The notes beneath the pieces are model-generated. The model was not told the origin of the DNA. It made no database searches and saw nothing but the letters and a program-made list of their open reading frames with translations. Positions 1 through 64,000 of a DNA stretch of 64,000 nucleotides are shown piece by piece. The DNA is taken from contig JAJDVT010000062.1 in the NCBI GenBank assembly GCA_022826005.1, positions 1-64,000 of the forward strand, given 5' to 3'. Numbering within the stretch: the first letter of the stretch is position 1; each line of letters starts with the position of its first letter. The translations under genes and the position numbers were made by a program. The stretch comes from Gemmatimonadota bacterium (GTDB taxonomy: Bacteria > Gemmatimonadota > Gemmatimonadetes > Longimicrobiales > Gaopeijiaceae).

Positions 1-2
1 CG

Positions 3-230
3 TTAGAGGGGCAGTTGACGAGGGCCTTGCGGAGGTTGTCCGAGCAGTACGAGCGGGAACAGCGGCGGCACTCCGAACAGGTCGAGGCCTTGCGGCGGCA
101 AGTCGAGCGGCAGACCGGGGAGAACGCCACCTTGAGGCGGCAAATCGAGCGGCTCGACGAGCAAGTGACAGGCTTGACCGAGTATTACGGGACATCTGGC
201 GCCGCGAGACCGCGCGGCGACGGCTGGTGA
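3..230 (+). CDS. coiled-coil protein, C-terminal fragment (5' end outside window)
   Basis: The frame is open from the first complete codon of the window and ends at TGA, so this is the tail of a longer gene; a TTG at 15 is the first possible internal start. The visible residues are a charged heptad-like coiled coil rich in Arg, Glu and Gln (repeats such as ALRRQVERQ and TLRRQIERL), followed by a short Gly/Arg tail. No enzymatic motif is visible. Similar Arg/Glu coiled coils occur in the N-terminal part of IS66-type transposases and in structural proteins, so the function is left open. About 260 bases without a recognisable gene follow. Confidence 0.4.
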   Translation, partial: LEGQLTRALRRLSEQYEREQRRHSEQVEALRRQVERQTGENATLRRQIERLDEQVTGLTEYYGTSGAARPRGDGW

Positions 231-495
231 CAAGGCCGGCGACGCGCGGGCCGGATCGCGATGCCGGGCCGAGCCGGTAGGGGTTTGCGGCGGTGGATGT
301 ATCGGGAACGCCTCGCATCGGCAGATTCCCGGCCCATCTCACCCTGTGTGGGCTTCGGCAACATGTTCGCGCCACCTCTTTCGTAGCCAAACAGGGGTCG
401 GTGCTGGACAATCAGGGCCGTCAAGTACCGGGAGCGCTATGTTCCTCATCCGAACGCGCTCGTCGGGGAGAAACGAAACAGGGGTATAAGGTCAG

Positions 496-1344
496 ATGCA
501 ACCGCTCACACTCTACGCCGACATGGCGAACTGGATCGACTTGGCCGAGGGGCGCGTGGATTCAAGACCACTTGCGACCGCGATTGCCGGCGCCCGCGTT
601 GTCCCCGTCCTGTCACTGCCCCACTTGCTCGAACTGGCCTCGAACCCCACGAAGGATGGGAGGGTACGTGTCGCGAACTGCATGGATTCGATCGAGGAGA
701 TCGGTTCGGTCAAGTGGCTACCGCACTACCGCGACGTGATTCGGAACGAAGCCGCGTCCTGCTTCAACGAGATTCTCCACGGCAAGTGGGAATGTCCGGC
801 GGTCTTCTTCGATACGTTCCACGACACGGTGCGGAATTCAGATCGAGAGCCCATCATGGCGGTTGGCGAACGAATGCCGCCTCTGCGGATTTCCGAAATA
901 GTGGATGTGCTGGCAGGAATTGAGGAGTTCCAAGAGTACCGCGCCGACTGCTTTGGCTACCCGGATCTCAGGCAGAACATCGTGAGGGAACGCCATGCGC
1001 GAAGGGCCAAGAAGCGATTCACCGAGGTCGAACTACGAACATGGCTGGCGAAGATGCTTCCCGAACAGGTTGACGTGGCTCAGAGGCAGAAGTTCGCCGA
1101 GGAGGTCGACTTGACCAAATGCCCCGCTTTCCGCGCGATTTGGGCCTTCCACGAAGCGTCCAATCTGGACCCCAAGGGCGCGCGCGCTAGCGACATCGCC
1201 GACCTCTGGCACCTCTCGGGTGCCGTCTATTGCGATGTGGCCTTTGCGGATCGCCGGACCGTGGAAGTGCTCCGACAGGGCAACTACGAAGAGCTACCCA
1301 AGCGTAACTCAGAGTTTCCGGGGTGGATTCGGAGTCTCGCGTGA
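496..1344 (+). CDS. PIN-like domain protein, function unknown
   Basis: A 282-residue soluble protein with no signal peptide. The N-terminus reads as a beta strand ending in an acidic residue (LYADMANWIDLAEGR, Asp9), and the C-terminal part has the spaced acidic pattern of PIN nucleases: Asp233, Asp236, His239, then Asp247 and Asp252 in YCDVAFADRRT. PIN domains are Mg-dependent RNases, often toxins. The protein is about twice the length of a VapC toxin and no antitoxin gene lies next to it, so it may be a stand-alone PIN-like nuclease of an accessory region. A weak AAGG lies upstream of ATG. The PIN assignment rests on the pattern of acidic residues only. Confidence 0.5.
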   Translation: MQPLTLYADMANWIDLAEGRVDSRPLATAIAGARVVPVLSLPHLLELASNPTKDGRVRVANCMDSIEEIGSVKWLPHYRDVIRNEAASCFNEILHGKWECPAVFFDTFHDTVRNSDREPIMAVGERMPPLRISEIVDVLAGIEEFQEYRADCFGYPDLRQNIVRERHARRAKKRFTEVELRTWLAKMLPEQVDVAQRQKFAEEVDLTKCPAFRAIWAFHEASNLDPKGARASDIADLWHLSGAVYCDVAFADRRTVEVLRQGNYEELPKRNSEFPGWIRSLA

Positions 1345-1506
1345 ACTCTCTACATCCTTTGGCTGCGCGCAGCTTCATGATCTGCACTGATATCCTCACC
1401 ACGCGTAGCGGGCGGACGGCGCTCGTTCACAACGCAATCCCAACCCTCATCTGGACCTACATGCTTCACCCGGGGACGTCGGCTGCGATTCCTCCGCGAC
1501 GAGCGA
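1345..1506. other. intergenic, convergent
   Basis: Region between the PIN-like gene and the end of the minus-strand propeller gene. No gene or clear terminator was recognised. Confidence 0.4.
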
Positions 1507-2784
1507 CTACGGTCTTCCCGAAGCCCGAACTACTAGATCGTGAATTCGCACGTATTCTACACCCAAGTCGTCAGTCCACACGCCGAGCACATAGTCATGG
1601 CCGATCTCGAACACTCGGAGGTCAGTCGGTATGTCAACAAAACCCAAGGGAATCCCTTTCCCGTCAAACACAGACCATTGCCGGCTCGGTGACGTCGGAT
1701 TGTCGAAGCTAGCCTCCTTGACCCACAATTGTCCCCCTGGCTGGAGCAGCAAAGTCTCGAACGCAGGCATTGTGTCTGGAACCGGAATACTCTCGTAGAG
1801 GGACCTGCGCCTCGCAGAGCGTCCGGCTCCATCACCGTCCTGTCCCCAAGTCGCATTGATCCAAGCCTCACGATGAGCCGCCGACACTAATCGAGCTTTG
1901 TCAGCTCGACGGACGATCCGAACGATCCCATCCAGGCGCCTCTCGATCAACCTGATGTCGAACCTGCGGGTACTGCCATATGCCACGAACTCACCGTCTG
2001 TATCTGCCTCAAATGTCGGCAAGAAAGGGTTGCGTACGCCCTCAACTCGTACACTGCCACCACCGAGGTTGCTCCCCATTACCCAGCGCTGAGTGCCTAG
2101 CGTGGCGGCCACAACGTCGGATGCCATTCCATCTTCAAACACGTGGAGGTTTGAAACCCACTCGTGCTTGATCCAGCCGTCACCCGTAGGCGGGAGGAGA
2201 GGTCCCGCTAGCACGTTAATGTAGCCCCAAAAACGTCCGTCGTTGAACCAACCGATTGCTTGCGCACGCCTGAGGCCAGCGAGTTCATAGATTCCTTCAG
2301 CTACTGCGAGGCTCGTGGTCTCAATTGCACGTCCGCTATCCCAATCAAATTCGGTGGTTCGACCAGTCTGGCTGTCATAGGCCAACACATTGCCGTCCGG
2401 TGACACACCGACCTTGGTGAGGCGACCGAACTCCCCAGGGCCACCACCCAAACCACCGAGTGAATGACTGAAGCGGCCACTCGAATCGAACAACTTCACT
2501 TCGCCGGTTCCAGAATTCGCGACCGCGATCCCACGACCCGGTATTCGCGCGACATCTGTGACACGGTGTAGCGCCGCGGCATCGTCTCCAAGACTCCCGA
2601 TTTCAACCGAAGGCGTCGGGGAAAGACCGATGCTGGTAGAGCGCGCAGACACCTCGTTGTGCCAGTGTGTTGCGATCTCGATCCCAGCACTGTCCACGAC
2701 GGAGAATCCACCGCCTACCGTGTCCCTTTCAGTACACGCGGTGGTGAACAGAATCAAGACTACCAGCGCACACCTGAGTATCAT
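1507..2784 (-). CDS. 6-bladed beta-propeller lipoprotein
   Basis: 425 residues with a lipoprotein signal peptide (lipobox LFTTAC, Cys17). The body shows repeated propeller blades with the signature of the BF3164/NHL-type exported propellers: a VTDVARIPGRGIAVANSG blade, LFDSSGRFSHSLGG, GGGPGEFGRL, and a final strand on a regulator-like EYVRIHDLVV. It is predicted to sit on the outer face of a membrane and bind a ligand or partner protein; no catalytic residues are visible. Its ATG overlaps the TGA of the upstream DsbA-like gene (ATGA, 2781-2784), so the two are translationally coupled. Base composition is lower in GC than the flanking metabolic genes, suggesting transfer. Confidence 0.75.
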   Translation of the reverse strand: MILRCALVVLILFTTACTERDTVGGGFSVVDSAGIEIATHWHNEVSARSTSIGLSPTPSVEIGSLGDDAAALHRVTDVARIPGRGIAVANSGTGEVKLFDSSGRFSHSLGGLGGGPGEFGRLTKVGVSPDGNVLAYDSQTGRTTEFDWDSGRAIETTSLAVAEGIYELAGLRRAQAIGWFNDGRFWGYINVLAGPLLPPTGDGWIKHEWVSNLHVFEDGMASDVVAATLGTQRWVMGSNLGGGSVRVEGVRNPFLPTFEADTDGEFVAYGSTRRFDIRLIERRLDGIVRIVRRADKARLVSAAHREAWINATWGQDGDGAGRSARRRSLYESIPVPDTMPAFETLLLQPGGQLWVKEASFDNPTSPSRQWSVFDGKGIPLGFVDIPTDLRVFEIGHDYVLGVWTDDLGVEYVRIHDLVVRASGRP

Positions 2785-3467
2785 CGCATATCCTCTTCGC
2801 GCATGTGCCTTGCGATGGCCCGTCGCAAGGACGCTGCCGACATCGCGCCCTTGTACAGGCTACCATTGAGGATGAACGTCGGTGTTCCGGTGATGTCCAA
2901 CTCCACTCCAGTAAGAACATCCCTTCTAACCGTCGCCAATGCCGAATCAGCCACCAAACATTGGTCGAATTGTGCAAGATCACGCACGCCTGCCGCAATG
3001 GCGAACGCGGACCACGACTTTGAACCTATGGCCTGCTGGCGTTCAAAAAGAACATCGTGATACTCCCGGAAGACTCCTTGCCGTCTCGCGCATTCACTTG
3101 CCGCTGCCGCATCCTCTGCATGTGGGTGGATCGGCAAAGGATAGTGTCGGAAGACGGTTGCGAGATCATCCCCAAAGTGTTCCTTAGCGTCAGCGACTGA
3201 TCGGGCAAAAGTGCGACAATAGGGGCATTGAAAGTCCATAAACAATACCATCGTTACCTTAGGGTCACCGGCACCGACACTGTGACGTGTTCCGGCTATA
3301 TCCTGCCACTCATTGACAAAACCCTGAGCCTCTGGCACCGACCCGACAGGCCATCCCAAATGCGTCTCAGCCAAGCGGCCCAGGACCAACACAACCACGA
3401 CGCCCGCACAAGCCACTAGAAGCCAGACCAAGTAGTCCGACCAACCATAGCGCCGCGCCTTACCCAT
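2781..3467 (-). CDS. membrane-anchored DsbA-like thioredoxin-fold oxidoreductase
   Basis: 228 residues: a short cytoplasmic N-terminus, one transmembrane segment (about residues 14-31), then a periplasmic DsbA-type domain. The active site is Cys81-Pro-Tyr-Cys84 in VLFMDFQCPYCRTFA, and a cis-proline loop GTPTF lies near residue 197, both hallmarks of the DsbA/DSBA-like family that oxidises or isomerises disulfides of exported proteins. It is the middle gene of a minus-strand locus: a six-cysteine exported peptide upstream and a propeller lipoprotein coupled downstream. The neighbouring cysteine-rich peptide is the obvious candidate substrate; that link is inference. AGAGG lies 8 bases before ATG. 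Confidence 0.85.
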   Translation of the reverse strand: MGKARRYGWSDYLVWLLVACAGVVVVLVLGRLAETHLGWPVGSVPEAQGFVNEWQDIAGTRHSVGAGDPKVTMVLFMDFQCPYCRTFARSVADAKEHFGDDLATVFRHYPLPIHPHAEDAAAASECARRQGVFREYHDVLFERQQAIGSKSWSAFAIAAGVRDLAQFDQCLVADSALATVRRDVLTGVELDITGTPTFILNGSLYKGAMSAASLRRAIARHMREEDMR

Positions 3468-3690
3468 GCTCGCGGCCTCTGAGCCGAGGATCCGAGTAGC
3501 TAACGTGCAACTTAGACGGCTTGGTTGTCAGGGTTGCGGGCGACATGGTGAGAAAGTGGTAGATGGCTAGGCCCACGGACGCGAATCGACTCACCGAACA
3601 GGCCACACAAGCATGTACGGCTCCGGCAGGCGCTGCGGGGGATTCGAGCGCGGCTTCCGCACGTAGTCGAACCGTGTGGCATCTCGGCAT
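3460..3690 (-). CDS. possible small protein coupled to the DsbA-like gene
   Basis: A 76-codon frame whose TAA overlaps the start of the DsbA-like gene by 8 bases. It has a Cys-Val-Ala-Cys pair followed by a hydrophobic stretch (GLAIYHFL), but the N-terminal half is Ala/Pro/Arg-rich and there is no convincing ribosome binding site. It fills the 294-base gap between the cysteine-rich peptide gene and the thioredoxin gene. It could equally be a chance frame in a leader region. Confidence 0.2.
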   Translation of the reverse strand: MPRCHTVRLRAEAALESPAAPAGAVHACVACSVSRFASVGLAIYHFLTMSPATLTTKPSKLHVSYSDPRLRGREHG

Positions 3691-3761
3691 GCAGTCACCG
3701 AGGGCCGCGTCGTGGGTGCTGCGACGCCAAGCTCAAGGAAAGAACGGTACCGCGTTAGGTG

Positions 3762-3977
3762 TCAGTTCTCGATGCACTCGCAATCGACACCGTCCTCGGT
3801 CAACTCTCCGTCTTGGCATGTGAACGAGCATGTGTAGTTGTCATCGCAGTGTTCGGCCACGACGCCTACGATGATCCCGATCTGCACATCGCAGATATCG
3901 TCCGTGGACGCCGAGAGGTAGGAGGCACCCAAGAGGGTCGTGAGCAACGCGATGGCTCCTGTTACTGACTTTTTCAT
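3762..3977 (-). CDS. small exported cysteine-rich peptide (six Cys)
   Basis: 71 residues when started at the ATG at 3977, which is preceded by a strong GAGGAG; a longer frame runs to 4043 but lacks a start signal. Residues 1-24 form a classic signal peptide (MKKSVTG, hydrophobic core, cleavage near SAS-TDD). The mature 47 residues are acidic and contain Cys29, 44, 50, 54, 66 and 68, a disulfide-stabilised microprotein pattern. It lies upstream of, and in the same direction as, a DsbA-like thioredoxin and a propeller lipoprotein. The layout recalls the Bacteroidetes loci where NVEALA-type small exported peptides accompany BF3164-type propellers and thioredoxins, although no NVEALA motif is present. 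Function unknown. Confidence 0.7.
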   Translation of the reverse strand: MKKSVTGAIALLTTLLGASYLSASTDDICDVQIGIIVGVVAEHCDDNYTCSFTCQDGELTEDGVDCECIEN

Positions 3978-4198
3978 AACTCTACTCCTCAGGTTAGTAG
4001 GGGATGTGGTAGCGGCGACCCCTGAGGGGTGGATCGCGGTCACCAGTTGGCTAGGATATGATGGGACGTGTGGCCGCGGCTGTCAAGTCGGAGGGCGGCA
4101 TTCGGCGAGGTCTTCCTTTCGTCCCTACTTCCCCAGCTCAGCCATGAGTCGGTTGTCTCACCCCGGCGAATCCTGCGCCCACCCGGCGTTCGAGGCGG

Positions 4199-4480
4199 CT
4201 CAAGACGCGCAGCGAGGCGCTCGGCGGCATGTTCGCGACCGCCGAGGAGCCAACTCGCCCGCCTGCCCCCGGACGCGCGGCAGGGAAGGCCGCTCCGCTC
4301 GCTCCTCAACCACCGCGAGGGGCTGAGCGTCTTCCTCGAACCGGCCCCGCGTGCCGCTCGACGACAACCTCGCCGAGCGGGTGCTGCTGCGGCCCGGTCG
4401 TCGGGCGGTGCCTGTCGTTCGGCTCCGACAGCGAGACCGGCGCACGCTCCTTGGTCGATGGCACGCCCGGACGCAGGAGC
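4199..4480 (+). pseudogene. IS66-family transposase, eroded C-terminal fossil
   Basis: Pieces of the IS66 (TnpC) C-terminus appear in order but in three different reading frames. They are a segment around LKTRSEALGGMFATAEE (from 4199), RQGRPLRSLLNHREGLSVFL (about 4278-4337), the hallmark PLDDNLAER (4354-4380, the family's DNNxAER motif) and GPVVGRCLSFGSDSETGA (about 4391-4445). At least two frameshifts separate them and the DDE catalytic core is gone. The fossil lies directly upstream of a DUF4338 fossil, which is the arrangement often seen in IS66-type elements. Confidence 0.7.
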
Positions 4481-4497
4481 GGGATGACGGCTCCCGC

Positions 4498-5155
4498 ATG
4501 AGTGACCGCATCGAGTGCCGCGACCACGGGCGCGACTTCCCGGAGGGGGAGATCGCGTGGCTGCGCAAGCTGATCGCCGGGCCGCCCGCGGCCAACCGAC
4601 ACGGCCTGTCGAAGGAGTTCTGCCGCCGCATCGGCTGGCTCAAGCCCGACGGCGGGCTCAAGGACATGATGGCGCGCGTCACCATGCTCGCCATGCACGA
4701 CGACGGCCTCATCGTCCTGTCACCCCCGAAGTGGAAACAGAACCGGCCCGGACCCATCGTCTTCGGACAAGACACCGAGCCGCCACTCTTCCCGCCACCC
4801 ACGACCCTCGACGAAGGTCAGGCCGCTGGAGATCCGCACCGTCGTCGGCGGTACGCGGCAGGGGAAGCTCTGGAACGAGTTCGTCGCCCGCCACCACTAT
4901 CTCGGCTGCAAGACCTTCGTCGTCGCGCAGATGCGCTACGCCGTCCACGACCGCAACGGCTGGCCGCTCGCCATGATCGGCTTCAGCACCGCCGCATGGG
5001 CGCTCGCTCCACGGGACCGCTTCATCGGATGGACTCCGACCCTGCGCAGGAAGAACCTGCCGCTCGTCATCGACGACCCCCGGTTCCTAATCCCGCCTCT
5101 GGATCCGCATCCCCCAACCTCGGATCCCACGTCCTCGCACGCGTCGTTGGAGGTG
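4498..5155 (+). pseudogene. DUF4338 (DruA-like) gene, frameshifted and truncated
   Basis: Begins at ATG 4498. Frame 1 gives a DUF4338 N-terminus (KEFCRRIGWLKPDGGLKDMM, then VTMLAMHDDGLIVLSPP) to about 4815. The reading then moves to frame 2, with GGTRQGKLWNEFVARHHYLG, a conserved family block, and continues through VIDDPRFLI at about 5095. It then returns to frame 1 for PNLGSHVLARVV (about 5118-5152), after which homology stops. The normal C-terminal part is missing. DUF4338 proteins are found both as DruA of the Druantia phage defence system and as passengers of IS66-type elements; here the IS66 fossil next to it supports the latter. Not functional as read. Confidence 0.7.
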
Positions 5156-5159
5156 CCTG

Positions 5160-5328
5160 CAATCGCAGGCGGTCCTTTCGCTTCTGCAGCCCCGCCTCCC
5201 GCGGCGGCGGACGGACTCCACGGCTTGGCCGAACGCTTACGTCCGAGGACCTCCATTACGGCACGACGGATTCCTGCTCAGGTTTGCATATCTAAAGTGA
5301 TACACGGCTCGTCAGCCTCGTTGTATAA
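5160..5328. other. remnant and AT-richer junction, no gene
   Basis: Sequence between the DUF4338 fossil and the truncated LRR gene. The last ~100 bases (5280-5370) are clearly AT-richer than the surroundings and contain the junction where the LRR gene loses its 5' end. No terminal inverted repeat could be assigned with confidence. Confidence 0.35.
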
Positions 5329-7539
5329 GACATTGTAGCACAACTACTTAGAACGTTATCACGTCGCTATATCTCGGTTCCGCCCGAACTGGGCCAGCTT
5401 CGTCAGCTGTGGTGGTTGCTGCTGGACCGCAACCAGCTTACCGGCGGGATTCCGCCGGAGCTTGCAGAGCTGCAGGACCTGAGACTGCTGTCCCTGTCGA
5501 ACAATCCGCTGTCGGGACTGGTGCCGGCGCGTCTGACGGAACTATGGGGACTGGACATGGTGGATCTCCATGGAACTCGCGTGTGCACGCTGCCAACACC
5601 GGAGCTTTCCAGGTGGCTTGCAAGGATCGACCGGCCCTACCTGAACGAATGTACCCCCGCACAACTCGACGAGGCGATCCTGATCGACCTGTACCGCAAC
5701 AGTGGCGGGACCGAATGGCGCTCCAGCGACGGGTGGACGGGGGAGCGGCCGCTCGGCGAGTGGCACGGTGTGGACGCCGGCACCGACGGCAGGGTCACGG
5801 GACTGGCGCTGCGGGACAACGGGCTGGCTGGCCCGTTCCCGCACGAGCTCGCGTACCTGGAGGCGCTCCAGGTGCTGGATCTGGCCGACAATCCCGGCCT
5901 GCAAGGCGAGGTGCAGAGCAGGCTTGCCGAGCTGGACCTTCGGGAACTGCACATCGCTGGCACGGAGCTGTGCGGCCCGCGCGACACCCGGTTCCTGGAG
6001 TGGTGGGAAGCGATCCCGGATCGGTCCGGCAGCCTGTGCCTGAATCCGGAAGCGATCCATGTGTCCATGCCGATGTGGTCCCTCAACCAGGCAATTCAGG
6101 ATGGGCGAAACACTCGCCTGATCGGGGGTCGCGACGCCTTCCTGCGGGTCTTCCCGGTCGCGGACGAGAGGAACTGGTACGATGCCCGGGTGCGGGCGGA
6201 GTTCTTTCACGGCGACACCCTCGTTCACGGCGTGACGATCGACAGAACGGGGAACGGGGGGATCGCGACCGGCGTCGACTACAGCCGCCTCGACGGCTCG
6301 CTCAATGCAGTGATCCCGGGGGTGGTGCTGGTCCCCGGCGTGGAGATGGTCCTCACACTCGATTCGGCGGCGCTCCCACTCAAGCCCGGCAGCCGGACCC
6401 GGTCTCCCACTGCGGGCCGCCACGCCCTCCCGGTCGTCTCCGTGCCCGACCTGGAACTGGTTCTGGTTCCGGTCCTGTCAACGCAGAGTCCGGACTCATC
6501 GGTGGTGCGGGAGACGAACGGTCTCACCGAAGACAGTCCCCTGGTGGCGGCCGTGCGCCATCTGTTGCCCGTGTCCGGGTTCGAAGTGACCGTGCGAACT
6601 CCCCATGTGACGTCCCTGGCCATGAACGCCGACAATCTCAGCGGGATCCTGTTGGAGATCGACGCGGTCAGGAAGAATGAAGGGGGATCGGGATACTGGG
6701 TCGGTCTGGTCCGGCGTGGGCTCGGCGGGCAAGCCGCCGGAAACGATGTGAGCGTTGCGGCGCTCGAGGGAGACATTATTGCGCATGAGGTGGGGCACAA
6801 CATGAGCCTGTTGCACGCGCCTTGCGGCGGCCCCGACAGAGTCGATCCCGCGTACCCCGACCCGGATGGCCGAGTCGGGACATGGGGATACAACCCGCGG
6901 GGCCGCGACATTGCGACATTGGGGCCGGACACCCTGGTGCACCCCAGGACGGCGGACGTGATGTCCTACTGCCAGCCCACATGGATCAGCGGATACCACT
7001 TCGAGAAGGCCCTCCGGTACCGCCTGCAGGTCCAGGCTCAGGCGGCGGCGGTCGAGTCCGGCACGCAGCGGCGGCAAAAGGTTCTGCTGATCGGCGGACA
7101 CGCCGGTCCGGAACAGGCGGTCCTTGAGTCCGCCGTCCTCCTCAACGCCCCGCCGTCACTGCCGGAATCCTCCGGCCCCTACAGGATCGAGGGGTTCGGC
7201 CCTGGGGGGGAACTTCTCTTCTCGCTCCGCTTCGCTCCGGAAATCGAAGCCGAAAGCGGAAGGGGCCTCTTCGTCTTCCTGGTTCCCTACGACCAGGCAT
7301 GGGCCGGCTCGCTGGGCCGCATCGAGCTCACGGGGCCCGCGGGCTTCGATGTTCTGGACGCCACCACCGACCGGCCCTTCGCCGTGGTCACCGATCCCGG
7401 GACGGGACGGATCACGGCGATCCTGCGGGGCGTCGACGCGCTCGAAGGAGCCGACGCGCGCGTTCGGTTCGCCGAACAAGGTGACCTGTCCTTCAGCCGG
7501 GGCCTGCCCGACCTGGCCGCGCTGCGCGAGAGAAGATAG
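5329..7539 (+). pseudogene. LRR-metzincin secreted metalloprotease, 5'-truncated
   Basis: The frame is open from 5329 (stop at 5326) but enters directly in the middle of a plant-type leucine-rich repeat (VPPELGQLRQLWWLLLDRN). There is no signal peptide, start codon or ribosome site before the first internal ATG-like start at 5416. From that start (707 codons) residues 1-190 are LRRs with a capping Cys region. About 210-440 is an unassigned domain, and HEVGHNMSLLH at about 457-467 is a metzincin-like zinc site, with a Met-turn VMSYC near 516; a beta-rich C-terminal domain follows. The adjoining IS66/DUF4338 debris suggests the true 5' end was lost to a mobile element. The intact 1205-residue protein at 54531 has a comparable LRR-metalloprotease plan. 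Confidence 0.6.
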
Positions 7540-7592
7540 GAGGCAGCGTGTAGCGCGACCCGGATTCGAGACGGGCGAAAAGCTACAGCGGG

Positions 7593-8945
7593 CTATTGCC
7601 TGCGAACCAGCCGCGTCTCCGGGTACTGGGCATGCCAGCCGAACCAGAAGGCGCGATGAGCCGGGAGCCGCTCCAGGCGTTCACCGGTCGGCCCCACGAG
7701 CGCGTCCTCCCCGACGTTCCACCGCGACCCGCCGTCGTCCCAGGCCGTGTCGGCTCCGTCCCAGCGACCGAAGCGGCGCCCGCCACTCTCGTAGACGCGG
7801 CTTGCGCCGCTCCCGTCGGTCAGGACCACGAACTCCACCTCGCCGAGCGCGTCGTGATGGACCGGGTTCCTCGACAGAAATCCCACCCAGATCGCGAGCT
7901 GCTCACCCGGCGCGTCGTCGAAGCGGAGCGCGAGCACCTCGTCCTTGTTGCGCAGGCGGCGGTCAAGCTCGGGGACGCCGAACATCAGCCTGTCGGTCGC
8001 GAAGTATTCCCGGTAGGCCGCTCCTTCGCTGTAGTCGCGCTGGTGGCCCGTTTCGAGGGACAGCACGAGGGTCTCGGGATGCCGCCTGCGCCATTCCCCC
8101 CAGGTCGTGGTCACCACATGGCGCATATCGAGGCGGATCCCCTGCCCGACGAGCGGACCGACCGCGGGTTCGCCCGCGAAGGTCGACCAGAGCGACATGG
8201 TGGCCCGGTCGTACATGAGCTTGTTGGAGCGGTAGAGGAACCCGCTCGTGCCCAGTTCGTGGTGCAACCCGTGGGCCGCCGACCGGTAGAGGATCATGGT
8301 TCCGCACAGCGTGCAGTAGACGCCGGTGTGGTGCTCGCCCGCGATGGAGTCCTTGAACATCTCGTGCCACGCCAGGATCCGCTTGGGATAGGCCCGCACA
8401 TCCCCATCGAGGGCAATCCCGAAAACAACATTGTCGTCGTTCAGGTAGCCCGCCTCCCCGGCGGGGATCATCTTCGGGTGGTCGAGGGGTGGAATGCCGT
8501 CCCGGGAGACACCGCCCCACCGGATCTCGTCGAGCCGGATGTTCGCGACCGGGTATTGGTCGAAGTAGTCCACAAAGCTGGGGTCGATCATCTCATACAG
8601 TTCCGCCTTGAATGCGGCGTACTCCGGATGCGTGCCCGGGTTGGTCCGCCAGACCCACTCCCACCAGCCCTCGAAATCACGTCCCAGCTTCTGCCCCGTC
8701 CGGCGCTCGAGCACGAAGATGATCCGTCGTACGCTCCGCTCGTAAGCCGCGAACGGCATCAACTCGACCAGGATCGACGCGTGCGAGTCGTCCCAATCCC
8801 TCAGGATCAGCGTTTCCGCGGCGTCCGCCTTCTGGCCGTCTTCCGAGAGGAGGTCCCAGAAGACCTCCAGGGGAGTCTGGGCAGCCAGGCGGGAGGGGGA
8901 GGCGAGGAGGGCGGCAGCGACGAACAGCAGGATTAGTGCGCGCAT
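7593..8945 (-). CDS. exported DUF3179 domain protein
   Basis: 450 residues with a cleavable signal peptide (MRALILLFVAAALLASP, cleavage near AAQT). The DUF3179 signature is plain: GEAGYLNDDNVVFGIALDGD, RAYPKRILAWHEMF, then GVYCTLCGTMILYRSA with the paired cysteines of the family, and GFLYRSNKLMYDR. DUF3179 proteins are secreted or lipoproteins of unknown biochemical role. The N-terminal ~140 residues are an additional helical domain. It is a single minus-strand gene; the two genes upstream of it are the Tat-exported epimerase (same strand) and the divergent MATE gene. Confidence 0.8.
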   Translation of the reverse strand: MRALILLFVAAALLASPSRLAAQTPLEVFWDLLSEDGQKADAAETLILRDWDDSHASILVELMPFAAYERSVRRIIFVLERRTGQKLGRDFEGWWEWVWRTNPGTHPEYAAFKAELYEMIDPSFVDYFDQYPVANIRLDEIRWGGVSRDGIPPLDHPKMIPAGEAGYLNDDNVVFGIALDGDVRAYPKRILAWHEMFKDSIAGEHHTGVYCTLCGTMILYRSAAHGLHHELGTSGFLYRSNKLMYDRATMSLWSTFAGEPAVGPLVGQGIRLDMRHVVTTTWGEWRRRHPETLVLSLETGHQRDYSEGAAYREYFATDRLMFGVPELDRRLRNKDEVLALRFDDAPGEQLAIWVGFLSRNPVHHDALGEVEFVVLTDGSGASRVYESGGRRFGRWDGADTAWDDGGSRWNVGEDALVGPTGERLERLPAHRAFWFGWHAQYPETRLVRRQ

Positions 8946-9075
8946 GGTCTTTCAGATAACGTGCACCTGACGCTTTGTCCAGCCGCGAGGAGTGAGCGCG
9001 CCGACCCGCTGGATCAGCTCTTCGTCCCAGGTCACCAGGCCGCCGTCGAGCCTTGCGGTGTAGGCGGGCGCGCGG

Positions 9076-10170
9076 CTACCCTTCCCCCCGAAACGCCGCC
9101 AGCAACTCCGCCTCCCTCTCCGGCGTCAGCCCCGACCGCAGCTCCTGCCGCTCGGCATCCTGCGCGTTCCACCATTCCAGCGTCTCGGCCGCGGTCTGCT
9201 CCAGCGGCCGCATCTCGAAGCCGGCCGCGAAGGCCTTGTCGCCGTTGACTCGCATCATGCCGAGGTAGTCGCCGGCGGGCTCGGTCCAGTAGGTGAGGGC
9301 ACCGACGCCGTGTTCGCGCAGGAAGGCCGCATCGACCCAGGTGAGCGTCGCGTCCGAGCCGACGGCCGCGCGGGTGCGCTCCAGCAGGCCGCCCATCGTG
9401 AGGCCCTCGCGCGGACCGACCACGTTGAAGGTGCCGGCCAGGTCGTCCTCGACCGCCTTGACCATGAAGGCGCCCAGGTCGCGGGCGTCCACATGCTGCA
9501 TCGGGTCGCTCGGGTCTCCCGGCGCGAGGACCTCGCCGCCGCGCGCGAGCCGCACCGGCCAATAGGTGAAGCGGTCGCTGGTGTCGCCGGGCCCAATGAT
9601 GTAGGTGGGCCGCACGACGAGGTGATTGTCGGGGAAGGCGGCCCGGACCTCGTCCTCGGCGAGCGCCTTGAGCGCACCGAAGGTCCGCCCGTTCACCTCC
9701 TCGGTTTCGGTGTCGTCGATGGTGTCGACCGGGGCGTCTTCGCGGATGTCGGTGGTCAGGTAGGGGATGTAGACGCCGGTCGAGGAGACGAAGACGTACT
9801 TGCCCACCGACCCCTGCAGCGCTTCGGCCGAGAGGCGCACCCAGCGCGGAATGTTGGCCGGGTTGTCGATGACGACGTCCCACTGCCGCCCGGCCAGCGC
9901 CCCGAGATCGCCGTCGCGGTCGCCGATCAGCGTTTCCAGCTCCGGGAAGAGGTCCGGGTTGGTGATGCCGCGGTTGAAGAGGGTGATTTCGTGCCCGCGT
10001 TCCACCGCCGCGCGCACCTGGTGGGGGCCGATGAAGTTCGTGCCGCCGAGGATGAGGATGCGGAGCTGGGTGGGGGGCGGCTCGTCGAGACGGCAGGAAC
10101 CGAGGGCCAGGCCGCCCACGGCCAGGGTGGTGGCCTGGACAAATGCGCGCCGGGTGAGGTCGGTGTTCAT
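9076..10170 (-). CDS. Tat-exported NAD-dependent epimerase/dehydratase family protein
   Basis: 364 residues from the ATG at 10170 (GAAAGG just upstream); a longer frame to 10221 adds a non-homologous stretch. The N-terminus carries a twin-arginine signal (TRRAFVQATTLAVGG) ending near a Cys (ALGSC). The body is an extended short-chain dehydrogenase/Rossmann fold: ILILGGTNFIG is the dinucleotide-binding glycine motif, followed by VFVSSTGVY and a RPTYIIGPGD block. Such proteins act on nucleotide sugars or similar substrates; an exported member is unusual but recurrent in these phyla. The catalytic YxxxK appears altered (FGALKALAE), so activity is uncertain. Divergent from the MATE gene with 52 bases between starts. 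Confidence 0.75.
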   Translation of the reverse strand: MNTDLTRRAFVQATTLAVGGLALGSCRLDEPPPTQLRILILGGTNFIGPHQVRAAVERGHEITLFNRGITNPDLFPELETLIGDRDGDLGALAGRQWDVVIDNPANIPRWVRLSAEALQGSVGKYVFVSSTGVYIPYLTTDIREDAPVDTIDDTETEEVNGRTFGALKALAEDEVRAAFPDNHLVVRPTYIIGPGDTSDRFTYWPVRLARGGEVLAPGDPSDPMQHVDARDLGAFMVKAVEDDLAGTFNVVGPREGLTMGGLLERTRAAVGSDATLTWVDAAFLREHGVGALTYWTEPAGDYLGMMRVNGDKAFAAGFEMRPLEQTAAETLEWWNAQDAERQELRSGLTPEREAELLAAFRGEG

Positions 10171-10222
10171 TGTTGCCTTTCGTGATTCTGCGCCGCGAAA
10201 TGCCGCTAGCTTTACCGCCACT

Positions 10223-11671
10223 ATGACCGAATCCGGCGAACATCACAACAGGGCACCGGCGGACGCTCCACCCGCCGCCGGACCGCGCGAAACCTGGTGG
10301 CAGGTCTTCCTCCACGCCGTCCGCGGCACCGGGGGCGACCCGACATCCGGCCCGCTGAAGCGCGCCGTCATCCTGCTGGCCATCCCGATGGTGCTCGAGA
10401 TGGTGATGGAGTCGCTCTTCGCCGTCGTCGACATCTACTTCGTGTCAAAGCTGGGGGACGAGGCGATGGCGGCGGTGGCGCTGACCGAGTCGGGGATCAC
10501 GATCATCTACACGCTGGCGGTGGGGTTGAGCATCGGCGTCACGGCCCTTGTGGCGCGCCGGATCGGAGAGGGGAACCGCGACGGAGCGGCACGCGCCGCG
10601 GCTCAGGCCGTCTTCCTGGGCGTCCTCCTGGCGGTCGTCTTCGGCGTGTCCGGCGTGATCTTCGCGGGCGACATCCTCAGCCTCATGGGCGCCGACGAAA
10701 CCGTCGTGGCCACCGGACTCCCGTACACGCGGATCATGTTCGGCGGGAACATCGTCATCCTGCTGCTTTTCCTGCTGAACGCCGCCTTTCGGGGGGCGGG
10801 CGACGCGGCGATCGCGATGCGCGTCCTCTGGATCGCCAACGGCCTCAACATCGTGCTCGATCCCCTCCTGATCTTCGGCGTGGGACCGTTTCCGGAGCTG
10901 GGCGTGCAGGGCGCGGCCATAGCGACCACGATCGGGCGCGGCACCGCGGTTCTGGTGCAACTCTACACCCTGTTCCGGCTCGGCGGAACGCTCCGGATAC
11001 GGCGACCGCAACTGCGCATCCAGCCCGCCACCATGGCGCGGCTCGTGCGCCTCTCCGCAACCGGGACGCTCCAGACCTTCATCGGCACGGCAAGCTGGAT
11101 CGGGCTGATCCGCGTCACGGCCGAGTTCGGCGCGGAGGCGCTGGCCGGGTACGTGATCGCGATCCGGGTCATCCTCTTCGCGATCCTCCCGGCGTGGGGG
11201 CTGTCGAACGCGGCCGCGACGATGGTGGGGCAGGGGCTGGGGGCGGGGGATCCCGAGCGGGCGGAACGCGCCGTCTGGATCTCGTGCAAAATGAACCTGG
11301 CGTTCCTGGGCGCGGTCGGGGTGTTCTTCATCGCGTTCGCCCCCGCGATCGTCAGCCTCTTCGGCGGCACCGGCGCGGCCACGGCGACCGCCATCGACGG
11401 CCTCCGCATCGTCTCGATCGGATTCTTCTTCTACGGCTACGGCATGGTCCTCACCGCGGCATTCAACGGTGCCGGCGCGGTGTGGACCCCCACCATCCTC
11501 AACCTCTTCTGCTTCTGGCTCTGGGAGATCCCGCTCGCGTGGGTGCTGGCCTTCCCGGTGGGGCTCGGCCCGAACGGCGTGTTCATCGCCATGACCGTGT
11601 CGTTCTCGACGCTGGCGGTGGTGAGCGCGGTGCTGTTCCGGCGGGGGAGGTGGAAGCGGGTGAAGGTGTAG
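10223..11671 (+). CDS. MATE family efflux transporter
   Basis: 482 residues from ATG 10223; the open frame extends further upstream but only as the shadow of the divergent gene. Twelve hydrophobic segments are visible. MATE hallmarks include ILLAIPMVLEMVMESLFAVV in TM1, DIYFVSKLGDEAMAAVALTE, LSIGVTALVARRIGEGNRD, and the second-half repeat with MVGQGLGAGDPERAERAVW. The family exports cationic drugs and metabolites in exchange for H+ or Na+. It lies alone, divergent from the exported epimerase gene. Confidence 0.9.
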   Translation: MTESGEHHNRAPADAPPAAGPRETWWQVFLHAVRGTGGDPTSGPLKRAVILLAIPMVLEMVMESLFAVVDIYFVSKLGDEAMAAVALTESGITIIYTLAVGLSIGVTALVARRIGEGNRDGAARAAAQAVFLGVLLAVVFGVSGVIFAGDILSLMGADETVVATGLPYTRIMFGGNIVILLLFLLNAAFRGAGDAAIAMRVLWIANGLNIVLDPLLIFGVGPFPELGVQGAAIATTIGRGTAVLVQLYTLFRLGGTLRIRRPQLRIQPATMARLVRLSATGTLQTFIGTASWIGLIRVTAEFGAEALAGYVIAIRVILFAILPAWGLSNAAATMVGQGLGAGDPERAERAVWISCKMNLAFLGAVGVFFIAFAPAIVSLFGGTGAATATAIDGLRIVSIGFFFYGYGMVLTAAFNGAGAVWTPTILNLFCFWLWEIPLAWVLAFPVGLGPNGVFIAMTVSFSTLAVVSAVLFRRGRWKRVKV

Positions 11672-11754
11672 GCGGAACCGAGAGATTGCGGCCCGATCCG
11701 CACCTCGCCACAATGGAGTTGCTGATTTCACTCCAGCCGAACAGCCGGAGGCCC

Positions 11755-12183
11755 ATGAAACACCTTCGGACATTCTTCGTCGTGGCAGCGCTGCCCGTTA
11801 CCCTGCCGGGCGCCGGGTGCGCGACCACGAGGCCCGTCATTCCGGACAACGTGGAGTCCATCTGTATGGGTTGCGAACAGCGACCCGAGTTGCTGAATTC
11901 CGACGAGGTGGACCGGGCCAGGCAGCAGGCTCTCCGCGAACTCAGGGAGTCCCGGCAGGAGCGGCCGGGCGACCGCCGAGAGTACAGGGCGGAGTACAGA
12001 ATCCTGGTCGGCGAGGACGGGAAGGTGTTGAAAGTCGAGATCCTGATCTCTTCCGGGGACCCGATGCTGGACCAGGCCATACGCCGCTGGGAATCGACCG
12101 GTCGCTACACCCCCGCGATTCGAAACGGCAGGCCGCTCCCGTTATGGATCAGAAAGGGATTCAGTTACCGCTGGTCCGTGTGA
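11755..12183 (+). CDS. small lipoprotein with TonB C-terminal-like domain
   Basis: 142 residues from ATG 11755, preceded by CCGGAGG. The signal peptide ends at a lipobox-like GAGC. A linker with Cys-Met-Gly-Cys follows, and then a domain resembling the TonB C-terminal / energy-transducer fold (YRILVGEDGKVLKVEILISS, DPMLDQAIRRWESTGRYTPA). In TonB-like proteins this fold contacts outer-membrane receptors or peptidoglycan; here no proline-rich spacer or TM anchor other than the lipid is present. The role is unknown. It stands alone between the MATE and mazEF genes. Confidence 0.65.
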   Translation: MKHLRTFFVVAALPVTLPGAGCATTRPVIPDNVESICMGCEQRPELLNSDEVDRARQQALRELRESRQERPGDRREYRAEYRILVGEDGKVLKVEILISSGDPMLDQAIRRWESTGRYTPAIRNGRPLPLWIRKGFSYRWSV

Positions 12184-12217
12184 GGGCCGGCCCGGCGAAT
12201 GGCCCTTGGCGCCAGCA

Positions 12218-12257
12218 TTGACAGTCCGCACCTCGCCGGGATATCTATTGTATATCT
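12218..12257 (+). promoter_or_regulatory. mazEF promoter with dyad
   Basis: TTGACA at 12218-12223, 18-base spacer, TATCTA at 12242-12247. A partial dyad GATAT-N7-ATATC (12240-12256) overlaps the -10, as expected for autoregulation by a MazE-type antitoxin. Seen in sequence; regulation inferred. Confidence 0.45.
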
Positions 12258-12281
12258 CGAAGAAAGACCGGAGGCGGTAGC

Positions 12282-12521
12282 GTGAGTGTCGGATCACATG
12301 TTGCGAAGTGGGGCAGCAGCCTGGCTGTCCGCATCCCCAAGCCCATTGCGGAACAGTGGGGCGTTCGTGAGGGGTCCAGGATCGAGTTGGTCTCCCGCGG
12401 TGAGCATCTCGTACTGCGCAAGAGGGCCTACGACCTGGAGGAGATGGTGTCGCGCATGACTCCCGACACGCTCCACGCCGAGGTGGACACCGGCTCTCCT
12501 CAGGGGAGAGAGGCGTGGTAG
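12282..12521 (+). CDS. mazE: MazE/AbrB-type antitoxin
   Basis: 79 residues, GTG start with GGAGGCGG 5-8 bases upstream. The N-terminal half is a swapped-hairpin AbrB/SpoVT domain of the MazE type (VAKWGSSLAVRIPKPIAEQW, then GSRIELVSRGEHLVLRK); the C-terminal half is the flexible toxin-binding tail. It neutralises the MazF toxin encoded immediately downstream (7-base overlap) and binds its own promoter. The gene pair is intact. Confidence 0.85.
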   Translation: MSVGSHVAKWGSSLAVRIPKPIAEQWGVREGSRIELVSRGEHLVLRKRAYDLEEMVSRMTPDTLHAEVDTGSPQGREAW

Positions 12522-12862
12522 CCACTCCCCATGTGCCGGATGCCGGCGATATCGTGTGGCTTGCCTTTTCCCCGCAGGCCGGACATGAACAGGCCGGGAG
12601 CCGCCCCGCGCTGGTTCTGAGCCCGAGACTCTACAACCGGAAGAGCGGGTTGGCGCTCTTCTGTCCGATCACCTCGAACAGGAAGGGGTATCCGTTCGAG
12701 GTCGGTCTGCCGGCCACGGGCGAAGTGACAGGCGTGGTGTTGGCCGACCGGATCAAGAGTCTGGACTGGCGCACCCGAAGAGCTCGTTTTGTCTGCAGCG
12801 CTCCGCCTACCGTGGTCGGCGAAGTGCTGGACAAGTTGTCAATCCTTCTCGGGGAACGCTGA
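12515..12862 (+). CDS. mazF: MazF/PemK-type endoribonuclease toxin
   Basis: 115 residues from a GTG overlapping the end of mazE. Family motifs: GDIVWLAFSPQAGHEQAGSR (beta1-beta2 with the conserved GxEQxG/RP core, RPALVLSP), then CPITSNRKGYPFEV and a VVLADRIKSLDWRTR block holding the basic catalytic region. MazF/ChpB toxins cleave mRNA at short sites. Its length is typical (105-120). Translational coupling with mazE matches a functional addiction module. Confidence 0.9.
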   Translation: MVATPHVPDAGDIVWLAFSPQAGHEQAGSRPALVLSPRLYNRKSGLALFCPITSNRKGYPFEVGLPATGEVTGVVLADRIKSLDWRTRRARFVCSAPPTVVGEVLDKLSILLGER

Positions 12863-12865
12863 ACG

Positions 12866-13993
12866 ATGAACCACCTGCGATTCTCAGGACTGCTTGTCGT
12901 CGCCGCGGCGGCGGCCCTTTCCGCATGCTCCCAGGCGACCCCCGGCCTGGACGCCTTCCGTCCGGCCACACCCGCCGCGGCCTGCTACGACCGCGCCACC
13001 CAGCCCCAGACCGCCGTTGTCGACACGCACTTGCACTTCCGCCCCTTCGGCGGCGTCGCAGTGCCCTTCGACGAGGTCATGGGCTACCTGCGCGACACCG
13101 GCGTTCGTTTCGTGAACGTCTACGGAATCGGCCAGATGCTGCCGGTGGACTCGCCGTGCACCTACTACCTCGACTGCCCCGGCACCCCCGTCATCCCCAC
13201 CCTCAAGAACGACTTCGCCAACGCGAACAGTCTCCTCGCCAATCCCCCGGACGGCATCCACGTGACGCTGTCGATGACCTTCCCCGACCTGGCGCGACCC
13301 GAGACGGTCCTGGCCGGCATCGAGCTGCTGGACACCGAATATCCGGGCATGTTCCGCTGGATGGGCGAGGTCAACCTCGTCAAGCAGGCACTCTTCCCGA
13401 ACGGGCACGAGCCGGTGCCGCACGGCGTGATCGCCGAATGGGCGCCGTTCATGACCGTGCTGCGCGAGCGTGGCATCCCGATCGCCATCCACTCCGACCT
13501 CGGCAGCGAGGAGGAGCCGACCCGCTACCTCCCGTTGATGCAGGCCGTGCTGGACCGCTATCCCGACAACAGGATCGTCTGGATGCACATGGGGCTGTCG
13601 CGGGAGCTCACCACCCTGCCGGCCGCCGAGCACATAGCCATGATGTCGGCGATGCTGGACCGCCATCCCAACCTCATGCTCGACATCACCTGGCGGGTCA
13701 TCGACGACAGCTACTTCTCCCGGGCCGACTACCAGCCGCTCTACGTCGACTTCCTGAACGAGTACTCCGAGCGGATTCTCCCGGGCACCGACTTCCTGGC
13801 GTCGTCGGACAAGGATTTCGAGGTCTACAAGTCCGAGCTCGAGGTCACCAGCCGGATCCTGGCGTTCGTCAACGACGAGGCCTTCCGCAACATCGCGCTG
13901 GGGGGGAATTACTTCCGGTTGCTCGGGCTGGATTACGAGGCGCCGAGGGTGTGCCCGACTGTCCGCGTGACAGGTGTTTCGCCTCTGCGATGA
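12866..13993 (+). CDS. amidohydrolase-family lipoprotein (TIM-barrel metal hydrolase)
   Basis: 375 residues. Lipobox ALSAC (Cys21). The mature domain begins with the metal-binding VVDTHLHF (His55, His57) of the amidohydrolase_2 TIM-barrel family. It is followed by AIHSDLGSEEEPTRYLP, IVWMHMGLSRELTT and LPGTDFLASSDKDF, which supply the later His and Asp ligands. Such enzymes hydrolyse or decarboxylate small carbonyl compounds; the substrate here cannot be told. It begins 3 bases after the mazF stop, but is more likely an independent gene with read-through than part of the module. Confidence 0.75.
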   Translation: MNHLRFSGLLVVAAAAALSACSQATPGLDAFRPATPAAACYDRATQPQTAVVDTHLHFRPFGGVAVPFDEVMGYLRDTGVRFVNVYGIGQMLPVDSPCTYYLDCPGTPVIPTLKNDFANANSLLANPPDGIHVTLSMTFPDLARPETVLAGIELLDTEYPGMFRWMGEVNLVKQALFPNGHEPVPHGVIAEWAPFMTVLRERGIPIAIHSDLGSEEEPTRYLPLMQAVLDRYPDNRIVWMHMGLSRELTTLPAAEHIAMMSAMLDRHPNLMLDITWRVIDDSYFSRADYQPLYVDFLNEYSERILPGTDFLASSDKDFEVYKSELEVTSRILAFVNDEAFRNIALGGNYFRLLGLDYEAPRVCPTVRVTGVSPLR

Positions 13994-13998
13994 CCGAA

Positions 13999-14038
13999 TT
14001 GTAAAGCCAACCTTACAAGTTGTAGCCTCCGGTTTACA
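13999..14038 (+). promoter_or_regulatory. double operator TTGTAA-N8-TTACAA
   Basis: A perfect 20-bp dyad TTGTAA-N8-TTACAA (13999-14018) followed 21-22 bases later by a near copy TGTAG-N8-TTACA (14021-14038), just upstream of the channel-like gene. The same motif with the same N8 spacing lies in front of the S9 peptidase gene at 17323-17342. The spacing of two helical turns between the two dyads suggests a cooperative dimeric repressor. Identity of the regulator unknown; TGT-N12-ACA spacing is seen for PadR- and GntR-type regulators. Confidence 0.5.
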
Positions 14039-14060
14039 TCCTGAGGAATCGAGGTGAGGA

Positions 14061-15182
14061 ATGATGAATCGTCTGATCCTGCCGGCGGCGCGGATCGCGG
14101 CCGCCATCGCCGTTGTCGTCGTGCCCTTCGGTTACGCGATCACGGGGGATCATGCCGATGTCCTGATGGGGTTGGGTGGCGGGATCGGGGTCGGCGTGGG
14201 GGTCGTGTTCCGGGGAGGTTCGCGGAGCACGCCGTGGGTAGGTGTTCTGATCGGGTCGATCGTCGGGATGGCCATCGCGCTGGTTGCCGGCGGGTTGTCC
14301 GGCAACCGATGGGGACTGATCGGCCCGTCCACGATGGCTCTCGCAGTCGGTCTGGTCGTCGGACTCGACCGGTCCTCGATCTCCAGCTACCGGGACGTGA
14401 CCCGGGAGACGTTCATTGTCGCCGTCCTGCTGACCCTGGGATTCTTCCCCGCTCACGTCGCGAATGGCACCCTTCTCGCCGTGCGGGAGTCGGGCTTCTT
14501 TTCCCTCGAAACACTGGTCCTGGTACTGCCCGCCTTCCTGACACCCATGATCGCGTTGCCAGCCGGCCTCCTCACCTGCCGCCGCGAGGGATGGCGCGAC
14601 CGCCGTCCTCCACTGCCGCTGATCCTCGGCGTGGTCGCCCTGGCCGCCCTCTTCGCCTTTCTGACGGCTACCGGCGTCTTCGTGGAAGGCCGCGGTCACT
14701 CGGGTCTCTCCCTGGTGTTGGTAATCGCCTACGGGCTGAGCTTCGTGGGAGTAGTGCTGCCCGTGGGAGCGTTTCTCCTCGGAAGGGCCGCCATCGCCTG
14801 GCTCCGGCCGCGGCTCAGCGTCTACGGCCACCTCATCGACTATCTCCGCGTGATGTGGGTCCCGATCGGCGGATTCGCGATCGGCTACCTGACGATCATC
14901 ATCCTCTTCGCCGGCTTCTACGGAATGCTGGAACGATTCAGTCCCGGGGCGTTCGGGGGTGTGGGCGCGAGCGCCGGGATCACCGACTGGCTGTCCTTCT
15001 CGTTCTTCACCGCACTCGGCCAGGACTTCCTGACCGTCTCACCGGACTCCGTCGGCGCGAAGATGCTCGTCGGCGTCCACCTGATCCTCTCGGCGGGCTG
15101 GGTGGTCGTGCTGTTCGCGGCCGTGATGACGTCGATCGGGCCGAAGCTGGAGCGGATCGCGCGGCGCCAGGGGGTGGAGTGA
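14061..15182 (+). CDS. multi-pass membrane protein with ion-channel-like C-terminus
   Basis: 373 residues, tandem Met start (14061 or 14064), GAGGTGAGG upstream. About eight to ten hydrophobic segments; the first half is Gly/Val-rich (LMGLGGGIGVGVGVVFRGG). The C-terminal ~70 residues look like a two-TM pore module: a helix, then WLSFSFFTALGQDFLTVSP in pore-loop position, then ILSAGWVVVLFAAVMTSI. The K+ selectivity signature TxGYG is absent, so ion specificity is unclear. Two TTGTAA-N8-TTACAA-type dyads precede it, implying regulation shared with the S9 peptidase gene that converges on it. Confidence 0.5.
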   Translation: MMNRLILPAARIAAAIAVVVVPFGYAITGDHADVLMGLGGGIGVGVGVVFRGGSRSTPWVGVLIGSIVGMAIALVAGGLSGNRWGLIGPSTMALAVGLVVGLDRSSISSYRDVTRETFIVAVLLTLGFFPAHVANGTLLAVRESGFFSLETLVLVLPAFLTPMIALPAGLLTCRREGWRDRRPPLPLILGVVALAALFAFLTATGVFVEGRGHSGLSLVLVIAYGLSFVGVVLPVGAFLLGRAAIAWLRPRLSVYGHLIDYLRVMWVPIGGFAIGYLTIIILFAGFYGMLERFSPGAFGGVGASAGITDWLSFSFFTALGQDFLTVSPDSVGAKMLVGVHLILSAGWVVVLFAAVMTSIGPKLERIARRQGVE

Positions 15183-15196
15183 GGGGGGGACGGAGA

Positions 15197-15325
15197 CGTT
15201 TCAGCTGAAACGCGTGGCGGGGCGTTTCCATGCCCGGATGGGACGTTTCGGCTTGAAGGCGCGCGCCCGCCTTCCATCCGGGAGAGGGCGCTTCCCTGGC
15301 CGTCGGGGACGTTTCAGGTGAAACG
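15197..15325. repeat. pair of CGTTTCAGCTGAAACG palindromes between convergent genes
   Basis: A perfect 16-bp palindrome CGTTTCAGCTGAAACG at 15197-15212 and a one-mismatch copy CGTTTCAGGTGAAACG at 15310-15325. A half-copy GGACGTTTCGGCTTGAA lies between them near 15241, and there is also an inverted pair CCCGGATGG / CCATCCGGG. The cluster fills the gap between two convergent stop codons. It could act as a bidirectional terminator, a REP-like element or a protein-binding cluster. Confidence 0.5.
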
Positions 15326-15338
15326 CGCGCGGGTCGCG

Positions 15339-17321
15339 CTACGCTTCCCCCCTCAGCATCCGCCCGAAGAACTCCTCCGCACGCCGGTACATGTCGATTC
15401 GGGCCGCCGCGCTCAGCCCGTGGGTCTCGCCCGGATAGCTCCGGCTCTCGAAGACCTTGCCGTGGCGCTCCAGCTCGGCCACCGCGATCTCGAACTGGCG
15501 GTAGGGCGCGCGCACGTCCAGCTCGCCGTGCATGATGAGGAGCGGCGTGTCGATGTTCGCGATGCGCGCGAGCGTGTTGCTCACCGCGTAGATGTCGGGC
15601 TGCTCCCCGGGTGAGCCCGAGTGTCCCGTCCTGATGAAGATCCGCCCGATGCGGTCCGCGTTCGTGTACGCGTCGCCGAAGTCGTAGATCCCGGCCATCG
15701 GCACCGCCGCGTCGAAGACGCCCGGCACCCGCGCGATCGCCGCCATGCTGGTGATGCCGCCGTAGCTGTAGCCGTAGATCCCGACCTTGCCGTTCACGTA
15801 GTCCTGCGTGCGGAGGAACTCGCCGGCGGCCGCCGCGTCGCGCGCCTGTCCGTTGGCCCAGTCGTTGATGCCCAGATCCTGGAATTCGCGGCCGAAGCCG
15901 GAGCCGCCCCGGTAGTTCACCGCCAGCACCACGTACCCCTTCGAGGCCAGGTACTGCTCGAAGAGGTTCTCGCCGTGCAGGTAGGAGTTGGTGCCGCCGC
16001 CGTGCACCTGCACCAGAGCCGGGTGGCGGTCGCCGGACTGGTGTTCCGGGGGCATGTAGAGGAAGCCCTGGATGTAGAGGCCATCGTAGGAGCGGAACGA
16101 GATCTCGAGGGGGTCGACGACGGTGTTCCACTCGGCCGCGAAGTGCGTGAGGCGGCGGAGGGGGCCGCCGGCCGCGGGAATGAGGTCGACGTCGGAGCCG
16201 CGGGTGGGGGTGGCGCGCGTGAAAGCGAAGAGTTCGGCCCCGGCCGAGGCCGAGATCGAGCCGAGCGAGCCGCCCATGTTGGTGACGCGCGTGGCCACAC
16301 CGCCTGCCACCGGCACCGACCAGAGGTCGAAGTCGCCGCGCTCGTGGTAGGGGAAGAGGATGCGCTGGCCGTCTCCGGACCAGAAGATGCGCAGGCGGTG
16401 CAGCCAGTCGGTGGCGTGGATCTGCATCTCGACCGTCCGCTCGGTGCCCGCCACCGGGTCGAGGATGAAGATGTCGGCGAGGTCCTCGTACCAGTAGCCG
16501 TCCTTGTGGGTGCCGAGCAGGGCGATCTTCGTGCCGTCGGGCGACCAGGTGGGTTCGGTCGAGGCCATCAGGGTGCGGGAGACCTGGCGCGCCTCGCGGG
16601 TTTCGGTGTCGACCACCCAGACGTCGTCGTGCCAGTAGTCCGCGGAGTTCGATATGTACGCGATCCGCCGGCTGTCCGGGGCCCACGCCGGGGCCCAGCG
16701 GAAGTCGTCGGGGGCGAATGCGTCGAGGGTGACCTGGACGGGCGCGGCGGACCCGTTGGCGGGAACCACCCAGATGTCCTGATGGCCGGAGCGGCCGGAG
16801 TAGAAGGCGACCCGCTGTCCGTCGGGCGAGACGCGGGGGGCGCGCTCGTTCCCGTCGTCGTCGGTGAGCTGGACGGGTTCGCTGCTGCCGACGGCGATGG
16901 TCCACAGGTCGCCGCCCCGCCGGAAGACGATGCGGTCGCTGTCGGGGAACCAGGAGGGGGAGGAGCCCCGGGTCCAGAAGGTGGCGTCGCCCGGGAGAGT
17001 CGCGGACGCGCCGGGGCCGGTCGGCGGTGTGTCGCCGGGGCCAGCGCCGATGCCCGTGGGAACGAGGTGGATCCCCGATCCCTCCGGCCCCGTGGCCGAC
17101 ACCGCGACGTGCCGACCGTCCGGGCTGATCACGCTGCTCCCGGCGCGCCCGCGCGAACCGAAGATGTTCTCGAGGGTGAGGTCGAGGGGCTGGGAAGGCC
17201 GGTTGCTCCCGGTGCGCTGCTCGGGCCCGTCCGGCGCGCAGCCAATCAGGATGAGGCACGCCAGCAGGATGCCGCGCTGAGGCGAGCCTTGGAGGCTCCG
17301 TTTGTATGGAGAACATGACAT
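15339..17321 (-). CDS. S9 family prolyl oligopeptidase-type lipoprotein peptidase
   Basis: 660 residues. Lipobox LILIGC (Cys28). Residues ~45-390 are WD40/TolB-like propeller repeats (ISPDGRHVAVS, RVSPDGQRVAFYSGRSG, PTWSPDGTKIALLG) that gate access. Residues ~400-660 are an alpha/beta hydrolase with the nucleophile in GIYGYSYGGITSMA and the catalytic His in a GETHGLS-like context. An oxyanion-type VQVHGGGTNSY and LLIMHGELDVRAPYRQ (catalytic Asp) are also present. S9 peptidases cleave oligopeptides or acyl-amino acids; lipidation places it in the envelope. The first ATG lies 2 bases from a TTGTAA-N8-TTACAT dyad without a clear ribosome site, so the start may be leaderless or slightly downstream. 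Confidence 0.88.
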   Translation of the reverse strand: MSCSPYKRSLQGSPQRGILLACLILIGCAPDGPEQRTGSNRPSQPLDLTLENIFGSRGRAGSSVISPDGRHVAVSATGPEGSGIHLVPTGIGAGPGDTPPTGPGASATLPGDATFWTRGSSPSWFPDSDRIVFRRGGDLWTIAVGSSEPVQLTDDDGNERAPRVSPDGQRVAFYSGRSGHQDIWVVPANGSAAPVQVTLDAFAPDDFRWAPAWAPDSRRIAYISNSADYWHDDVWVVDTETREARQVSRTLMASTEPTWSPDGTKIALLGTHKDGYWYEDLADIFILDPVAGTERTVEMQIHATDWLHRLRIFWSGDGQRILFPYHERGDFDLWSVPVAGGVATRVTNMGGSLGSISASAGAELFAFTRATPTRGSDVDLIPAAGGPLRRLTHFAAEWNTVVDPLEISFRSYDGLYIQGFLYMPPEHQSGDRHPALVQVHGGGTNSYLHGENLFEQYLASKGYVVLAVNYRGGSGFGREFQDLGINDWANGQARDAAAAGEFLRTQDYVNGKVGIYGYSYGGITSMAAIARVPGVFDAAVPMAGIYDFGDAYTNADRIGRIFIRTGHSGSPGEQPDIYAVSNTLARIANIDTPLLIMHGELDVRAPYRQFEIAVAELERHGKVFESRSYPGETHGLSAAARIDMYRRAEEFFGRMLRGEA

Positions 17322-17322
17322 G

Positions 17323-17342
17323 TTGTAATGTTTTCTTTACAT
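17323..17342 (-). promoter_or_regulatory. operator TTGTAA-N8-TTACAT
   Basis: Dyad with the same TGTAA-N8-TTACA core and spacing as the one at 13999-14018, placed immediately before the S9 peptidase start. The surrounding 40 bases are AT-rich. A shared regulator for this peptidase and the channel-like gene is inferred. Confidence 0.5.
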
Positions 17343-17385
17343 ATTGGCTAAGATGAGTGGCTTGGCCCGGAGCCGGATCGCTCTG

Positions 17386-17808
17386 CTACATGTCTTCCCA
17401 GGGATTGACCACAGCAACCCCGGTCCCTTCGAAATCGCGGACGTTTCTCGTCACCACTGACCCACCTCGGGCAGCGGCGATCGCAGCAATCTGGCAGTCG
17501 GCCTGCGAGATCGGTCTGCCGGCGCTACGTCTTGCCGCGGCAATCTTCGCGTGGGCGCCCGCGGCCGACCTGTCGAAGGGCAGCACTCGATCCGCGAACA
17601 TTCCGTCAAAGGCGCGATCCGCCGCAGCGGCGAGATCCTGTCGCCGTTTTCCCTCGGGCAGAATGGCAATGCCGGTCAGAACCTCGGCCTGGGTCACCGC
17701 CGCAACGTACAGATCACGCTTCAGCCGGTCGTCGATCCACTCCAGAACCGTCGGATGCGGTCGCTCCTGCATCAATTCCGAGATGACGTTCGTGTCGAGA
17801 ATGAACAT
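17386..17808 (-). CDS. vapC: FitB/VapC-type PIN-domain ribonuclease toxin
   Basis: 140 residues, typical VapC length. MFILDTNVISELM supplies the first catalytic Asp (Asp5). AAVTQAEVLTGIAILPEGKR supplies the conserved Glu and the FitB-like ILPEGKRR block, ISQADCQIAAIA the third acidic residue, and VVTRNVRDFEGTGV the C-terminal Asp. PIN toxins cleave tRNA or rRNA in growth control. It is co-transcribed with the antitoxin 9 bases upstream and the pair is apparently intact. Confidence 0.92.
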   Translation of the reverse strand: MFILDTNVISELMQERPHPTVLEWIDDRLKRDLYVAAVTQAEVLTGIAILPEGKRRQDLAAAADRAFDGMFADRVLPFDRSAAGAHAKIAAARRSAGRPISQADCQIAAIAAARGGSVVTRNVRDFEGTGVAVVNPWEDM

Positions 17809-17817
17809 CCCCGATGC

Positions 17818-18060
17818 TCAACGGAAACCTGGGGGCTCGCGCATGGGCTCCCGCGGAGGAATGTCCAGCTCGACCCCCCCCAAAGGCTTGAACAGCTCAT
17901 GGAGCTTCGTCCCAAGCCCTTTCTCCGAAGCTTCCTCTTCCACCGCCTCACGCAGGATGACGCGGGCCTCCTCCTCCATCGAGCGCCCGTTGGTCGCCGC
18001 GCGTACGCGCAGCCTGGTCTTCACCTCGTCGTCCAGGTTGCGAATCGTGATGCTTGCCAT
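17818..18060 (-). CDS. vapB: FitA-type ribbon-helix-helix antitoxin
   Basis: 80 residues from ATG 18060 with GGAAGGAGG upstream; the longer open frame to 18117 runs back through the promoter and is rejected. ASITIRNLDDEVKTRLRVRA is the FitA/Arc-type RHH DNA-binding segment, NGRSMEEEARVILREAVEEE the second helix, and the Pro-rich C-terminus is the toxin-binding tail. It should repress its own promoter by binding the palindrome in the -35/-10 spacer. Confidence 0.9.
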   Translation of the reverse strand: MASITIRNLDDEVKTRLRVRAATNGRSMEEEARVILREAVEEEASEKGLGTKLHELFKPLGGVELDIPPREPMREPPGFR

Positions 18061-18097
18061 GGTGGTCCTCCTTCCGTCCCGATTCCCGTGGGGCAAT

Positions 18098-18126
18098 ATA
18101 CTATGATTGCAATGCAATCACGTCAA
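18098..18126 (-). promoter_or_regulatory. vapBC promoter with palindromic operator as spacer
   Basis: On the minus strand, TTGACG (18126-18121), a 17-base spacer, and TAGTAT (18103-18098). The spacer itself is a perfect palindrome, TGATTGCA / TGCAATCA around one central base, the expected binding site for a ribbon-helix-helix antitoxin complex. Directly seen; function inferred from position. Confidence 0.7.
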
Positions 18127-18133
18127 CAGTCCG

Positions 18134-19522
18134 TCACTCCTGCGCGGACTCCGCATCCACCACCACCTTCCCCGGATTCATGATCCCCTGCGGGTCCAGC
18201 GCGGCCTTCACCGCCCGCATCGCCGCCACACCCGCCGCGCCGAATTCCTCCTCCAGGAACCCCATCTTCCCCATCCCGATCCCGTGCTCCCCGGTGCACG
18301 TCCCCTCCATGGCGATCGCGCGCCGCACGATCCGCTCGTTGAACGCCTCCGCCTCGGCCAGCTCGTCCTCGCTGTCCGGATCGATCATGAAGACGGCGTG
18401 GAAGTTGCCGTCGCCGACGTGGCCCACGATCCCCCACGGAATCGTCGTGCGCTCCATGTCCCCGCGCGTCTCCTCGATGCACTGCGCCAGCCTGGACACC
18501 GGGACGCAGACGTCGCTCGTCAGGCCGTGGCACCCCGGGCGCAGCGCCAGAATCGCCGGATAGGCGTCGTGCCGGGCCTTCCACAGGCGGGCGCGTTCGT
18601 CCTGCCGGCGAGCGTACTCGAAGGCCGCGCCCCCGAGTCCGCGGCTGATCTCCTCCACCATGGCGCCGTGGGCCCTGACCTCGTCCTCCGACCCGTGGAA
18701 CTCGAAGAAGACGGTCGGCGCTTCGTCGTAGTCGAACCCCGAATGGAGGTTGACGGCGTGCATGGCCGTCGCGTCGAGGAGCTCGGCGCGGGCGACGGGA
18801 ATCCCGAGCTGCACCGATTCCACCACCGACCGCACGGCTTCGGCCAGGCCCGGAAAGGCACAGACGGCGGCGGCCATCGCCTCGGGCACCGGATGCAGGC
18901 GCACCGTGAGCTCGGTGATCACGCCCAGCGTGCCTTCCGAGCCGACGAGAAGGCGGGTGAGATCGTACCCGGCGGACGACTTCCTCGCCCGGCCCGCGGT
19001 CCGCACCACCTCCCCGTTCGCCAGCACGGCGGTGAGCGAGACCACCTGGTCGCGCATCGTGCCGTAACGCACCGTGGTCGTCCCCGACGCGCCCGTGGCC
19101 GCCATCCCGCCGAGCGTCGCATCGGCCCCCGGATCGACCGGGAAGAAGAGGCCCGTGCCGCGGAGTTCCCGGTCCAGCTGCCGCCGCGTCACCCCGGCCT
19201 CGACCGTCGCGTCGAGGTCGTCCGCGCGCACCGCCAGCACCCGGTTCATGGCCCCCAGGTCGATCGAGATCCCGCCGCGCACCGCCTGCACGTGCCCCTC
19301 GATCGAGGTGCCGGCCCCGAAGGGGATCACCGGGACGCCGTGGCGCGCGCAGGCCCGCACCGCGAAGGCAACCTCTTCGGTGGACTCGGCGAAGACCACC
19401 CCGTCGGGAGGGATGGCGGGGTGGTGGGAGTCGTCCTTGCCGTGGTGGTCGCGCACGGCGGCGGCGGTCGAGTAGCGGTCGCCGAAGCGGGCGCGGAGTT
19501 CGTCGTGGAGGGGGGTTGTCAT
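18134..19522 (-). CDS. FAD-binding 2-hydroxyacid oxidase/dehydrogenase (GlcD/DLD type)
   Basis: 462 residues from ATG 19522; the longer frame upstream overlaps imuA and is rejected. The FAD_binding_4 domain shows PFGAGTSIEGHVQAVRGGIS (the PGGxxTxxxG flavin loop) and DPGADATLGGMAATGASGTT, and the FAD-oxidase C domain shows WGIVGHVGDGNFHAVFMIDP and GTCTGEHGIGMGKM. The arrangement is that of D-lactate dehydrogenase (cytochrome) or the GlcD subunit of glycolate oxidase. Substrate not decidable. Divergent from imuA. Confidence 0.9.
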   Translation of the reverse strand: MTTPLHDELRARFGDRYSTAAAVRDHHGKDDSHHPAIPPDGVVFAESTEEVAFAVRACARHGVPVIPFGAGTSIEGHVQAVRGGISIDLGAMNRVLAVRADDLDATVEAGVTRRQLDRELRGTGLFFPVDPGADATLGGMAATGASGTTTVRYGTMRDQVVSLTAVLANGEVVRTAGRARKSSAGYDLTRLLVGSEGTLGVITELTVRLHPVPEAMAAAVCAFPGLAEAVRSVVESVQLGIPVARAELLDATAMHAVNLHSGFDYDEAPTVFFEFHGSEDEVRAHGAMVEEISRGLGGAAFEYARRQDERARLWKARHDAYPAILALRPGCHGLTSDVCVPVSRLAQCIEETRGDMERTTIPWGIVGHVGDGNFHAVFMIDPDSEDELAEAEAFNERIVRRAIAMEGTCTGEHGIGMGKMGFLEEEFGAAGVAAMRAVKAALDPQGIMNPGKVVVDAESAQE

Positions 19523-19640
19523 CGGGGCAACGTGGGGGCGTTGAGGGAAGGGTGGCAACCGGCGGCTCTCCGGCTTCCGGCTCGCAGCAGTCGTGGTATG
19601 AATCCGGGCGGGCACCGAGGGCACGAGCAGCCGGGCCCAG

Positions 19641-19669
19641 TTGACACTACGGTGTTTATTCGGTATCGT
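19641..19669 (+). promoter_or_regulatory. imuA promoter (shared mutasome promoter, copy 1)
   Basis: TTGACA at 19641-19646, exactly 17 bases, TATCGT at 19664-19669, and ATG 9 bases after the -10, so the transcript would start at or next to the ATG. The spacer holds TACGGTGTTTATTCGGT, which repeats at imuB and dnaE2. No ribosome binding site is visible. Confidence 0.7.
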
Positions 19670-19678
19670 GTTCGCCCC

Positions 19679-20503
19679 ATGTCTCAATTGGCGAAGCAGA
19701 AACGGATGACTGCGGACGCGCTCCGCCGGACGATCCAGGGCATCGAGGAATCGGGATCGCCGGACCGGCCGCGCTTGCCCCTGGGGGTTCCCGGAATCGA
19801 CCGGGCCCTCCCGGGCGGGGGGCTGCGCCTGGGCTGCATCCACGAAGTGGTCGGGGATGAAGCCGCTACCGGCTTTTGTGCGGCTTTGTTGGCGCGGGTA
19901 GGGGGGGCGGAAGGCAGGAGCAACACGCCGACCGGAAGCGCCTCACCTCGCGGCGCGTTCCGCCGTGGTGCCCTCCTGTGGCTCGTCCAGGGGGACGACC
20001 TGTACGCGCCCGGCCTGGTGCGCTACGGGATCGGGCCCGGGCAGCTGCTGGTCGTTTCGGGGCTGCGCCGGGCCGACGACATGCTCTGGGCCATGGAGGA
20101 GGCGCTCCGCTGCCGCGCGGTGAGCGGGGTGGTGGCCGAAATCGGGCAGATCGGCCTGGCAGCGGGGCGGCGCCTGATGCTGGCCGCCGAGGGGACGGGG
20201 GTGCTGGGACTGGTGCTGTCGCGCCGTGACCGGGGGCGGGGACGGGTGGGGGTGGCGATCAGCCGCTGGCGGGTGACCGCGGTGCCGAGCGGACCGACGG
20301 CGGACAAAGCCGGTTTGCCAGGCCAAATGTCCAATGGCCGGGAGCAGTCTGAAACGGACGGGACCAGATGGCGCGTCGAGCTGCTGCACTGCCGCAGTGG
20401 CCGACCGTCGGAGTGGACGGTAGCCTGGCAACCCGTGGACTGCTACGGCCCGAGCGCCGCCAGCGGAATCACGCTCACGCCATCCGGGCGCTGGTATCCG
20501 TAG
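19679..20503 (+). CDS. imuA: ImuA-family translesion synthesis protein (RecA-like)
   Basis: 274 residues from ATG 19679. The ImuA/SulA-like RecA-fold is recognisable from LPLGVPGIDRALPGGGLRLG, IHEVVGDEAATGF, RGALLWLVQGDDLYAPGL, and LLVVSGLRRADDMLWAMEEAL, followed by a C-terminal tail. In other bacteria ImuA(') works with ImuB and the DnaE2 polymerase in SOS mutagenic lesion bypass. Here the three genes are separated: imuB lies 6.9 kb and dnaE2 9.6 kb downstream, yet all share the same promoter. The 3' end overlaps the convergent ATPase gene by 61 bases. Confidence 0.85.
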   Translation: MSQLAKQKRMTADALRRTIQGIEESGSPDRPRLPLGVPGIDRALPGGGLRLGCIHEVVGDEAATGFCAALLARVGGAEGRSNTPTGSASPRGAFRRGALLWLVQGDDLYAPGLVRYGIGPGQLLVVSGLRRADDMLWAMEEALRCRAVSGVVAEIGQIGLAAGRRLMLAAEGTGVLGLVLSRRDRGRGRVGVAISRWRVTAVPSGPTADKAGLPGQMSNGREQSETDGTRWRVELLHCRSGRPSEWTVAWQPVDCYGPSAASGITLTPSGRWYP

Positions 20504-21705
20504 TCGCTTCCCACGATCACGCCGAGCGCGGCGGGTTCGCCACACCGGTCCGTGTCCACTCGGTCCGCGAACTTCAGAAGGGTGCGCGCGGCTTCATCGA
20601 CCCAGCCTGCCCCGAGCTTGACTTCGAAGGCGGCCCAGCGACCTGGCGCGATGTCCACGATGGCATCCACTTCCAGGCCCGTATTGTCCCGGTAGTGATA
20701 CAACCGGCCACCCAGCGCCTGGGCATATACGCGCAAATCCCGGATAGCCATGGATTCGAAGAGGAGTCCAAACCACCCGAGATCCCGGAGCAGATGCTCC
20801 GGCGTCGCGCGTAGCGCTGCCGCCGCGAGGGAAGGATCCACGAAGTGCCGCTTTGCCGATTGCCTTTGACGTGAACGGGAGCGCAAGTGGGGTCCCCACG
20901 GCGGCTGGTCTTCAAGGATCATGAGTCGTTTCAGGGCCGTCAGGTACTCACTGGCCGTGTTGTTCTTGAGAGGTGGGCCAGTGCGGTCGATACCGTCCGC
21001 GACATCCCGTGCAAGCGTCGCCAGGGACGCACAGGTGGCGGTGTTGCGAGCGAGCGAGCGGAGAAACCTGGCTACTCTGGCCGGATCCCGTCTGACTCCG
21101 TCCGTGCGGCTGATATCCGTCCGGCAAATCTCTTCGAGGTACGCCTGATTGATGCGCCGGGCCCGGTCCGCCGACAAGCGAAGATGTCCCGGCCAACCGC
21201 CGATACACACCAATTCAGCAATGTCGGGTACGGCCAGGGCGGCTACCAGACTCGGTACGGTCTCTCCGTTGAGAATGTCCTTCAGAGAAATCTGGCCGGT
21301 TGTGTGTCCCAGTTCGAACAACGACATCGGGCGGAGACGGAGACGGATGATTCGCCCGGCTCCCGTGTGCCGAGTGATATCGTCGGGTGGAACTGCCGAC
21401 CCCGTGAGGATGAAGTGGCCCCGCCCGGCACGGTCATCAATGGCCCGGCGCACATGGTTCCAGATTATTGGCTCCGCTTGCCATTCGTCGATCAGGCGAG
21501 GAGTCTTCCCATCCAGGAGCAACCCGGGATCGATGGCGATTGCGTCCTGGACATGCGGGTCTGCATCCATCCGAATCTCGCTCGCCGCCACCTGGCTGGC
21601 CATGGCCGTCTTGCCGCAGGCTCTCGGACCTTCGATGAGAACCCCCCCGGCGGTCATGAGGAGTTCGGTCAGTTCCTCGTCGGCTATGCGCGGAAGATAG
21701 GTCAC
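20443..21705 (-). CDS. AAA+ ATPase with C-terminal DUF4143
   Basis: 420 residues. Walker A GPRACGKTAMA (26-36), sensor and arginine region (RLIDEWQAEP, FILTGSAVPP), then the DUF4143 nuclease-like C-terminal domain with a PD-(D/E)XK-like pattern (GLEVDAIVDI ... AAFEVKLG). Proteins of this group are common in mobile and accessory regions and have no settled function. Several Arg-rich stretches are present. The gene sits between imuA and the Calx-beta fossil, alone on its strand. Confidence 0.85.
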   Translation of the reverse strand: MTYLPRIADEELTELLMTAGGVLIEGPRACGKTAMASQVAASEIRMDADPHVQDAIAIDPGLLLDGKTPRLIDEWQAEPIIWNHVRRAIDDRAGRGHFILTGSAVPPDDITRHTGAGRIIRLRLRPMSLFELGHTTGQISLKDILNGETVPSLVAALAVPDIAELVCIGGWPGHLRLSADRARRINQAYLEEICRTDISRTDGVRRDPARVARFLRSLARNTATCASLATLARDVADGIDRTGPPLKNNTASEYLTALKRLMILEDQPPWGPHLRSRSRQRQSAKRHFVDPSLAAAALRATPEHLLRDLGWFGLLFESMAIRDLRVYAQALGGRLYHYRDNTGLEVDAIVDIAPGRWAAFEVKLGAGWVDEAARTLLKFADRVDTDRCGEPAALGVIVGSDYGYQRPDGVSVIPLAALGP

Positions 21706-21889
21706 GGCAAGACCTCAGTATGAAACGACGTGAGTAGCTGCCTCTCATTGGAGTCTAGCTATCTGGCGGTAGGTTTGCAACAGGTATACCGGTAAGATTG
21801 CAATGCTTTGGATAATAGAATTCGCAATTGGTACAGAGGGGTGGTTTGCAACGGGTCGTCCTCCGGGCACACCCGGCCCCCGGTCCTCC
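21706..21889. other. AT-richer intergenic stretch with GGTTTGCAAC repeats
   Basis: Upstream of the ATPase gene. It contains two direct copies of GGTTTGCAAC (near 21771 and 21843). No gene recognised. Confidence 0.3.
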
Positions 21890-22097
21890 AGAGTCAGGGG
21901 CCCTGAAGCAGACGGAGGGCGCCGGCCTCATCCTCCACATCCCAACCACTTCCATCATCATCCCCTACGTTGACTACGACATCGGCACTTCTGCCGTCGT
22001 AGCCACCGCCCGACGCCCTCACTGTCAGCGTCCCCCTCTCGTCACCGGTGTCCGCATCGTCCTTCGCCGTCACCTCATCTGCCGCTGAGAAAAACAC
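21890..22097 (-). pseudogene. fragment of a Calx-beta/cadherin-like repeat adhesin
   Basis: A 67-residue frame matches a single repeat of large secreted repeat proteins: the run DDADTGDERGTLTVRASGGG, then YDGRSADVVVNVGDDD, the typical end of a Calx-beta-like repeat. There is no start, signal peptide or continuation, so it is a stranded fragment of a large adhesin-type gene. Confidence 0.5.
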
Positions 22098-22326
22098 GGG
22101 CCGATTTGGTCCGGCTCGATGCTCCCGAGTGATGGATTAAACGCACATTCCGCGATCTGGTTCCCCGGGTTCCCGATAGTTCCCGTTGTTCCATTTGGAA
22201 AACGATCCGCCGGGCGATGCGCGGGCGATGCACTTGGGGGGTCCCGTGCGAGCGGTCATCGGAACGCGCTCGGGAGTGTGGCGAACTCCCGGTTTCTTCG
22301 CGCTGACGCCCGGCGGGACGGCGGTG
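22098..22326. other. intergenic downstream of ilvC
   Basis: Region between the ilv operon 3' end and the adhesin fragment. No gene or obvious terminator hairpin was recognised. Confidence 0.3.
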
Positions 22327-23364
22327 CTACGGTCTCAACTCACGCAGTCTTTTTCCGGCTCGCCAGATCTCCTGGTCGGCCATGTCGCCGAGTTCCTTCT
22401 CGAGGCGCTCCCGGTAGTCGGCCCGGCCGCACTCCTCGATCACGATCCGCGCCTCTTCGCCCGTCTTGACCCTCTCGTAGAGCTCGTCGAAAAGCGGGGC
22501 CACGGCGTCGCGGAACCGGTGCCGCCAGTCGAGCGCGCCGCGCTGCGCCGTGGTCGAGCAGTTCCCGTACATCCAGTCCATCCCCTTCTCGGCCACCAGC
22601 GGCATGAGGCTCTGGGTGAGCTCCTCGACCGTCTCGTTGAAGGCCTCGGACGGGGAATGGCCGTTCTTGCGGAGAACCGCGAACTGGGCCTCGAACACGC
22701 CCGCCAGCGCGCCCATCAGAATGCCGCGCTCGCCGGTCAGGTCGGACCACACTTCCCTCTGGAAGTCGGTCTCGAAGAGGTAGGCGGAACCGACGCCGAT
22801 CCCGAGCGACACGACCCTTTCGTGCGCGCGGCCGGTGGCGTCCTGGGAGATCGCGTAGCTCGAATTCAGCCCCTTGCCCTGCACGAAGAGCCGCCGGAGC
22901 GACAGCCCGGAGCCCTTGGGGGCCACCAGCACGACATCGATGTCGCCGGGCGGGACGATTCCGGTCTGCTCGCAGTACGTGACGCCGAACCCGTGGGAGA
23001 AGTAGAGGCACTTCCCCGCCGTGAGATGGGGCTTGACCGCTTCCCAGCATGCGATCTGGCCCGCGTCGGAGAGCAGGTACTGGATGATCGTGCCCCGCTC
23101 GGCCGCGTCCTCGATCCCGAAGAGCGTTTCGCCCTCGGTCCACCCGTCCTCGACGGCCCTGTCCCAGGAGGGAGAGCCCTTGCGCTGCCCAACGATCACC
23201 CGGAAGCCGTTGTCCCTCAGGTTGAGAGCCTGTCCCGGCCCCTGGACCCCGTAGCCCAGCACGGCGATCGTCTCGTCCTTCAGCGACTTCAAGGCCCGCT
23301 CCAGCGGCCACTCGTCGCGCGTGATTACGGTCTCCTGCTCGTCGCCTACGCGTATCTTTGCCAC
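22327..23364 (-). CDS. ilvC: ketol-acid reductoisomerase (NAD(P)H)
   Basis: 345 residues from a GTG at 23364 with AGGA upstream; the longer frame has no homology. It converts acetolactate or acetohydroxybutyrate to the dihydroxy acid in valine/isoleucine synthesis. The Rossmann motif is VLGYGVQGPGQALNLRDNG, unlike the common GYGSQGHA form, and the cofactor loop reads VGQRKGSPSWD. The C-terminal all-helical domain carries the Mg-binding EAFNETVEELTQSLMPL. Last gene of ilvDBNC; 43 bases after ilvN. Confidence 0.95.
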   Translation of the reverse strand: MAKIRVGDEQETVITRDEWPLERALKSLKDETIAVLGYGVQGPGQALNLRDNGFRVIVGQRKGSPSWDRAVEDGWTEGETLFGIEDAAERGTIIQYLLSDAGQIACWEAVKPHLTAGKCLYFSHGFGVTYCEQTGIVPPGDIDVVLVAPKGSGLSLRRLFVQGKGLNSSYAISQDATGRAHERVVSLGIGVGSAYLFETDFQREVWSDLTGERGILMGALAGVFEAQFAVLRKNGHSPSEAFNETVEELTQSLMPLVAEKGMDWMYGNCSTTAQRGALDWRHRFRDAVAPLFDELYERVKTGEEARIVIEECGRADYRERLEKELGDMADQEIWRAGKRLRELRP

Positions 23365-23407
23365 AGTGATTTCCTCGTGCCCGGCGGTATCCGGTCCGCC
23401 TTCCGGT

Positions 23408-23692
23408 TCAGCTGCCCCCACGCGACGACGGCACCCCCGGCGCGTCGTCCTCTTCCATACGATAGTCTATCTCCACCACGCCCACGAACGCACCAATCTG
23501 CTTGACGGCCCGGCGTACATGGTCGGCGTCCGCGCGGACGCTCAGTTCCATTTCGTACACCGCGCTGCCAGCGGGATTCGTGCAGGCAATGCCCAGGATC
23601 TCGATGCGGTGCCGCACCAGGCACGCGAAGAGGCGCAACAGGAGCGCGCTGCTGTTCTCCGTCAGGGCCGACAACCTGTACCGGGCAATCAC
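23408..23692 (-). CDS. ilvN: acetolactate synthase small subunit, short ACT-only form
   Basis: 94 residues. A single ACT-like domain (RYRLSALTENSSALLLRLFA, IEILGIACTNPAGSAVYEME) and a short tail. This resembles IlvM/short regulatory subunits rather than the ~160-residue IlvN/IlvH, so feedback inhibition by valine may differ. It activates the IlvB catalytic subunit encoded 45 bases upstream. Confidence 0.88.
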   Translation of the reverse strand: MIARYRLSALTENSSALLLRLFACLVRHRIEILGIACTNPAGSAVYEMELSVRADADHVRRAVKQIGAFVGVVEIDYRMEEDDAPGVPSSRGGS

Positions 23693-23737
23693 TGATCCTC
23701 TCCGCAGGGTGGGGCGAGCTTGCGTTAGCCGCCGGCT

Positions 23738-25510
23738 CTATTCGAGCCTGATCTCCGCGCAGCCCGCGCCCACCGGGATCATCGGGAAGACGTTCTCTTC
23801 GCGCTCGACCACGACATCGAGAACGAACGGCCCCTTCGCGGCCAGCATCTCGTCGAGCGCGGCGTCGATGTCGGCCCGGTCGGTCACTCGCACGGCGCCC
23901 GCGCCAAAGGCCCGCGCCACCCCCGCCAGGTCCGGGTTCTCGAGCTCGATCGCGGAATAGCGGTTGTCGAAGAACATCTCCTGCCACTGCCGCACCATCC
24001 CCAGGAATCCGTTGTTCAGGATGATCGCCTTGGCCGGGATCCCCTCCTGGACCATCGTGGCGAGTTCCTGGAGCGTCATCTGGAAGCCGCCGTCGCCGAT
24101 CACCCCGACCACCGGCCGATCAGGCCGCGCGAGCGTTGCGCCCATCGCGGCCGGAAGCGCGTACCCCATGGTGCCGAGACCGCCCGACGTGATGATTCCG
24201 GCGCCGCCGTCGAACCGGTAGTAGCGCGCGGCCGCCATCTGGTGCTGCCCCACGTCGGCCACGACGATCGCGCGGCCCCCGGTGCGCTCGGAGAGACGGT
24301 GGATCACCTCCGCCATCCGGATCCCGGGGGACCCCGGAAAAAGGTCCCCGTCGATCACCCGCGCGCGCTCGATCTCCATGCACTGCGCGAATTCGTCCAT
24401 CCACTCCGCGTACGATGCGGGCGGGACGCGATCCGCCATGGCGGCCAGCGCCTCCTTCGCGTCCGCGACGATCCCCACATCCGTGGGCACGTTCTTGCCG
24501 ATCTCCGACGCGTCGATATCCACGTGGACGACCCGCGCGTGGGGCGCGTATTTGGCAAGGTTGCCGGTCACGCGGTCGTCGAACCGCATGCCGACCGCGA
24601 CGAGCAGGTCGGCTTCGTCGGTCTTGACGTTGGGCCCGTAGTTCCCGTGCATGCCGAGCAGACCCACGTATAGGGGATGCCGGGTGGGCATGGCTCCCAG
24701 CCCCAAAAGCGTGCTCGCGAAGGGGAGTCCCGCCCGTTCGATGAAGCGCCGGAGTTCGTCGCGGGCGTTCGACAGGAGCACGCCCTGGCCGACCAGAACG
24801 AGGGGCTTGCGGGCGCGGTCGATGAGACGGCAGGCGACGGCGACGGCGTCAAGGTCCAGCGTGGGCCGCGGCGAATAACCCGCAACCTCCGGTTCCGCCG
24901 GCGGCGGGCGGTACTCGAAGCTGGCGAACTGGGCATCCTTGGTGATGTCGATCAGCACCGGCCCCGGGCGCCCGCTGCGGGCGATGTAGAGCGCCTTCGC
25001 CACCGCCGCCGGGATCTCGCTCGCCTCCGTGATCTGGCAGTTCCACTTCGTCACCGGCGCGCTCACGGACATGACGTCGGTCTCCTGGAAGGCGTCGGAG
25101 CCGAGCATTGGCGAGGGGACCTGCCCGGTGATGCACAAAACCGGCGTGCTGTCCATCTTCGCGTCGGCCATGCCGGTAAGCATGTTGGTCGCGCCGGGCC
25201 CGGACGTGGCGATGCAGACGCCCGTCCTGCCGGAAGCGCGCGCGTAACCCTCCGCGGCGTGGATCGAGCCCTGCTCGTGGCGGACCAGCACATGACGGAT
25301 CCTGTCCCCGAAGTTGAGGAGCGCGTCGTACACGGGCATGATCGCGCCGCCGGGGTATCCGAAGACGAGGTCCACGCCGCCTTTGACCAGGGAGAGAACA
25401 AGGGCGTCGGCACCCGTCATCGTCTGGCCCGCGCGCAGCAGGTCGTCGCGTTGCGCGGTGGCCGCGGCCTCTTTCCCGGTGTCGATGACGGCGGTTGCGT
25501 GTTCAGACAT
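23738..25510 (-). CDS. ilvB: acetolactate synthase large subunit
   Basis: 590 residues from ATG 25510, whose A is also the last base of the ilvD stop (TGATG). It is a thiamine diphosphate enzyme condensing pyruvate with pyruvate or 2-ketobutyrate. Visible: the [16 protein letters not shown]-terminal pyrimidine domain with the catalytic Glu in [16 protein letters not shown], the FAD-binding middle domain, and the ThDP/Mg motif [20 protein letters not shown] ending in [15 protein letters not shown]. The first ~30 residues are an extra non-conserved stretch. Part of ilvDBNC. Confidence 0.95.
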
Positions 25511-27186
25511 CAGTAGACCCGATCCGTAGTGCATCCCTGCGAGGCTGAGGAAACGGTGCGCGCGTACCTGTACAGGGCGCCCGAAGTCGCGCGCAAGGGC
25601 GGCGCGGTCCATTTCCTCCGGCGGACTTCGATTTCTGCTGCCGGAATATCAGCGTCGATCGTATTACGAACTGCATCAATTCGTATGACGTCGCCGTCGG
25701 CGATCAGCGCGATCAGACCGCCGTCCTGCGCCTCCGGAGTGATGTGCCCGACGACGAACCCGTGCGTCCCGCCGGAAAAGCGGCCATCCGTGATCAGGGC
25801 GACATCGCCGCCCAGCCCCCTCCCCATGATCATCGAGGTCGGCGTCAGCATCTCGGGCATCCCGGGCCCGCCTCGCGGCCCTTCGTAGCGGATCACGATC
25901 ACGTCACCCTTCTCGATCCGCCCCTCGCCGATCGCGCGGTTCGCCTCGGCCTCGCTGTCGAAGACCCTCGCGGGCCCCTCGAAGACCTCGCCCTCCTTGC
26001 CGGTGATCTTCGCAACCGCGCCCCCCTCGGCCACGTTGCCGTACATGATCCGCAGGTGTCCGGAAGGCTTGATGGGGTCGCCGAAGTCGTGAATGACCTT
26101 CTGGCCGGGGGAGAGCGGAGGGGCGGTGGCGGCATTCTCGGCGAGCGTACTGCCCGTCACCGTCATGCAGTCGCCGTGGAGAAGGTCTTCCTCCAGCAGC
26201 ATCCTGATCACGCCCGGCATCCCCCCCACCGCGTGCAGGTCCTGCATCACGTACGGGCCGCTGGGTCTGAAGTCGGCAAGCAGCGGTGTGCTATCGCTGA
26301 TGCGCTGGAAATCGTCGACCGTGAGGTCGATTTCGAGCGTGCGGGCGATTGCGAGCAGATGAAGGACGACGTTGGTGGAGCCGCCGAGCGCGATGGCCAG
26401 GGTGATCGCGTTCTCGAAGGCGTTGCGCGTGAGGATGTCGGAAGGGCGGAGGTTGCGCTCGAGGAGGTTCCGGATGGCGGCTCCGGCCTTCCGGCATTCG
26501 TCGACCTTGTCCGGGCTCGTCGCGGGGTTGGACGAACTGCAGGGCAGGCTCATTCCCATGACCTCGATGACGGACGCCATGGTGTTCGCGGTGAACATCC
26601 CGCCGCAGGCCCCCGCCCCCGGACAGCTCAGCCGGACGATGCGGTCGAACTCCTGCGAGGTGATGGTGCCCGCCAGCCGCTGTCCCAGCGCCTCGAACGA
26701 GGAGACCACATCCAGCCGGCGGCCGTTGTCGTGCCCGGGCGCGATGGTCCCGCCGTAGATCATCAGCGCGGGCCTGTCGAGGCGGCTCATGGCGATCATC
26801 GCGCCGGGCATGTTCTTGTCGCACCCCATGATCGTCACGAGGCCGTCGTAGTGCTGCGCCGACGCGATCGTCTCGATCGAGTCCGCGATCAGGTCGCGCG
26901 AGGGGAGCGAATAGCGCATCCCCGCCGTCCCCATCGAGATCCCGTCGCTCACCCCGATCGTGTTCGACACGAAGCCGACCATCTCCGACGCCTGCACGCT
27001 CTCCTTGACCGTCGCTGCCAGGCCGTTCAGGTGCATGTTGCAAGGATTGCCCTCGTAGCCGGAACTCACGATGCCCACCTGCGGGCGGTCGAGATCGGCC
27101 TCGGTCAACCCCGCGGCGAAGAGCATCGCGCGCGCCGCCGGACGGTCCTGGCGCTGCGTGAGCTCGCTGCTGATCCGGTTCAACAT
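25510..27186 (-). CDS. ilvD: dihydroxy-acid dehydratase
   Basis: 558 residues, normal length. It dehydrates the dihydroxy acid to the 2-keto acid in valine/isoleucine synthesis. The [Fe-S] cysteines are in [22 protein letters not shown] and [19 protein letters not shown]; catalytic region [19 protein letters not shown]. First gene of a minus-strand operon ilvD-ilvB-ilvN-ilvC, overlapping ilvB by one base. A candidate promoter lies at 27304-27275. Confidence 0.95.
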
Positions 27187-27237
27187 CGTCCGTGAGCACT
27201 CAGGATTTGGAATGCACGGGTCCCTGTGCTCCTGCCC

Positions 27238-27304
27238 GGAGGGGGAGGGAGGGGGGAGGGCGGAAAGGGAGGGAATAATATGTTTCCGCCGCCGTGATCC
27301 GCAA
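27238..27304 (-). promoter_or_regulatory. ilv operon promoter and pyrimidine-rich leader
   Basis: On the minus strand TTGCGG (27304-27299), 18 bases, TATTAT (27280-27275). The leader below it is a run of C/T tracts, so the opposite strand has G-runs (GGGGGAGGGAGGGGGGAGGG, 27241-27260) able to form a G-quadruplex. No leader peptide with Ile/Val/Leu codons was seen. Confidence 0.4.
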
Positions 27305-27329
27305 GGAATTTCTTCTGCGGTCGCTGGGG

Positions 27330-27371
27330 ATCCATCCCAGGGATCCGCGGGAATCCATCCCAGGGATCCGC
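27330..27371. repeat. two direct 19-bp repeats ATCCATCCCAGGGATCCGC
   Basis: Identical copies at 27330-27348 and 27353-27371, 23 bases apart, in the divergent region between ilvD and imuB. Role unknown. Confidence 0.5.
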
Positions 27372-27379
27372 AAGGGGAT

Positions 27380-27408
27380 TTGTATTTCGGTATTTATTCG
27401 GTTATCGT
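27380..27408 (+). promoter_or_regulatory. imuB promoter (shared mutasome promoter, copy 2)
   Basis: TTGTAT at 27380-27385, 17-base spacer, TATCGT at 27403-27408, ATG at 27418. The spacer holds TTCGGTATTTATTCGGT. TTC recurs at 27386, 27397 and 27408, a strict 11-bp period. Same geometry as imuA and dnaE2. Confidence 0.7.
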
Positions 27409-27417
27409 TCACGGGCC

Positions 27418-29184
27418 ATGTCCCTCATACGAGAAACCACCCCGCACCCGGGTCCGCCGGTTCGCCCGGATATGCCGGTCCGCCCGGGCCCGCGCGTGCC
27501 CCACCGCATCCTCGCCGTGCGGCTGCCCTGGTGGCCCACCGAGAGGCTCGTCCGGCGTTTTCCCGAAGCACGCACGCAACCCTTCATCACCACGGGGGAA
27601 AGCCGGAACCGCCTGGTCATCGCGGCAGCCAATCCGCGCGCCGTCCGTGCGGGGCTGACTCCCGGCATGCCCCTGGCCGACGGGCGCGCGGTCGTGCCCG
27701 ATGTGGTCGTCCGCCCCGCCGACCCCGAGGGCGACGCCCTGGCGCTGGAGCGCCTCGCGCGCTGGGCGGACCGCTTCACGCCACGCGTCATGCCCGACGG
27801 TGTGGACACGATCTTCCTGGACATCGCCGGCTGCACCCGTCTCTTCGGCGGCGAAGAGGCGCTGATGGCGTCACTACGGGCTGCGCTTGAAGACTTCGGG
27901 CTGACCGCGCGGCTGGCCCTCGCCGACACCCCGGGCGCGGCCTGGGCGCTGGCCCACTACGGTGCCGAAAATCCCGGTGTGGTACCGGCCGGCACCGGGC
28001 CCGACGGGCTGAAGAATGCGCTGGCCGAGTTGCCCGTTGCCGCCCTACGAATGAGCGCCGAGGTGGTGGACGGGCTTGTTTCCTTCGGTTTGGACAGAAT
28101 CTGCACACTATTTGTCATGGAATCTGTCAAACTGATCCGGCGCTTCGGTGTGGTGCCGGTCAGGCGGCTCGATCAGGCCCTGGGACGGGTCGCCGAACCG
28201 ATTATCCCGCTGCGCCCCCCGCCCCCGCGCGAGGCAAGCCGCGCCTTCGCCGAGCCGATCTCCACGCCGGCGGACATCCGCGCCTCGGTCGACGGCCTCC
28301 TCGACGACCTCTGCCTGGCGCTCAGCCAGTCCGGCGATGGAGCGCGGCGGCTGCACCTCGTCTGCCACCGCGTCGACGGCGACCGGCGGACCCTCACCAT
28401 CGGCACCAGCCGTCCCCTGCGCCGCAAGAAGCCGCTCATGGGACTCTTTGCCGAGAAACTGGATCAGGTTGAGCCCGGCTTCGGAATCGACGAGATCGTG
28501 CTGGCTGCCGACGTGGTCGAGACGATCGACGAGTTGCAGACCGACTGGGCTGGCGAGGCTGGCGAGGGATACCGAGCCGCCGACGAGGAAGAGCTGGCGG
28601 ATCTGCTGGACAGGCTGGGGAACCGGTTTGGGTTCGACAGGATCGGACGGCCGGTGCCGCGGCAGAGCTGGTTGCCGGAGCGGGCGGTCGTTCGGGAGGG
28701 GCTGGAGGGTGGGTCAGACACGCACCCAGGATCGGCCGTTTTTCCCGGACAGGTCGCCAACTGGCCCAGGGAACGTCGTCGTCCGCTTCGGTTGCTGTCG
28801 CCTCCGGAGCCGGTGGAGGTCCTGATCCCGGAAATCAGCGGTCGGCCCGCGGCACTCCGAGGCGAACTCCGGCGTCGCACTGTGACTGAAGCCCCGCAGT
28901 ATCACGGTCTGCTCGGCTTTCGCTGGCAAGAACGACTCCACCAGTTGCGCACAGCCGAGGGTCCGGAACGGCTGGAGTGCGAGTGGTGGCGCAAAGAGGC
29001 TCCGTGTCGCGACTATTTCCTGGTCGAGGACGAGGAGGGGTGCCGGTACTGGTTGTTCCGGGAGGGTGGGGGGGGGTGGGATGCCGGCCGCAAGCTGTCG
29101 GATTACGGCCACGAGTTGTCGGGTCCATGCCAGAAATTGCCAGGTGCGGGGCCCCGCTGGTTTCTGCATGGGATTTTCGGGTGA
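27418..29184 (+). CDS. imuB: ImuB, catalytically inactive Y-family polymerase homologue
   Basis: 588 residues. A Y-family polymerase palm/fingers scaffold (PHRILAVRLPWWPTERLVRR, VMPDGVDTIFLDIAGCTRLF) in which the first catalytic acidic motif of active Y-family enzymes is replaced by AVRLPWWP, as in ImuB. The C-terminal ~150 residues match the DUF6504-type ImuB tail (RWQERLHQLRTAEGPERLEC, YWLFREGGGGWDAG). ImuB acts as the adaptor linking beta clamp, ImuA and DnaE2. Its promoter is the second copy of the shared mutasome promoter. Confidence 0.9.
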   Translation: MSLIRETTPHPGPPVRPDMPVRPGPRVPHRILAVRLPWWPTERLVRRFPEARTQPFITTGESRNRLVIAAANPRAVRAGLTPGMPLADGRAVVPDVVVRPADPEGDALALERLARWADRFTPRVMPDGVDTIFLDIAGCTRLFGGEEALMASLRAALEDFGLTARLALADTPGAAWALAHYGAENPGVVPAGTGPDGLKNALAELPVAALRMSAEVVDGLVSFGLDRICTLFVMESVKLIRRFGVVPVRRLDQALGRVAEPIIPLRPPPPREASRAFAEPISTPADIRASVDGLLDDLCLALSQSGDGARRLHLVCHRVDGDRRTLTIGTSRPLRRKKPLMGLFAEKLDQVEPGFGIDEIVLAADVVETIDELQTDWAGEAGEGYRAADEEELADLLDRLGNRFGFDRIGRPVPRQSWLPERAVVREGLEGGSDTHPGSAVFPGQVANWPRERRRPLRLLSPPEPVEVLIPEISGRPAALRGELRRRTVTEAPQYHGLLGFRWQERLHQLRTAEGPERLECEWWRKEAPCRDYFLVEDEEGCRYWLFREGGGGWDAGRKLSDYGHELSGPCQKLPGAGPRWFLHGIFG

Positions 29185-29206
29185 TTGGGGGGTTGAAGTC
29201 TGTTCT

Positions 29207-29398
29207 GTGACAGCCCTCCGCCGATTGCTTCGCGACTTGGGATTTGCCGAGCGGCAGAGAGGCAGTCACCATATCTTCCGAAGGGACGGCGTTCCGGAAA
29301 GACTCGTTCTGTAACGAGACGGAAGCCACGCGAAACCCTACCAGGTGCGGCAGGTCCGCAAAGTGATCCTCAACTACCAATTGGGAGAACGAGAATGA
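29207..29398 (+). pseudogene. hicA: hicA toxin with an in-frame TAA
   Basis: GTG start; codons 1-35 give a HicA core (LRRLLRDLGFAERQRGSHHI, then FRRDGVPERLVL). Codon 36 is TAA (29312-29314), and the same frame continues RDGSHAKPYQVRQVRKVILN to TGA at 29396, exactly the usual C-terminus of this HicA subfamily. A glutamine codon CAA is expected at the stop, so a single C-to-T change explains it. TGA overlaps the hicB ATG (ATGA). Probably inactive toxin with retained antitoxin. Confidence 0.75.
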
Positions 29399-29610
29399 AT
29401 CACCAATACGAGATTCTCATCCAATGGAGCGACGAGGATCAAGCCTTCCTGGCCCGAGTGCCCGAACTTCCCGGATGCATGGCTCATGGCGACACAAGGG
29501 GCACGGCACAGAGGAACATCGAGGAGGCCATCGCACTTTGGCTCGACACCGCTATGGAATTTGGTGACCCTGTTCCGGAGCCCCGAAGCGTGAGCCCGCG
29601 CCCAGGATAA
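29395..29610 (+). CDS. hicB: HicB-family antitoxin
   Basis: 71 residues. EILIQWSDEDQAFLARVPEL, then PGCMAHGDTRGTAQRNIEEAIALWLDTA is the partial RNase H-fold of HicB. It is shorter than HicB proteins that carry a DNA-binding C-terminus. It overlaps the broken hicA. The toxin gene upstream has a nonsense codon, so this may be an orphan antitoxin that blocks related HicA toxins. Confidence 0.85.
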   Translation: MNHQYEILIQWSDEDQAFLARVPELPGCMAHGDTRGTAQRNIEEAIALWLDTAMEFGDPVPEPRSVSPRPG

Positions 29611-29653
29611 GCCGGGCCCAGGAACGGCCGCCGGCACCCACCACCAGGGACTG

Positions 29654-30061
29654 CTATTCGATCTCGTAATCCAAGGCCAGCGTGTGCTTGCCATCCCCAT
29701 CCACGTGGATCTCCATGGTGCCCATTAGGCCCGCCAGCTCACCCGTCCCGGATCCCGGCACCACATGGCCGGCGGTGCGCGGGGGAACTCCGACCTCGGC
29801 GATTCCCCAGTGGTGGAGCACGAACGTGCCCTCGCGGCCGCCGAGCGTGCCCGAGACCTGTTCCGACGCGATATACCCCGCGTTCTCCAGAGGACCATCG
29901 GCGCTGGCACGGCACATCAGCAGCCGCGCGCGGCCTTCCCCGTCCAGATCGCCGCGGTAGCGCTTGACGACCTGCGCTTCCGAGAGGAGGGGGCCTTCGC
30001 CTTCCTCACCATAGGGCATCGCGTCCCAGCCGGTGACTTCGAAATCGGAGACGATCTTCAT
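29654..30061 (-). CDS. DUF3224 domain protein
   Basis: 135 residues from ATG 30061 (AAAGGA 8 bases before it); the longer frame upstream overlaps the dnaE2 promoter and is rejected. The lipocalin/allene-oxide-cyclase-like DUF3224 pattern is visible: SDFEVTGWDAMPY, KRYRGDLDGEGRARLLMCRA, ENAGYIASEQVSGTLGGREG, TFVLHHWGIAE and DYEIE at the end. Function unknown, possibly small-molecule binding. Divergent from dnaE2. Confidence 0.8.
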   Translation of the reverse strand: MKIVSDFEVTGWDAMPYGEEGEGPLLSEAQVVKRYRGDLDGEGRARLLMCRASADGPLENAGYIASEQVSGTLGGREGTFVLHHWGIAEVGVPPRTAGHVVPGSGTGELAGLMGTMEIHVDGDGKHTLALDYEIE

Positions 30062-30088
30062 GGGCGGGAGTCCTTTCCACAATCCAGC

Positions 30089-30117
30089 TTGATATTCGGT
30101 ATTTTTTCGGTTATTGT
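30089..30117 (+). promoter_or_regulatory. dnaE2 promoter (shared mutasome promoter, copy 3)
   Basis: TTGATA at 30089-30094, 17-base spacer, TATTGT at 30112-30117, ATG at 30127, the same 9-base gap as the other two. TTC recurs at 30095, 30106 and 30117 with an 11-bp period. Confidence 0.7.
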
Positions 30118-30126
30118 TCAAGGGCC

Positions 30127-33516
<3,390 letters not shown>

Positions 33517-33582
33517 ACGAGGATTCGGTTCCTGAACTCGTCCCATCTGGCTATGTCAGCGCCCCTTGGATCCCTCGATCTT

Positions 33583-33636
33583 CCATTTGCCAGCCTCAGC
33601 CACTGGCAATCCTCTTCAAGGGTCATTGACAAATGG
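33583..33636 (+). promoter_or_regulatory. dyad upstream of second hicAB
   Basis: Inverted repeat TTCCATTTG ... CAAATGGAGAT (33583-33589 pairs with 33630-33636), with an inner GCCAG / CTGGC pair. Probably the autoregulatory site of the HicAB complex; inference from position only. Confidence 0.35.
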
Positions 33637-33669
33637 AGATTGCCATAACCAAAATGATTGGAGACAGTT

Positions 33670-33870
33670 TTGCCGACCGTCAGAGAAGCTATCCGACTAC
33701 TGGAGAGGGATGGATGGCGCTTGGTGCGAGTTCGCGGAAGTCATCGCATTCTCAAGCACCCAGCCAAAAGGGGGATCGTGGTTGTCGCAGGAAAGCCGGG
33801 GGCTGATCTCCCATTGGGAAAATGGAAGAGCATCCTGAAGCAAGCGGACCTGAAGCCGAGGAGCACCTGA
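33670..33870 (+). CDS. hicA: HicA-family toxin (YcfA type)
   Basis: 66 residues from TTG 33670 (GGAG 8 bases upstream); an earlier in-frame TTG at 33658 is less likely. Sequence VREAIRLLERDGWRLVRVRG, SHRILKHPAKRGIVVVAG, LPLGKWKSILKQADL contains the catalytic His in GSHR and the usual dsRBD-like fold. HicA cleaves mRNA; HicB neutralises it. TGA overlaps the hicB ATG. Unlike the copy at 29207, no stop codon interrupts it. Confidence 0.85.
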   Translation: MPTVREAIRLLERDGWRLVRVRGSHRILKHPAKRGIVVVAGKPGADLPLGKWKSILKQADLKPRST

Positions 33871-34094
33871 TGCAATACACCGTCGTGATCGAAAAGGGGG
33901 CCACCAGCTACGGAGCCCATGTCCTGGAGCTTCCCGGCTGTGTCGCGGCGGCGGAAACCCGAGAGGAAGTATCCACCCTGATCCACGAGGCCATCCGGCT
34001 CTACGTCGAAGAGCTCAAGAAGGACGGGCTTCCGATTCCCGGGCGCTCTTCGACCGAACCCGGTCGGCTTGTGGATCTCCACTCGGGAGGATGA
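33870..34094 (+). CDS. hicB: HicB-family antitoxin
   Basis: 74 residues from ATG 33870; an upstream in-frame start would run inside hicA. YTVVIEKGATSYGAHVLELP, GCVAAAETREEVSTLIHEAI is the typical HicB partial RNase H fold. Overlaps hicA (ATGA) and pairs with it. Confidence 0.87.
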   Translation: MQYTVVIEKGATSYGAHVLELPGCVAAAETREEVSTLIHEAIRLYVEELKKDGLPIPGRSSTEPGRLVDLHSGG

Positions 34095-34124
34095 AGAACG
34101 CAGAGCGCTATCCGACGCCGCGAT

Positions 34125-36506
34125 TCACCGCAGACACGGTTCGGCGTCGGCTGCGGACGCGGGGTGGATCACGCGCTGCACGAGTCCGCCCCGGCCGTCG
34201 TCCTGCCACTGGACCTGCAGTCCCCTGGCCGCCAGCTGGGTCCCCGCCGAACTCTCGCCGAGCGGCACCACGTTGAAGTCCCCGTGGACCGCCTGGGTCT
34301 CGACCGCGAAGAGGTGGTCGCGCACCGTCGCATGGTCGATCCCACCCGTGGATTCGATCGACGCCCGCAACGCCTCCGACAGCAGCTCCACAGCGCCGAA
34401 CCCGCTCGCCGCCTGGAAATCGGGTACCTCCCCGAACGCCGTCCGGTACCTCTCCACGAACGTCGCGTTGTCCGAGATCGCTCCGGCCGTGGCGATCGTG
34501 GACAGCCAGCCCGTGTAGCCCACCACGCAGCGCGCCAGCTCGCCCACCTGGTCCGGGAAGTCCGGCACGGCGGCCCCGACCGCCCAGCTCATCATCGCGG
34601 GCGAGTACCCGGCGGCTGCGGCACCCTTCGTCAGCCCGATCGCGTCGGGGGAATAGCCGCCGCCGATGAAGAGGTCGGCTTCCGCTTCACCGGCCGCCGC
34701 GGCGATGGCCTCGTAGTCCGCGCCGTCCGGGAAGGACCGGTCGAAAACCAGATCCAGGCCATGGTGGGCCGCCGCCGCGCGCACGCCTTCGGCGACCGCC
34801 CTCGGGAAGTCCGAATCGTGGAACGCCAGCGCGACCGTCTCCAGCCCGGCGTCGGCGGCGACCTCGACGGAACCGGTCAGGAAGTTCCGGGCCGTGTTCT
34901 GCATCTGCACGGTCCACCTCCGATTCCGACCCTCCCATATCTCGGGCGCGGCCGCAAGCGCGGCGACGAGGGGCCAACCGGCCGCCTCGGTGATGGGGAC
35001 GACGGCCTTGGTGACAGTGCTGGAGTACGGCCCCAGAACCGCGTCGACCGAGTCGCCGGATACGAAATCGAAGTACAGTTCGGCGGCTCGACTCGCGTTG
35101 CTCCCGTCGTCGCGCAGCACCAGACGGACCGGCCTGCCGTCGATGCCGCCGGACTCGTTGAGCATTTCCACGGCCAACCCGTAGCCGTTCGCCATCTTCC
35201 GGCCGTCCGAACCGAGAGGGCCGGTCAGCGAGGCGGTCGCGGCGACCACGATCTCCGGAGGCGGGTTGCTGCAGGCCTCGCCGTCGGCCATTCCGTCCGG
35301 GTAGATCACGCGCTGCACGAGCCCGCCCCGTCCGTCGTCCTGCCATTGGAGCTGCAGGCGCACCAGCAGCTGCTGGCTGCCCGCGTCCGGTTCGCCGAGA
35401 GGCACCACGCCGAACGGCCCCAGCACCGTCTCGGTGGACGTTGAGAAGAGGTGGTCCCGCAACTCGTCCTCCCGGATTTCGCCGGTCGCCGACTGCGAGG
35501 CCATGGCCGCCTCGGCGAGCAGCTCCACGGCCCCGAACCCGGCCGCGGCGGTGTAGCCGGGCGTCACGCCATAGGCCTCCTCGTAGCGTCGCACGAAGTC
35601 CGCGCTGCCGGCGAGCCGCCCGGACGTGTCGAGCGAAGCGGCCCACGGAGCGTTCCCTATCACGCAGCGGGCCAGATCGACCCCCACCCGATCGGGAAAG
35701 TCGGGCTCGGCGGGCCCGACGGACCAGCTGGACAGGAGCGGCGAGTAGCCGACGTCCGCCGCCGCCCTGGTGAAGGCCACCGCGTCGTCGGTGTAGCCGC
35801 CGCCCACGAAGAGGTCGGCCCTCAGGTCGCGCGCCCGGGCCGCAAGTCCGGCATGGTCCGCGCCCCCGATGGGGTATTTCTCGTCCAGCACCAGGCTCAT
35901 GCCCTGCTCGGCCACCGCGTCGCGCACCCCTGCGGCCGCCGATACGGGGAACCGCGAGTCCTCGTAGACCAGGGCGACCGTCTCGGCGCCCTCCCTCGCC
36001 CCGATGACGACCGACCCGCTCAGGTTGTCGCGGGCGTTGTTCATCATCTGCACGCTCCAACGGCGGCTCTGCCCGTCCCAGATCGTGTGGGACGCCGCCA
36101 GCGGAGTGATCAGAGGCCTGCCCGCCGCTTCGACCACCGGGACCACGGCACCCGTGACCGAACTCGCGTAGGGACCGATCAGCAGATCGACCGAATCCGA
36201 GGCCGCGAGCTCCCGGTAGATTTCGGCGGCCAGACCGGGATCGCTGCGGTCGTCGCGCAGCAGGAGCCGCACGGGCCGTCCGCCGATTCCGCCGACGTCG
36301 TTCAGCATCTCCACCGCCAGCCGGAAACCCCGCTCCATGTTCCTCCCCTCCGTGCTCAGCGGTCCGGTTGCCGCCCGGGTTCCCGCGATCGTGATGGGGG
36401 ATTCGTCGGGCGGCGTCAGGACGGTGTCCGTGCACGACGCGACGGCGGCCGCGAAGAGGAGGGTGGCGGCGGGTCTCGCGATGGCTCCTGGCCTGCATCC
36501 GGTCAT
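34125..36506 (-). CDS. lipoprotein with two fused periplasmic binding domains
   Basis: 793 residues, lipobox AVASC (Cys25). Two copies of a branched-chain-amino-acid-type (LivJ/ANF) binding domain follow each other: about 36-405 and 415-793. The copies share landmark runs such as AVEMLNDVGGIGGRPVRLLL / AVEMLNESGGIDGRPVRLVL, GPYASSVTGAVVPVVEAAGR / GPYSSTVTKAVVPITEAAGW, and end in WQDDGRGGLVQRVI. It is therefore an internal duplication kept in one chain; each half is a full-length type I substrate-binding fold. No permease or ATPase genes lie next to it, so it may be a sensor or orphan receptor. Confidence 0.8.
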   Translation of the reverse strand: MTGCRPGAIARPAATLLFAAAVASCTDTVLTPPDESPITIAGTRAATGPLSTEGRNMERGFRLAVEMLNDVGGIGGRPVRLLLRDDRSDPGLAAEIYRELAASDSVDLLIGPYASSVTGAVVPVVEAAGRPLITPLAASHTIWDGQSRRWSVQMMNNARDNLSGSVVIGAREGAETVALVYEDSRFPVSAAAGVRDAVAEQGMSLVLDEKYPIGGADHAGLAARARDLRADLFVGGGYTDDAVAFTRAAADVGYSPLLSSWSVGPAEPDFPDRVGVDLARCVIGNAPWAASLDTSGRLAGSADFVRRYEEAYGVTPGYTAAAGFGAVELLAEAAMASQSATGEIREDELRDHLFSTSTETVLGPFGVVPLGEPDAGSQQLLVRLQLQWQDDGRGGLVQRVIYPDGMADGEACSNPPPEIVVAATASLTGPLGSDGRKMANGYGLAVEMLNESGGIDGRPVRLVLRDDGSNASRAAELYFDFVSGDSVDAVLGPYSSTVTKAVVPITEAAGWPLVAALAAAPEIWEGRNRRWTVQMQNTARNFLTGSVEVAADAGLETVALAFHDSDFPRAVAEGVRAAAAHHGLDLVFDRSFPDGADYEAIAAAAGEAEADLFIGGGYSPDAIGLTKGAAAAGYSPAMMSWAVGAAVPDFPDQVGELARCVVGYTGWLSTIATAGAISDNATFVERYRTAFGEVPDFQAASGFGAVELLSEALRASIESTGGIDHATVRDHLFAVETQAVHGDFNVVPLGESSAGTQLAARGLQVQWQDDGRGGLVQRVIHPASAADAEPCLR

Positions 36507-37079
36507 TGGGGCGTTCCTTGTCGGTATACGGTCGAAGGGACCCTCGGCGCGCGGCCAAGGGGCCGTGCCCGATCGCGTGGGCGCGATGACGTAGTGGCGG
36601 CGGCGAAGGCCCGCTGCCCGGTCGGCGCGTCGCTCGCCGCATGGGTTTCGGGCCGCTTCCCCGAGTGAACCGGAATGGCCCGTCCTGTGTAACGGAATAT
36701 ACGGTTGATGCGGTCAGTGTGGCGCTCGGGCTCGGACGGGGCGATTTACCCCGACTTCAAGTCATCCGACACCTGGGACAGCTTTTCGTCCACAGCTTCT
36801 TCACCGGGAGCTTCGGTGCTCCCTGTTGGAAGTCGGGCGGGGAAGCCGGGAAAGCGCCGCATCCGCCAAAGTGCTCCGGCCCAGGCCGGTGGCCGACACG
36901 ATCCGCCTGTCTCCGGACAACACCCCGGGAACCAACCCCCTCCTTCGGTGTACTAAGAACTTAGTTGACACTCGGCAGCCGGCCCCGGAATCTCCCTTCG
37001 CTGGCTCCCCACACGCGGCCCTCCCGCCGGCGAAGGGACCCACGGCACCGCTGCAGCCCACGGCCAGGAGGCGTACACC
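36507..37079. other. 573-base divergent intergenic region
   Basis: Lies between the binding-protein gene (minus) and the propeller gene (plus). No credible gene. The only notable structure is the palindrome ACTAAGAACTTAGT beside TTGACA, listed separately. Confidence 0.4.
36952..36970 (+). promoter_or_regulatory. palindrome over a -35 box upstream of the propeller gene
   Basis: ACTAAG-AA-CTTAGT (36952-36965), immediately followed by and overlapping TTGACA (36965-36970). A matching -10 is weak (GAATCT at 36988). Repressor site suspected. Confidence 0.35.
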
Positions 37080-38285
37080 ATGCCCCGCGCACCACTCCCC
37101 ATCATCCTCGCCATCGTCCTCTCGTCCTGCGTCGCCGAATCGCCCCCCGGCAACCCCATCCGCGAGACGCTCCCCAACGGCGCCCTCCTGGTGCGCTATC
37201 CGGACCTGCCAGCCATCGACTCGGCGGGCCCCGAAGTCACCGACGCCCGGGTGGCCCTCCGCTTCGGCAGCCGCGATGGGACCAACCCCGACCTCACCTT
37301 TTCCGACATCCGGGGCATTCAGGCCGACAGCGACGGCAACATCTACGTGCTGGACCAACAGGCCGTCGAGGTCCGCGTCTTCGACCCCGGCGGTGAGTAC
37401 CTGCGCACGATCGCGCGGCGCGGACAGGGTCCCGGTGAGATTGTCGAAGCCAACGGGATCCTCCTTTCGGGCGACACCCTGCTGTGGATGCACGATCACG
37501 GCCAGTACCAGATCATCGGGGTCGATCCCGAGGGCGTCGAGGTGCGCCGTTTCCCGAAACCGGTCGACCAATACCGTGGCTACTGGAGCGGATCGTTCGA
37601 CTCAAGGGGCCGCTACTGGAGAAAAGTCTCCCATCGGGACGACGCGGCGACCTACAGCGACGAGGGCGTCAACACGACTGCCGCGCGGGACTACTACAGG
37701 TCCTACGACCTGGCCGGCGGAGCCGTCGATTCCGTCTTCCTGGGCGCAAGCACGAGCCGGTCCTACTCCTACGTTTTCGCCGGGGGCACCGGGTTTCTGC
37801 GCATTCCGTTCCAGTCCGGCAACCTGTCGGCCGTGAACCCAGCCGGCGGCTTCTGGCACGCGCACGGCGCCACGTACCGGATCACCCGGACCGGAGAGGA
37901 CGGGGACACCCTGGTCGTGATCGAGGCGGGGCTGCCCGTCCAGCGGGTGACGGCCGCCGACCGGTCCTCGTATGTCGAGGGGATAGTCGAGGGCCAGCCG
38001 GATCTGCGCCGTCACGCCGAGGCGGTCGCGGCCGTCATGCCGGACGTGAAACCCATCGTCACGAGCCTCTTCGTGGACGACGAAGGACGGCTGTGGGCGG
38101 AGCGGGCGACTCCAGACGAAGTCCCCGCCTTCTACGACCGGTTCTCCGAGGACGGCGACTATCTGGGATCGGTGCGCCTCGCATTCGAACCCGGAAGGCG
38201 AATCTGGGTCCGGCACGGGAACATCTACACCTGGGTCGTGGACGAGATGGACATTCCCTACGTGGTGCGGGCGCCACTGTCGTGA
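37080..38285 (+). CDS. 6-bladed beta-propeller lipoprotein
   Basis: 401 residues, lipobox VLSSC (Cys17), ribosome site AGGAGG. Blades include IQADSDGNIYVLDQQAVEVR, VFDPGGEYLRTIARRGQGPG, GVDPEGVEVRRF and LFVDDEGRLWAERATPDE, ending with YTWVVDEMDIPYVV. The same family as the genes at 1507, 39070 and 50343. Function unknown, likely surface ligand or partner binding. It is an independent gene, followed by convergent apt. Confidence 0.8.
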   Translation: MPRAPLPIILAIVLSSCVAESPPGNPIRETLPNGALLVRYPDLPAIDSAGPEVTDARVALRFGSRDGTNPDLTFSDIRGIQADSDGNIYVLDQQAVEVRVFDPGGEYLRTIARRGQGPGEIVEANGILLSGDTLLWMHDHGQYQIIGVDPEGVEVRRFPKPVDQYRGYWSGSFDSRGRYWRKVSHRDDAATYSDEGVNTTAARDYYRSYDLAGGAVDSVFLGASTSRSYSYVFAGGTGFLRIPFQSGNLSAVNPAGGFWHAHGATYRITRTGEDGDTLVVIEAGLPVQRVTAADRSSYVEGIVEGQPDLRRHAEAVAAVMPDVKPIVTSLFVDDEGRLWAERATPDEVPAFYDRFSEDGDYLGSVRLAFEPGRRIWVRHGNIYTWVVDEMDIPYVVRAPLS

Positions 38286-38310
38286 TCCTGTCCGCGGCGA
38301 GACTGGCCCC

Positions 38311-38880
38311 CTACTCCTCATCCCCCAGAAACCCGCACAGCGCGAACACGTCCACCCCCAGCCCCCGCAGCCGTTCCGCCCCCGGCAACTCCGGCAGGTC
38401 CACCACGAAGCCGGCTCCCACCACCGCCCCTCCCTGGCCCCGGATCAGCTCCACCGCCGCGGCTGCCGTACCACCCGTCGCCAGCAGATCGTCGATCAGC
38501 AGCACCCGCGCGCCCTGGGTGATAGCGACAGCCTGCATCTCGACCCGCGCGCTTCCGTACTCCAGGTCGTAGTCGACGCCACTCACCTCCCCGGGCAGCT
38601 TCCCCCCCTTCCTCACTGGAACGAACCCCACGCCCAGCTCCTGCGCGACCGGCGCGCCGAAGATGAAGCCGCGCGACTCGATCCCCACCACGACCTCCGC
38701 GCCCGCCCCGCGAAACCGGTCCGCGAGCGCCGCCGTCGCCGCGCGGAATCCGGCGGCGTCCTCCGTCAGCCCCATCACGTCCCGGAAGCGTATTCCCGGC
38801 ATGGGGAAGTCCGGCACCGCGCGGATCAGGGACTTGATGCGCGCTGCAAGGCGTTCGTCGCGATGCGTTCCGCTAATCAT
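38311..38880 (-). CDS. apt: adenine phosphoribosyltransferase
   Basis: 189 residues from ATG 38880 (GGGAG upstream); the longer frame upstream is not homologous. It salvages adenine with PRPP to AMP. SLIRAVPDFPMPGIRFRDVM is the Apt N-terminus, GIESRGFIFGAPVAQELGVG, PVRKGGKLPGEV, and the PRPP loop VLLIDDLLATGGTAAAAVEL is complete. Normal length and likely functional. Confidence 0.95.
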   Translation of the reverse strand: MISGTHRDERLAARIKSLIRAVPDFPMPGIRFRDVMGLTEDAAGFRAATAALADRFRGAGAEVVVGIESRGFIFGAPVAQELGVGFVPVRKGGKLPGEVSGVDYDLEYGSARVEMQAVAITQGARVLLIDDLLATGGTAAAAVELIRGQGGAVVGAGFVVDLPELPGAERLRGLGVDVFALCGFLGDEE

Positions 38881-39069
38881 GGCTTTCTCCCGGGATGTCG
38901 GCCGCTGACCGTCAGCTCCCCGCGTTGCACCACCGACCCTGGAAGTACCGCCCGTCACGCCGACAGGACAACCCCTCCCTCGGCAGTCCGCTTCCAACTG
39001 GCAGCAGACAAGCGGATTCCACATCCTTAATCCGAGAAACCGACCTTCCGCCAGGCCGAGGCAACTTCG

Positions 39070-40263
39070 ATGACCAGGGTATTGATTGTCGCGCTGCTCG
39101 GTGCCGCATGCACCGGCCCAGGTCCCTCCGATAGCACCGGGGCCGAGACCGCTCAGAACAGGATCTCGGAGCCGGTGGGTTCCGAACAACAACTGTCGCT
39201 TGTGGAGGAATTGCGGATCGGGAGTGCGCTGGACGGCGATCAGGCAGAACAGCTCACTCAGGTAATCGGTGTCGAGATTGGGCCGGATGGGGAGATCTAT
39301 TCCCTGAGCGGGAGCGACAATGACGTGCGCGTCTTCTCTGCCGCGGGAGACTTCCTCCGCTCATGGGGCCGTCGTGGCGAGGGTCCCGGGGACTTCCAGA
39401 GGCCGCATGACCTGGCCGTAGCGCGAGACACCGTCGCGATTACCGATGGCGGTCGTGTTCACTTTTTCGATCTCGGCGGCAACTTCCTCAACGCCGTGTG
39501 GCCGGGAGGATAACCCGGCCGGTACTCGGTAGCCACCATTCTCTCCACGGACCTGGGTTGGCTTGTCGGTCTCGGTCTCCCTCGGTTCGCAGGGGCCAGA
39601 CGGGGCCCAACGGTCCCGCAAGAGGTTCGTTACCTGGACCCGGCCAGTGGTGCACTGGGCGAAGCGATCATCACCTACGACAGGGAGCCGGACAGGGTCG
39701 AGGTGTCATCGGGAGGGTTGATCACCCCCGCGTTTGCCCGCTTTGTCGACCATGGCGTGGACCGCGACGGCAACATCTACCTGTCGGATGGCATGGACTA
39801 TGGGATGTCGGTCTACAGCCCTGAAGGTGTGCTGAGACGCACCGTAAGGATGGATGTGGAGCCCGTCCCGGTTACGGACGACATGCTCGAGGAGGTTCGG
39901 CGGGCGGCTCTGGAGAGCTGCCGGATTCCCGGAAGGAGGCGGCTCTGCGAACGGCCCGGCGGGTACCTCGACACGGGGCTTCCAGCGGTCCTCGCCAACG
40001 CCAACCGGCAGGTTCCGGCGTTCAGCCGGTTTCTCGTGGCTCCGGACGGACACCTGCTCATACGGCGGGTGGATCTCGTTTGGGATCAGGCCGGGGAAGC
40101 TGATCCCAGGCCTTATGACCTGATCTCTCCGGATGGCCGGTTCTTGGGCCGGGTCGCGATCCCGGCGGACTTCCGGCCGCTGATTCTGCGGGATGGGCGG
40201 GTCTTCGGGACCGTAGCGGACGAGTTGGATGTTCCTTATATCGTGAAGTACCGGCTGGAATGA
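39070..40263 (+). pseudogene. 6-bladed propeller lipoprotein interrupted by one TAA
   Basis: 397 codons in one frame with a single TAA at 39511-39513 (codon 148); sequence on both sides reads as family protein with no frameshift. N-terminal part: lipobox LLGAAC, IGVEIGPDGEIYSLSGSDND, FSAAGDFLRSWGRRGEGPGD. C-terminal part: VDRDGNIYLSDGMDYGMSVY, YDLISPDGRFLGRVAIPADF, GTVADELDVPYIVKYRLE, matching the gene at 37080. Truncated product would be 147 residues. Probably a recent pseudogene; sequencing error cannot be excluded. Confidence 0.75.
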
Positions 40264-40687
40264 CCCTCCCCCTCATCCTCGCGGCTCTCACCCTCGCCGC
40301 CTGGCTGTCCCTCGCGATCCGCCGCCCTGCTCAGCCACGACAAGGTTCCCCGCCTGCTACAGCCTCTTCATGGTGACGGGCTCCACCGTCTCTCTTGCCT
40401 GGCTCGCCGCCGGGCCGATCGTGATGGCGCCGCTGCTGCTGGCGACCGGCCAGCCCCTTGCCGGAGCGCTCTATGCGGCCTGCCCGGTCATCTGCTGGGC
40501 GGCGGCTACGACCGTTTCAAGGGACAACTCCTACCCGTGGTGGTACGTACTCCCATTCCCGCTGGCCGTGATTGTGATTGTTTTCACAATCTGGCGCTCC
40601 ACGCTTCTCACGATCTTCCGCGGCGTTTCGTGGGGTGGTCCGCCGGTGTCGCTGGCGGAGCTGAAGAAGGCGCGAATCAGGCGGTAA
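40260..40687 (+). pseudogene. possible membrane glycosyltransferase remnant
   Basis: Starts with a hydrophobic anchor (MTLPLILAALTLAAWLSLAI) in one frame, then after a frame change gives MAPLLLATGQPLAGALYA and ends IWRSTLLTIFRGVSWGGPPV, reminiscent of the C-terminus of GT2-type membrane glycosyltransferases. The central catalytic part is absent. Identification is tentative. Confidence 0.3.
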
Positions 40688-40727
40688 CCCGGTTCGCCGA
40701 CGCCCGCGCCGCAACGTATGTTTCGGC

Positions 40728-41468
40728 ATGCTCCTCAACTGCGACATGGGCGAAAGCTACGGGCCCTGGGAGAAGGGTGCCGACGCCGCGGTGATGCCGC
40801 TGATCGACTGGGCCAACATCGCCTGCGGGGGCCACGCGGGGGATCCCGACACGATGGCCCGCACGCTCGGACTGGCCGCCAGGCACGGTGTGAAGCCGGG
40901 AGCCCACCCGGGCTACCCCGACCGGCGCAACTTCGGTCGTCTGCGGCTGGACTGGCCGATCGACTCGCTGATCCTGGAGATCCAGGCGCAGATCGGGGCG
41001 CTGCAGGCCGTTGCTACCGCGCTCGGCTCACCGCTGAACCATGTTAAACCGCATGGGGCCCTGTATCTGGCCATGATGAACGACGACAGGCTGCTGAAGA
41101 GGCTGGCGGAAGGGGTTGCGGCGGTGGATGGTTCGCTCGCCTTCGTGCTGCAGGCGACGCCGGATCGCGATCGGCATGCGCAGCTACTCGAGCACACGGG
41201 ACTCCGGCTGGTGTTCGAGGCTTTCGCGGATCGCGCCTACGGGGAAGACGGACGTCTGCGGCCGCGGTCGGCCGAGGGAGCCGTTCTGACGGACCCCGAC
41301 GCGGTCGTTGCTCATGTGAACCGTCTCCTGGATGGGTTGGTGGACACCCCCGCAGGTCCGGTGACGGTGGCGGCCGAGACCCTCTGTGTGCACGGCGACA
41401 ACCCCTCTGCCCTTGAATCGCTGCGCCGCATTCGGCAGCTCGTTCCGCGCCCGGCGGTCGGTGGATAA
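40728..41468 (+). CDS. pxpA: 5-oxoprolinase subunit A (LamB/YcsF)
   Basis: 246 residues, full length. MLLNCDMGESYGPW, IACGGHAGDPDTM, VKPGAHPGYPDRRNFGR, HVKPHGALYLAMM and FEAFADRAYGEDG are LamB/YcsF signatures. With PxpB and PxpC it hydrolyses 5-oxoproline (pyroglutamate) to glutamate using ATP. First gene of a pxpABC operon. Confidence 0.95.
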   Translation: MLLNCDMGESYGPWEKGADAAVMPLIDWANIACGGHAGDPDTMARTLGLAARHGVKPGAHPGYPDRRNFGRLRLDWPIDSLILEIQAQIGALQAVATALGSPLNHVKPHGALYLAMMNDDRLLKRLAEGVAAVDGSLAFVLQATPDRDRHAQLLEHTGLRLVFEAFADRAYGEDGRLRPRSAEGAVLTDPDAVVAHVNRLLDGLVDTPAGPVTVAAETLCVHGDNPSALESLRRIRQLVPRPAVGG

Positions 41469-41512
41469 TCCGCGCGTGGCGGAGAGGGCGCCGAGGCGCC
41501 GGGCTGGCTAGC

Positions 41513-42184
41513 ATGGTCACCTTCCCCGGGCCCGCCAGTGCGCTGGTTACCCTCCCGGTGGCGCCCGACCGCGACGGGATCGCGCGGGTGCTGAGCCTTG
41601 AGCGGTTCGCGCAGGAGAACCTGCCCGGTGTGCGGGCGACCATACCGGCCTTCAATCGTCTCCTGGTCGAGGGCGCCCCGAGCCGCTGGGACCCCGCCGA
41701 GATCGCGAGCCGACTGGAGGGCGCGGCACGGAACGCACTCCAGGCCGCGACGAAGACGCCGAAGACGGCGACAGTCTCTCTGCCGGTGTGCTACGATCTC
41801 GACCTCGCGCCCGATCTCGAAGAGCTGGCAACCAGGGCGCGATTGACCGCCCGGGAAGTCGCGAGACTCCACAGCGCGCCGACCTATCTGGTGCTCGCGA
41901 CGGGATTCGCCCCGGGATTCGCGTATCTGGGCGATGTCAACGCGCGCATCGCCATGCCACGCCGCCCATCACCCCGAGCCCGGGTCCCGCAGGGTGCGGT
42001 CGGGATCGCCGACCGGCGCACCGGCGTCTATCCGACCGAGGGACCGGGCGGTTGGCAGCTGGTCGGCCGCGTCCCCCCAGCGCTCTTCGAGGACGCCGCC
42101 GAGCGCATCGCGCGCTTCACCCCCGGCGGGCCGGTCGAGTTCCGGCCCATCGGGCGCAAGGACTACGAGGCGGAGTGCGGTTGA
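41513..42184 (+). CDS. pxpB: 5-oxoprolinase subunit B
   Basis: 223 residues, 44 bases after pxpA. Carboxyltransferase subunit C/D N-domain: ALVTLPVAPDRDGIARVLSL, then VRATIPAFNRLLV, VCYDLDLAPDLEELA, and PTYLVLATGFAPGFAYLGDV ending RVPQGAVGIADRRTGVYPTE. Overlaps pxpC. Confidence 0.9.
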   Translation: MVTFPGPASALVTLPVAPDRDGIARVLSLERFAQENLPGVRATIPAFNRLLVEGAPSRWDPAEIASRLEGAARNALQAATKTPKTATVSLPVCYDLDLAPDLEELATRARLTAREVARLHSAPTYLVLATGFAPGFAYLGDVNARIAMPRRPSPRARVPQGAVGIADRRTGVYPTEGPGGWQLVGRVPPALFEDAAERIARFTPGGPVEFRPIGRKDYEAECG

Positions 42185-43140
42185 AGTCGGCCGCCGGCAC
42201 CGGCACCCCGCACGGCGTGGTGGATCGCCCGGGGCCGTACTGCACGATCCAGGATCTGGGGAGGACGAGCGGCCGGCGGGCCGGACTCGCACCCGGCGGC
42301 GCGATGGACCAGCGCGGGTACCTGTGGGCCAACCGGCTGCTCGGCAACGACCCGGGTGCCGCCGCGCTGGAGGTCACCCTGGGAGGGTTCGCCCTCACCT
42401 TCGCCACTGAGACGGTCGTGGCCCTGACGGGCGCCGACTGCGCCGCCACCCTCGACGGCGTCGAGACCGGCGCATGGAGGACCATCCGCGCTCGGCCGGC
42501 GCAGGTCTTGCGCCTCGCGTACAGCGCGACGGGCATGCGCGCATACCTCGCATTCCCGGGCGGCCTCGACACCGATCGCGCCTTCGGCTCGGCCTCCGGC
42601 GTCGCCCGCGATGGTTTGACCGGCCTGCTTGGCCGTCCGCTCCTGGAGGGTGAACCGCTACGCTGGAAGGACCCCCTCCAAGCCTGTCAGAGCCGTTACG
42701 TGCCCGCCCATCTCGTGCCGAAGGCGGGCGCCGAGCCACCCCTGGTCCTGCCCCTGATAGTCGGCTACGAGTGGCCCGAGTTCTCGGATGCGGACCGCGA
42801 CCTCGTGTTCACCGCGGAGTGGACGGTGGGCCCGACGAGTGACCGAACCGCGATTCGCCTGGAGGGACCCATGTTGGCGTCGGGTCCGAAAACCCTGGAT
42901 TCCTCGCCCCTGGTCGACGGCACGGTCCAGGTGACCGGCGACAGTCGCCCGCTCGTCTTCATGCGCGACAGGCCCACGATCGGCGGGTACCCGAAACTCG
43001 GGGGAACCGACCCGATTGCGCTCGACGCCCTCGCGCAGGTGCGGCCCGGCTCGCCCGTCCGATTCGTACGGGCGGACCCGGACGCGCTTCGGCTCGCGAT
43101 GGTGCGGCGCGAGGAGTTCTTCGAGATGCGCTGGCGCTAG
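42181..43140 (+). CDS. pxpC: 5-oxoprolinase subunit C
   Basis: About 319 residues. A TTG at 42181 with GGAG five bases upstream is the preferred start; a GTG at 42175 is the alternative. GPYCTIQDLGRTSGRRAGLA, PGGAMDQRGYLWANRLLGND, GPTSDRTAIRLEGP and FMRDRPTIGGYPKLG are the family blocks. Coupled to pxpB by overlap. Confidence 0.92.
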   Translation: MKSAAGTGTPHGVVDRPGPYCTIQDLGRTSGRRAGLAPGGAMDQRGYLWANRLLGNDPGAAALEVTLGGFALTFATETVVALTGADCAATLDGVETGAWRTIRARPAQVLRLAYSATGMRAYLAFPGGLDTDRAFGSASGVARDGLTGLLGRPLLEGEPLRWKDPLQACQSRYVPAHLVPKAGAEPPLVLPLIVGYEWPEFSDADRDLVFTAEWTVGPTSDRTAIRLEGPMLASGPKTLDSSPLVDGTVQVTGDSRPLVFMRDRPTIGGYPKLGGTDPIALDALAQVRPGSPVRFVRADPDALRLAMVRREEFFEMRWR

Positions 43141-43153
43141 CGGGATTCGTCCC

Positions 43154-44113
43154 TCAGCCACTCCCCCGCCCAACCACACACTCGGGCGTCTCGCCGCGCA
43201 CCCACGCCGCCAGCATCTGCCACTCGGGATCTTCCGTCGTCGCCCACCGCCGCGGCCCCCCGTGGAAGTAGTCGCCCCCTCCCGTAGGCGCGAGCGGATG
43301 CGTCAGAAGCCGGCTCATCATCGGCTGGCCGGGCTCCACGAATCGACGCGCGACGGAAAAATTGCGCTCCGTTTCCTCTTCGTTCCAGAAATCGCGGCCT
43401 TCCGGGATGGGTCGAGCGAAGCCGCGCGTGCCGGACTCGTGGCAGTGCACGCACTCCACGTCACCGGGACGCTTGTCGAGGAAGACCCGCTGCACGCACT
43501 CACGGAAGAAACCGAAGTCCAGGCTCGGCGGAAGGGCGCGCTCGACCGGATCTGCCGCGGCGACCCAGTCGGCCATCGCCCGCCATTCAGGGTCCGTCCT
43601 GGATTCGAAGAACTTTCCGCCCACATGCAGGGCCGCGCCGCCCGCAGACCTCGCCAGCGCCTTCATCAGAAGTCGGCTGCCGTCCGGATCCCCGGGCGTG
43701 ACGAGGCGCGAGACGACACGGAAGTTCCTGCGGGAGTCCTCTTCCGACCAGAACACCTCTCCGTCGGCGGTCTCGCGAAGCCGCTGCAGCCGCAGGGGCG
43801 TCCCCTGTTCGGCGTGGCAGGTGACGCAGGCAGCACGCCCGGGACCCCATCCTCCGCGGTCGACCAGGAAGATCGGTTCTACGGTTTCGCGATAACGCTC
43901 GAAGTTCAGCGGCGTCTGGGCCGTGGCCCTGGCGGTTCCGGAAACGGACGCCACCAGCGCGACGGCCACTGCGAGGACGGTGCGCTGGCGGGCCGGTGGC
44001 CAGAGGGGGACCACCGCGAGCCCGGACCGCCACCTGGGATCCCGCGCGACGCAAAGCCGGCCGAGAACGCTCAGCAGCATCCCGCGGCCCGTTCCCGTGG
44101 CACCCCCGCTCAC
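43154..44113 (-). CDS. exported diheme c-type cytochrome
   Basis: 319 residues; hydrophobic signal segment at ~44-64. Two heme-binding motifs, Cys96-Val-Thr-Cys99-His and Cys221-Val-His-Cys224-His. The two domains are duplicated (SRLLMKALARSAGGAALHVG / SRLLTHPLAPTGGGDYFHGG and DPEWRAMADWV / DPEWQMLAAWV). An electron-transfer role in the periplasm is expected. ATG overlaps the stop of the YVTN gene upstream, so it was the second gene of an operon whose first gene has lost its 5' end. Confidence 0.85.
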   Translation of the reverse strand: MSGGATGTGRGMLLSVLGRLCVARDPRWRSGLAVVPLWPPARQRTVLAVAVALVASVSGTARATAQTPLNFERYRETVEPIFLVDRGGWGPGRAACVTCHAEQGTPLRLQRLRETADGEVFWSEEDSRRNFRVVSRLVTPGDPDGSRLLMKALARSAGGAALHVGGKFFESRTDPEWRAMADWVAAADPVERALPPSLDFGFFRECVQRVFLDKRPGDVECVHCHESGTRGFARPIPEGRDFWNEEETERNFSVARRFVEPGQPMMSRLLTHPLAPTGGGDYFHGGPRRWATTEDPEWQMLAAWVRGETPECVVGRGSG

Positions 44114-44727
44114 CGCAACACCACCGTCCTGTTCCGCTTCGGCACCTGGCCCACCGCGATGCGCGCAACCTCCCTCATCTCCATCGTATCCACCACCGAC
44201 ACATCGTTCGAACCGGCATTAGCCACGTACAGGTAGCGGCTGTCCGGCGTCATCGTAAGCCAGTCGGGGATGTGGCCGACCTCGACGCCCCCCAGGTATT
44301 CCAGATCCGGAAGCGACCACGCATAGACGTGCCCGTTCGGCTTGCTCGTCGACCACAGCTGGCGCCCGTCCGGCGACACCGCGAGTCCGTGGCCCGGCGA
44401 TCCTTGCAGCGCGTCGTTCGTCACCCGCGAGATCGGCAGGCTCGGCATGTCCAGCTTCTCCACGACCGTGCGCGTTGCGAAGTCCACCACCTGGACTCCG
44501 TGATAGTTGGAGATCTGAACAAACAACCGCTTCGTCGACCCGTCCGGATGGGTCTCGAACGCCATCGGCCGCACGCCTCCGTCCGGGTAGCCGCCCGTCG
44601 AACGGCCGCTGAAGTGGAGCGACCAGACCGGCTCGTCGTTCGAGGTGTCGATGATCGTGAGCGTGCGCGCGCCGATCATCCCGGCCGCGACGTGCCGCCC
44701 GTCCGGCGGACGGGAGTGAACTCGCAT
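44110..44727 (-). pseudogene. YVTN beta-propeller protein, 5'-truncated
   Basis: The 205-codon frame begins mid-repeat (PPDGRHVAAGMIGARTLTII) and contains three YVTN-type blades (GHGLAVSPDGRQLWSTSKPN, MTPDSRYLYVANAGSNDVSV). There is no signal peptide, and intact relatives are longer. The lost 5' end borders the 3' end of the integrase gene at 44800, suggesting the insertion cut this gene. Confidence 0.65.
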
Positions 44728-44776
44728 CTTCCCATGGATGTTGAACTTACGAGATTGGCTGGGCGGATTCCCGCCG

Positions 44777-44790
44777 TTTGACTCCCGCCG
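44777..44790 (+). other. att-like core near integrase 3' end
   Basis: TTTGACTCCCGCCG resembles the 3' end of tRNA/tmRNA genes (TTCGACTCCCGCC) used as att cores; it lies between the integrase stop and the truncated YVTN gene. A preceding ATTCCCGCCG makes a partial direct repeat. Speculative. Confidence 0.25.
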
Positions 44791-44799
44791 ATTGCGAAT

Positions 44800-45963
44800 C
44801 TAGCCGCGAGACCTTCTGCGGGCTTCCAGCGCCTTCCGAAGCTGTCCCTCGTCGGCCTTCTGATAGCACTGAAGCACCGTCTTGGCCGTCTTCCAGCCTC
44901 CCAGCTCACAAAGCACCTTGAGCGGCTGATCCATCAGGTCGCTGGCGAACTTCCGCCGAAGCGAGTGCCAGCCCCTCCCGGGCTTGGACTCCAGCCCAGC
45001 CAGCCTTTCGGCCCTGACCCACCATCCTTGCGCCAGCCCGGATCCCATGCAATTCGATGGACTCTTGGGCGCGGGAAGCACCGGAGCTTGCCCGGGTCCG
45101 GGGTTCTTCCTCCTCGCCTCTTCAAGCGCGTCGAGTGCCTCATCGGTGACGGGCGTGACGTGCTCGTGCCCCGACTTGTCGTGCTCGGCACGCCAGAGGA
45201 TAGTCCCTCCCTTGAAGTCGATGTCGCACCACCGAAGCTTGCAGATCGCGCCGATTCGGTGGCCGGTCTCGTGCGCGAGTATGAGCGCGAGGCGGAACCG
45301 CCAGTCCACCCGCCCGGAGACTTCGAGCAGCGCCCGGTACTCCTCTTCCGTGAGTACCACCCGGTTCGGGTTCTTCTCCGTGGGCTTCCTGAGGCCCTTG
45401 AGCGGGTTCCTGTCGAGGAGCAGACGGCCGTGCTCGTCTCTCGACCGGGCGGCCCAATTGAGCACCGCGATCAGGAACTTCAGGTCGCATTCGACCATCC
45501 GGTCACTTACCGGCTTGCCGCTCGGTCCGATCCTGCCCGCCCGCCGTTCCCTGATGAAGCGGTCCCAGTCCCTTTGGGACAGGGTGGCAGGGTCGCGGTT
45601 CCGCCCGAAGAAACGGAGGAACATGCGCGTGGCGGTCCGGTCGTAGCGACGAGACTTCCAGCCCTTGGTGGGCGTCACCTCCTCGCTGTAGATGTCAAAA
45701 AGCTCGCCCAGCTTGAGCGGCTCGGGCTCGGCTTCCTGCTTGCCGGTCAGGTCCGGGCCAACGAACCCTGCGGCGAACTCGTCGGCCTGCTTCTTAGCCC
45801 TCACCCAGTCGCGGTGACCCAGCGACCGAGTGAGCCTGCGCCCGTTCTCGCGCCACTCAATCTGGAAGTTGCCGGTCTTCGGATCCGGGAAAATCCTGAC
45901 CCGGTTCCGGCCCCACTCGCCGGCGCCGTACGAGCGCCGACTTCGTTTCGTGCGTACCATCAT
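44800..45963 (-). CDS. tyrosine recombinase/integrase
   Basis: 387 residues from the tandem ATG at 45963/45960 (GAGAGGA upstream); the longer open frame is non-homologous. N-terminal AP2-like/SAM-like arm (FQIEWRENGRRLTRSLGHRD) and core-binding domain, then the catalytic domain with Arg in TGHRIGAICKLRWCDID, HSLRRKFASDLMD (HxxR), LGGWK and the Tyr nucleophile in VLQCYQKADEG. All catalytic residues are present, so it is probably active. It borders the truncated YVTN gene. Confidence 0.9.
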   Translation of the reverse strand: MMVRTKRSRRSYGAGEWGRNRVRIFPDPKTGNFQIEWRENGRRLTRSLGHRDWVRAKKQADEFAAGFVGPDLTGKQEAEPEPLKLGELFDIYSEEVTPTKGWKSRRYDRTATRMFLRFFGRNRDPATLSQRDWDRFIRERRAGRIGPSGKPVSDRMVECDLKFLIAVLNWAARSRDEHGRLLLDRNPLKGLRKPTEKNPNRVVLTEEEYRALLEVSGRVDWRFRLALILAHETGHRIGAICKLRWCDIDFKGGTILWRAEHDKSGHEHVTPVTDEALDALEEARRKNPGPGQAPVLPAPKSPSNCMGSGLAQGWWVRAERLAGLESKPGRGWHSLRRKFASDLMDQPLKVLCELGGWKTAKTVLQCYQKADEGQLRKALEARRRSRG

Positions 45964-46189
45964 TCGATTCCTCTCGGTGATGGACCGCACGATCTGCGCG
46001 AACGAAAGCTCGCGTGGCCGGGGGTTTTCCGCTAGTCTTCGGTTGACCGTCTTCGGCCCGGTCGGCCTTCGGGAGGAGGGCGCGGGATCAGGCTTGCGGG
46101 GCAGCCGCCACGGGGGCGTTGGTTTCTGCGGTTGTGGAGGAGCCAGATGTGTTTTCGTTTCACGAAAACTCTCTGGCCGGGGGATACCC

Positions 46190-46400
46190 CCGGACCCCCC
46201 GCAACTACATTTCCCGCGCCCGCAAGGCGGCCGCGCGACGCGCCGATCCGGAGGAGCTTGAGCCGGATCGTTCCCGGCGGTTGCGCGGACCAGGCGGGTG
46301 CCCGCGTGTGAGCGCCTGAGGACCTCGAAGAGGATCGATGCGAAGGCGAAGAAGATCCCGGAGCTGGCCGACCTGCCGGTCGTCTTCATTTCTCCGCCTA
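46190..46400 (-). pseudogene. IS1380 transposase C-terminal fossil
   Basis: FAFASILFEVLRRSHAGTRL, VRATAG in one frame and GTIRLKLLRIGA after a one-base shift match the C-terminus of the intact IS1380 transposase at 48576 (FSAFASILFDVLRRALVGTR, LKLLKIGARV). It faces the opposite strand and is frameshifted. Confidence 0.65.
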
Positions 46401-46610
46401 CGGACGCGACGAGACGATCCGAAGGGCGCTCGGAGCCGGAGCCGCCGACTGGCACCGACAACAACGCCGACATAGGATTGGGCTCCTGAAGACGACGCCG
46501 CCATGAGCCCGGAGCGAGGCGCATGGTGTTGGCCCGCCTCGCGGTTTCCGGGCCAGCACCGGATGCCGTCGTGACTTCCGGCCGAATCGACAACCGAGGA
46601 GACGCTCACG

Positions 46611-46865
46611 ATGTGGAACCGGAACGGGATCATCCGGAAACTGACCCTGCGACATGCGTTGACCGAGCTGGCTGGCCAGGGAGTTGCCGCCGGCTTCGCG
46701 GCCGTGTTTTTCACCGCCGCTTTCTTCAGCCGGGGAAACGAGTACGACGGCTGGCTCTATGCCGCCTCCTTTTCCTGCGCCGGCATCGCCTCTCTCGGGG
46801 CGGTGATCGTGGCGGTAGTGAGAGCCCTGCGCGGCTATTCGCGGGAGTCCGAGGCCCCGGATTAG
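46611..46865 (+). CDS. small two-TM membrane protein
   Basis: 84 residues. Basic N-terminus, then two hydrophobic segments (GVAAGFAAVFFTAAF; FSCAGIASLGAVIVAVV) and an Arg-rich end. Preceded by GAGGAGACG. It lies 15 bases before the nuclease gene and may be co-expressed. No family recognised. Confidence 0.5.
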   Translation: MWNRNGIIRKLTLRHALTELAGQGVAAGFAAVFFTAAFFSRGNEYDGWLYAASFSCAGIASLGAVIVAVVRALRGYSRESEAPD

Positions 46866-46880
46866 AGCGGGGGCGCTCAC

Positions 46881-48293
46881 ATGGAGGTGACTGGCCGGGT
46901 TGCCGAACTGCTGCGCCATGTGGCTGACGCCCGGGAATCCAGGCAGGGGGAGTGCGTGCGCCTGCTGTTGGAACTCACGCCGCAGCTTCAGGCGGCAGCG
47001 GCGGCCGACCGGCAGCGCGAGCGCCGTCAGGCACCCCGGTTCAACGTGTTCAAGTACCTGCGCGAAGACGAGCTCGGGCTGTCGCGCATCATCGCGGACC
47101 TGCTCGATCCGACGGCCGAGCACGGCCAGGGCACGAGCTTCCTGAAAGCGATGTTGGACGCCCTGCCCGAAACGCGGGGGCGCTTCGGCAAGCTGCGGGT
47201 GACGGCCGCGACCAGCGATTCGATCCGGGTGAGGACGGAGCGCCGGACCACGAAGGGAAGGTTCATCGACATCACCGTGGACATCCCCTCGGCCGATGGT
47301 CGCTTCTGTCTGGCATTCGAGAACAAGCCGTACGCTCACGACCTGGACGAGCAGTTGAAGGCGTATCTGGAGTATCTGGGCGAGGCCAAGCGGTACGGAA
47401 GCCGCTTCCTGCTGGTCTACCTGCCGCCCGTCCACCGCGAGCCCGACGAAACCAGCCTCCCGGAGGTCGATCGTGAGCACTGGAGGGGACACTTCAGGAT
47501 CATGCCGTATACCGGAGGAGATCCGTCACTCGAGGACTGGTTCGCGACCTGCCGCAATGTCTGCGACGCTGATCCGGTGAACTCGTTCCTACGTCACGCG
47601 GAGTTGTTCTGCCAACAGCGATTTGGAGAATTGACCATGACTACCAACCCCGATACCCGCTTCGTACAGGAGTACCTGTCCAACCACCCGAGCCACCTGC
47701 GAGCGGCGCTGGCCGTCCACAATGCCTGGAGTCTCGTGCGGGAGGATGTGTGCGAGCGGTTTCTGGAACACTTGCGTCACACCCTGGAGGACCGGCTGCC
47801 AACGGTGCTGGCGGGCATCAAGGACGACTTCCACGTGACGTGCCACTACAGGGGGGGCAGGTACTCGGGTGTATCGATCTATCGGGACGCCTGGATACAG
47901 TACGACGACCTGCCGTCCACCAAGCAAGGGCGCAGCGCGATCGCGCTCCAATCTGGACGCCAAGGCCCCAACGGGTGGTATTGGGGTGTCCTAAGCCCGA
48001 AGGCGTTAGGTCAGATGACTGAGACAGAGAAGGAGCGACGCGAACAGCTTGCCACAGCATTGGGACGCTCGGGGCTCTCGCTCGGACACGACAGCGATTG
48101 GTGGCCACAGTGGGATTGGCTCCCCCGCTACGAGAACTGGCACCCGCTCGCACCCGAGCTGTACGAAGAGTGTGAGGCGGGCGGTGGACCGATCACGACC
48201 TACTACGCCGACGGCCTGCTCACGATCGCCGAGTTCGCGATTCCGGCAATCGACAAGGTGGAGATGGTCAGCCGAACAAGCTCGGACGAATGA
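46881..48293 (+). CDS. PD-(D/E)XK nuclease-superfamily protein
   Basis: 470 residues. FKYLREDELGLSRIIADLLD (Glu63 region) and TSFLKAMLDAL form the helical N-part of the PDDEXK_4 family, and the catalytic core FIDITVDI ... FCLAFENKPYAHDLDEQLKA supplies Asp130 and Glu147-x-Lys149. The C-terminal half (~250-470) is a separate unassigned domain. Located in a mobile island between an integrase and an IS1380 copy with a small membrane protein upstream, which fits a defence-type nuclease; substrate unknown. Confidence 0.75.
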   Translation: MEVTGRVAELLRHVADARESRQGECVRLLLELTPQLQAAAAADRQRERRQAPRFNVFKYLREDELGLSRIIADLLDPTAEHGQGTSFLKAMLDALPETRGRFGKLRVTAATSDSIRVRTERRTTKGRFIDITVDIPSADGRFCLAFENKPYAHDLDEQLKAYLEYLGEAKRYGSRFLLVYLPPVHREPDETSLPEVDREHWRGHFRIMPYTGGDPSLEDWFATCRNVCDADPVNSFLRHAELFCQQRFGELTMTTNPDTRFVQEYLSNHPSHLRAALAVHNAWSLVREDVCERFLEHLRHTLEDRLPTVLAGIKDDFHVTCHYRGGRYSGVSIYRDAWIQYDDLPSTKQGRSAIALQSGRQGPNGWYWGVLSPKALGQMTETEKERREQLATALGRSGLSLGHDSDWWPQWDWLPRYENWHPLAPELYEECEAGGGPITTYYADGLLTIAEFAIPAIDKVEMVSRTSSDE

Positions 48294-48483
48294 CCGGGGG
48301 TGTTCCCGGCCACGTTGCTGAGAAGCGGACTCCGTGCGGCTCTACTGTCTCGATAGTGTCCTCCACGAGAAAGGGGTCGCCGTCAGGTTGGAGGCGGGGA
48401 TTATCGGAGACATGCTATGGTCCCCGACGGGCTCGCCGGGCGTGGATCGATTCGGGCGAACGCCCAAGCGGCCCCCTTAGCCC
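48294..48483. other. intergenic, left flank of IS1380
   Basis: Between the nuclease gene and the left end of the insertion sequence. No gene recognised. Confidence 0.35.
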
Positions 48484-48522
48484 GGATTTCTCAAGCCTAT
48501 AAGACGGCACCGGCCTCTGGAG

Positions 48523-48559
48523 GCTGTTAAGTTTAGTTGTGCCAGCAACTTAACCGCAG
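48523..48559 (+). promoter_or_regulatory. stem-loop upstream of IS1380 transposase
   Basis: GTTAAGTT (48526-48533) pairs perfectly with AACTTAAC (48547-48554); outer GGCTG / CAGCC add to the stem. Such stems can block translation from transcripts entering from outside; inference. Confidence 0.4.
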
Positions 48560-48575
48560 CCACACCGGAGGACCG

Positions 48576-49952
48576 ATGCCAACACAGTGTAAGCCGCTAT
48601 CCTTCCGATTTCAAGGGTTCCAGCGCCGCCGGGTAACCGCCGCATTCGACGGCGGGTCGATCACGTCGAACGCGGGAGCGCTCCTGCTCCGGGAGATCGA
48701 CCGCTTCGCCGGGCTCTTCGACCGGGTGGCCGCGTGCTTCAAGGATCACCGGGATCCCAAGCTCAGGGTACACGCCCTGCGGACCATGTTGGCGCAGCGC
48801 ATCACCGGCATCGCCCTGGGCTACGAGGACCTCAACGACCACGACGATCTGCGGCGTGACCCGCTGCTGGCCCTGCTGGCCGACACGCTCGAGGGACGCC
48901 GCAAGGGCTGCGCGCCGCTGGCCGGCAAGAGCACGCTGCAGCGTCTCGAACACGCGCCCGTCGGCGGTGAGCCGGGCCGCTACCACAAGATCGGCCACGA
49001 TGCGGACGCGCTGCAGGCGGTGCTCGTGGAGTTGTTCATCGAGCTGTGGGAAGGCAAGCCGCCGTCGCGGCTCGTCCTGGACATCGACTCGACCGACGAC
49101 GAGGTGCACGGCCACCAGGAGGGCCGTCGCTTTCACGGCTATTACGGCCACTACTGCTTTTTGCCGCTGTACATCACCTGCGGCGGCCGCCCGCTCTTCG
49201 CCCTGCTCAGGCCCGGCAACTCCGATCCCGCCGCCGGCGCGACCGAAGCGCTCGGCCGCGTCATCGCCCGGCTCCGCCAGGAGTGGCCCTGGCTGAAGAT
49301 CCTGGTCCGTGCCGATTCCGCCTATGCCCGCGAAGACCTGATGGCCTGGTGCGAGGACAACCGGGTGGACTACGTCATCGGCGTGGCCAAGAACGCGCGG
49401 CTGATCGAGAAGATCGGCTGGGAACTGGCCGACGCCGAGGCCGAAGCCGACCGCCACGGCCGCCCGGCCCGCCGGTTCACCGAGTTCCTCTACGCCACGC
49501 TGACGAGCTGGTCGCGCCGGCGCCGGGTCGTCGCGAAGGCGGAGCACCTGCCGGGCAAGTCCAACCCCCGTTTCGTCGTCACCTCGCTGTCCGCCGGCAT
49601 GTTCTCGGCCCGCACCGTCTACGAGCGCGTCTACTGTCCGCGGGGCGACATGGAGAACACGATCAAGGAACAGCAGCTGGACCTCTTCTCCGAACGGACC
49701 TCGGCGTCGCGCTTCGACGCCAACCAGCTCCGCCTCCTCTTCTCCGCCTTCGCGTCGATCCTCTTCGACGTTCTCAGGCGCGCGCTCGTGGGCACCCGCC
49801 TCGCCCGCGCCACCGCCGGAACGCTCCGGCTCAAGCTCCTCAAGATCGGCGCCCGCGTCTCGGTCTCGGTGCGACGGGTCAGGGTCGCCATGGACTCCGC
49901 GCATCCCTACGCCGACGCCTTCGCCCGCGTCCACGCCCGATTGCGAGCGTAG
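48576..49952 (+). CDS. IS1380 family transposase
   Basis: 458 residues from ATG 48576 (CACCGGAGG). DDE-type: LVLDIDSTDDEVHGHQEGRR (first Asp), ILVRADSAYAREDLMAWCED (second Asp), and RGDMENTIKEQQLDLFSERT (Glu), the IS1380 signature. Intact full length, so probably active. A frameshifted copy of its C-terminus lies at 46190-46400. Confidence 0.93.
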   Translation: MPTQCKPLSFRFQGFQRRRVTAAFDGGSITSNAGALLLREIDRFAGLFDRVAACFKDHRDPKLRVHALRTMLAQRITGIALGYEDLNDHDDLRRDPLLALLADTLEGRRKGCAPLAGKSTLQRLEHAPVGGEPGRYHKIGHDADALQAVLVELFIELWEGKPPSRLVLDIDSTDDEVHGHQEGRRFHGYYGHYCFLPLYITCGGRPLFALLRPGNSDPAAGATEALGRVIARLRQEWPWLKILVRADSAYAREDLMAWCEDNRVDYVIGVAKNARLIEKIGWELADAEAEADRHGRPARRFTEFLYATLTSWSRRRRVVAKAEHLPGKSNPRFVVTSLSAGMFSARTVYERVYCPRGDMENTIKEQQLDLFSERTSASRFDANQLRLLFSAFASILFDVLRRALVGTRLARATAGTLRLKLLKIGARVSVSVRRVRVAMDSAHPYADAFARVHARLRA

Positions 49953-49982
49953 TCTCCCACCCCCGGTTGGACTTCTCAGGCC

Positions 49983-50207
49983 GCTTCGTGGGACCGGTGC
50001 GCCCCACCGACACCCGGGCCCCTTCCATCATCTGAATCGCCGGTACAAAAAGGCTCCACCGGTACATCCGCCAGCCACTTCACTACCCAGGTCACGGCGC
50101 CCTGCCGCAATAACGCCCCTGACCCTGCCCTCAGACGGTCACTCGGCCTCAGTGTGAGATATGCGGGTTAGGGTCTGGGGCGCGACCTGTGGCGAAGGTT
50201 CTCGAAC
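49983..50207. other. intergenic between IS1380 and small protein gene
   Basis: No gene or regulatory motif recognised. Confidence 0.35.
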
Positions 50208-50321
50208 TTACTGACGGCGGGAGGAAAACAGGCGGCGGGCTGCGGCCCGCACATCGGTGGACAGCCCGAAGATGATAGCGACGGCCAGCACCCCGAGGGC
50301 AAGGTAAACGAGCAGGCTCAC
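50208..50321 (-). CDS. 37-residue single-TM protein
   Basis: GTG at 50321 with a strong GGAGGT eight bases upstream, ending in TAA. Starts LLVYLALGVLAVAIIFGLST (one transmembrane helix) and ends with an Arg-rich tail, AAARRLFSSRRQ. It begins 21 bases after the stop of the propeller gene upstream, so the two are probably co-transcribed. No family known; too short for the usual ORF cutoffs. Confidence 0.55.
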   Translation of the reverse strand: MSLLVYLALGVLAVAIIFGLSTDVRAAARRLFSSRRQ

Positions 50322-50342
50322 GGCCCCACCTCCGGGAACCGG

Positions 50343-51596
50343 TCACCGGACTTCGGTCGACAGCCTCCGCACCACCACGCTGGCCACATCGAATTCGTCC
50401 AACTCAATGAACGCCGCCAGTCCGTCCGGGCCGAAGGCGTCCGGCATTTCGGTCGCGCCGGGCGCGTAGGTGCCGACATAGCTCCCCTCCACGGTCAGGA
50501 CATCGATGGGTCCATCGCTCTCGGGCAACTCGCCACGGCGTTGCACCCAGATGCGGCCACCCCATGTGGCTGCGAGGCTGCGGATCACGGGGATCTCGTG
50601 GTAGTATCTCTGTTCGACGGGAAAGTTCGTCATCGCCTCTCCGCGCCTCCCGGATCGCACCACGCTGATACCGGGCAAGCCGCCGACTCCTCGTCGGCTT
50701 TCGCAGGCGGCCGCGCTCCTTTCCTCGTACTTCCGCTGAACCTCCGGCGTCAGAGGCTCTGATACGAGCGGGCGCCGGATGATACGTGCGACTTCGCTCG
50801 CGCCCGGCGCCGTGACCTTGAGCGCGTAAGCGGATGAATCGGAGTGGATGATGCCGCCATCTGGAAGGACGCCCACCAAGAGCTTGGGCTCAAACACGGT
50901 GGACAGGCTTACGCTCATTCCGGCGGGAACATTCGGCAGCTCCAGATCGTTGCGTGGAGGCAGCCATCCTCGGACCACCGTGTCCGTCTGAACGACATCG
51001 TTGCCGAGCCCGACCCGCATGACCGGACGGGAAGTGCCCCCGCTCTGGATGCTGATGCCCGATCCTCCCCCGAAGTCTCCGGCGAAGACGGCTCCGCCGC
51101 TCGGGTCGGGCTGGATGGCCTTTGGAAAATCCGACCCGCCGTCAGCACGGACCGTGCGCAGGAAGACGCCGGATGCGTCGAATAATTGGTAGGCGCGGTG
51201 GCCAACGTCACTCACGACAGACGTTCCGTCCCGCCACACTGCCAACCCGATCGGCAGTCTGAATTCGCCGGGGCCGTCCCCCGCCGAGCCGAACTCGCGA
51301 ACGAACCCGCCAGCGGCATCGAATACCAGGACCCGCATGTTTCCGGAACCCATCAAACCCGTGCCGTCAAGCACATACAGTTTCCCCTCGGCGTCGAAAG
51401 CCACCTGGCTCACATGGCTGAACATCTCCCAGGGCTCGCCGTCACGCACTCCGATGCGGTAGATCTCCTCGAAATCGGGTTCGATCAGCTGGTCCCGGCC
51501 CGTGACTTCGACAGTCTCCTGAGCGAGGAGAGTGGAGGGTCCGGCCAAGACGGCAACAAAAAGGGACGAGCGGGAGGCGAACCTGTTGGCGTTCAT
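50343..51596 (-). CDS. exported 6-bladed beta-propeller protein
   Basis: 417 residues with a cleavable signal peptide ([17 protein letters not shown]) and no lipobox. Blades: [80 protein letters not shown], and [19 protein letters not shown]. Same family as the three other propellers. Function unknown. Followed by a 37-residue membrane protein. Confidence 0.78.
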
Positions 51597-51783
51597 CGAT
51601 AGACCTCTTCTGCAAATCGAAGGCGGCGAGTCACGGGGCGAAACGGATATGGGCCAACGATTGGACGTGCCATCTCGGCGCGAGGGTTGTCCGCCAACAA
51701 GTCTCTAAGAGCTTGCCCGCAACGGCTCGGTGGGCGCTGTTCCGGGCAGTGCCCGGTGAGGCGTTTCGGAGGCGTCCGCCAAG

Positions 51784-51818
51784 GCTGGCTTGAACCACGT
51801 TACGGTGGTCAAGCCAGC
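51784..51818 (+). terminator. strong hairpin
   Basis: GCTGGCTTG (51784-51792) pairs with CAAGCCAGC (51810-51818); ACCAC pairs with GTGGT; six-base loop. It overlaps the left inverted repeat arm. No T-run follows, so it may be structural rather than a terminator. Confidence 0.4.
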
Positions 51819-51896
51819 GTACCCCGTGTATAACACGGAGGCTGACGAGGGCTCCGCCCTTCGAACCCGGTACACCGTGAACTTGTTGAGGATGGG

Positions 51897-52448
51897 CTAC
51901 GTCCCTATGGTCGGCACCACCCCACAGGCCACCCGCGCGCCGCCGCCGCCGAGCGGCGCGGGCGTGTCGGAGTAGTTGTCGCCGCCTGCGTGAATCATCA
52001 GCGCACGACCGTCGAGATCGGTTACCTGCACTCGGGGAGCGACCACCGGAGTGGTGGCGGCACCGGACGAGTTGACCGACAACGTCGGCAGGTCGCCGAG
52101 ATGACCGTCCCCGTTAGGACCTTCGTGACGCCCCGTGTTCTGCGGGTCGTAGTGGCCACCCGCGTCCTGTCCGGCCATCCCGCAACTGGGGTTCAAGTGC
52201 ACATGGAACCCGTGCTCGCCGGGTGTGAGGCCGCTCAGATTCGGCGTAAAGCGCGCGCCGTTGGCAGTCTGCTCCACCCGGATGGAACCGATCGACGCCC
52301 CGGACGCCGTCTCCGAGATGTCCACCACGACCGAGTCGCCCGGCGACACCGGGTCATCCTCGCAACCCACGAGTCCCAGTCCCAGCACGAGCACGCCAAG
52401 GATCGGCCTGCAACTGATGCGGATTGGAGTTCTCCTCTGAGTAGTCAC
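51897..52448 (-). CDS. sodC: Cu/Zn superoxide dismutase lipoprotein
   Basis: 183 residues, lipobox GLGLVGC (Cys29). Copper and zinc ligands are in EHGFHVHLNPSCG, GGHYDPQNTGRHEGPNGDGH, and MIHAGGDNY. Disulfide cysteines are in NPSCG and VACGV. It dismutates superoxide in the periplasm, anchored to a membrane. Lies between the long inverted repeats. Confidence 0.92.
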   Translation of the reverse strand: MTTQRRTPIRISCRPILGVLVLGLGLVGCEDDPVSPGDSVVVDISETASGASIGSIRVEQTANGARFTPNLSGLTPGEHGFHVHLNPSCGMAGQDAGGHYDPQNTGRHEGPNGDGHLGDLPTLSVNSSGAATTPVVAPRVQVTDLDGRALMIHAGGDNYSDTPAPLGGGGARVACGVVPTIGT

Positions 52449-53365
52449 GCGATCCTCCAGTCTTGGCAGTGATTATGGAAGGGCTGAGTTCACCCGGGTG
52501 GCTCGTGTATCCGTGCCGCTATGCGCCCGCAGTGGACCGCTCGAAATGTAGCGGGACCGCGCTCGTCCGCACTAATGAGAAAGTGTGCACGAGTGGCAGG
52601 TGGCAAGACACCGATTCCCGCGCACGTTCCAAGCCGTCCTCCAGTACCTCCTCGTCCAGCGAAGGTTCCGGGCGCGTCACGCCGAGCACGACCGGGCCTC
52701 GCCGGGTTGGGAAGGGGGCTCGACCCCGGCGGAGGGACGGGCGGACTCCGTCCCGGAGGCCGGGGGGACCGGCGCCGAGGCAGTGGCAACGCCCACCACG
52801 CCAACCGCCGGTCACGACGCGGACTCACCCGCGACATCGACGGCCTCGACCGGCGATGATCGCTCGGCGGCGAGAGAACATCCGGCGACTGGCCGCATGG
52901 ACGCTCGGCCAGGCGGAAGCGGGCAAACTCAGCGCGCCCGCTGCCGTAGCGGCGACGATCTGCCGGGGGTCAGAGGGGGCACGGCCCCCCGCCAGCCTCC
53001 GCCGGGGACGCACGAAGTGTGGCCCCACGGAGTATGCTGCTTACGGACCTTAAGGCCGTCAGCCAGCCCTTGCTTGCTTGGCCAGCTAACAATGGCTCAA
53101 GCCAGCCCAGCGGACGCCTCCGAGACGCCCCTCCGGACACTCCCGGAACCCCATCAGCCAGCTGTGGAATTACGCTCCCGTCGCGCCCAGTCGAAGGACC
53201 ATTTCCCTAGCAGCGATCTCGGTCGCTTCTTGGTCCTTCCAATGACCTTCTCGAAAGGGACCTTCGTCGATGGAAAAAGCCCACCTATCACCGATCTTGC
53301 GTGTTCTGATTCGGTGGCCACGTTCCACGCCGTGATCTGTCACCCCGTCCTCGTCCGTCGAGCCA
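52449..53365. other. gene-poor stretch upstream of sodC
   Basis: Several open frames exist (for example one giving MIARRRENIRRLAAWTLGQA from 52855) but none has a convincing ribosome site or homology. The right inverted repeat arm lies at 53094-53153. Confidence 0.3.
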
Positions 53366-53400
53366 CTAACGTGGGAAAGCACCTGTGTATCGTCCTTCAT
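53170..53400 (-). CDS. small hypothetical protein (76 aa)
   Basis: 76 residues, ATG 53400 with GGAG seven bases before it. The C-terminal part, RKIGDRWAFSIDEGPF, then EIAAREMVLRL resembles small modified-dsRBD/DUF2188-like proteins with a GxWxxxIDxG core. Its start overlaps the end of the small gene upstream by 35 bases. Confidence 0.4.
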   Translation of the reverse strand: MKDDTQVLSHVSGSTDEDGVTDHGVERGHRIRTRKIGDRWAFSIDEGPFREGHWKDQEATEIAAREMVLRLGATGA

Positions 53401-53530
53401 TCTCGCTCTCCAACCGCTGAATCACTTCGATGTCGGGCTTCCCATACGCCCGAGGACCCCTCCTCCACAGAAAGACTGTCGCCATTGGCGGTCCGAGGTC
53501 AACCACGATGAAGGTCGTTTCCTCACCCAT
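53366..53530 (-). CDS. small hypothetical protein (54 aa)
   Basis: 54 residues from ATG 53530, preceded by a strong GGAGGGAAGAAC; a longer upstream extension lacks a start signal. MGEETTFIVVDLGPPMATVF is hydrophobic-beta, the rest charged. Its 3' end overlaps the 76-residue frame in another frame, suggesting a translationally coupled pair. No family recognised. Confidence 0.4.
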   Translation of the reverse strand: MGEETTFIVVDLGPPMATVFLWRRGPRAYGKPDIEVIQRLESENEGRYTGAFPR

Positions 53531-54530
53531 GTTCTTCCCTCCTGCGGCCGTGCCATCCGACGCGGCTTGGGAAAGTTCGGCCATGGCTTGACTGAGGCGG
53601 CGGCGGGAGTCATTCTACTCGCCCTTCCCAGCGGCGCCATCCTTGGCCCTGGCGTTCTTGATCCTCTCCCCATGGTCCGCAACCTGGCTCTCCTGGTATC
53701 TCCTCCATCTCGTCCTGAGGCTCTGATACTTCAGGTGACGGTGGCAATGCCACGCCCCCAAGGCAACCAGCGGTAGGGCGCTGGATACGATCATCCGCTC
53801 TCACCCCTACCGCCGGGATGAAGGGACCGAGGGACAGACACAAGGCTGTGAGTTGGACGAAATCGGACGGTGGGCTTCCCCACGAGTGAAACACGCAGGG
53901 CTACGACGAGGGATAGTCGAGCAGGGTGGGTGGCGCCGCGTCACTCGCGTGACAGGCTCTTGATCAGATCGTTCACCTGATACAAGGTCTCCTTGACGTG
54001 CGTATTCGCGGGACTCGGATGAAGTCACCCGATCGCTGCGGCAACATCCTCAAGCAAGACAAGAACAGCAGTCTTAGGCGTTCTCGTTCAGGCTCGTGGC
54101 GGCAGCGAAGGCGAAGAGAGTCACCTGCAACCGAGCGCGGAAGGCGTCGATTGTCTGGTCTGCCTCGGCAGCTCCTGTGAGCGGTCGCAGTGTCGGGGGC
54201 CTCTCGCACAGCGTCCTGGCCAACTCCGCTGGGCTGGTCTTCCACATAGGCGGGTAGTCCTTATGGATGTCGGTTTCGGCGTTGGGGGCGAAGCGGAGAG
54301 AAAAGGAGAACTCTTCGACCGTACCGGTATCAGCGCGAAGCTAACCGCAGATCTTGCGGAGAGCAAGGAGGATGGACGCTCGGAGGCCACGCGACCGGGA
54401 ACTCGGGCGGTTGCTGGATGTTCGCGATCACCGTAATCTCATGCGCATAATCCATCATATTGCGTAGTAATCGCGGTTACCAAAGGCAGCGTACCGACAC
54501 GGCCACGAACCGGACGCGGATGAACGCACA
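53531..54530. other. 1-kb stretch without a recognised gene
   Basis: Contains scattered short frames on both strands with no homology or start signals. Base composition is a little lower in GC than the following gene. Confidence 0.35.
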
Positions 54531-57500
54531 ATGCGACCAGAGACGGACATGCAGTCTAGAACGCCCTTGGAAGATGGCCGGGGCAAGGGGGTGGCGACAT
54601 GGGCAGATTCGCGTGAAGTTGCACGGCGCAGGGCGGCGGCGACCGCCGCCGGAATCGCCCTGCTGGTCCTGTCCTGCGGCGATGGCACCGTCGATCCGCC
54701 TCCGCCTCCTCCGGCTCCCGTTCCCACCACGGTGACTGTGAGCCCGGGTTCGGCCGCACTGTCCGCCATCGACGAGACGACGCGGCTCAGCGCCGAGGTG
54801 CGCGACCAGAACGGGCAGGTGATGGCGGGTGCGGCGGTCGCGTGGACGACGAGTGACGCGTCAGTCGCCTCGGTGGACGCCTCCGGGCTGGTGACGGCGG
54901 CGGCGAACGGGAATGCGACGATCACGGCGACGGCGGGCTCGGCGTCCGGGACGGCGGCGGTGACTGTGGCCCAGGCGGTCAGCGCGGTTTCCGTGTCGCC
55001 GACGGAAGCCAGCTTTGGAGCGCTGGGCGACACCCTGCGTCTGGCGGCGGAGGCGAGCGATGCGAACGGGCACGCGGTGACGGGCTCGGAGTTTTCCTGG
55101 TCGTCGAGCGACACGCTGGTGGCGCGGGTGGATGATGCTGGGCTGGTGACGGCGGTGGCGAACGGGAGTGCAACGATCACCGCGAGCGCGGGCTCGGCGT
55201 CCAGAACGGCGATGGTGACGGTGGCCCAGGTGGTGAGCGCGGTCGCCGTGTCGCCGGCCGCGGACACGCTGGTGGCGTTCGGGGACACGGTGCGCCTGAC
55301 GGCAGAGGCGACCGATGCGAACGGGCATGCGGTGGTGGGCTCGGAGTTCTTCTGGTCGTCGAGTGACACGCTGGTGGCGCGAGTGGACGATGTAGGGCTG
55401 GTCGAGTCCCTTGCCGAGGGCCAGGCCGTGGTAACGGCGACGACATCCGGCGTGACGGGTCCAGTCGATCTGGTGGTGGTGCCTCCGCTGCCGACAGCCA
55501 TCGCAGTGAGCCCGGATACCGTGCGATTCACCGCGCTCGGCCAGACCGCGCAACTGTCGGCCGAGGTGCGTGAACAGTCCGGGCGCGTGATGCCCGAGGC
55601 GATCGTCTCATGGTCCAGCGCAGACACTCTAGTCGCGACCGTGGACTCGGCAGGACTGTTAAAGGCCGTGGGTGGGGGAACCACGATGGTTACCGCAACG
55701 GCGGGCGACGTGTCGGACGCGGTCGCGGCTACGGTGATGCAGTCGGCGGGCTCGGTGGTGGTCTCACCGGCGGAGGACACGATCGCGCTGGGTGACACGT
55801 TGCGGCTCGCGGCGGAAGCGTTTGACGAGAACGGTCACCGGGTGGATGGGGCGGTGTTCTCCTGGTCGTCGAGCGACGGCGCAACGGCAAGTGTGGACGA
55901 TTTCGGGCTAGTGACGGGAGTGGCCGAAGGAACGGCAAGGATCACGGCGAGGGCGGGTGACGCCACAGGCACCGCCGAGGTCACCGTGGAGAGTCCCGAT
56001 CGGGCAGCCCTGGTCGCACTCTACAAAGCGACGGACGGGCCGAATTGGAGGGGAAACGACAACTGGCTGACCGCCGCGCCGCTCCGGGAATGGCGTGGCG
56101 TATCAACCGCTGATGGACGGGTGGTCCAGCTGCGCCTCCACTGGCGGGGGCTGACCGGCCCCATCCCCCCGGAGTTGGGCGATCTGACCAGCCTAGAGGA
56201 ACTGTGGCTCCACGGCAACGACCTACACGGCCCGATCCCGCCGCAACTGGGCAATCTGGTCGGCCTGAAAGTGTTGTGGCTCTACGCCAACAACGCCCTG
56301 ACCGGCCCGTTCCCCGTGGAACTCACCGATTTGGCGGAACTGGAGGACCTGCGGCTCAGCGGCAACAACCTAAACGGCCCGATTCCGCCGGAGTTAGGGA
56401 ACTTGGCGAACTTGGAATATCTGCACCTCGACAACACTGGTCTGACCGGCGCGATTCCGCCGGAGTTGGGGAAGCTGACCAGCCTGAGAGAACTGTGGCT
56501 CTACAACAACGGCTTGACGGGCTCGATTCCGCTGGAGTTGGGGAACTTGGCGAACTTGGAAGTCCTGGTGCTCCAAACGAACCCTCTGACGGGTGCGATC
56601 CCTCCGGAACTCGCCGATCTGGCGAACTTGAAGACGTTGAGGCTCGACTACTTCACGGATGTCAACGGCGGACTTACGGGTGCGATCCCCCAGGAGTTGG
56701 GGAACCTTGCCAACCTAGAAGAGCTGAGCCTCGGCGGTAACCACCTCTCCGGCCCGATTCCCCCAGAGTTGGCGAAACTCTCCGTTCTGGAACACTTAGT
56801 TCTCTGGGGCAACGCCCTTACCGGCCCGATCCCGCCAGAGTTGGGAAGTCTCAGCAGCCTGAAATCCCTGTTGCTTTCCACGAATGAACTGACCGGTCCG
56901 ATCCCGCCAGAGTTGGGCAATCTGACAAACCTGACGAGCCTGACCCTCGCTGACAACGCTCTGACCGGTCCGATTCCGCCGGAACTCGCCAATCTAACGA
57001 ACTTGCAAGCTCTGGGCTTGGGCGGTAACCCCGGGCTTTGCGCTCCCGCTGACCCCAGTCTCCGGGCATGGTTAGCCGGAAGATTTACCGCGTTCCCGTG
57101 CCCGGCGGATCCGACCGTTCGAATGTTGCCACGCGCGTTGATGCGCGAGGACAGCAACGGTCTATCGCTGGTGTTGCCGTACGATCTCCGCAGCCCATCG
57201 GCGGTGACCATCTCCGATCCCTCCGTCGTGGCTGCCTCCGTTGCTGACGGCTGGCTTGAGCTTACCCCGCTCGGCCGCGGGTCCGCAGATGTTGAGGTGG
57301 TGGCAACTGGGGGCGGCTCGCCCGCAGTCGCCGGTGTTGTGGTGCGCGCTGCCGTCGGCACATTTGGCATCGACATTGTCATGGACCAGCCGGCACCGCT
57401 GGGCTACGAAGAAGCCATGACGGTAGCCGCCGACTGGTGGTCCTCCGCGCTGGATGGAACGGAGCTACCGGATCGGAGCCAGTGTCGTTACGGCGGCTAC

Positions 57501-58148
57501 AAGGCGGTGGCGGATGATCTTCTCATTTGGGCCACAAGTGCGTATGTCGAGCGCCATGCGCTGGCTTTCGCCACTGTGTGTCTTCGGGGTGGAGCAGACC
57601 CCGAGACAGTTTTCGACCCCAGCGGCGGAAGGGTGACGGTCAACACAGCGTTCAACAGTGCTGACGCTGTTGACGTGATGCGGCATGAGATCGGCCACCT
57701 TCTTGGTCTGATCTTGTGGCCGACTTCTACGGGCTTGGTCGCGAGCGCGGGCGGCGAAAGTTATTTTACGGGCTCCCGGGCGGTAGCAGCATACCGAGCG
57801 GGCGGTGGAGATCCCAGCTTACCCGGTGTGCCGATCGAGCCGGGCAGCCATTGGCACAAGGCGCACGTCCGGTGCGAACTAATGTCAGGTTCCGGACCCT
57901 GCGATTCGGATAAGTTGGCTATCGACGCTATGGACGCGATCTCGCTGGCCGCGTTGGCCGACGTGGGTTACACGGTGGACATGTCGAAAGCGACGCCTTG
58001 GCGCAGGCCCGAGAACGTGCAGGGGGATGCCGTCGGAGGGTTCGAGCACGTGATTGATCACGTCGTGATCGAGTGGGTCACCCCCCCGACCGGCCTCGAC
58101 ATTGACTTTCTGACCAGCCGATGGAGGGGCGACGAGGAGCGGTGGTAG
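54531..58148 (+). CDS. BIG2-LRR-leishmanolysin-type metalloprotease lipoprotein
   Basis: 1205 residues, possibly starting at Met7 (54549). Lipobox ALLVLSC. About 65-490: five BIG2 immunoglobulin-like repeats of ~85 residues (DNA period 255 bases, e.g. GLVTAVANGSATITASAGSA). About 495-860: plant-type LRRs of 24 residues (GPIPPELGNLTNLTSLTLAD). About 950-1125: zinc metalloprotease with HEIGHLLG (1052-1059), third His in the SHWHKAH region and Met-turn RCELMSG, as in leishmanolysin-like peptidases. Likely surface protease. The truncated gene at 5329 has the same LRR-metalloprotease plan but a different zinc site. Confidence 0.85.
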   Translation: MRPETDMQSRTPLEDGRGKGVATWADSREVARRRAAATAAGIALLVLSCGDGTVDPPPPPPAPVPTTVTVSPGSAALSAIDETTRLSAEVRDQNGQVMAGAAVAWTTSDASVASVDASGLVTAAANGNATITATAGSASGTAAVTVAQAVSAVSVSPTEASFGALGDTLRLAAEASDANGHAVTGSEFSWSSSDTLVARVDDAGLVTAVANGSATITASAGSASRTAMVTVAQVVSAVAVSPAADTLVAFGDTVRLTAEATDANGHAVVGSEFFWSSSDTLVARVDDVGLVESLAEGQAVVTATTSGVTGPVDLVVVPPLPTAIAVSPDTVRFTALGQTAQLSAEVREQSGRVMPEAIVSWSSADTLVATVDSAGLLKAVGGGTTMVTATAGDVSDAVAATVMQSAGSVVVSPAEDTIALGDTLRLAAEAFDENGHRVDGAVFSWSSSDGATASVDDFGLVTGVAEGTARITARAGDATGTAEVTVESPDRAALVALYKATDGPNWRGNDNWLTAAPLREWRGVSTADGRVVQLRLHWRGLTGPIPPELGDLTSLEELWLHGNDLHGPIPPQLGNLVGLKVLWLYANNALTGPFPVELTDLAELEDLRLSGNNLNGPIPPELGNLANLEYLHLDNTGLTGAIPPELGKLTSLRELWLYNNGLTGSIPLELGNLANLEVLVLQTNPLTGAIPPELADLANLKTLRLDYFTDVNGGLTGAIPQELGNLANLEELSLGGNHLSGPIPPELAKLSVLEHLVLWGNALTGPIPPELGSLSSLKSLLLSTNELTGPIPPELGNLTNLTSLTLADNALTGPIPPELANLTNLQALGLGGNPGLCAPADPSLRAWLAGRFTAFPCPADPTVRMLPRALMREDSNGLSLVLPYDLRSPSAVTISDPSVVAASVADGWLELTPLGRGSADVEVVATGGGSPAVAGVVVRAAVGTFGIDIVMDQPAPLGYEEAMTVAADWWSSALDGTELPDRSQCRYGGYKAVADDLLIWATSAYVERHALAFATVCLRGGADPETVFDPSGGRVTVNTAFNSADAVDVMRHEIGHLLGLILWPTSTGLVASAGGESYFTGSRAVAAYRAGGGDPSLPGVPIEPGSHWHKAHVRCELMSGSGPCDSDKLAIDAMDAISLAALADVGYTVDMSKATPWRRPENVQGDAVGGFEHVIDHVVIEWVTPPTGLDIDFLTSRWRGDEERW

Positions 58149-58496
58149 AGAGACGACTTCTTCTGGTATCGCGACCGCGCCCGCAAGGACTAACTCAACT
58201 CGTGCCGGTCTGGAAGGCCATGTCTGGAGACCGAGGTGGCGCTCCGGCAGGTCGGATCGTTGATACGCTTGGGCAATCAAGCTTTTCGGACGTGAACGAG
58301 GTCGGTCTTCCGGGACCTTCAGCGAGAGGCGGGGCGGGGCGGAGTCCCGCCATTCCAGTACGGTTTTCCCGCTCTTGCGGCACGGTCCAGTAGGGTCTAG
58401 TCTAACGACAGGAAACGCAGATCGTGCAGTCCTGTATGACTTTAGACGATTCCCTGCCGGGATTCGCAGCTCAGGTGACCTGTAATGTTGGCGTTA
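58149..58496. other. intergenic, no gene seen
   Basis: Between the metalloprotease and the oxidoreductase gene. Nothing recognised. Confidence 0.35.
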
Positions 58497-60161
58497 CTAC
58501 ATCCGTTGCTGCAAGATCTCGCGGGCGGCAAGTTGGCCTGGGGCACCCGTGACCCCGCCGCCGGGATGGGTGCCGGAACCGCACAGGAAGAGTCGCTCCA
58601 CCGGCGTCCTGTAGCGGGCCCAACCCGCGATCGGGCGCATGAAGAGGAGTTGGTCGAGGCCCATCTGGCCGTGGTACTCGTCGCCGCGCGTTAGGCCGAG
58701 TTCGGTCTCGAGGTCGAGTGGGGTGAGGAGGTGGTGGTCGAGGATGCGTTCGCGCGTGCCGGGGAGGTATTCGTCGAGGGTGGCGAGGGTGGTGGAGAGG
58801 AGGGCGTCGCGGGTGGTTTCGGAGGCCCAGCCGGTGTCCGGTGGGGAGGGCGATGGCTGCTGCGGCCGAGGGTGTCTGGTCTCGCCCGGCTGTCCGGTTT
58901 CGCCGGGACGCCCGGCTCCGGAGGGCCGAAGCTGGAAGGGCGCGTAGCGGATCTGGATGCAGGCGATGTGGCGGCCGGCCGGCGCGAGGGTTGGGTCGTG
59001 GAGTGTGGGGATTACGATATCGAGGTGCGGGCGTGCCGAGAAGCGGCCGTACTTGGCGTCGTCGCTGGCGCGCTCGAGGTAGTCGAGGGAGGGGGCGACG
59101 AGCGTGTGGCCGGCGAGGCGGCGGGCGGCATCGGGGAGAGGTGGGAGGGCGTCGAGGAGGAGGTGCAGGATGGCGGTCGTTCCGCTCATCCGGATGTTGG
59201 CCACCCTGCGGTTGAACTCGGGGCCCAGGCGGGGGGCGCCCACCAGATTGAAGAAGGTGCGGCGGGGATCGGCGCCGGAGACCACGCAACGGGCGGGGAT
59301 CTCCTCGCCGCCGGCGAGCACGACGCCGATTGCGGCCCCGTCCTCGACGAGAATGTGCTCCACTTCGGCGCCGGTGCGAATCTCGGCCCCATGTGTGCGG
59401 GCTGCCGCGGCCAGCGCGGTGGAGAGCGCGCCGATCCCTCCTTTCGCGAAGGCCGTGGAGCGGAAGCCGTGGGGGTCGGTGCCCGTGGCGTGGTACAGCA
59501 TGCGGAAAGCGCCGCCCATCGCGCTCGGGCCGTGGCTGGCGCCGAGCAGGGCGGTCGTGCCGAGCAGCCCCTTGAGTGCGTCGTCGGCGAACCAGTCGTC
59601 GAGGAGGTCGCGGGCGGGGAGGGGGAGGACGCGCAGCAGCTCCACGATGGTGCGCCGGCCGAGCCGGGCCGCCTGCAGCAGGGGCCGCAGGAGGCGGAGG
59701 CGTTCCCGCGCGGTGAGGTCGTGAAGGGGCGGGGCGGGGTGGCGGAGGTCGATCCGCAGCGCGCGGGCCATCTTGCGCAGGTAGGCGGCCCATTCCGGGA
59801 AGCGGGCCGCGTCGGCCTCGTTGTGACGCGCGATCTCGTCCCGCGTCCGGGCCGGGTCACGCCAGAGCGTGAGCGATTCGCTGCCGCCGAGAAGCGATGT
59901 CGCCACGGCGGGGGGGCGAACCCACTCGAGGCCATGGGCGCCCAGCCCGAGATCCGCGACGATGTCGCCCCGGAAAAGACCCGCGTCCTGCGCAGCGACG
60001 TTCGCGCTGCAACCCGGGAAGATCTCTTCGGTCGCGGCGGCGCCCCCGAGAACTTCGCGCCGCTCGAGCACCAGCACCCGGCGGCCCTTTCGAGCGAGCA
60101 AAGCGGCGGTCACGAGCGCGTTGTGGCCCGCGCCGACGATGACGGCGTCGTGGCGCTTCAT
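58497..60161 (-). CDS. phytoene desaturase-like FAD/NAD(P) oxidoreductase
   Basis: 554 residues from ATG 60161, overlapping the stop of the upstream gene (ATGA). Dinucleotide-binding VIVGAGHNALVTAALLARKG, a VLERREVLGGAA block, and the C-terminal FAD block CGSGTHPGGGVTGAPGQLAA mark the phytoene-dehydrogenase/PYROXD2-like family. There is an Ala/Pro-rich insertion near 425. Substrate unknown; coupled to a paralogue. Confidence 0.85.
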   Translation of the reverse strand: MKRHDAVIVGAGHNALVTAALLARKGRRVLVLERREVLGGAAATEEIFPGCSANVAAQDAGLFRGDIVADLGLGAHGLEWVRPPAVATSLLGGSESLTLWRDPARTRDEIARHNEADAARFPEWAAYLRKMARALRIDLRHPAPPLHDLTARERLRLLRPLLQAARLGRRTIVELLRVLPLPARDLLDDWFADDALKGLLGTTALLGASHGPSAMGGAFRMLYHATGTDPHGFRSTAFAKGGIGALSTALAAAARTHGAEIRTGAEVEHILVEDGAAIGVVLAGGEEIPARCVVSGADPRRTFFNLVGAPRLGPEFNRRVANIRMSGTTAILHLLLDALPPLPDAARRLAGHTLVAPSLDYLERASDDAKYGRFSARPHLDIVIPTLHDPTLAPAGRHIACIQIRYAPFQLRPSGAGRPGETGQPGETRHPRPQQPSPSPPDTGWASETTRDALLSTTLATLDEYLPGTRERILDHHLLTPLDLETELGLTRGDEYHGQMGLDQLLFMRPIAGWARYRTPVERLFLCGSGTHPGGGVTGAPGQLAAREILQQRM

Positions 60162-61753
60162 TGCGGGCGCCCCCGTCCCAAGTCTCCCATCACCACGCCC
60201 GCCGCCAGCTTGCCCGGCGCCCCCATGATCCCCCCGCCCGGGTGCGTCCCCGACCCGCACTGGTAGTACCCCTTCACCGGCGTCCGATACTTCGCGTACC
60301 CCGCCACCGGCCGCAGGAAGAACAGCTGCGACGGCGTGAGCTCGCCCTGGAAGATGTTCCCCTGCGAGAGACCCGTGGTGCGCTCGATGTCCAGCGGCGT
60401 CACCACCTGACGGTGCAGGATGATGTCCTTCAGGTTGGGGACATACCGGGCCAGCGTGTCGATGACCGTGTCGCCGAAGGCCTCGCGTTTCTCGTCCCAG
60501 GTCCCTTTGCGGAGCTCGTAGGGCGCGTACTGGACGAAGCACGACATGACGTGCTTGCCGGGCGGCGCCATCCCCGGATCGATCGCCGAGGGGATGACGA
60601 TGTCGATGTACGGCTCGCGCGAGAAGTCGCCGTACTTGGCGTCGTCGTAGGCACGTTCCAGGTAATCGATCGAGGGGCTGATCGAGACGGCGCCTCGCAG
60701 GTGGGGACCGTGGCCGGGCATGCAGCTGAAATCCGGGGCCGCAGCGAGCGCCAGATTCACCTTGCCGGAGGAGCCGCGGAAGCGGTAGCCGCGCACGCCC
60801 TGCAGCACGTCGTCGGGGAGTTCGCCCTCGTCGACCAGGTCGAGGAAGGTGCGGCGCGGGTCGAGGCTCGAGGAGACCGCCTTCGCGCGCAATTCGTCGC
60901 CGTTGGCCAGGGCAACGCCCGTGGCCCGTCCGTTCTTCACCAGCACCCGCGCAACCGGCGCGTCCGTCCGAATCTCGGCCCCCGCCTGGCGCGCGGCCGA
61001 AGCGATCGCCTGCGCTACGGCCCCGGTCCCGCCCCTGGCGAACCCCCACGCCCGGAAGTGCCCGTCGATCTCGCCCATGTAGTGGTGCAGCAGCACATAC
61101 GCCGTCCCGGGCGAACGCGGTCCCAGGAAGGTGCCGATGATCCCGCTCGCCGACAGCGTCGCCTTCAGCACATCGGTCTCGAACCACTCGTCCAGAAAGT
61201 CGGCGGCGCTCATCGTCATCAGCTTGACGAGCAGGTGCAGCTGGTCGGGTTCGAGGCCGAGGAAGTGCCGGCCGAGGCGGAGCAGGCCGGCGATGTCGCC
61301 GGGGGCCAGCCGGGCGGGATCGGGGGGCACGATGTCCAGCAGGTACTTCACGGCGCGCGCCATGTAGAAGAGCGAGCGGCCGTAGTCGTCGTAGGCCTCG
61401 GCGTCGCGGATCGAGAAACGGGCGATTTCGCGCCAGGTGCGGTAGTGGTCGGCGTCGCGGTAGAGACGGTCGCCATCCGGCAGCGGGGTGAGGGTGCTCT
61501 CGAGCGGCAGGATGGCGAGGCCGTGCCGGGGAAGGTCCAGCTCGCGGATGATCTCCGGGCGCATCAGGCTGACCACGTACGAGAAGACGCTGTACCTGAA
61601 GCCGGGGAAGATCTCCTCGGTGACGGTGGCGCCGCCGACGAGGGGCCGCGCCTCCAGCACGCACACGTCGAGGCCGGCGCGCGCCAGGTAGGCCGCGTGG
61701 ACGAGGCCGTTGTGACCGCCGCCGATCACGATGACATCGTATCGCTTGGTCAT
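60158..61753 (-). CDS. phytoene desaturase/PYROXD2-like FAD oxidoreductase
   Basis: 531 residues. VIVIGGGHNGLVHAAYLARA, EARPLVGGATVTEEIFPGFR and QCGSGTHPGGGIMGAPGKLA. Homologous to the gene it overlaps; both carry an HNG/HNA in the dinucleotide loop as in PYROXD2-like proteins rather than carotenoid desaturases. It is the first gene of the pair. No carotenoid genes lie nearby, so carotenogenesis is not supported. Confidence 0.87.
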   Translation of the reverse strand: MTKRYDVIVIGGGHNGLVHAAYLARAGLDVCVLEARPLVGGATVTEEIFPGFRYSVFSYVVSLMRPEIIRELDLPRHGLAILPLESTLTPLPDGDRLYRDADHYRTWREIARFSIRDAEAYDDYGRSLFYMARAVKYLLDIVPPDPARLAPGDIAGLLRLGRHFLGLEPDQLHLLVKLMTMSAADFLDEWFETDVLKATLSASGIIGTFLGPRSPGTAYVLLHHYMGEIDGHFRAWGFARGGTGAVAQAIASAARQAGAEIRTDAPVARVLVKNGRATGVALANGDELRAKAVSSSLDPRRTFLDLVDEGELPDDVLQGVRGYRFRGSSGKVNLALAAAPDFSCMPGHGPHLRGAVSISPSIDYLERAYDDAKYGDFSREPYIDIVIPSAIDPGMAPPGKHVMSCFVQYAPYELRKGTWDEKREAFGDTVIDTLARYVPNLKDIILHRQVVTPLDIERTTGLSQGNIFQGELTPSQLFFLRPVAGYAKYRTPVKGYYQCGSGTHPGGGIMGAPGKLAAGVVMGDLGRGRPQ

Positions 61754-61783
61754 CGTGGTCGGGGACCTTCGTCAAGCCTTGCG

Positions 61784-62104
61784 CTACCGCGGGACCGCAT
61801 CGCGCGCCCGAATGTCCTCCCGCCGTCCGCGTGCCCTTCGCGCCTGTGCAAGCTCATAGCTCGCCTGCATCCGCATCCAGTGATCCGCGGTACCCCAACC
61901 GAGGGCTTCCAACGCGAGGGCCATGTTCGCCGAGACGCCAGCCTTGCCGTTCAGGAGTCGCGACAGGGTCCCCCGCTCGCAACCCAGGCGGGCAGCCGTC
62001 CGTGTCACGTTCCATCCGACCTCGTCCATGCTCTCGCGGACCAGTTCGCCCAAATGCGGGGGGTTCAGCATCGCGCCCACGCGCTCGCCGCGAATGCTGT
62101 TCAT
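61784..62104 (-). CDS. higA: HigA-family antitoxin (XRE-type)
   Basis: 106 residues, ATG 62104 with GGAGGATAG. LNPPHLGELVRESMDEVGWN, VTRTAARLGCERGTLSRLLN, GKAGVSANMALALEALGWGT is the HigA helix-turn-helix; C-terminal arm is Arg-rich. It follows an eroded higB by 17 bases, so the module's toxin is probably dead. Likely still represses its own promoter. Confidence 0.88.
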   Translation of the reverse strand: MNSIRGERVGAMLNPPHLGELVRESMDEVGWNVTRTAARLGCERGTLSRLLNGKAGVSANMALALEALGWGTADHWMRMQASYELAQARRARGRREDIRARDAVPR

Positions 62105-62121
62105 GATCTATCCTCCTTCGT

Positions 62122-62259
62122 TCAGTGGTAATCTACCAGATCCACATCCACGGCCTCGCCCTCCTCGAAGCGGAACACCACGCTCCTCGGCCAGCGGCCG
62201 GGCGTGGATTGCGTGCGGCCAGTACGAAGGCAGCGGATATGGTTCGCATGCGGCTTCAT
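62122..62259 (-). pseudogene. higB: higB toxin remnant, C-terminal part
   Basis: A 45-codon frame ends VVFRFEEGEAVDVDLVDYH, the typical end of HigB/RelE toxins (QWRIxFRF-DVEIVDYH). The upstream RelE core (GNRLExLxGDRxGQ) is not readable: the preceding ~100 bases are frameshifted. It lies just before higA in toxin-antitoxin order. Confidence 0.55.
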
Positions 62260-62379
62260 GACTTCACCCGGGAGGCCTGCCGACGCTTCAGGAAGTGGAA
62301 GCCGGCTCGAACCGCAGACGACGAATCGCTGATTCTCAACGTTTACTCGAAGTTCTGACCAGACCCACCCACCACGTCG

Positions 62380-62565
62380 CTGACGATCTCATGCTGGTGG
62401 CTCGGCAGATAGCGCGTGATGTCGGTAGGCGTATGGGCGATCATCGGCCTTGCCGTGCGCGGTGCCCGGGTGGCGTCATCCGCGGAGTGCCGGGCTTCCG
62501 GAGCCGGCGGCCCTTTGTGAAGTCTTTCACAAGCCCATGCGTTCCTGGGATAGCCGTTCATGGCG
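62380..62565. other. intergenic, no gene seen
   Basis: Short region between the higBA remnant and the GcvT-like gene; no signal recognised. Confidence 0.3.
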
Positions 62566-63759
62566 TCAGCTCCGCTTCCGCGCCGGGTCGAAGAACGGCG
62601 TCTTCACCACGCGAGCCGGAACGGTGTGCCGCACGAATTCCACCGTCAGCTCGAACTTCACGCTGCGGCCCGGCCGCGCGACCTCCCGCCGTATCGTCGC
62701 CAGCGCGATGTACTTCTTGAGGATCGGCGAGAACGTGGAACTCGTCACGTACCCCACCTGCTTGCCGCCGGCGTAGATCGGCACCGGCTCCCGCGAGGCC
62801 CGTCCCGCCACCAGCGGCGGCAGCCCCACCGCCGCGAAGCGCTTCTCGATGTGCGGCCAGTCGACCTCCAGCCCGGCGAACGCCCACTCCGACGGCGCGT
62901 CCGCCTCCCGCGCCAGCGCCCTGCTCCCGACGAAATCGCGTCCCGGCCGCGGCTGCACCGCCCACCCCAGCCCCGCCTCGTACGGCGACGACTTCCGCGA
63001 CTCGATCAGCGCCGTCCACGCGGAGACGTAGTCCACGTCCTTAAGCAGCAGCCCCGCCTCGATTCGCGCCACATCCAGCGCGTCGAGGCCGGCCGGCGCG
63101 AGACCGTACCCGCGCCCCACCTCGGCCAGCGCGTCCCAGACCCCCAGCGCATCCTCGGCGCCCACCCAGATCTCGTACCCCAGGTCCCCCGTGTATCCGG
63201 TCCGCGTGACCGTCACCGGGGCCGCACCGATGCTCCCCACGGCCAGCCCGAAAAAGGGAAGCGCGGCGACATCCGCACCCGTCACCACCCGCTCCAGAAT
63301 CTCCCGCGATGTCGGACCCTGCAGCGCCAGCGCGGCAAGATCGAGCGTGACGTCGCGAACGCGCACATCCATCCCCAGCGCACAGTCCTCGAACCAGCGC
63401 AGGCACGGGTCGGCCGACGTGACCCGGAAGGTGTCCGCACCAAAGCGCTGCACCGTCCCGTCGTCGATCATCTTCCCCGCCTCGTCGCACCAGGGCGTGT
63501 AGAGCACCTTGCCCACCGGGCAGTCGAGCGCGTCGCGGGTCACCACCCGGTCCACCAGGGCTGCAGCGTCGGAGCCGCTGACCGCGTACTTCCGCAGCGG
63601 CGAGACGTCGAACAGCGCCGCCCCGCTGCGCACCGCGTAGTACTCGTACTCGTGGCCGGGCTCGTAGCTCAGCGCGCTCGCATACCCCGACCAGTTGCGC
63701 CACCGGCGGCTGTGACAGAGGGCGGCGGTGCGAGGGTGGAAGGGGGTCTCGACGAGCAT
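62566..63759 (-). CDS. GcvT-family aminomethyltransferase-like protein
   Basis: 397 residues. GcvT/DmdA fold: YYAVRSGAALFDVSPLRKYA, LPFFGLAVGSIGAAPVTVTR, TGYTGDLGYEIW (the folate-binding Asp region), LDALDVARIEAGLLL, and the C-terminal barrel with VGYVTSSTFSPILKKYIALA. It may act on a methylated substrate with tetrahydrofolate. No gcvH/gcvP nearby; so not assigned as glycine-cleavage T protein. Confidence 0.85.
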   Translation of the reverse strand: MLVETPFHPRTAALCHSRRWRNWSGYASALSYEPGHEYEYYAVRSGAALFDVSPLRKYAVSGSDAAALVDRVVTRDALDCPVGKVLYTPWCDEAGKMIDDGTVQRFGADTFRVTSADPCLRWFEDCALGMDVRVRDVTLDLAALALQGPTSREILERVVTGADVAALPFFGLAVGSIGAAPVTVTRTGYTGDLGYEIWVGAEDALGVWDALAEVGRGYGLAPAGLDALDVARIEAGLLLKDVDYVSAWTALIESRKSSPYEAGLGWAVQPRPGRDFVGSRALAREADAPSEWAFAGLEVDWPHIEKRFAAVGLPPLVAGRASREPVPIYAGGKQVGYVTSSTFSPILKKYIALATIRREVARPGRSVKFELTVEFVRHTVPARVVKTPFFDPARKRS

Positions 63760-63801
63760 GGGGGAAGTTTAGCCCTTCGCCGAATGTCTGTCTCCGCGAC
63801 A

Positions 63802-63862
63802 GTTGAAATCTTGTCTGCGTTCTCGTTGAAATCCTGTCTCTAAGGGCGTTGAAATCTTGTCT
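63802..63862. repeat. three 15-bp iterons, 23-bp period
   Basis: GTTGAAATCTTGTCT at 63802-63816 and 63848-63862, and GTTGAAATCCTGTCT at 63825-63839. Exactly 23 bases apart. Multiple short terminal repeats of this type occur at the ends of IS21-like elements, and iterons occur at replication origins; neither is proven. Confidence 0.55.
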
Positions 63863-63880
63863 CTCCCTGTTGGCTCCGGC

Positions 63881-64000
63881 CTACGCCAGCCCCCCCACAA
63901 CCCCCAGCAACCGGTCCACGTCCCCCTGGTTGTTGAACATCCCCACGGCGGCGCGCAATAACGCCCCGTTCTCCTGGAAGGTCACCGCCACCCCCTCATC
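63881..64000 (-). CDS. class V aminotransferase, C-terminal fragment (start beyond window)
   Basis: Only the last 39 codons are inside the window. GALLRAAVGMFNNQGDVDRL, LGVV ends with the typical class-V (cysteine desulfurase/isopenicillin epimerase-like) C-terminus. TAG at 63883-63881. Confidence 0.6.
   Translation of the reverse strand, partial: DEGVAVTFQENGALLRAAVGMFNNQGDVDRLLGVVGGLA

What the first reader, a model, noticed from the sequence alone, without database searches (positions are those of the whole stretch)
1507..3977. Cysteine-rich exported peptide with its own DsbA-like oxidase and a propeller lipoprotein
Three genes on the minus strand form a compact locus: a 71-residue signal-peptide precursor with six cysteines, a membrane-anchored CPYC thioredoxin, and a propeller lipoprotein coupled to it by ATGA. 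GC content is lower than in neighbouring genes. The architecture suggests a peptide matured by disulfide formation and sensed or bound by the surface propeller. It recalls Bacteroidetes NVEALA peptide/BF3164 loci but with a different peptide.
Basis: partly seen in the sequence, partly recalled or inferred. Interest (0 to 1): 0.7.

Follow-up and report, generated by a model that had tools for sequence, protein, structure and literature searches.

The report
Disulfide mini-proteins with dedicated DsbA
A small exported protein with six cysteines sits beside its own disulfide-making enzyme and a propeller protein, and dozens of unrelated-looking versions of this gene set, nearly always with an even number of cysteines, occur across the bacterial phylum Gemmatimonadota, which points to an undescribed large repertoire of bacterial disulfide-rich mini-proteins.

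Summary
The three genes are there as described: a 71-aa exported peptide with six Cys, a membrane-anchored CPYC DsbA and an ATGA-coupled propeller. The co-occurrence test succeeds far beyond this window. Of 80 Gemmatimonadota loci around relatives of this DsbA, 47 carry a strictly called exported ORF with at least 4 Cys on the same strand within 1.7 kb (59 with relaxed reading). The same caller finds almost nothing in control DNA. The peptides share little sequence but nearly always have an even Cys count: 49/51, then 25/28 in a second sample; 51/56 similarity clusters, p~6e-11. A propeller lies beside half of the DsbAs; three loci fuse DsbA and propeller in one ORF without an intervening membrane segment. 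Other loci have an Oar-like outer-membrane transporter instead. The nearest relative of the window trio keeps all six Cys, gene order and overlap. The window copy lies on a segment shared at 99-99.96% with two other species whose rpoB is only 80-87% identical, so it moved recently. Best explanation: a Sec-exported mini-protein folded by a dedicated DsbA, with the propeller as envelope partner, probably periplasmic. The disulfide step is strongly inferred; export route, target and role are unknown. No Pfam/NCBIfam family and no paper was found.

The parts
3762..3977 (-). Exported cysteine-rich mini-protein precursor, 71 aa, six Cys (C-x14-C-x5-C-x3-C-x11-C-x-C), signal peptide about residues 1-24
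   Evidence: ORF with Shine-Dalgarno; same six-Cys spacing in L095; identical protein in G088 and G208
3985..3990 (-). Shine-Dalgarno-like GAGGAG of the peptide gene
   Evidence: read from the sequence
2781..3467 (-). Membrane-anchored DsbA-like thiol oxidase, 228 aa, CPYC, second Cys pair C126/C170, cis-Pro
   Evidence: PF13462 and PF01323; C81, C84, C126, T195, P196 invariant and C170 nearly invariant in 23 relatives
3216..3227 (-). CPYC active-site motif of the DsbA
   Evidence: translation
1507..2784 (-). Six-bladed beta-propeller protein, probable lipoprotein, 425 aa
   Evidence: PF17170; large paralog family; repeated strands in a low-confidence model
2781..2784 (-). ATGA stop/start overlap coupling DsbA and propeller
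   Evidence: sequence; same overlap in L095 (DsbA ends 5432, propeller starts 5429)
1..5407 (.). Segment shared at 98.7-99.96% DNA identity by three species: mobile DNA that ends inside an LRR gene at about 5393-5407
   Evidence: relaxase and integrase fragment beyond the left end in G088

Best explanation
The locus is a maturation cassette for an exported disulfide-bonded mini-protein. The 71-aa precursor goes through Sec and loses its signal peptide, leaving about 47 residues with six Cys; the inner-membrane-anchored DsbA encoded beside it makes the three disulfides; the coupled propeller is a partner of this step or the next one in the envelope (client holding, oxidation complex or hand-over), most likely in the periplasm because some loci fuse it to the DsbA. 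The same DsbA subfamily serves a large, fast-diverging set of such mini-proteins (mostly 4-10 Cys, some with knottin-like patterns) across Gemmatimonadota; in some loci an Oar-like outer-membrane transporter stands where the propeller is. Shown by comparison: gene association, even Cys numbers, fusions, horizontal transfer. Inferred: oxidation by this DsbA, compartment of the propeller. Guess (about 0.4): released proteins act on competitors; signalling or binding roles are less likely but open.
For: Association: 47/80 DsbA loci have a strict exported >=4-Cys ORF near and co-oriented, 59/80 with relaxed reading; replicate 24/40. Controls: 1 call in 342 kb of DNA from the genus without this DsbA, 1 in 708 kb reversed DNA, 3 in 609 kb around generic DsbAs mostly from other phyla, one of them a Gemmatimonadota locus. 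Even Cys number: 49/51 and 25/28; by similarity cluster 51/56, p 6e-11. Propeller beside 40/80 DsbAs versus 4/152 background genes, p 4e-18. Three DsbA-propeller single-ORF fusions, linker hydrophobicity low. Own genome: two further DsbA loci each with an even-Cys peptide (10 and 8) and a propeller. Closest trio L095: six-Cys spacing equal but for one residue, DsbA 40%, propeller 33%, same overlap.
Against: In G088 the DsbA of this cassette has lost its C-terminal half by a 288-bp in-frame deletion while the peptide is intact; another DsbA may serve there, or the cassette is decaying. 21/80 DsbA loci show no peptide by this reading. Five of 79 strict peptides have odd counts. Disulfides, export, binding and activity are not demonstrated; the peptide model comes from a single sequence (mean pLDDT 72, helix plus two strands) and matches no solved fold.
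Confidence: 0.72

Rival explanations
1. Ligand-receptor (sensing) module: the oxidised peptide is released and bound by a surface-exposed propeller lipoprotein of the same or sister cells.
For: Propeller is coupled to the DsbA in the window and adjacent in half of the loci; the window propeller has a lipobox-like Cys; propellers are common binding platforms (general knowledge).
Against: Fusions place the propeller in the periplasm with the DsbA; several DsbA-adjacent propellers have plain signal peptides; other loci have no propeller at all; no regulator gene seen within the window trio.
Confidence: 0.2
2. Self-protection: the peptide is an antibacterial mini-protein and the propeller is its immunity protein.
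For: Hypervariable peptides, mobile DNA shared between species, multiple cassettes per genome, knottin- or defensin-like Cys patterns in L145 and L147.
Against: DsbA-propeller fusions are unusual for an immunity protein; loci without propeller exist; no toxicity data; the window peptide is acidic rather than cationic.
Confidence: 0.2
3. The DsbA serves the propeller or other envelope proteins and the small ORFs are passengers or chance ORFs.
For: 21/80 DsbA loci lack a called peptide, seven of these still with a propeller.
Against: Even-Cys bias, replicate sample and near-zero calls in control DNA.
Confidence: 0.04

Closest known systems
Bacteroidota NVEALA peptide / BF3164 propeller loci (PF14055)
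   Same: Small exported Cys-containing peptide near 6-bladed propeller genes (architecture recalled from general knowledge, not tested here)
   Different: No PF14055 match in the peptide or in 61 genomes of the class; here the constant part is a dedicated DsbA, and peptides differ widely
E. coli heat-stable enterotoxin II with DsbA and MacAB-TolC (reviewed in PMC5985334)
   Same: Works alike: Sec-exported small protein, disulfides made by the Dsb system in the periplasm, then release across the outer membrane
   Different: There the general Dsb system acts; here a DsbA is encoded with each peptide. MacB-like permeases beside these DsbAs are not above background (4/80 versus 6/152)
Oar subclass of TonB-dependent transporters, Myxococcus PopC secretion (PMC6434023)
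   Same: CarboxypepD_reg plus outer-membrane barrel proteins stand beside the DsbA/peptide in 9/80 loci, above background (p 4e-4)
   Different: Not present at the window locus; role in exporting these peptides is untested
PedC/BrcD bacteriocin accessory thioredoxins (TIGR01295)
   Same: Dedicated thiol enzyme with a disulfide-bonded secreted peptide
   Different: DsbA scores 12 bits against a cut-off of 120; different enzyme family
Knottins, conotoxins and plant defensin-like peptides
   Same: Cys patterns of L145 and L147 (C-x5/6-C-x5-CC-x3-C-xn-C); weak matches to AtDEF-like and Conotoxin
   Different: Below family cut-offs; the window peptide has another Cys pattern

Membership tests
NVEALA peptides (PF14055) | Match to the family profile | tested here: not met
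   No hit for the peptide at E<=1; none of 61 genomes of the class, Bacteroides control positive
DsbA-like thiol oxidases | Thioredoxin-type profile match with CxxC and cis-Pro | tested here: met
   PF13462 84 bits, PF01323 67 bits; motif residues invariant among relatives
Six-bladed beta-propeller proteins | Profile match and six blades | tested here: inconclusive
   PF17170 over its cut-off but over one stretch only; structure model poor, mean pLDDT 47
PedC/BrcD bacteriocin disulfide isomerases | Score over the TIGR01295 cut-off | tested here: not met
   12.1 bits versus 120
Rcas_1661 thioredoxin-like lipoproteins (NF041057) | Score over cut-off | tested here: not met
   61 bits versus 190
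Knottins (inhibitor cystine knot) | C..C..CC..C..C pattern and knotted disulfides | tested here: not met
   Window peptide lacks the CC pair; two relatives have the pattern; connectivity not testable here
Bacteriocins | Growth inhibition of relatives and producer immunity | not testable with these tools
   needs bench assay

The most novel reading that the evidence does not exclude
Gemmatimonadota own a phylum-specific, venom-like repertoire of hypervariable disulfide-rich secreted mini-proteins, each cassette with a private oxidase and an envelope partner (propeller, in places fused to the oxidase, or Oar-like exporter), spread by mobile elements and used against other cells: a secretion-maturation system with no described counterpart.
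Probability: 0.4. Interest if true: 0.92.

Novelty: new variant of a known kind. Interest (0 to 1): 0.78.

Why it matters
Bacterial disulfide-rich mini-proteins are known from isolated cases. A phylum-wide set with dedicated DsbAs would be a new source of stable scaffolds, would explain part of the large propeller expansion in Gemmatimonadota, and makes testable how a DsbA is given a private client and what propellers do in the periplasm.

Tried and rejected
Peptide against Pfam, NCBIfam, PDB sequences and plasmids: nothing. Fold search of the single-sequence peptide model: no match. Propeller model from four rows: too poor to search. The scan of named genomes with the DsbA profile returned generic DsbAs of many phyla; kept as a control. 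MacB-like permeases as a general partner: rejected, adjacency equals background; CarboxypepD_reg proteins without barrel match only borderline, p 0.07. Promoter and terminator scan: not above chance. Membership in NVEALA: rejected. Idea that every propeller comes with a peptide: rejected. Literature searches found no description; most subscription journals and all preprints are outside the searched library.

Full report
On the minus strand lie a 71-aa ORF (3762-3977) with a hydrophobic signal region and six Cys, a 228-aa membrane-anchored DsbA-like protein with CPYC (2781-3467) and a 425-aa propeller protein (1507-2784) that overlaps the DsbA stop as ATGA. GC is lower than in the DNA to the right. 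Pfam identifies the DsbA clearly, the propeller weakly, the peptide not at all; NCBIfam gives no equivalog.

The propeller is one of a large paralog family in this genus, and most copies have no Cys-rich peptide next to them. The DsbA is the informative gene. A search of 295 genomes of the class for relatives of it and reading of the loci gave a surprise: most carry a small exported ORF rich in Cys, with different sequences. I wrote a caller that ignores the parity of Cys (ATG start, Shine-Dalgarno-like motif, signal peptide with cleavage site, at least 4 Cys in the mature part). It finds such an ORF near and co-oriented in 47 of 80 loci; 49 of 51 have an even number of Cys. The same rule gives 1 call in 342 kb of DNA of the genus without this DsbA and 1 in the reversed DNA. 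Around generic DsbAs, mostly from other phyla, it gives 3 in 609 kb, one of which is a Gemmatimonadota locus. Relaxed reading, judged by eye, adds 12 loci. The caller misses the window peptide itself because its cleavage site is weak, so the counts do not lean on it. A second sample of 40 loci, taken with another member as query, gave 24 loci with peptides and 25 of 28 even; the distance limit there was 1.9 kb from the domain instead of 1.7 kb from the ORF. Collapsed to similarity clusters, 51 of 56 are even, p about 6e-11. Even counts over unrelated sequences are what closed sets of disulfides would leave.

The peptides match no family at a curated cut-off. Two, in L145 and L147, have the knottin pattern, with weak similarity to plant defensin-like and conotoxin families below the cut-offs. 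Several loci carry two or three peptide genes (L101, L108, L138, L144, L288). A leader motif (N..A, then GG or GA) is over-represented, 10/51 versus 3/194 other signal peptides.

Partners: a propeller lies beside the DsbA in 40 of 80 loci against 4 of 152 background genes; an Oar-like barrel protein with CarboxypepD_reg domain in 9 of 80 against 1 of 152, often with a small PDZ protein; MacB-like permeases are not enriched. In three loci DsbA and propeller form one ORF, with no hydrophobic segment between. As a DsbA works outside the cytoplasm and this one is anchored by its N-terminus, the fused propeller should be periplasmic (inference from topology).

The closest relative of the window trio is in another family of the order (L095, genome G302): same order and overlap, DsbA 40% identical, propeller 33%, and the six Cys at the same spacing but for one residue; random placement gives such agreement 8 times in 400,000. 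This peptide subtype was found in 10 of 395 genomes of the phylum, mostly in one genus of that family. The window copy lies on DNA that is 99.96% (G208) and about 99% (G088) identical in two other species genomes, whose rpoB is 80% and 87% identical to that of the window genome. The shared part ends at 5393-5407 in LRR gene sequence in all three, and in G088 a relaxase and the start of an integrase lie beyond the other end. So the cassette is most likely cargo of a mobile element. G088 has lost half of the DsbA by an in-frame deletion but keeps the peptide, the main fact that does not fit; G088 has other relatives of this DsbA.

How it works: Sec export and signal cleavage (from sequence), oxidation by the neighbouring DsbA (strong inference), propeller as periplasmic partner (moderate inference), release and target (unknown). 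The nearest working precedent is enterotoxin STII, which needs the Dsb system and then MacAB-TolC (PMC5985334); Oar shows that a TonB-dependent transporter of the class seen in some of these loci can be required for protein secretion (PMC6434023). A single-sequence model of the window peptide gives a helix (25-44) and two strands (48-55, 58-68), moderate confidence, no match in the PDB.

Noticed in passing
window 5380-5420; L062 near 1125; L269 near 5349: The shared mobile segment ends at the same bases inside leucine-rich-repeat gene sequence in three species with different LRR genes, as if the element integrates into an LRR repeat motif.
   Followed up: partly
L062:5966-7387 and L062:7633-7803: MobA/VirD2-like relaxase and arm DNA-binding domain of an integrase next to the cassette segment in G088.
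   Followed up: partly
L062:3063-3461: In-frame 288-bp deletion in the cassette DsbA of G088 between short GCAAG repeats, leaving the CPYC half but removing the cis-Pro half.
   Followed up: yes
L141:6414-7778: Gene for a vitamin K-dependent gamma-carboxylase-like protein (HTTM and VKGC lumenal domain) directly after a DsbA-propeller pair: a possible second modification of the peptide.
   Followed up: no
L048:12291-12518 (minus); same gene in L275: 8-Cys exported peptide in the window genome next to a propeller but without a DsbA nearby.
   Followed up: partly
L101:8526-10325, L145:3399-5288, L159:920-2725: Natural single-ORF fusions of DsbA and propeller domains.
   Followed up: yes
L097, L100, L102, L110, L114, L117: Variant operon: peptide, small PDZ protein, DsbA and Oar-like outer-membrane barrel (in L102 the barrel gene is divergent).
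   Followed up: partly
window 496-1341 and 4351-5292: ORFs on the mobile segment without Pfam match; the second looks like a decayed transposase region by eye.
   Followed up: no
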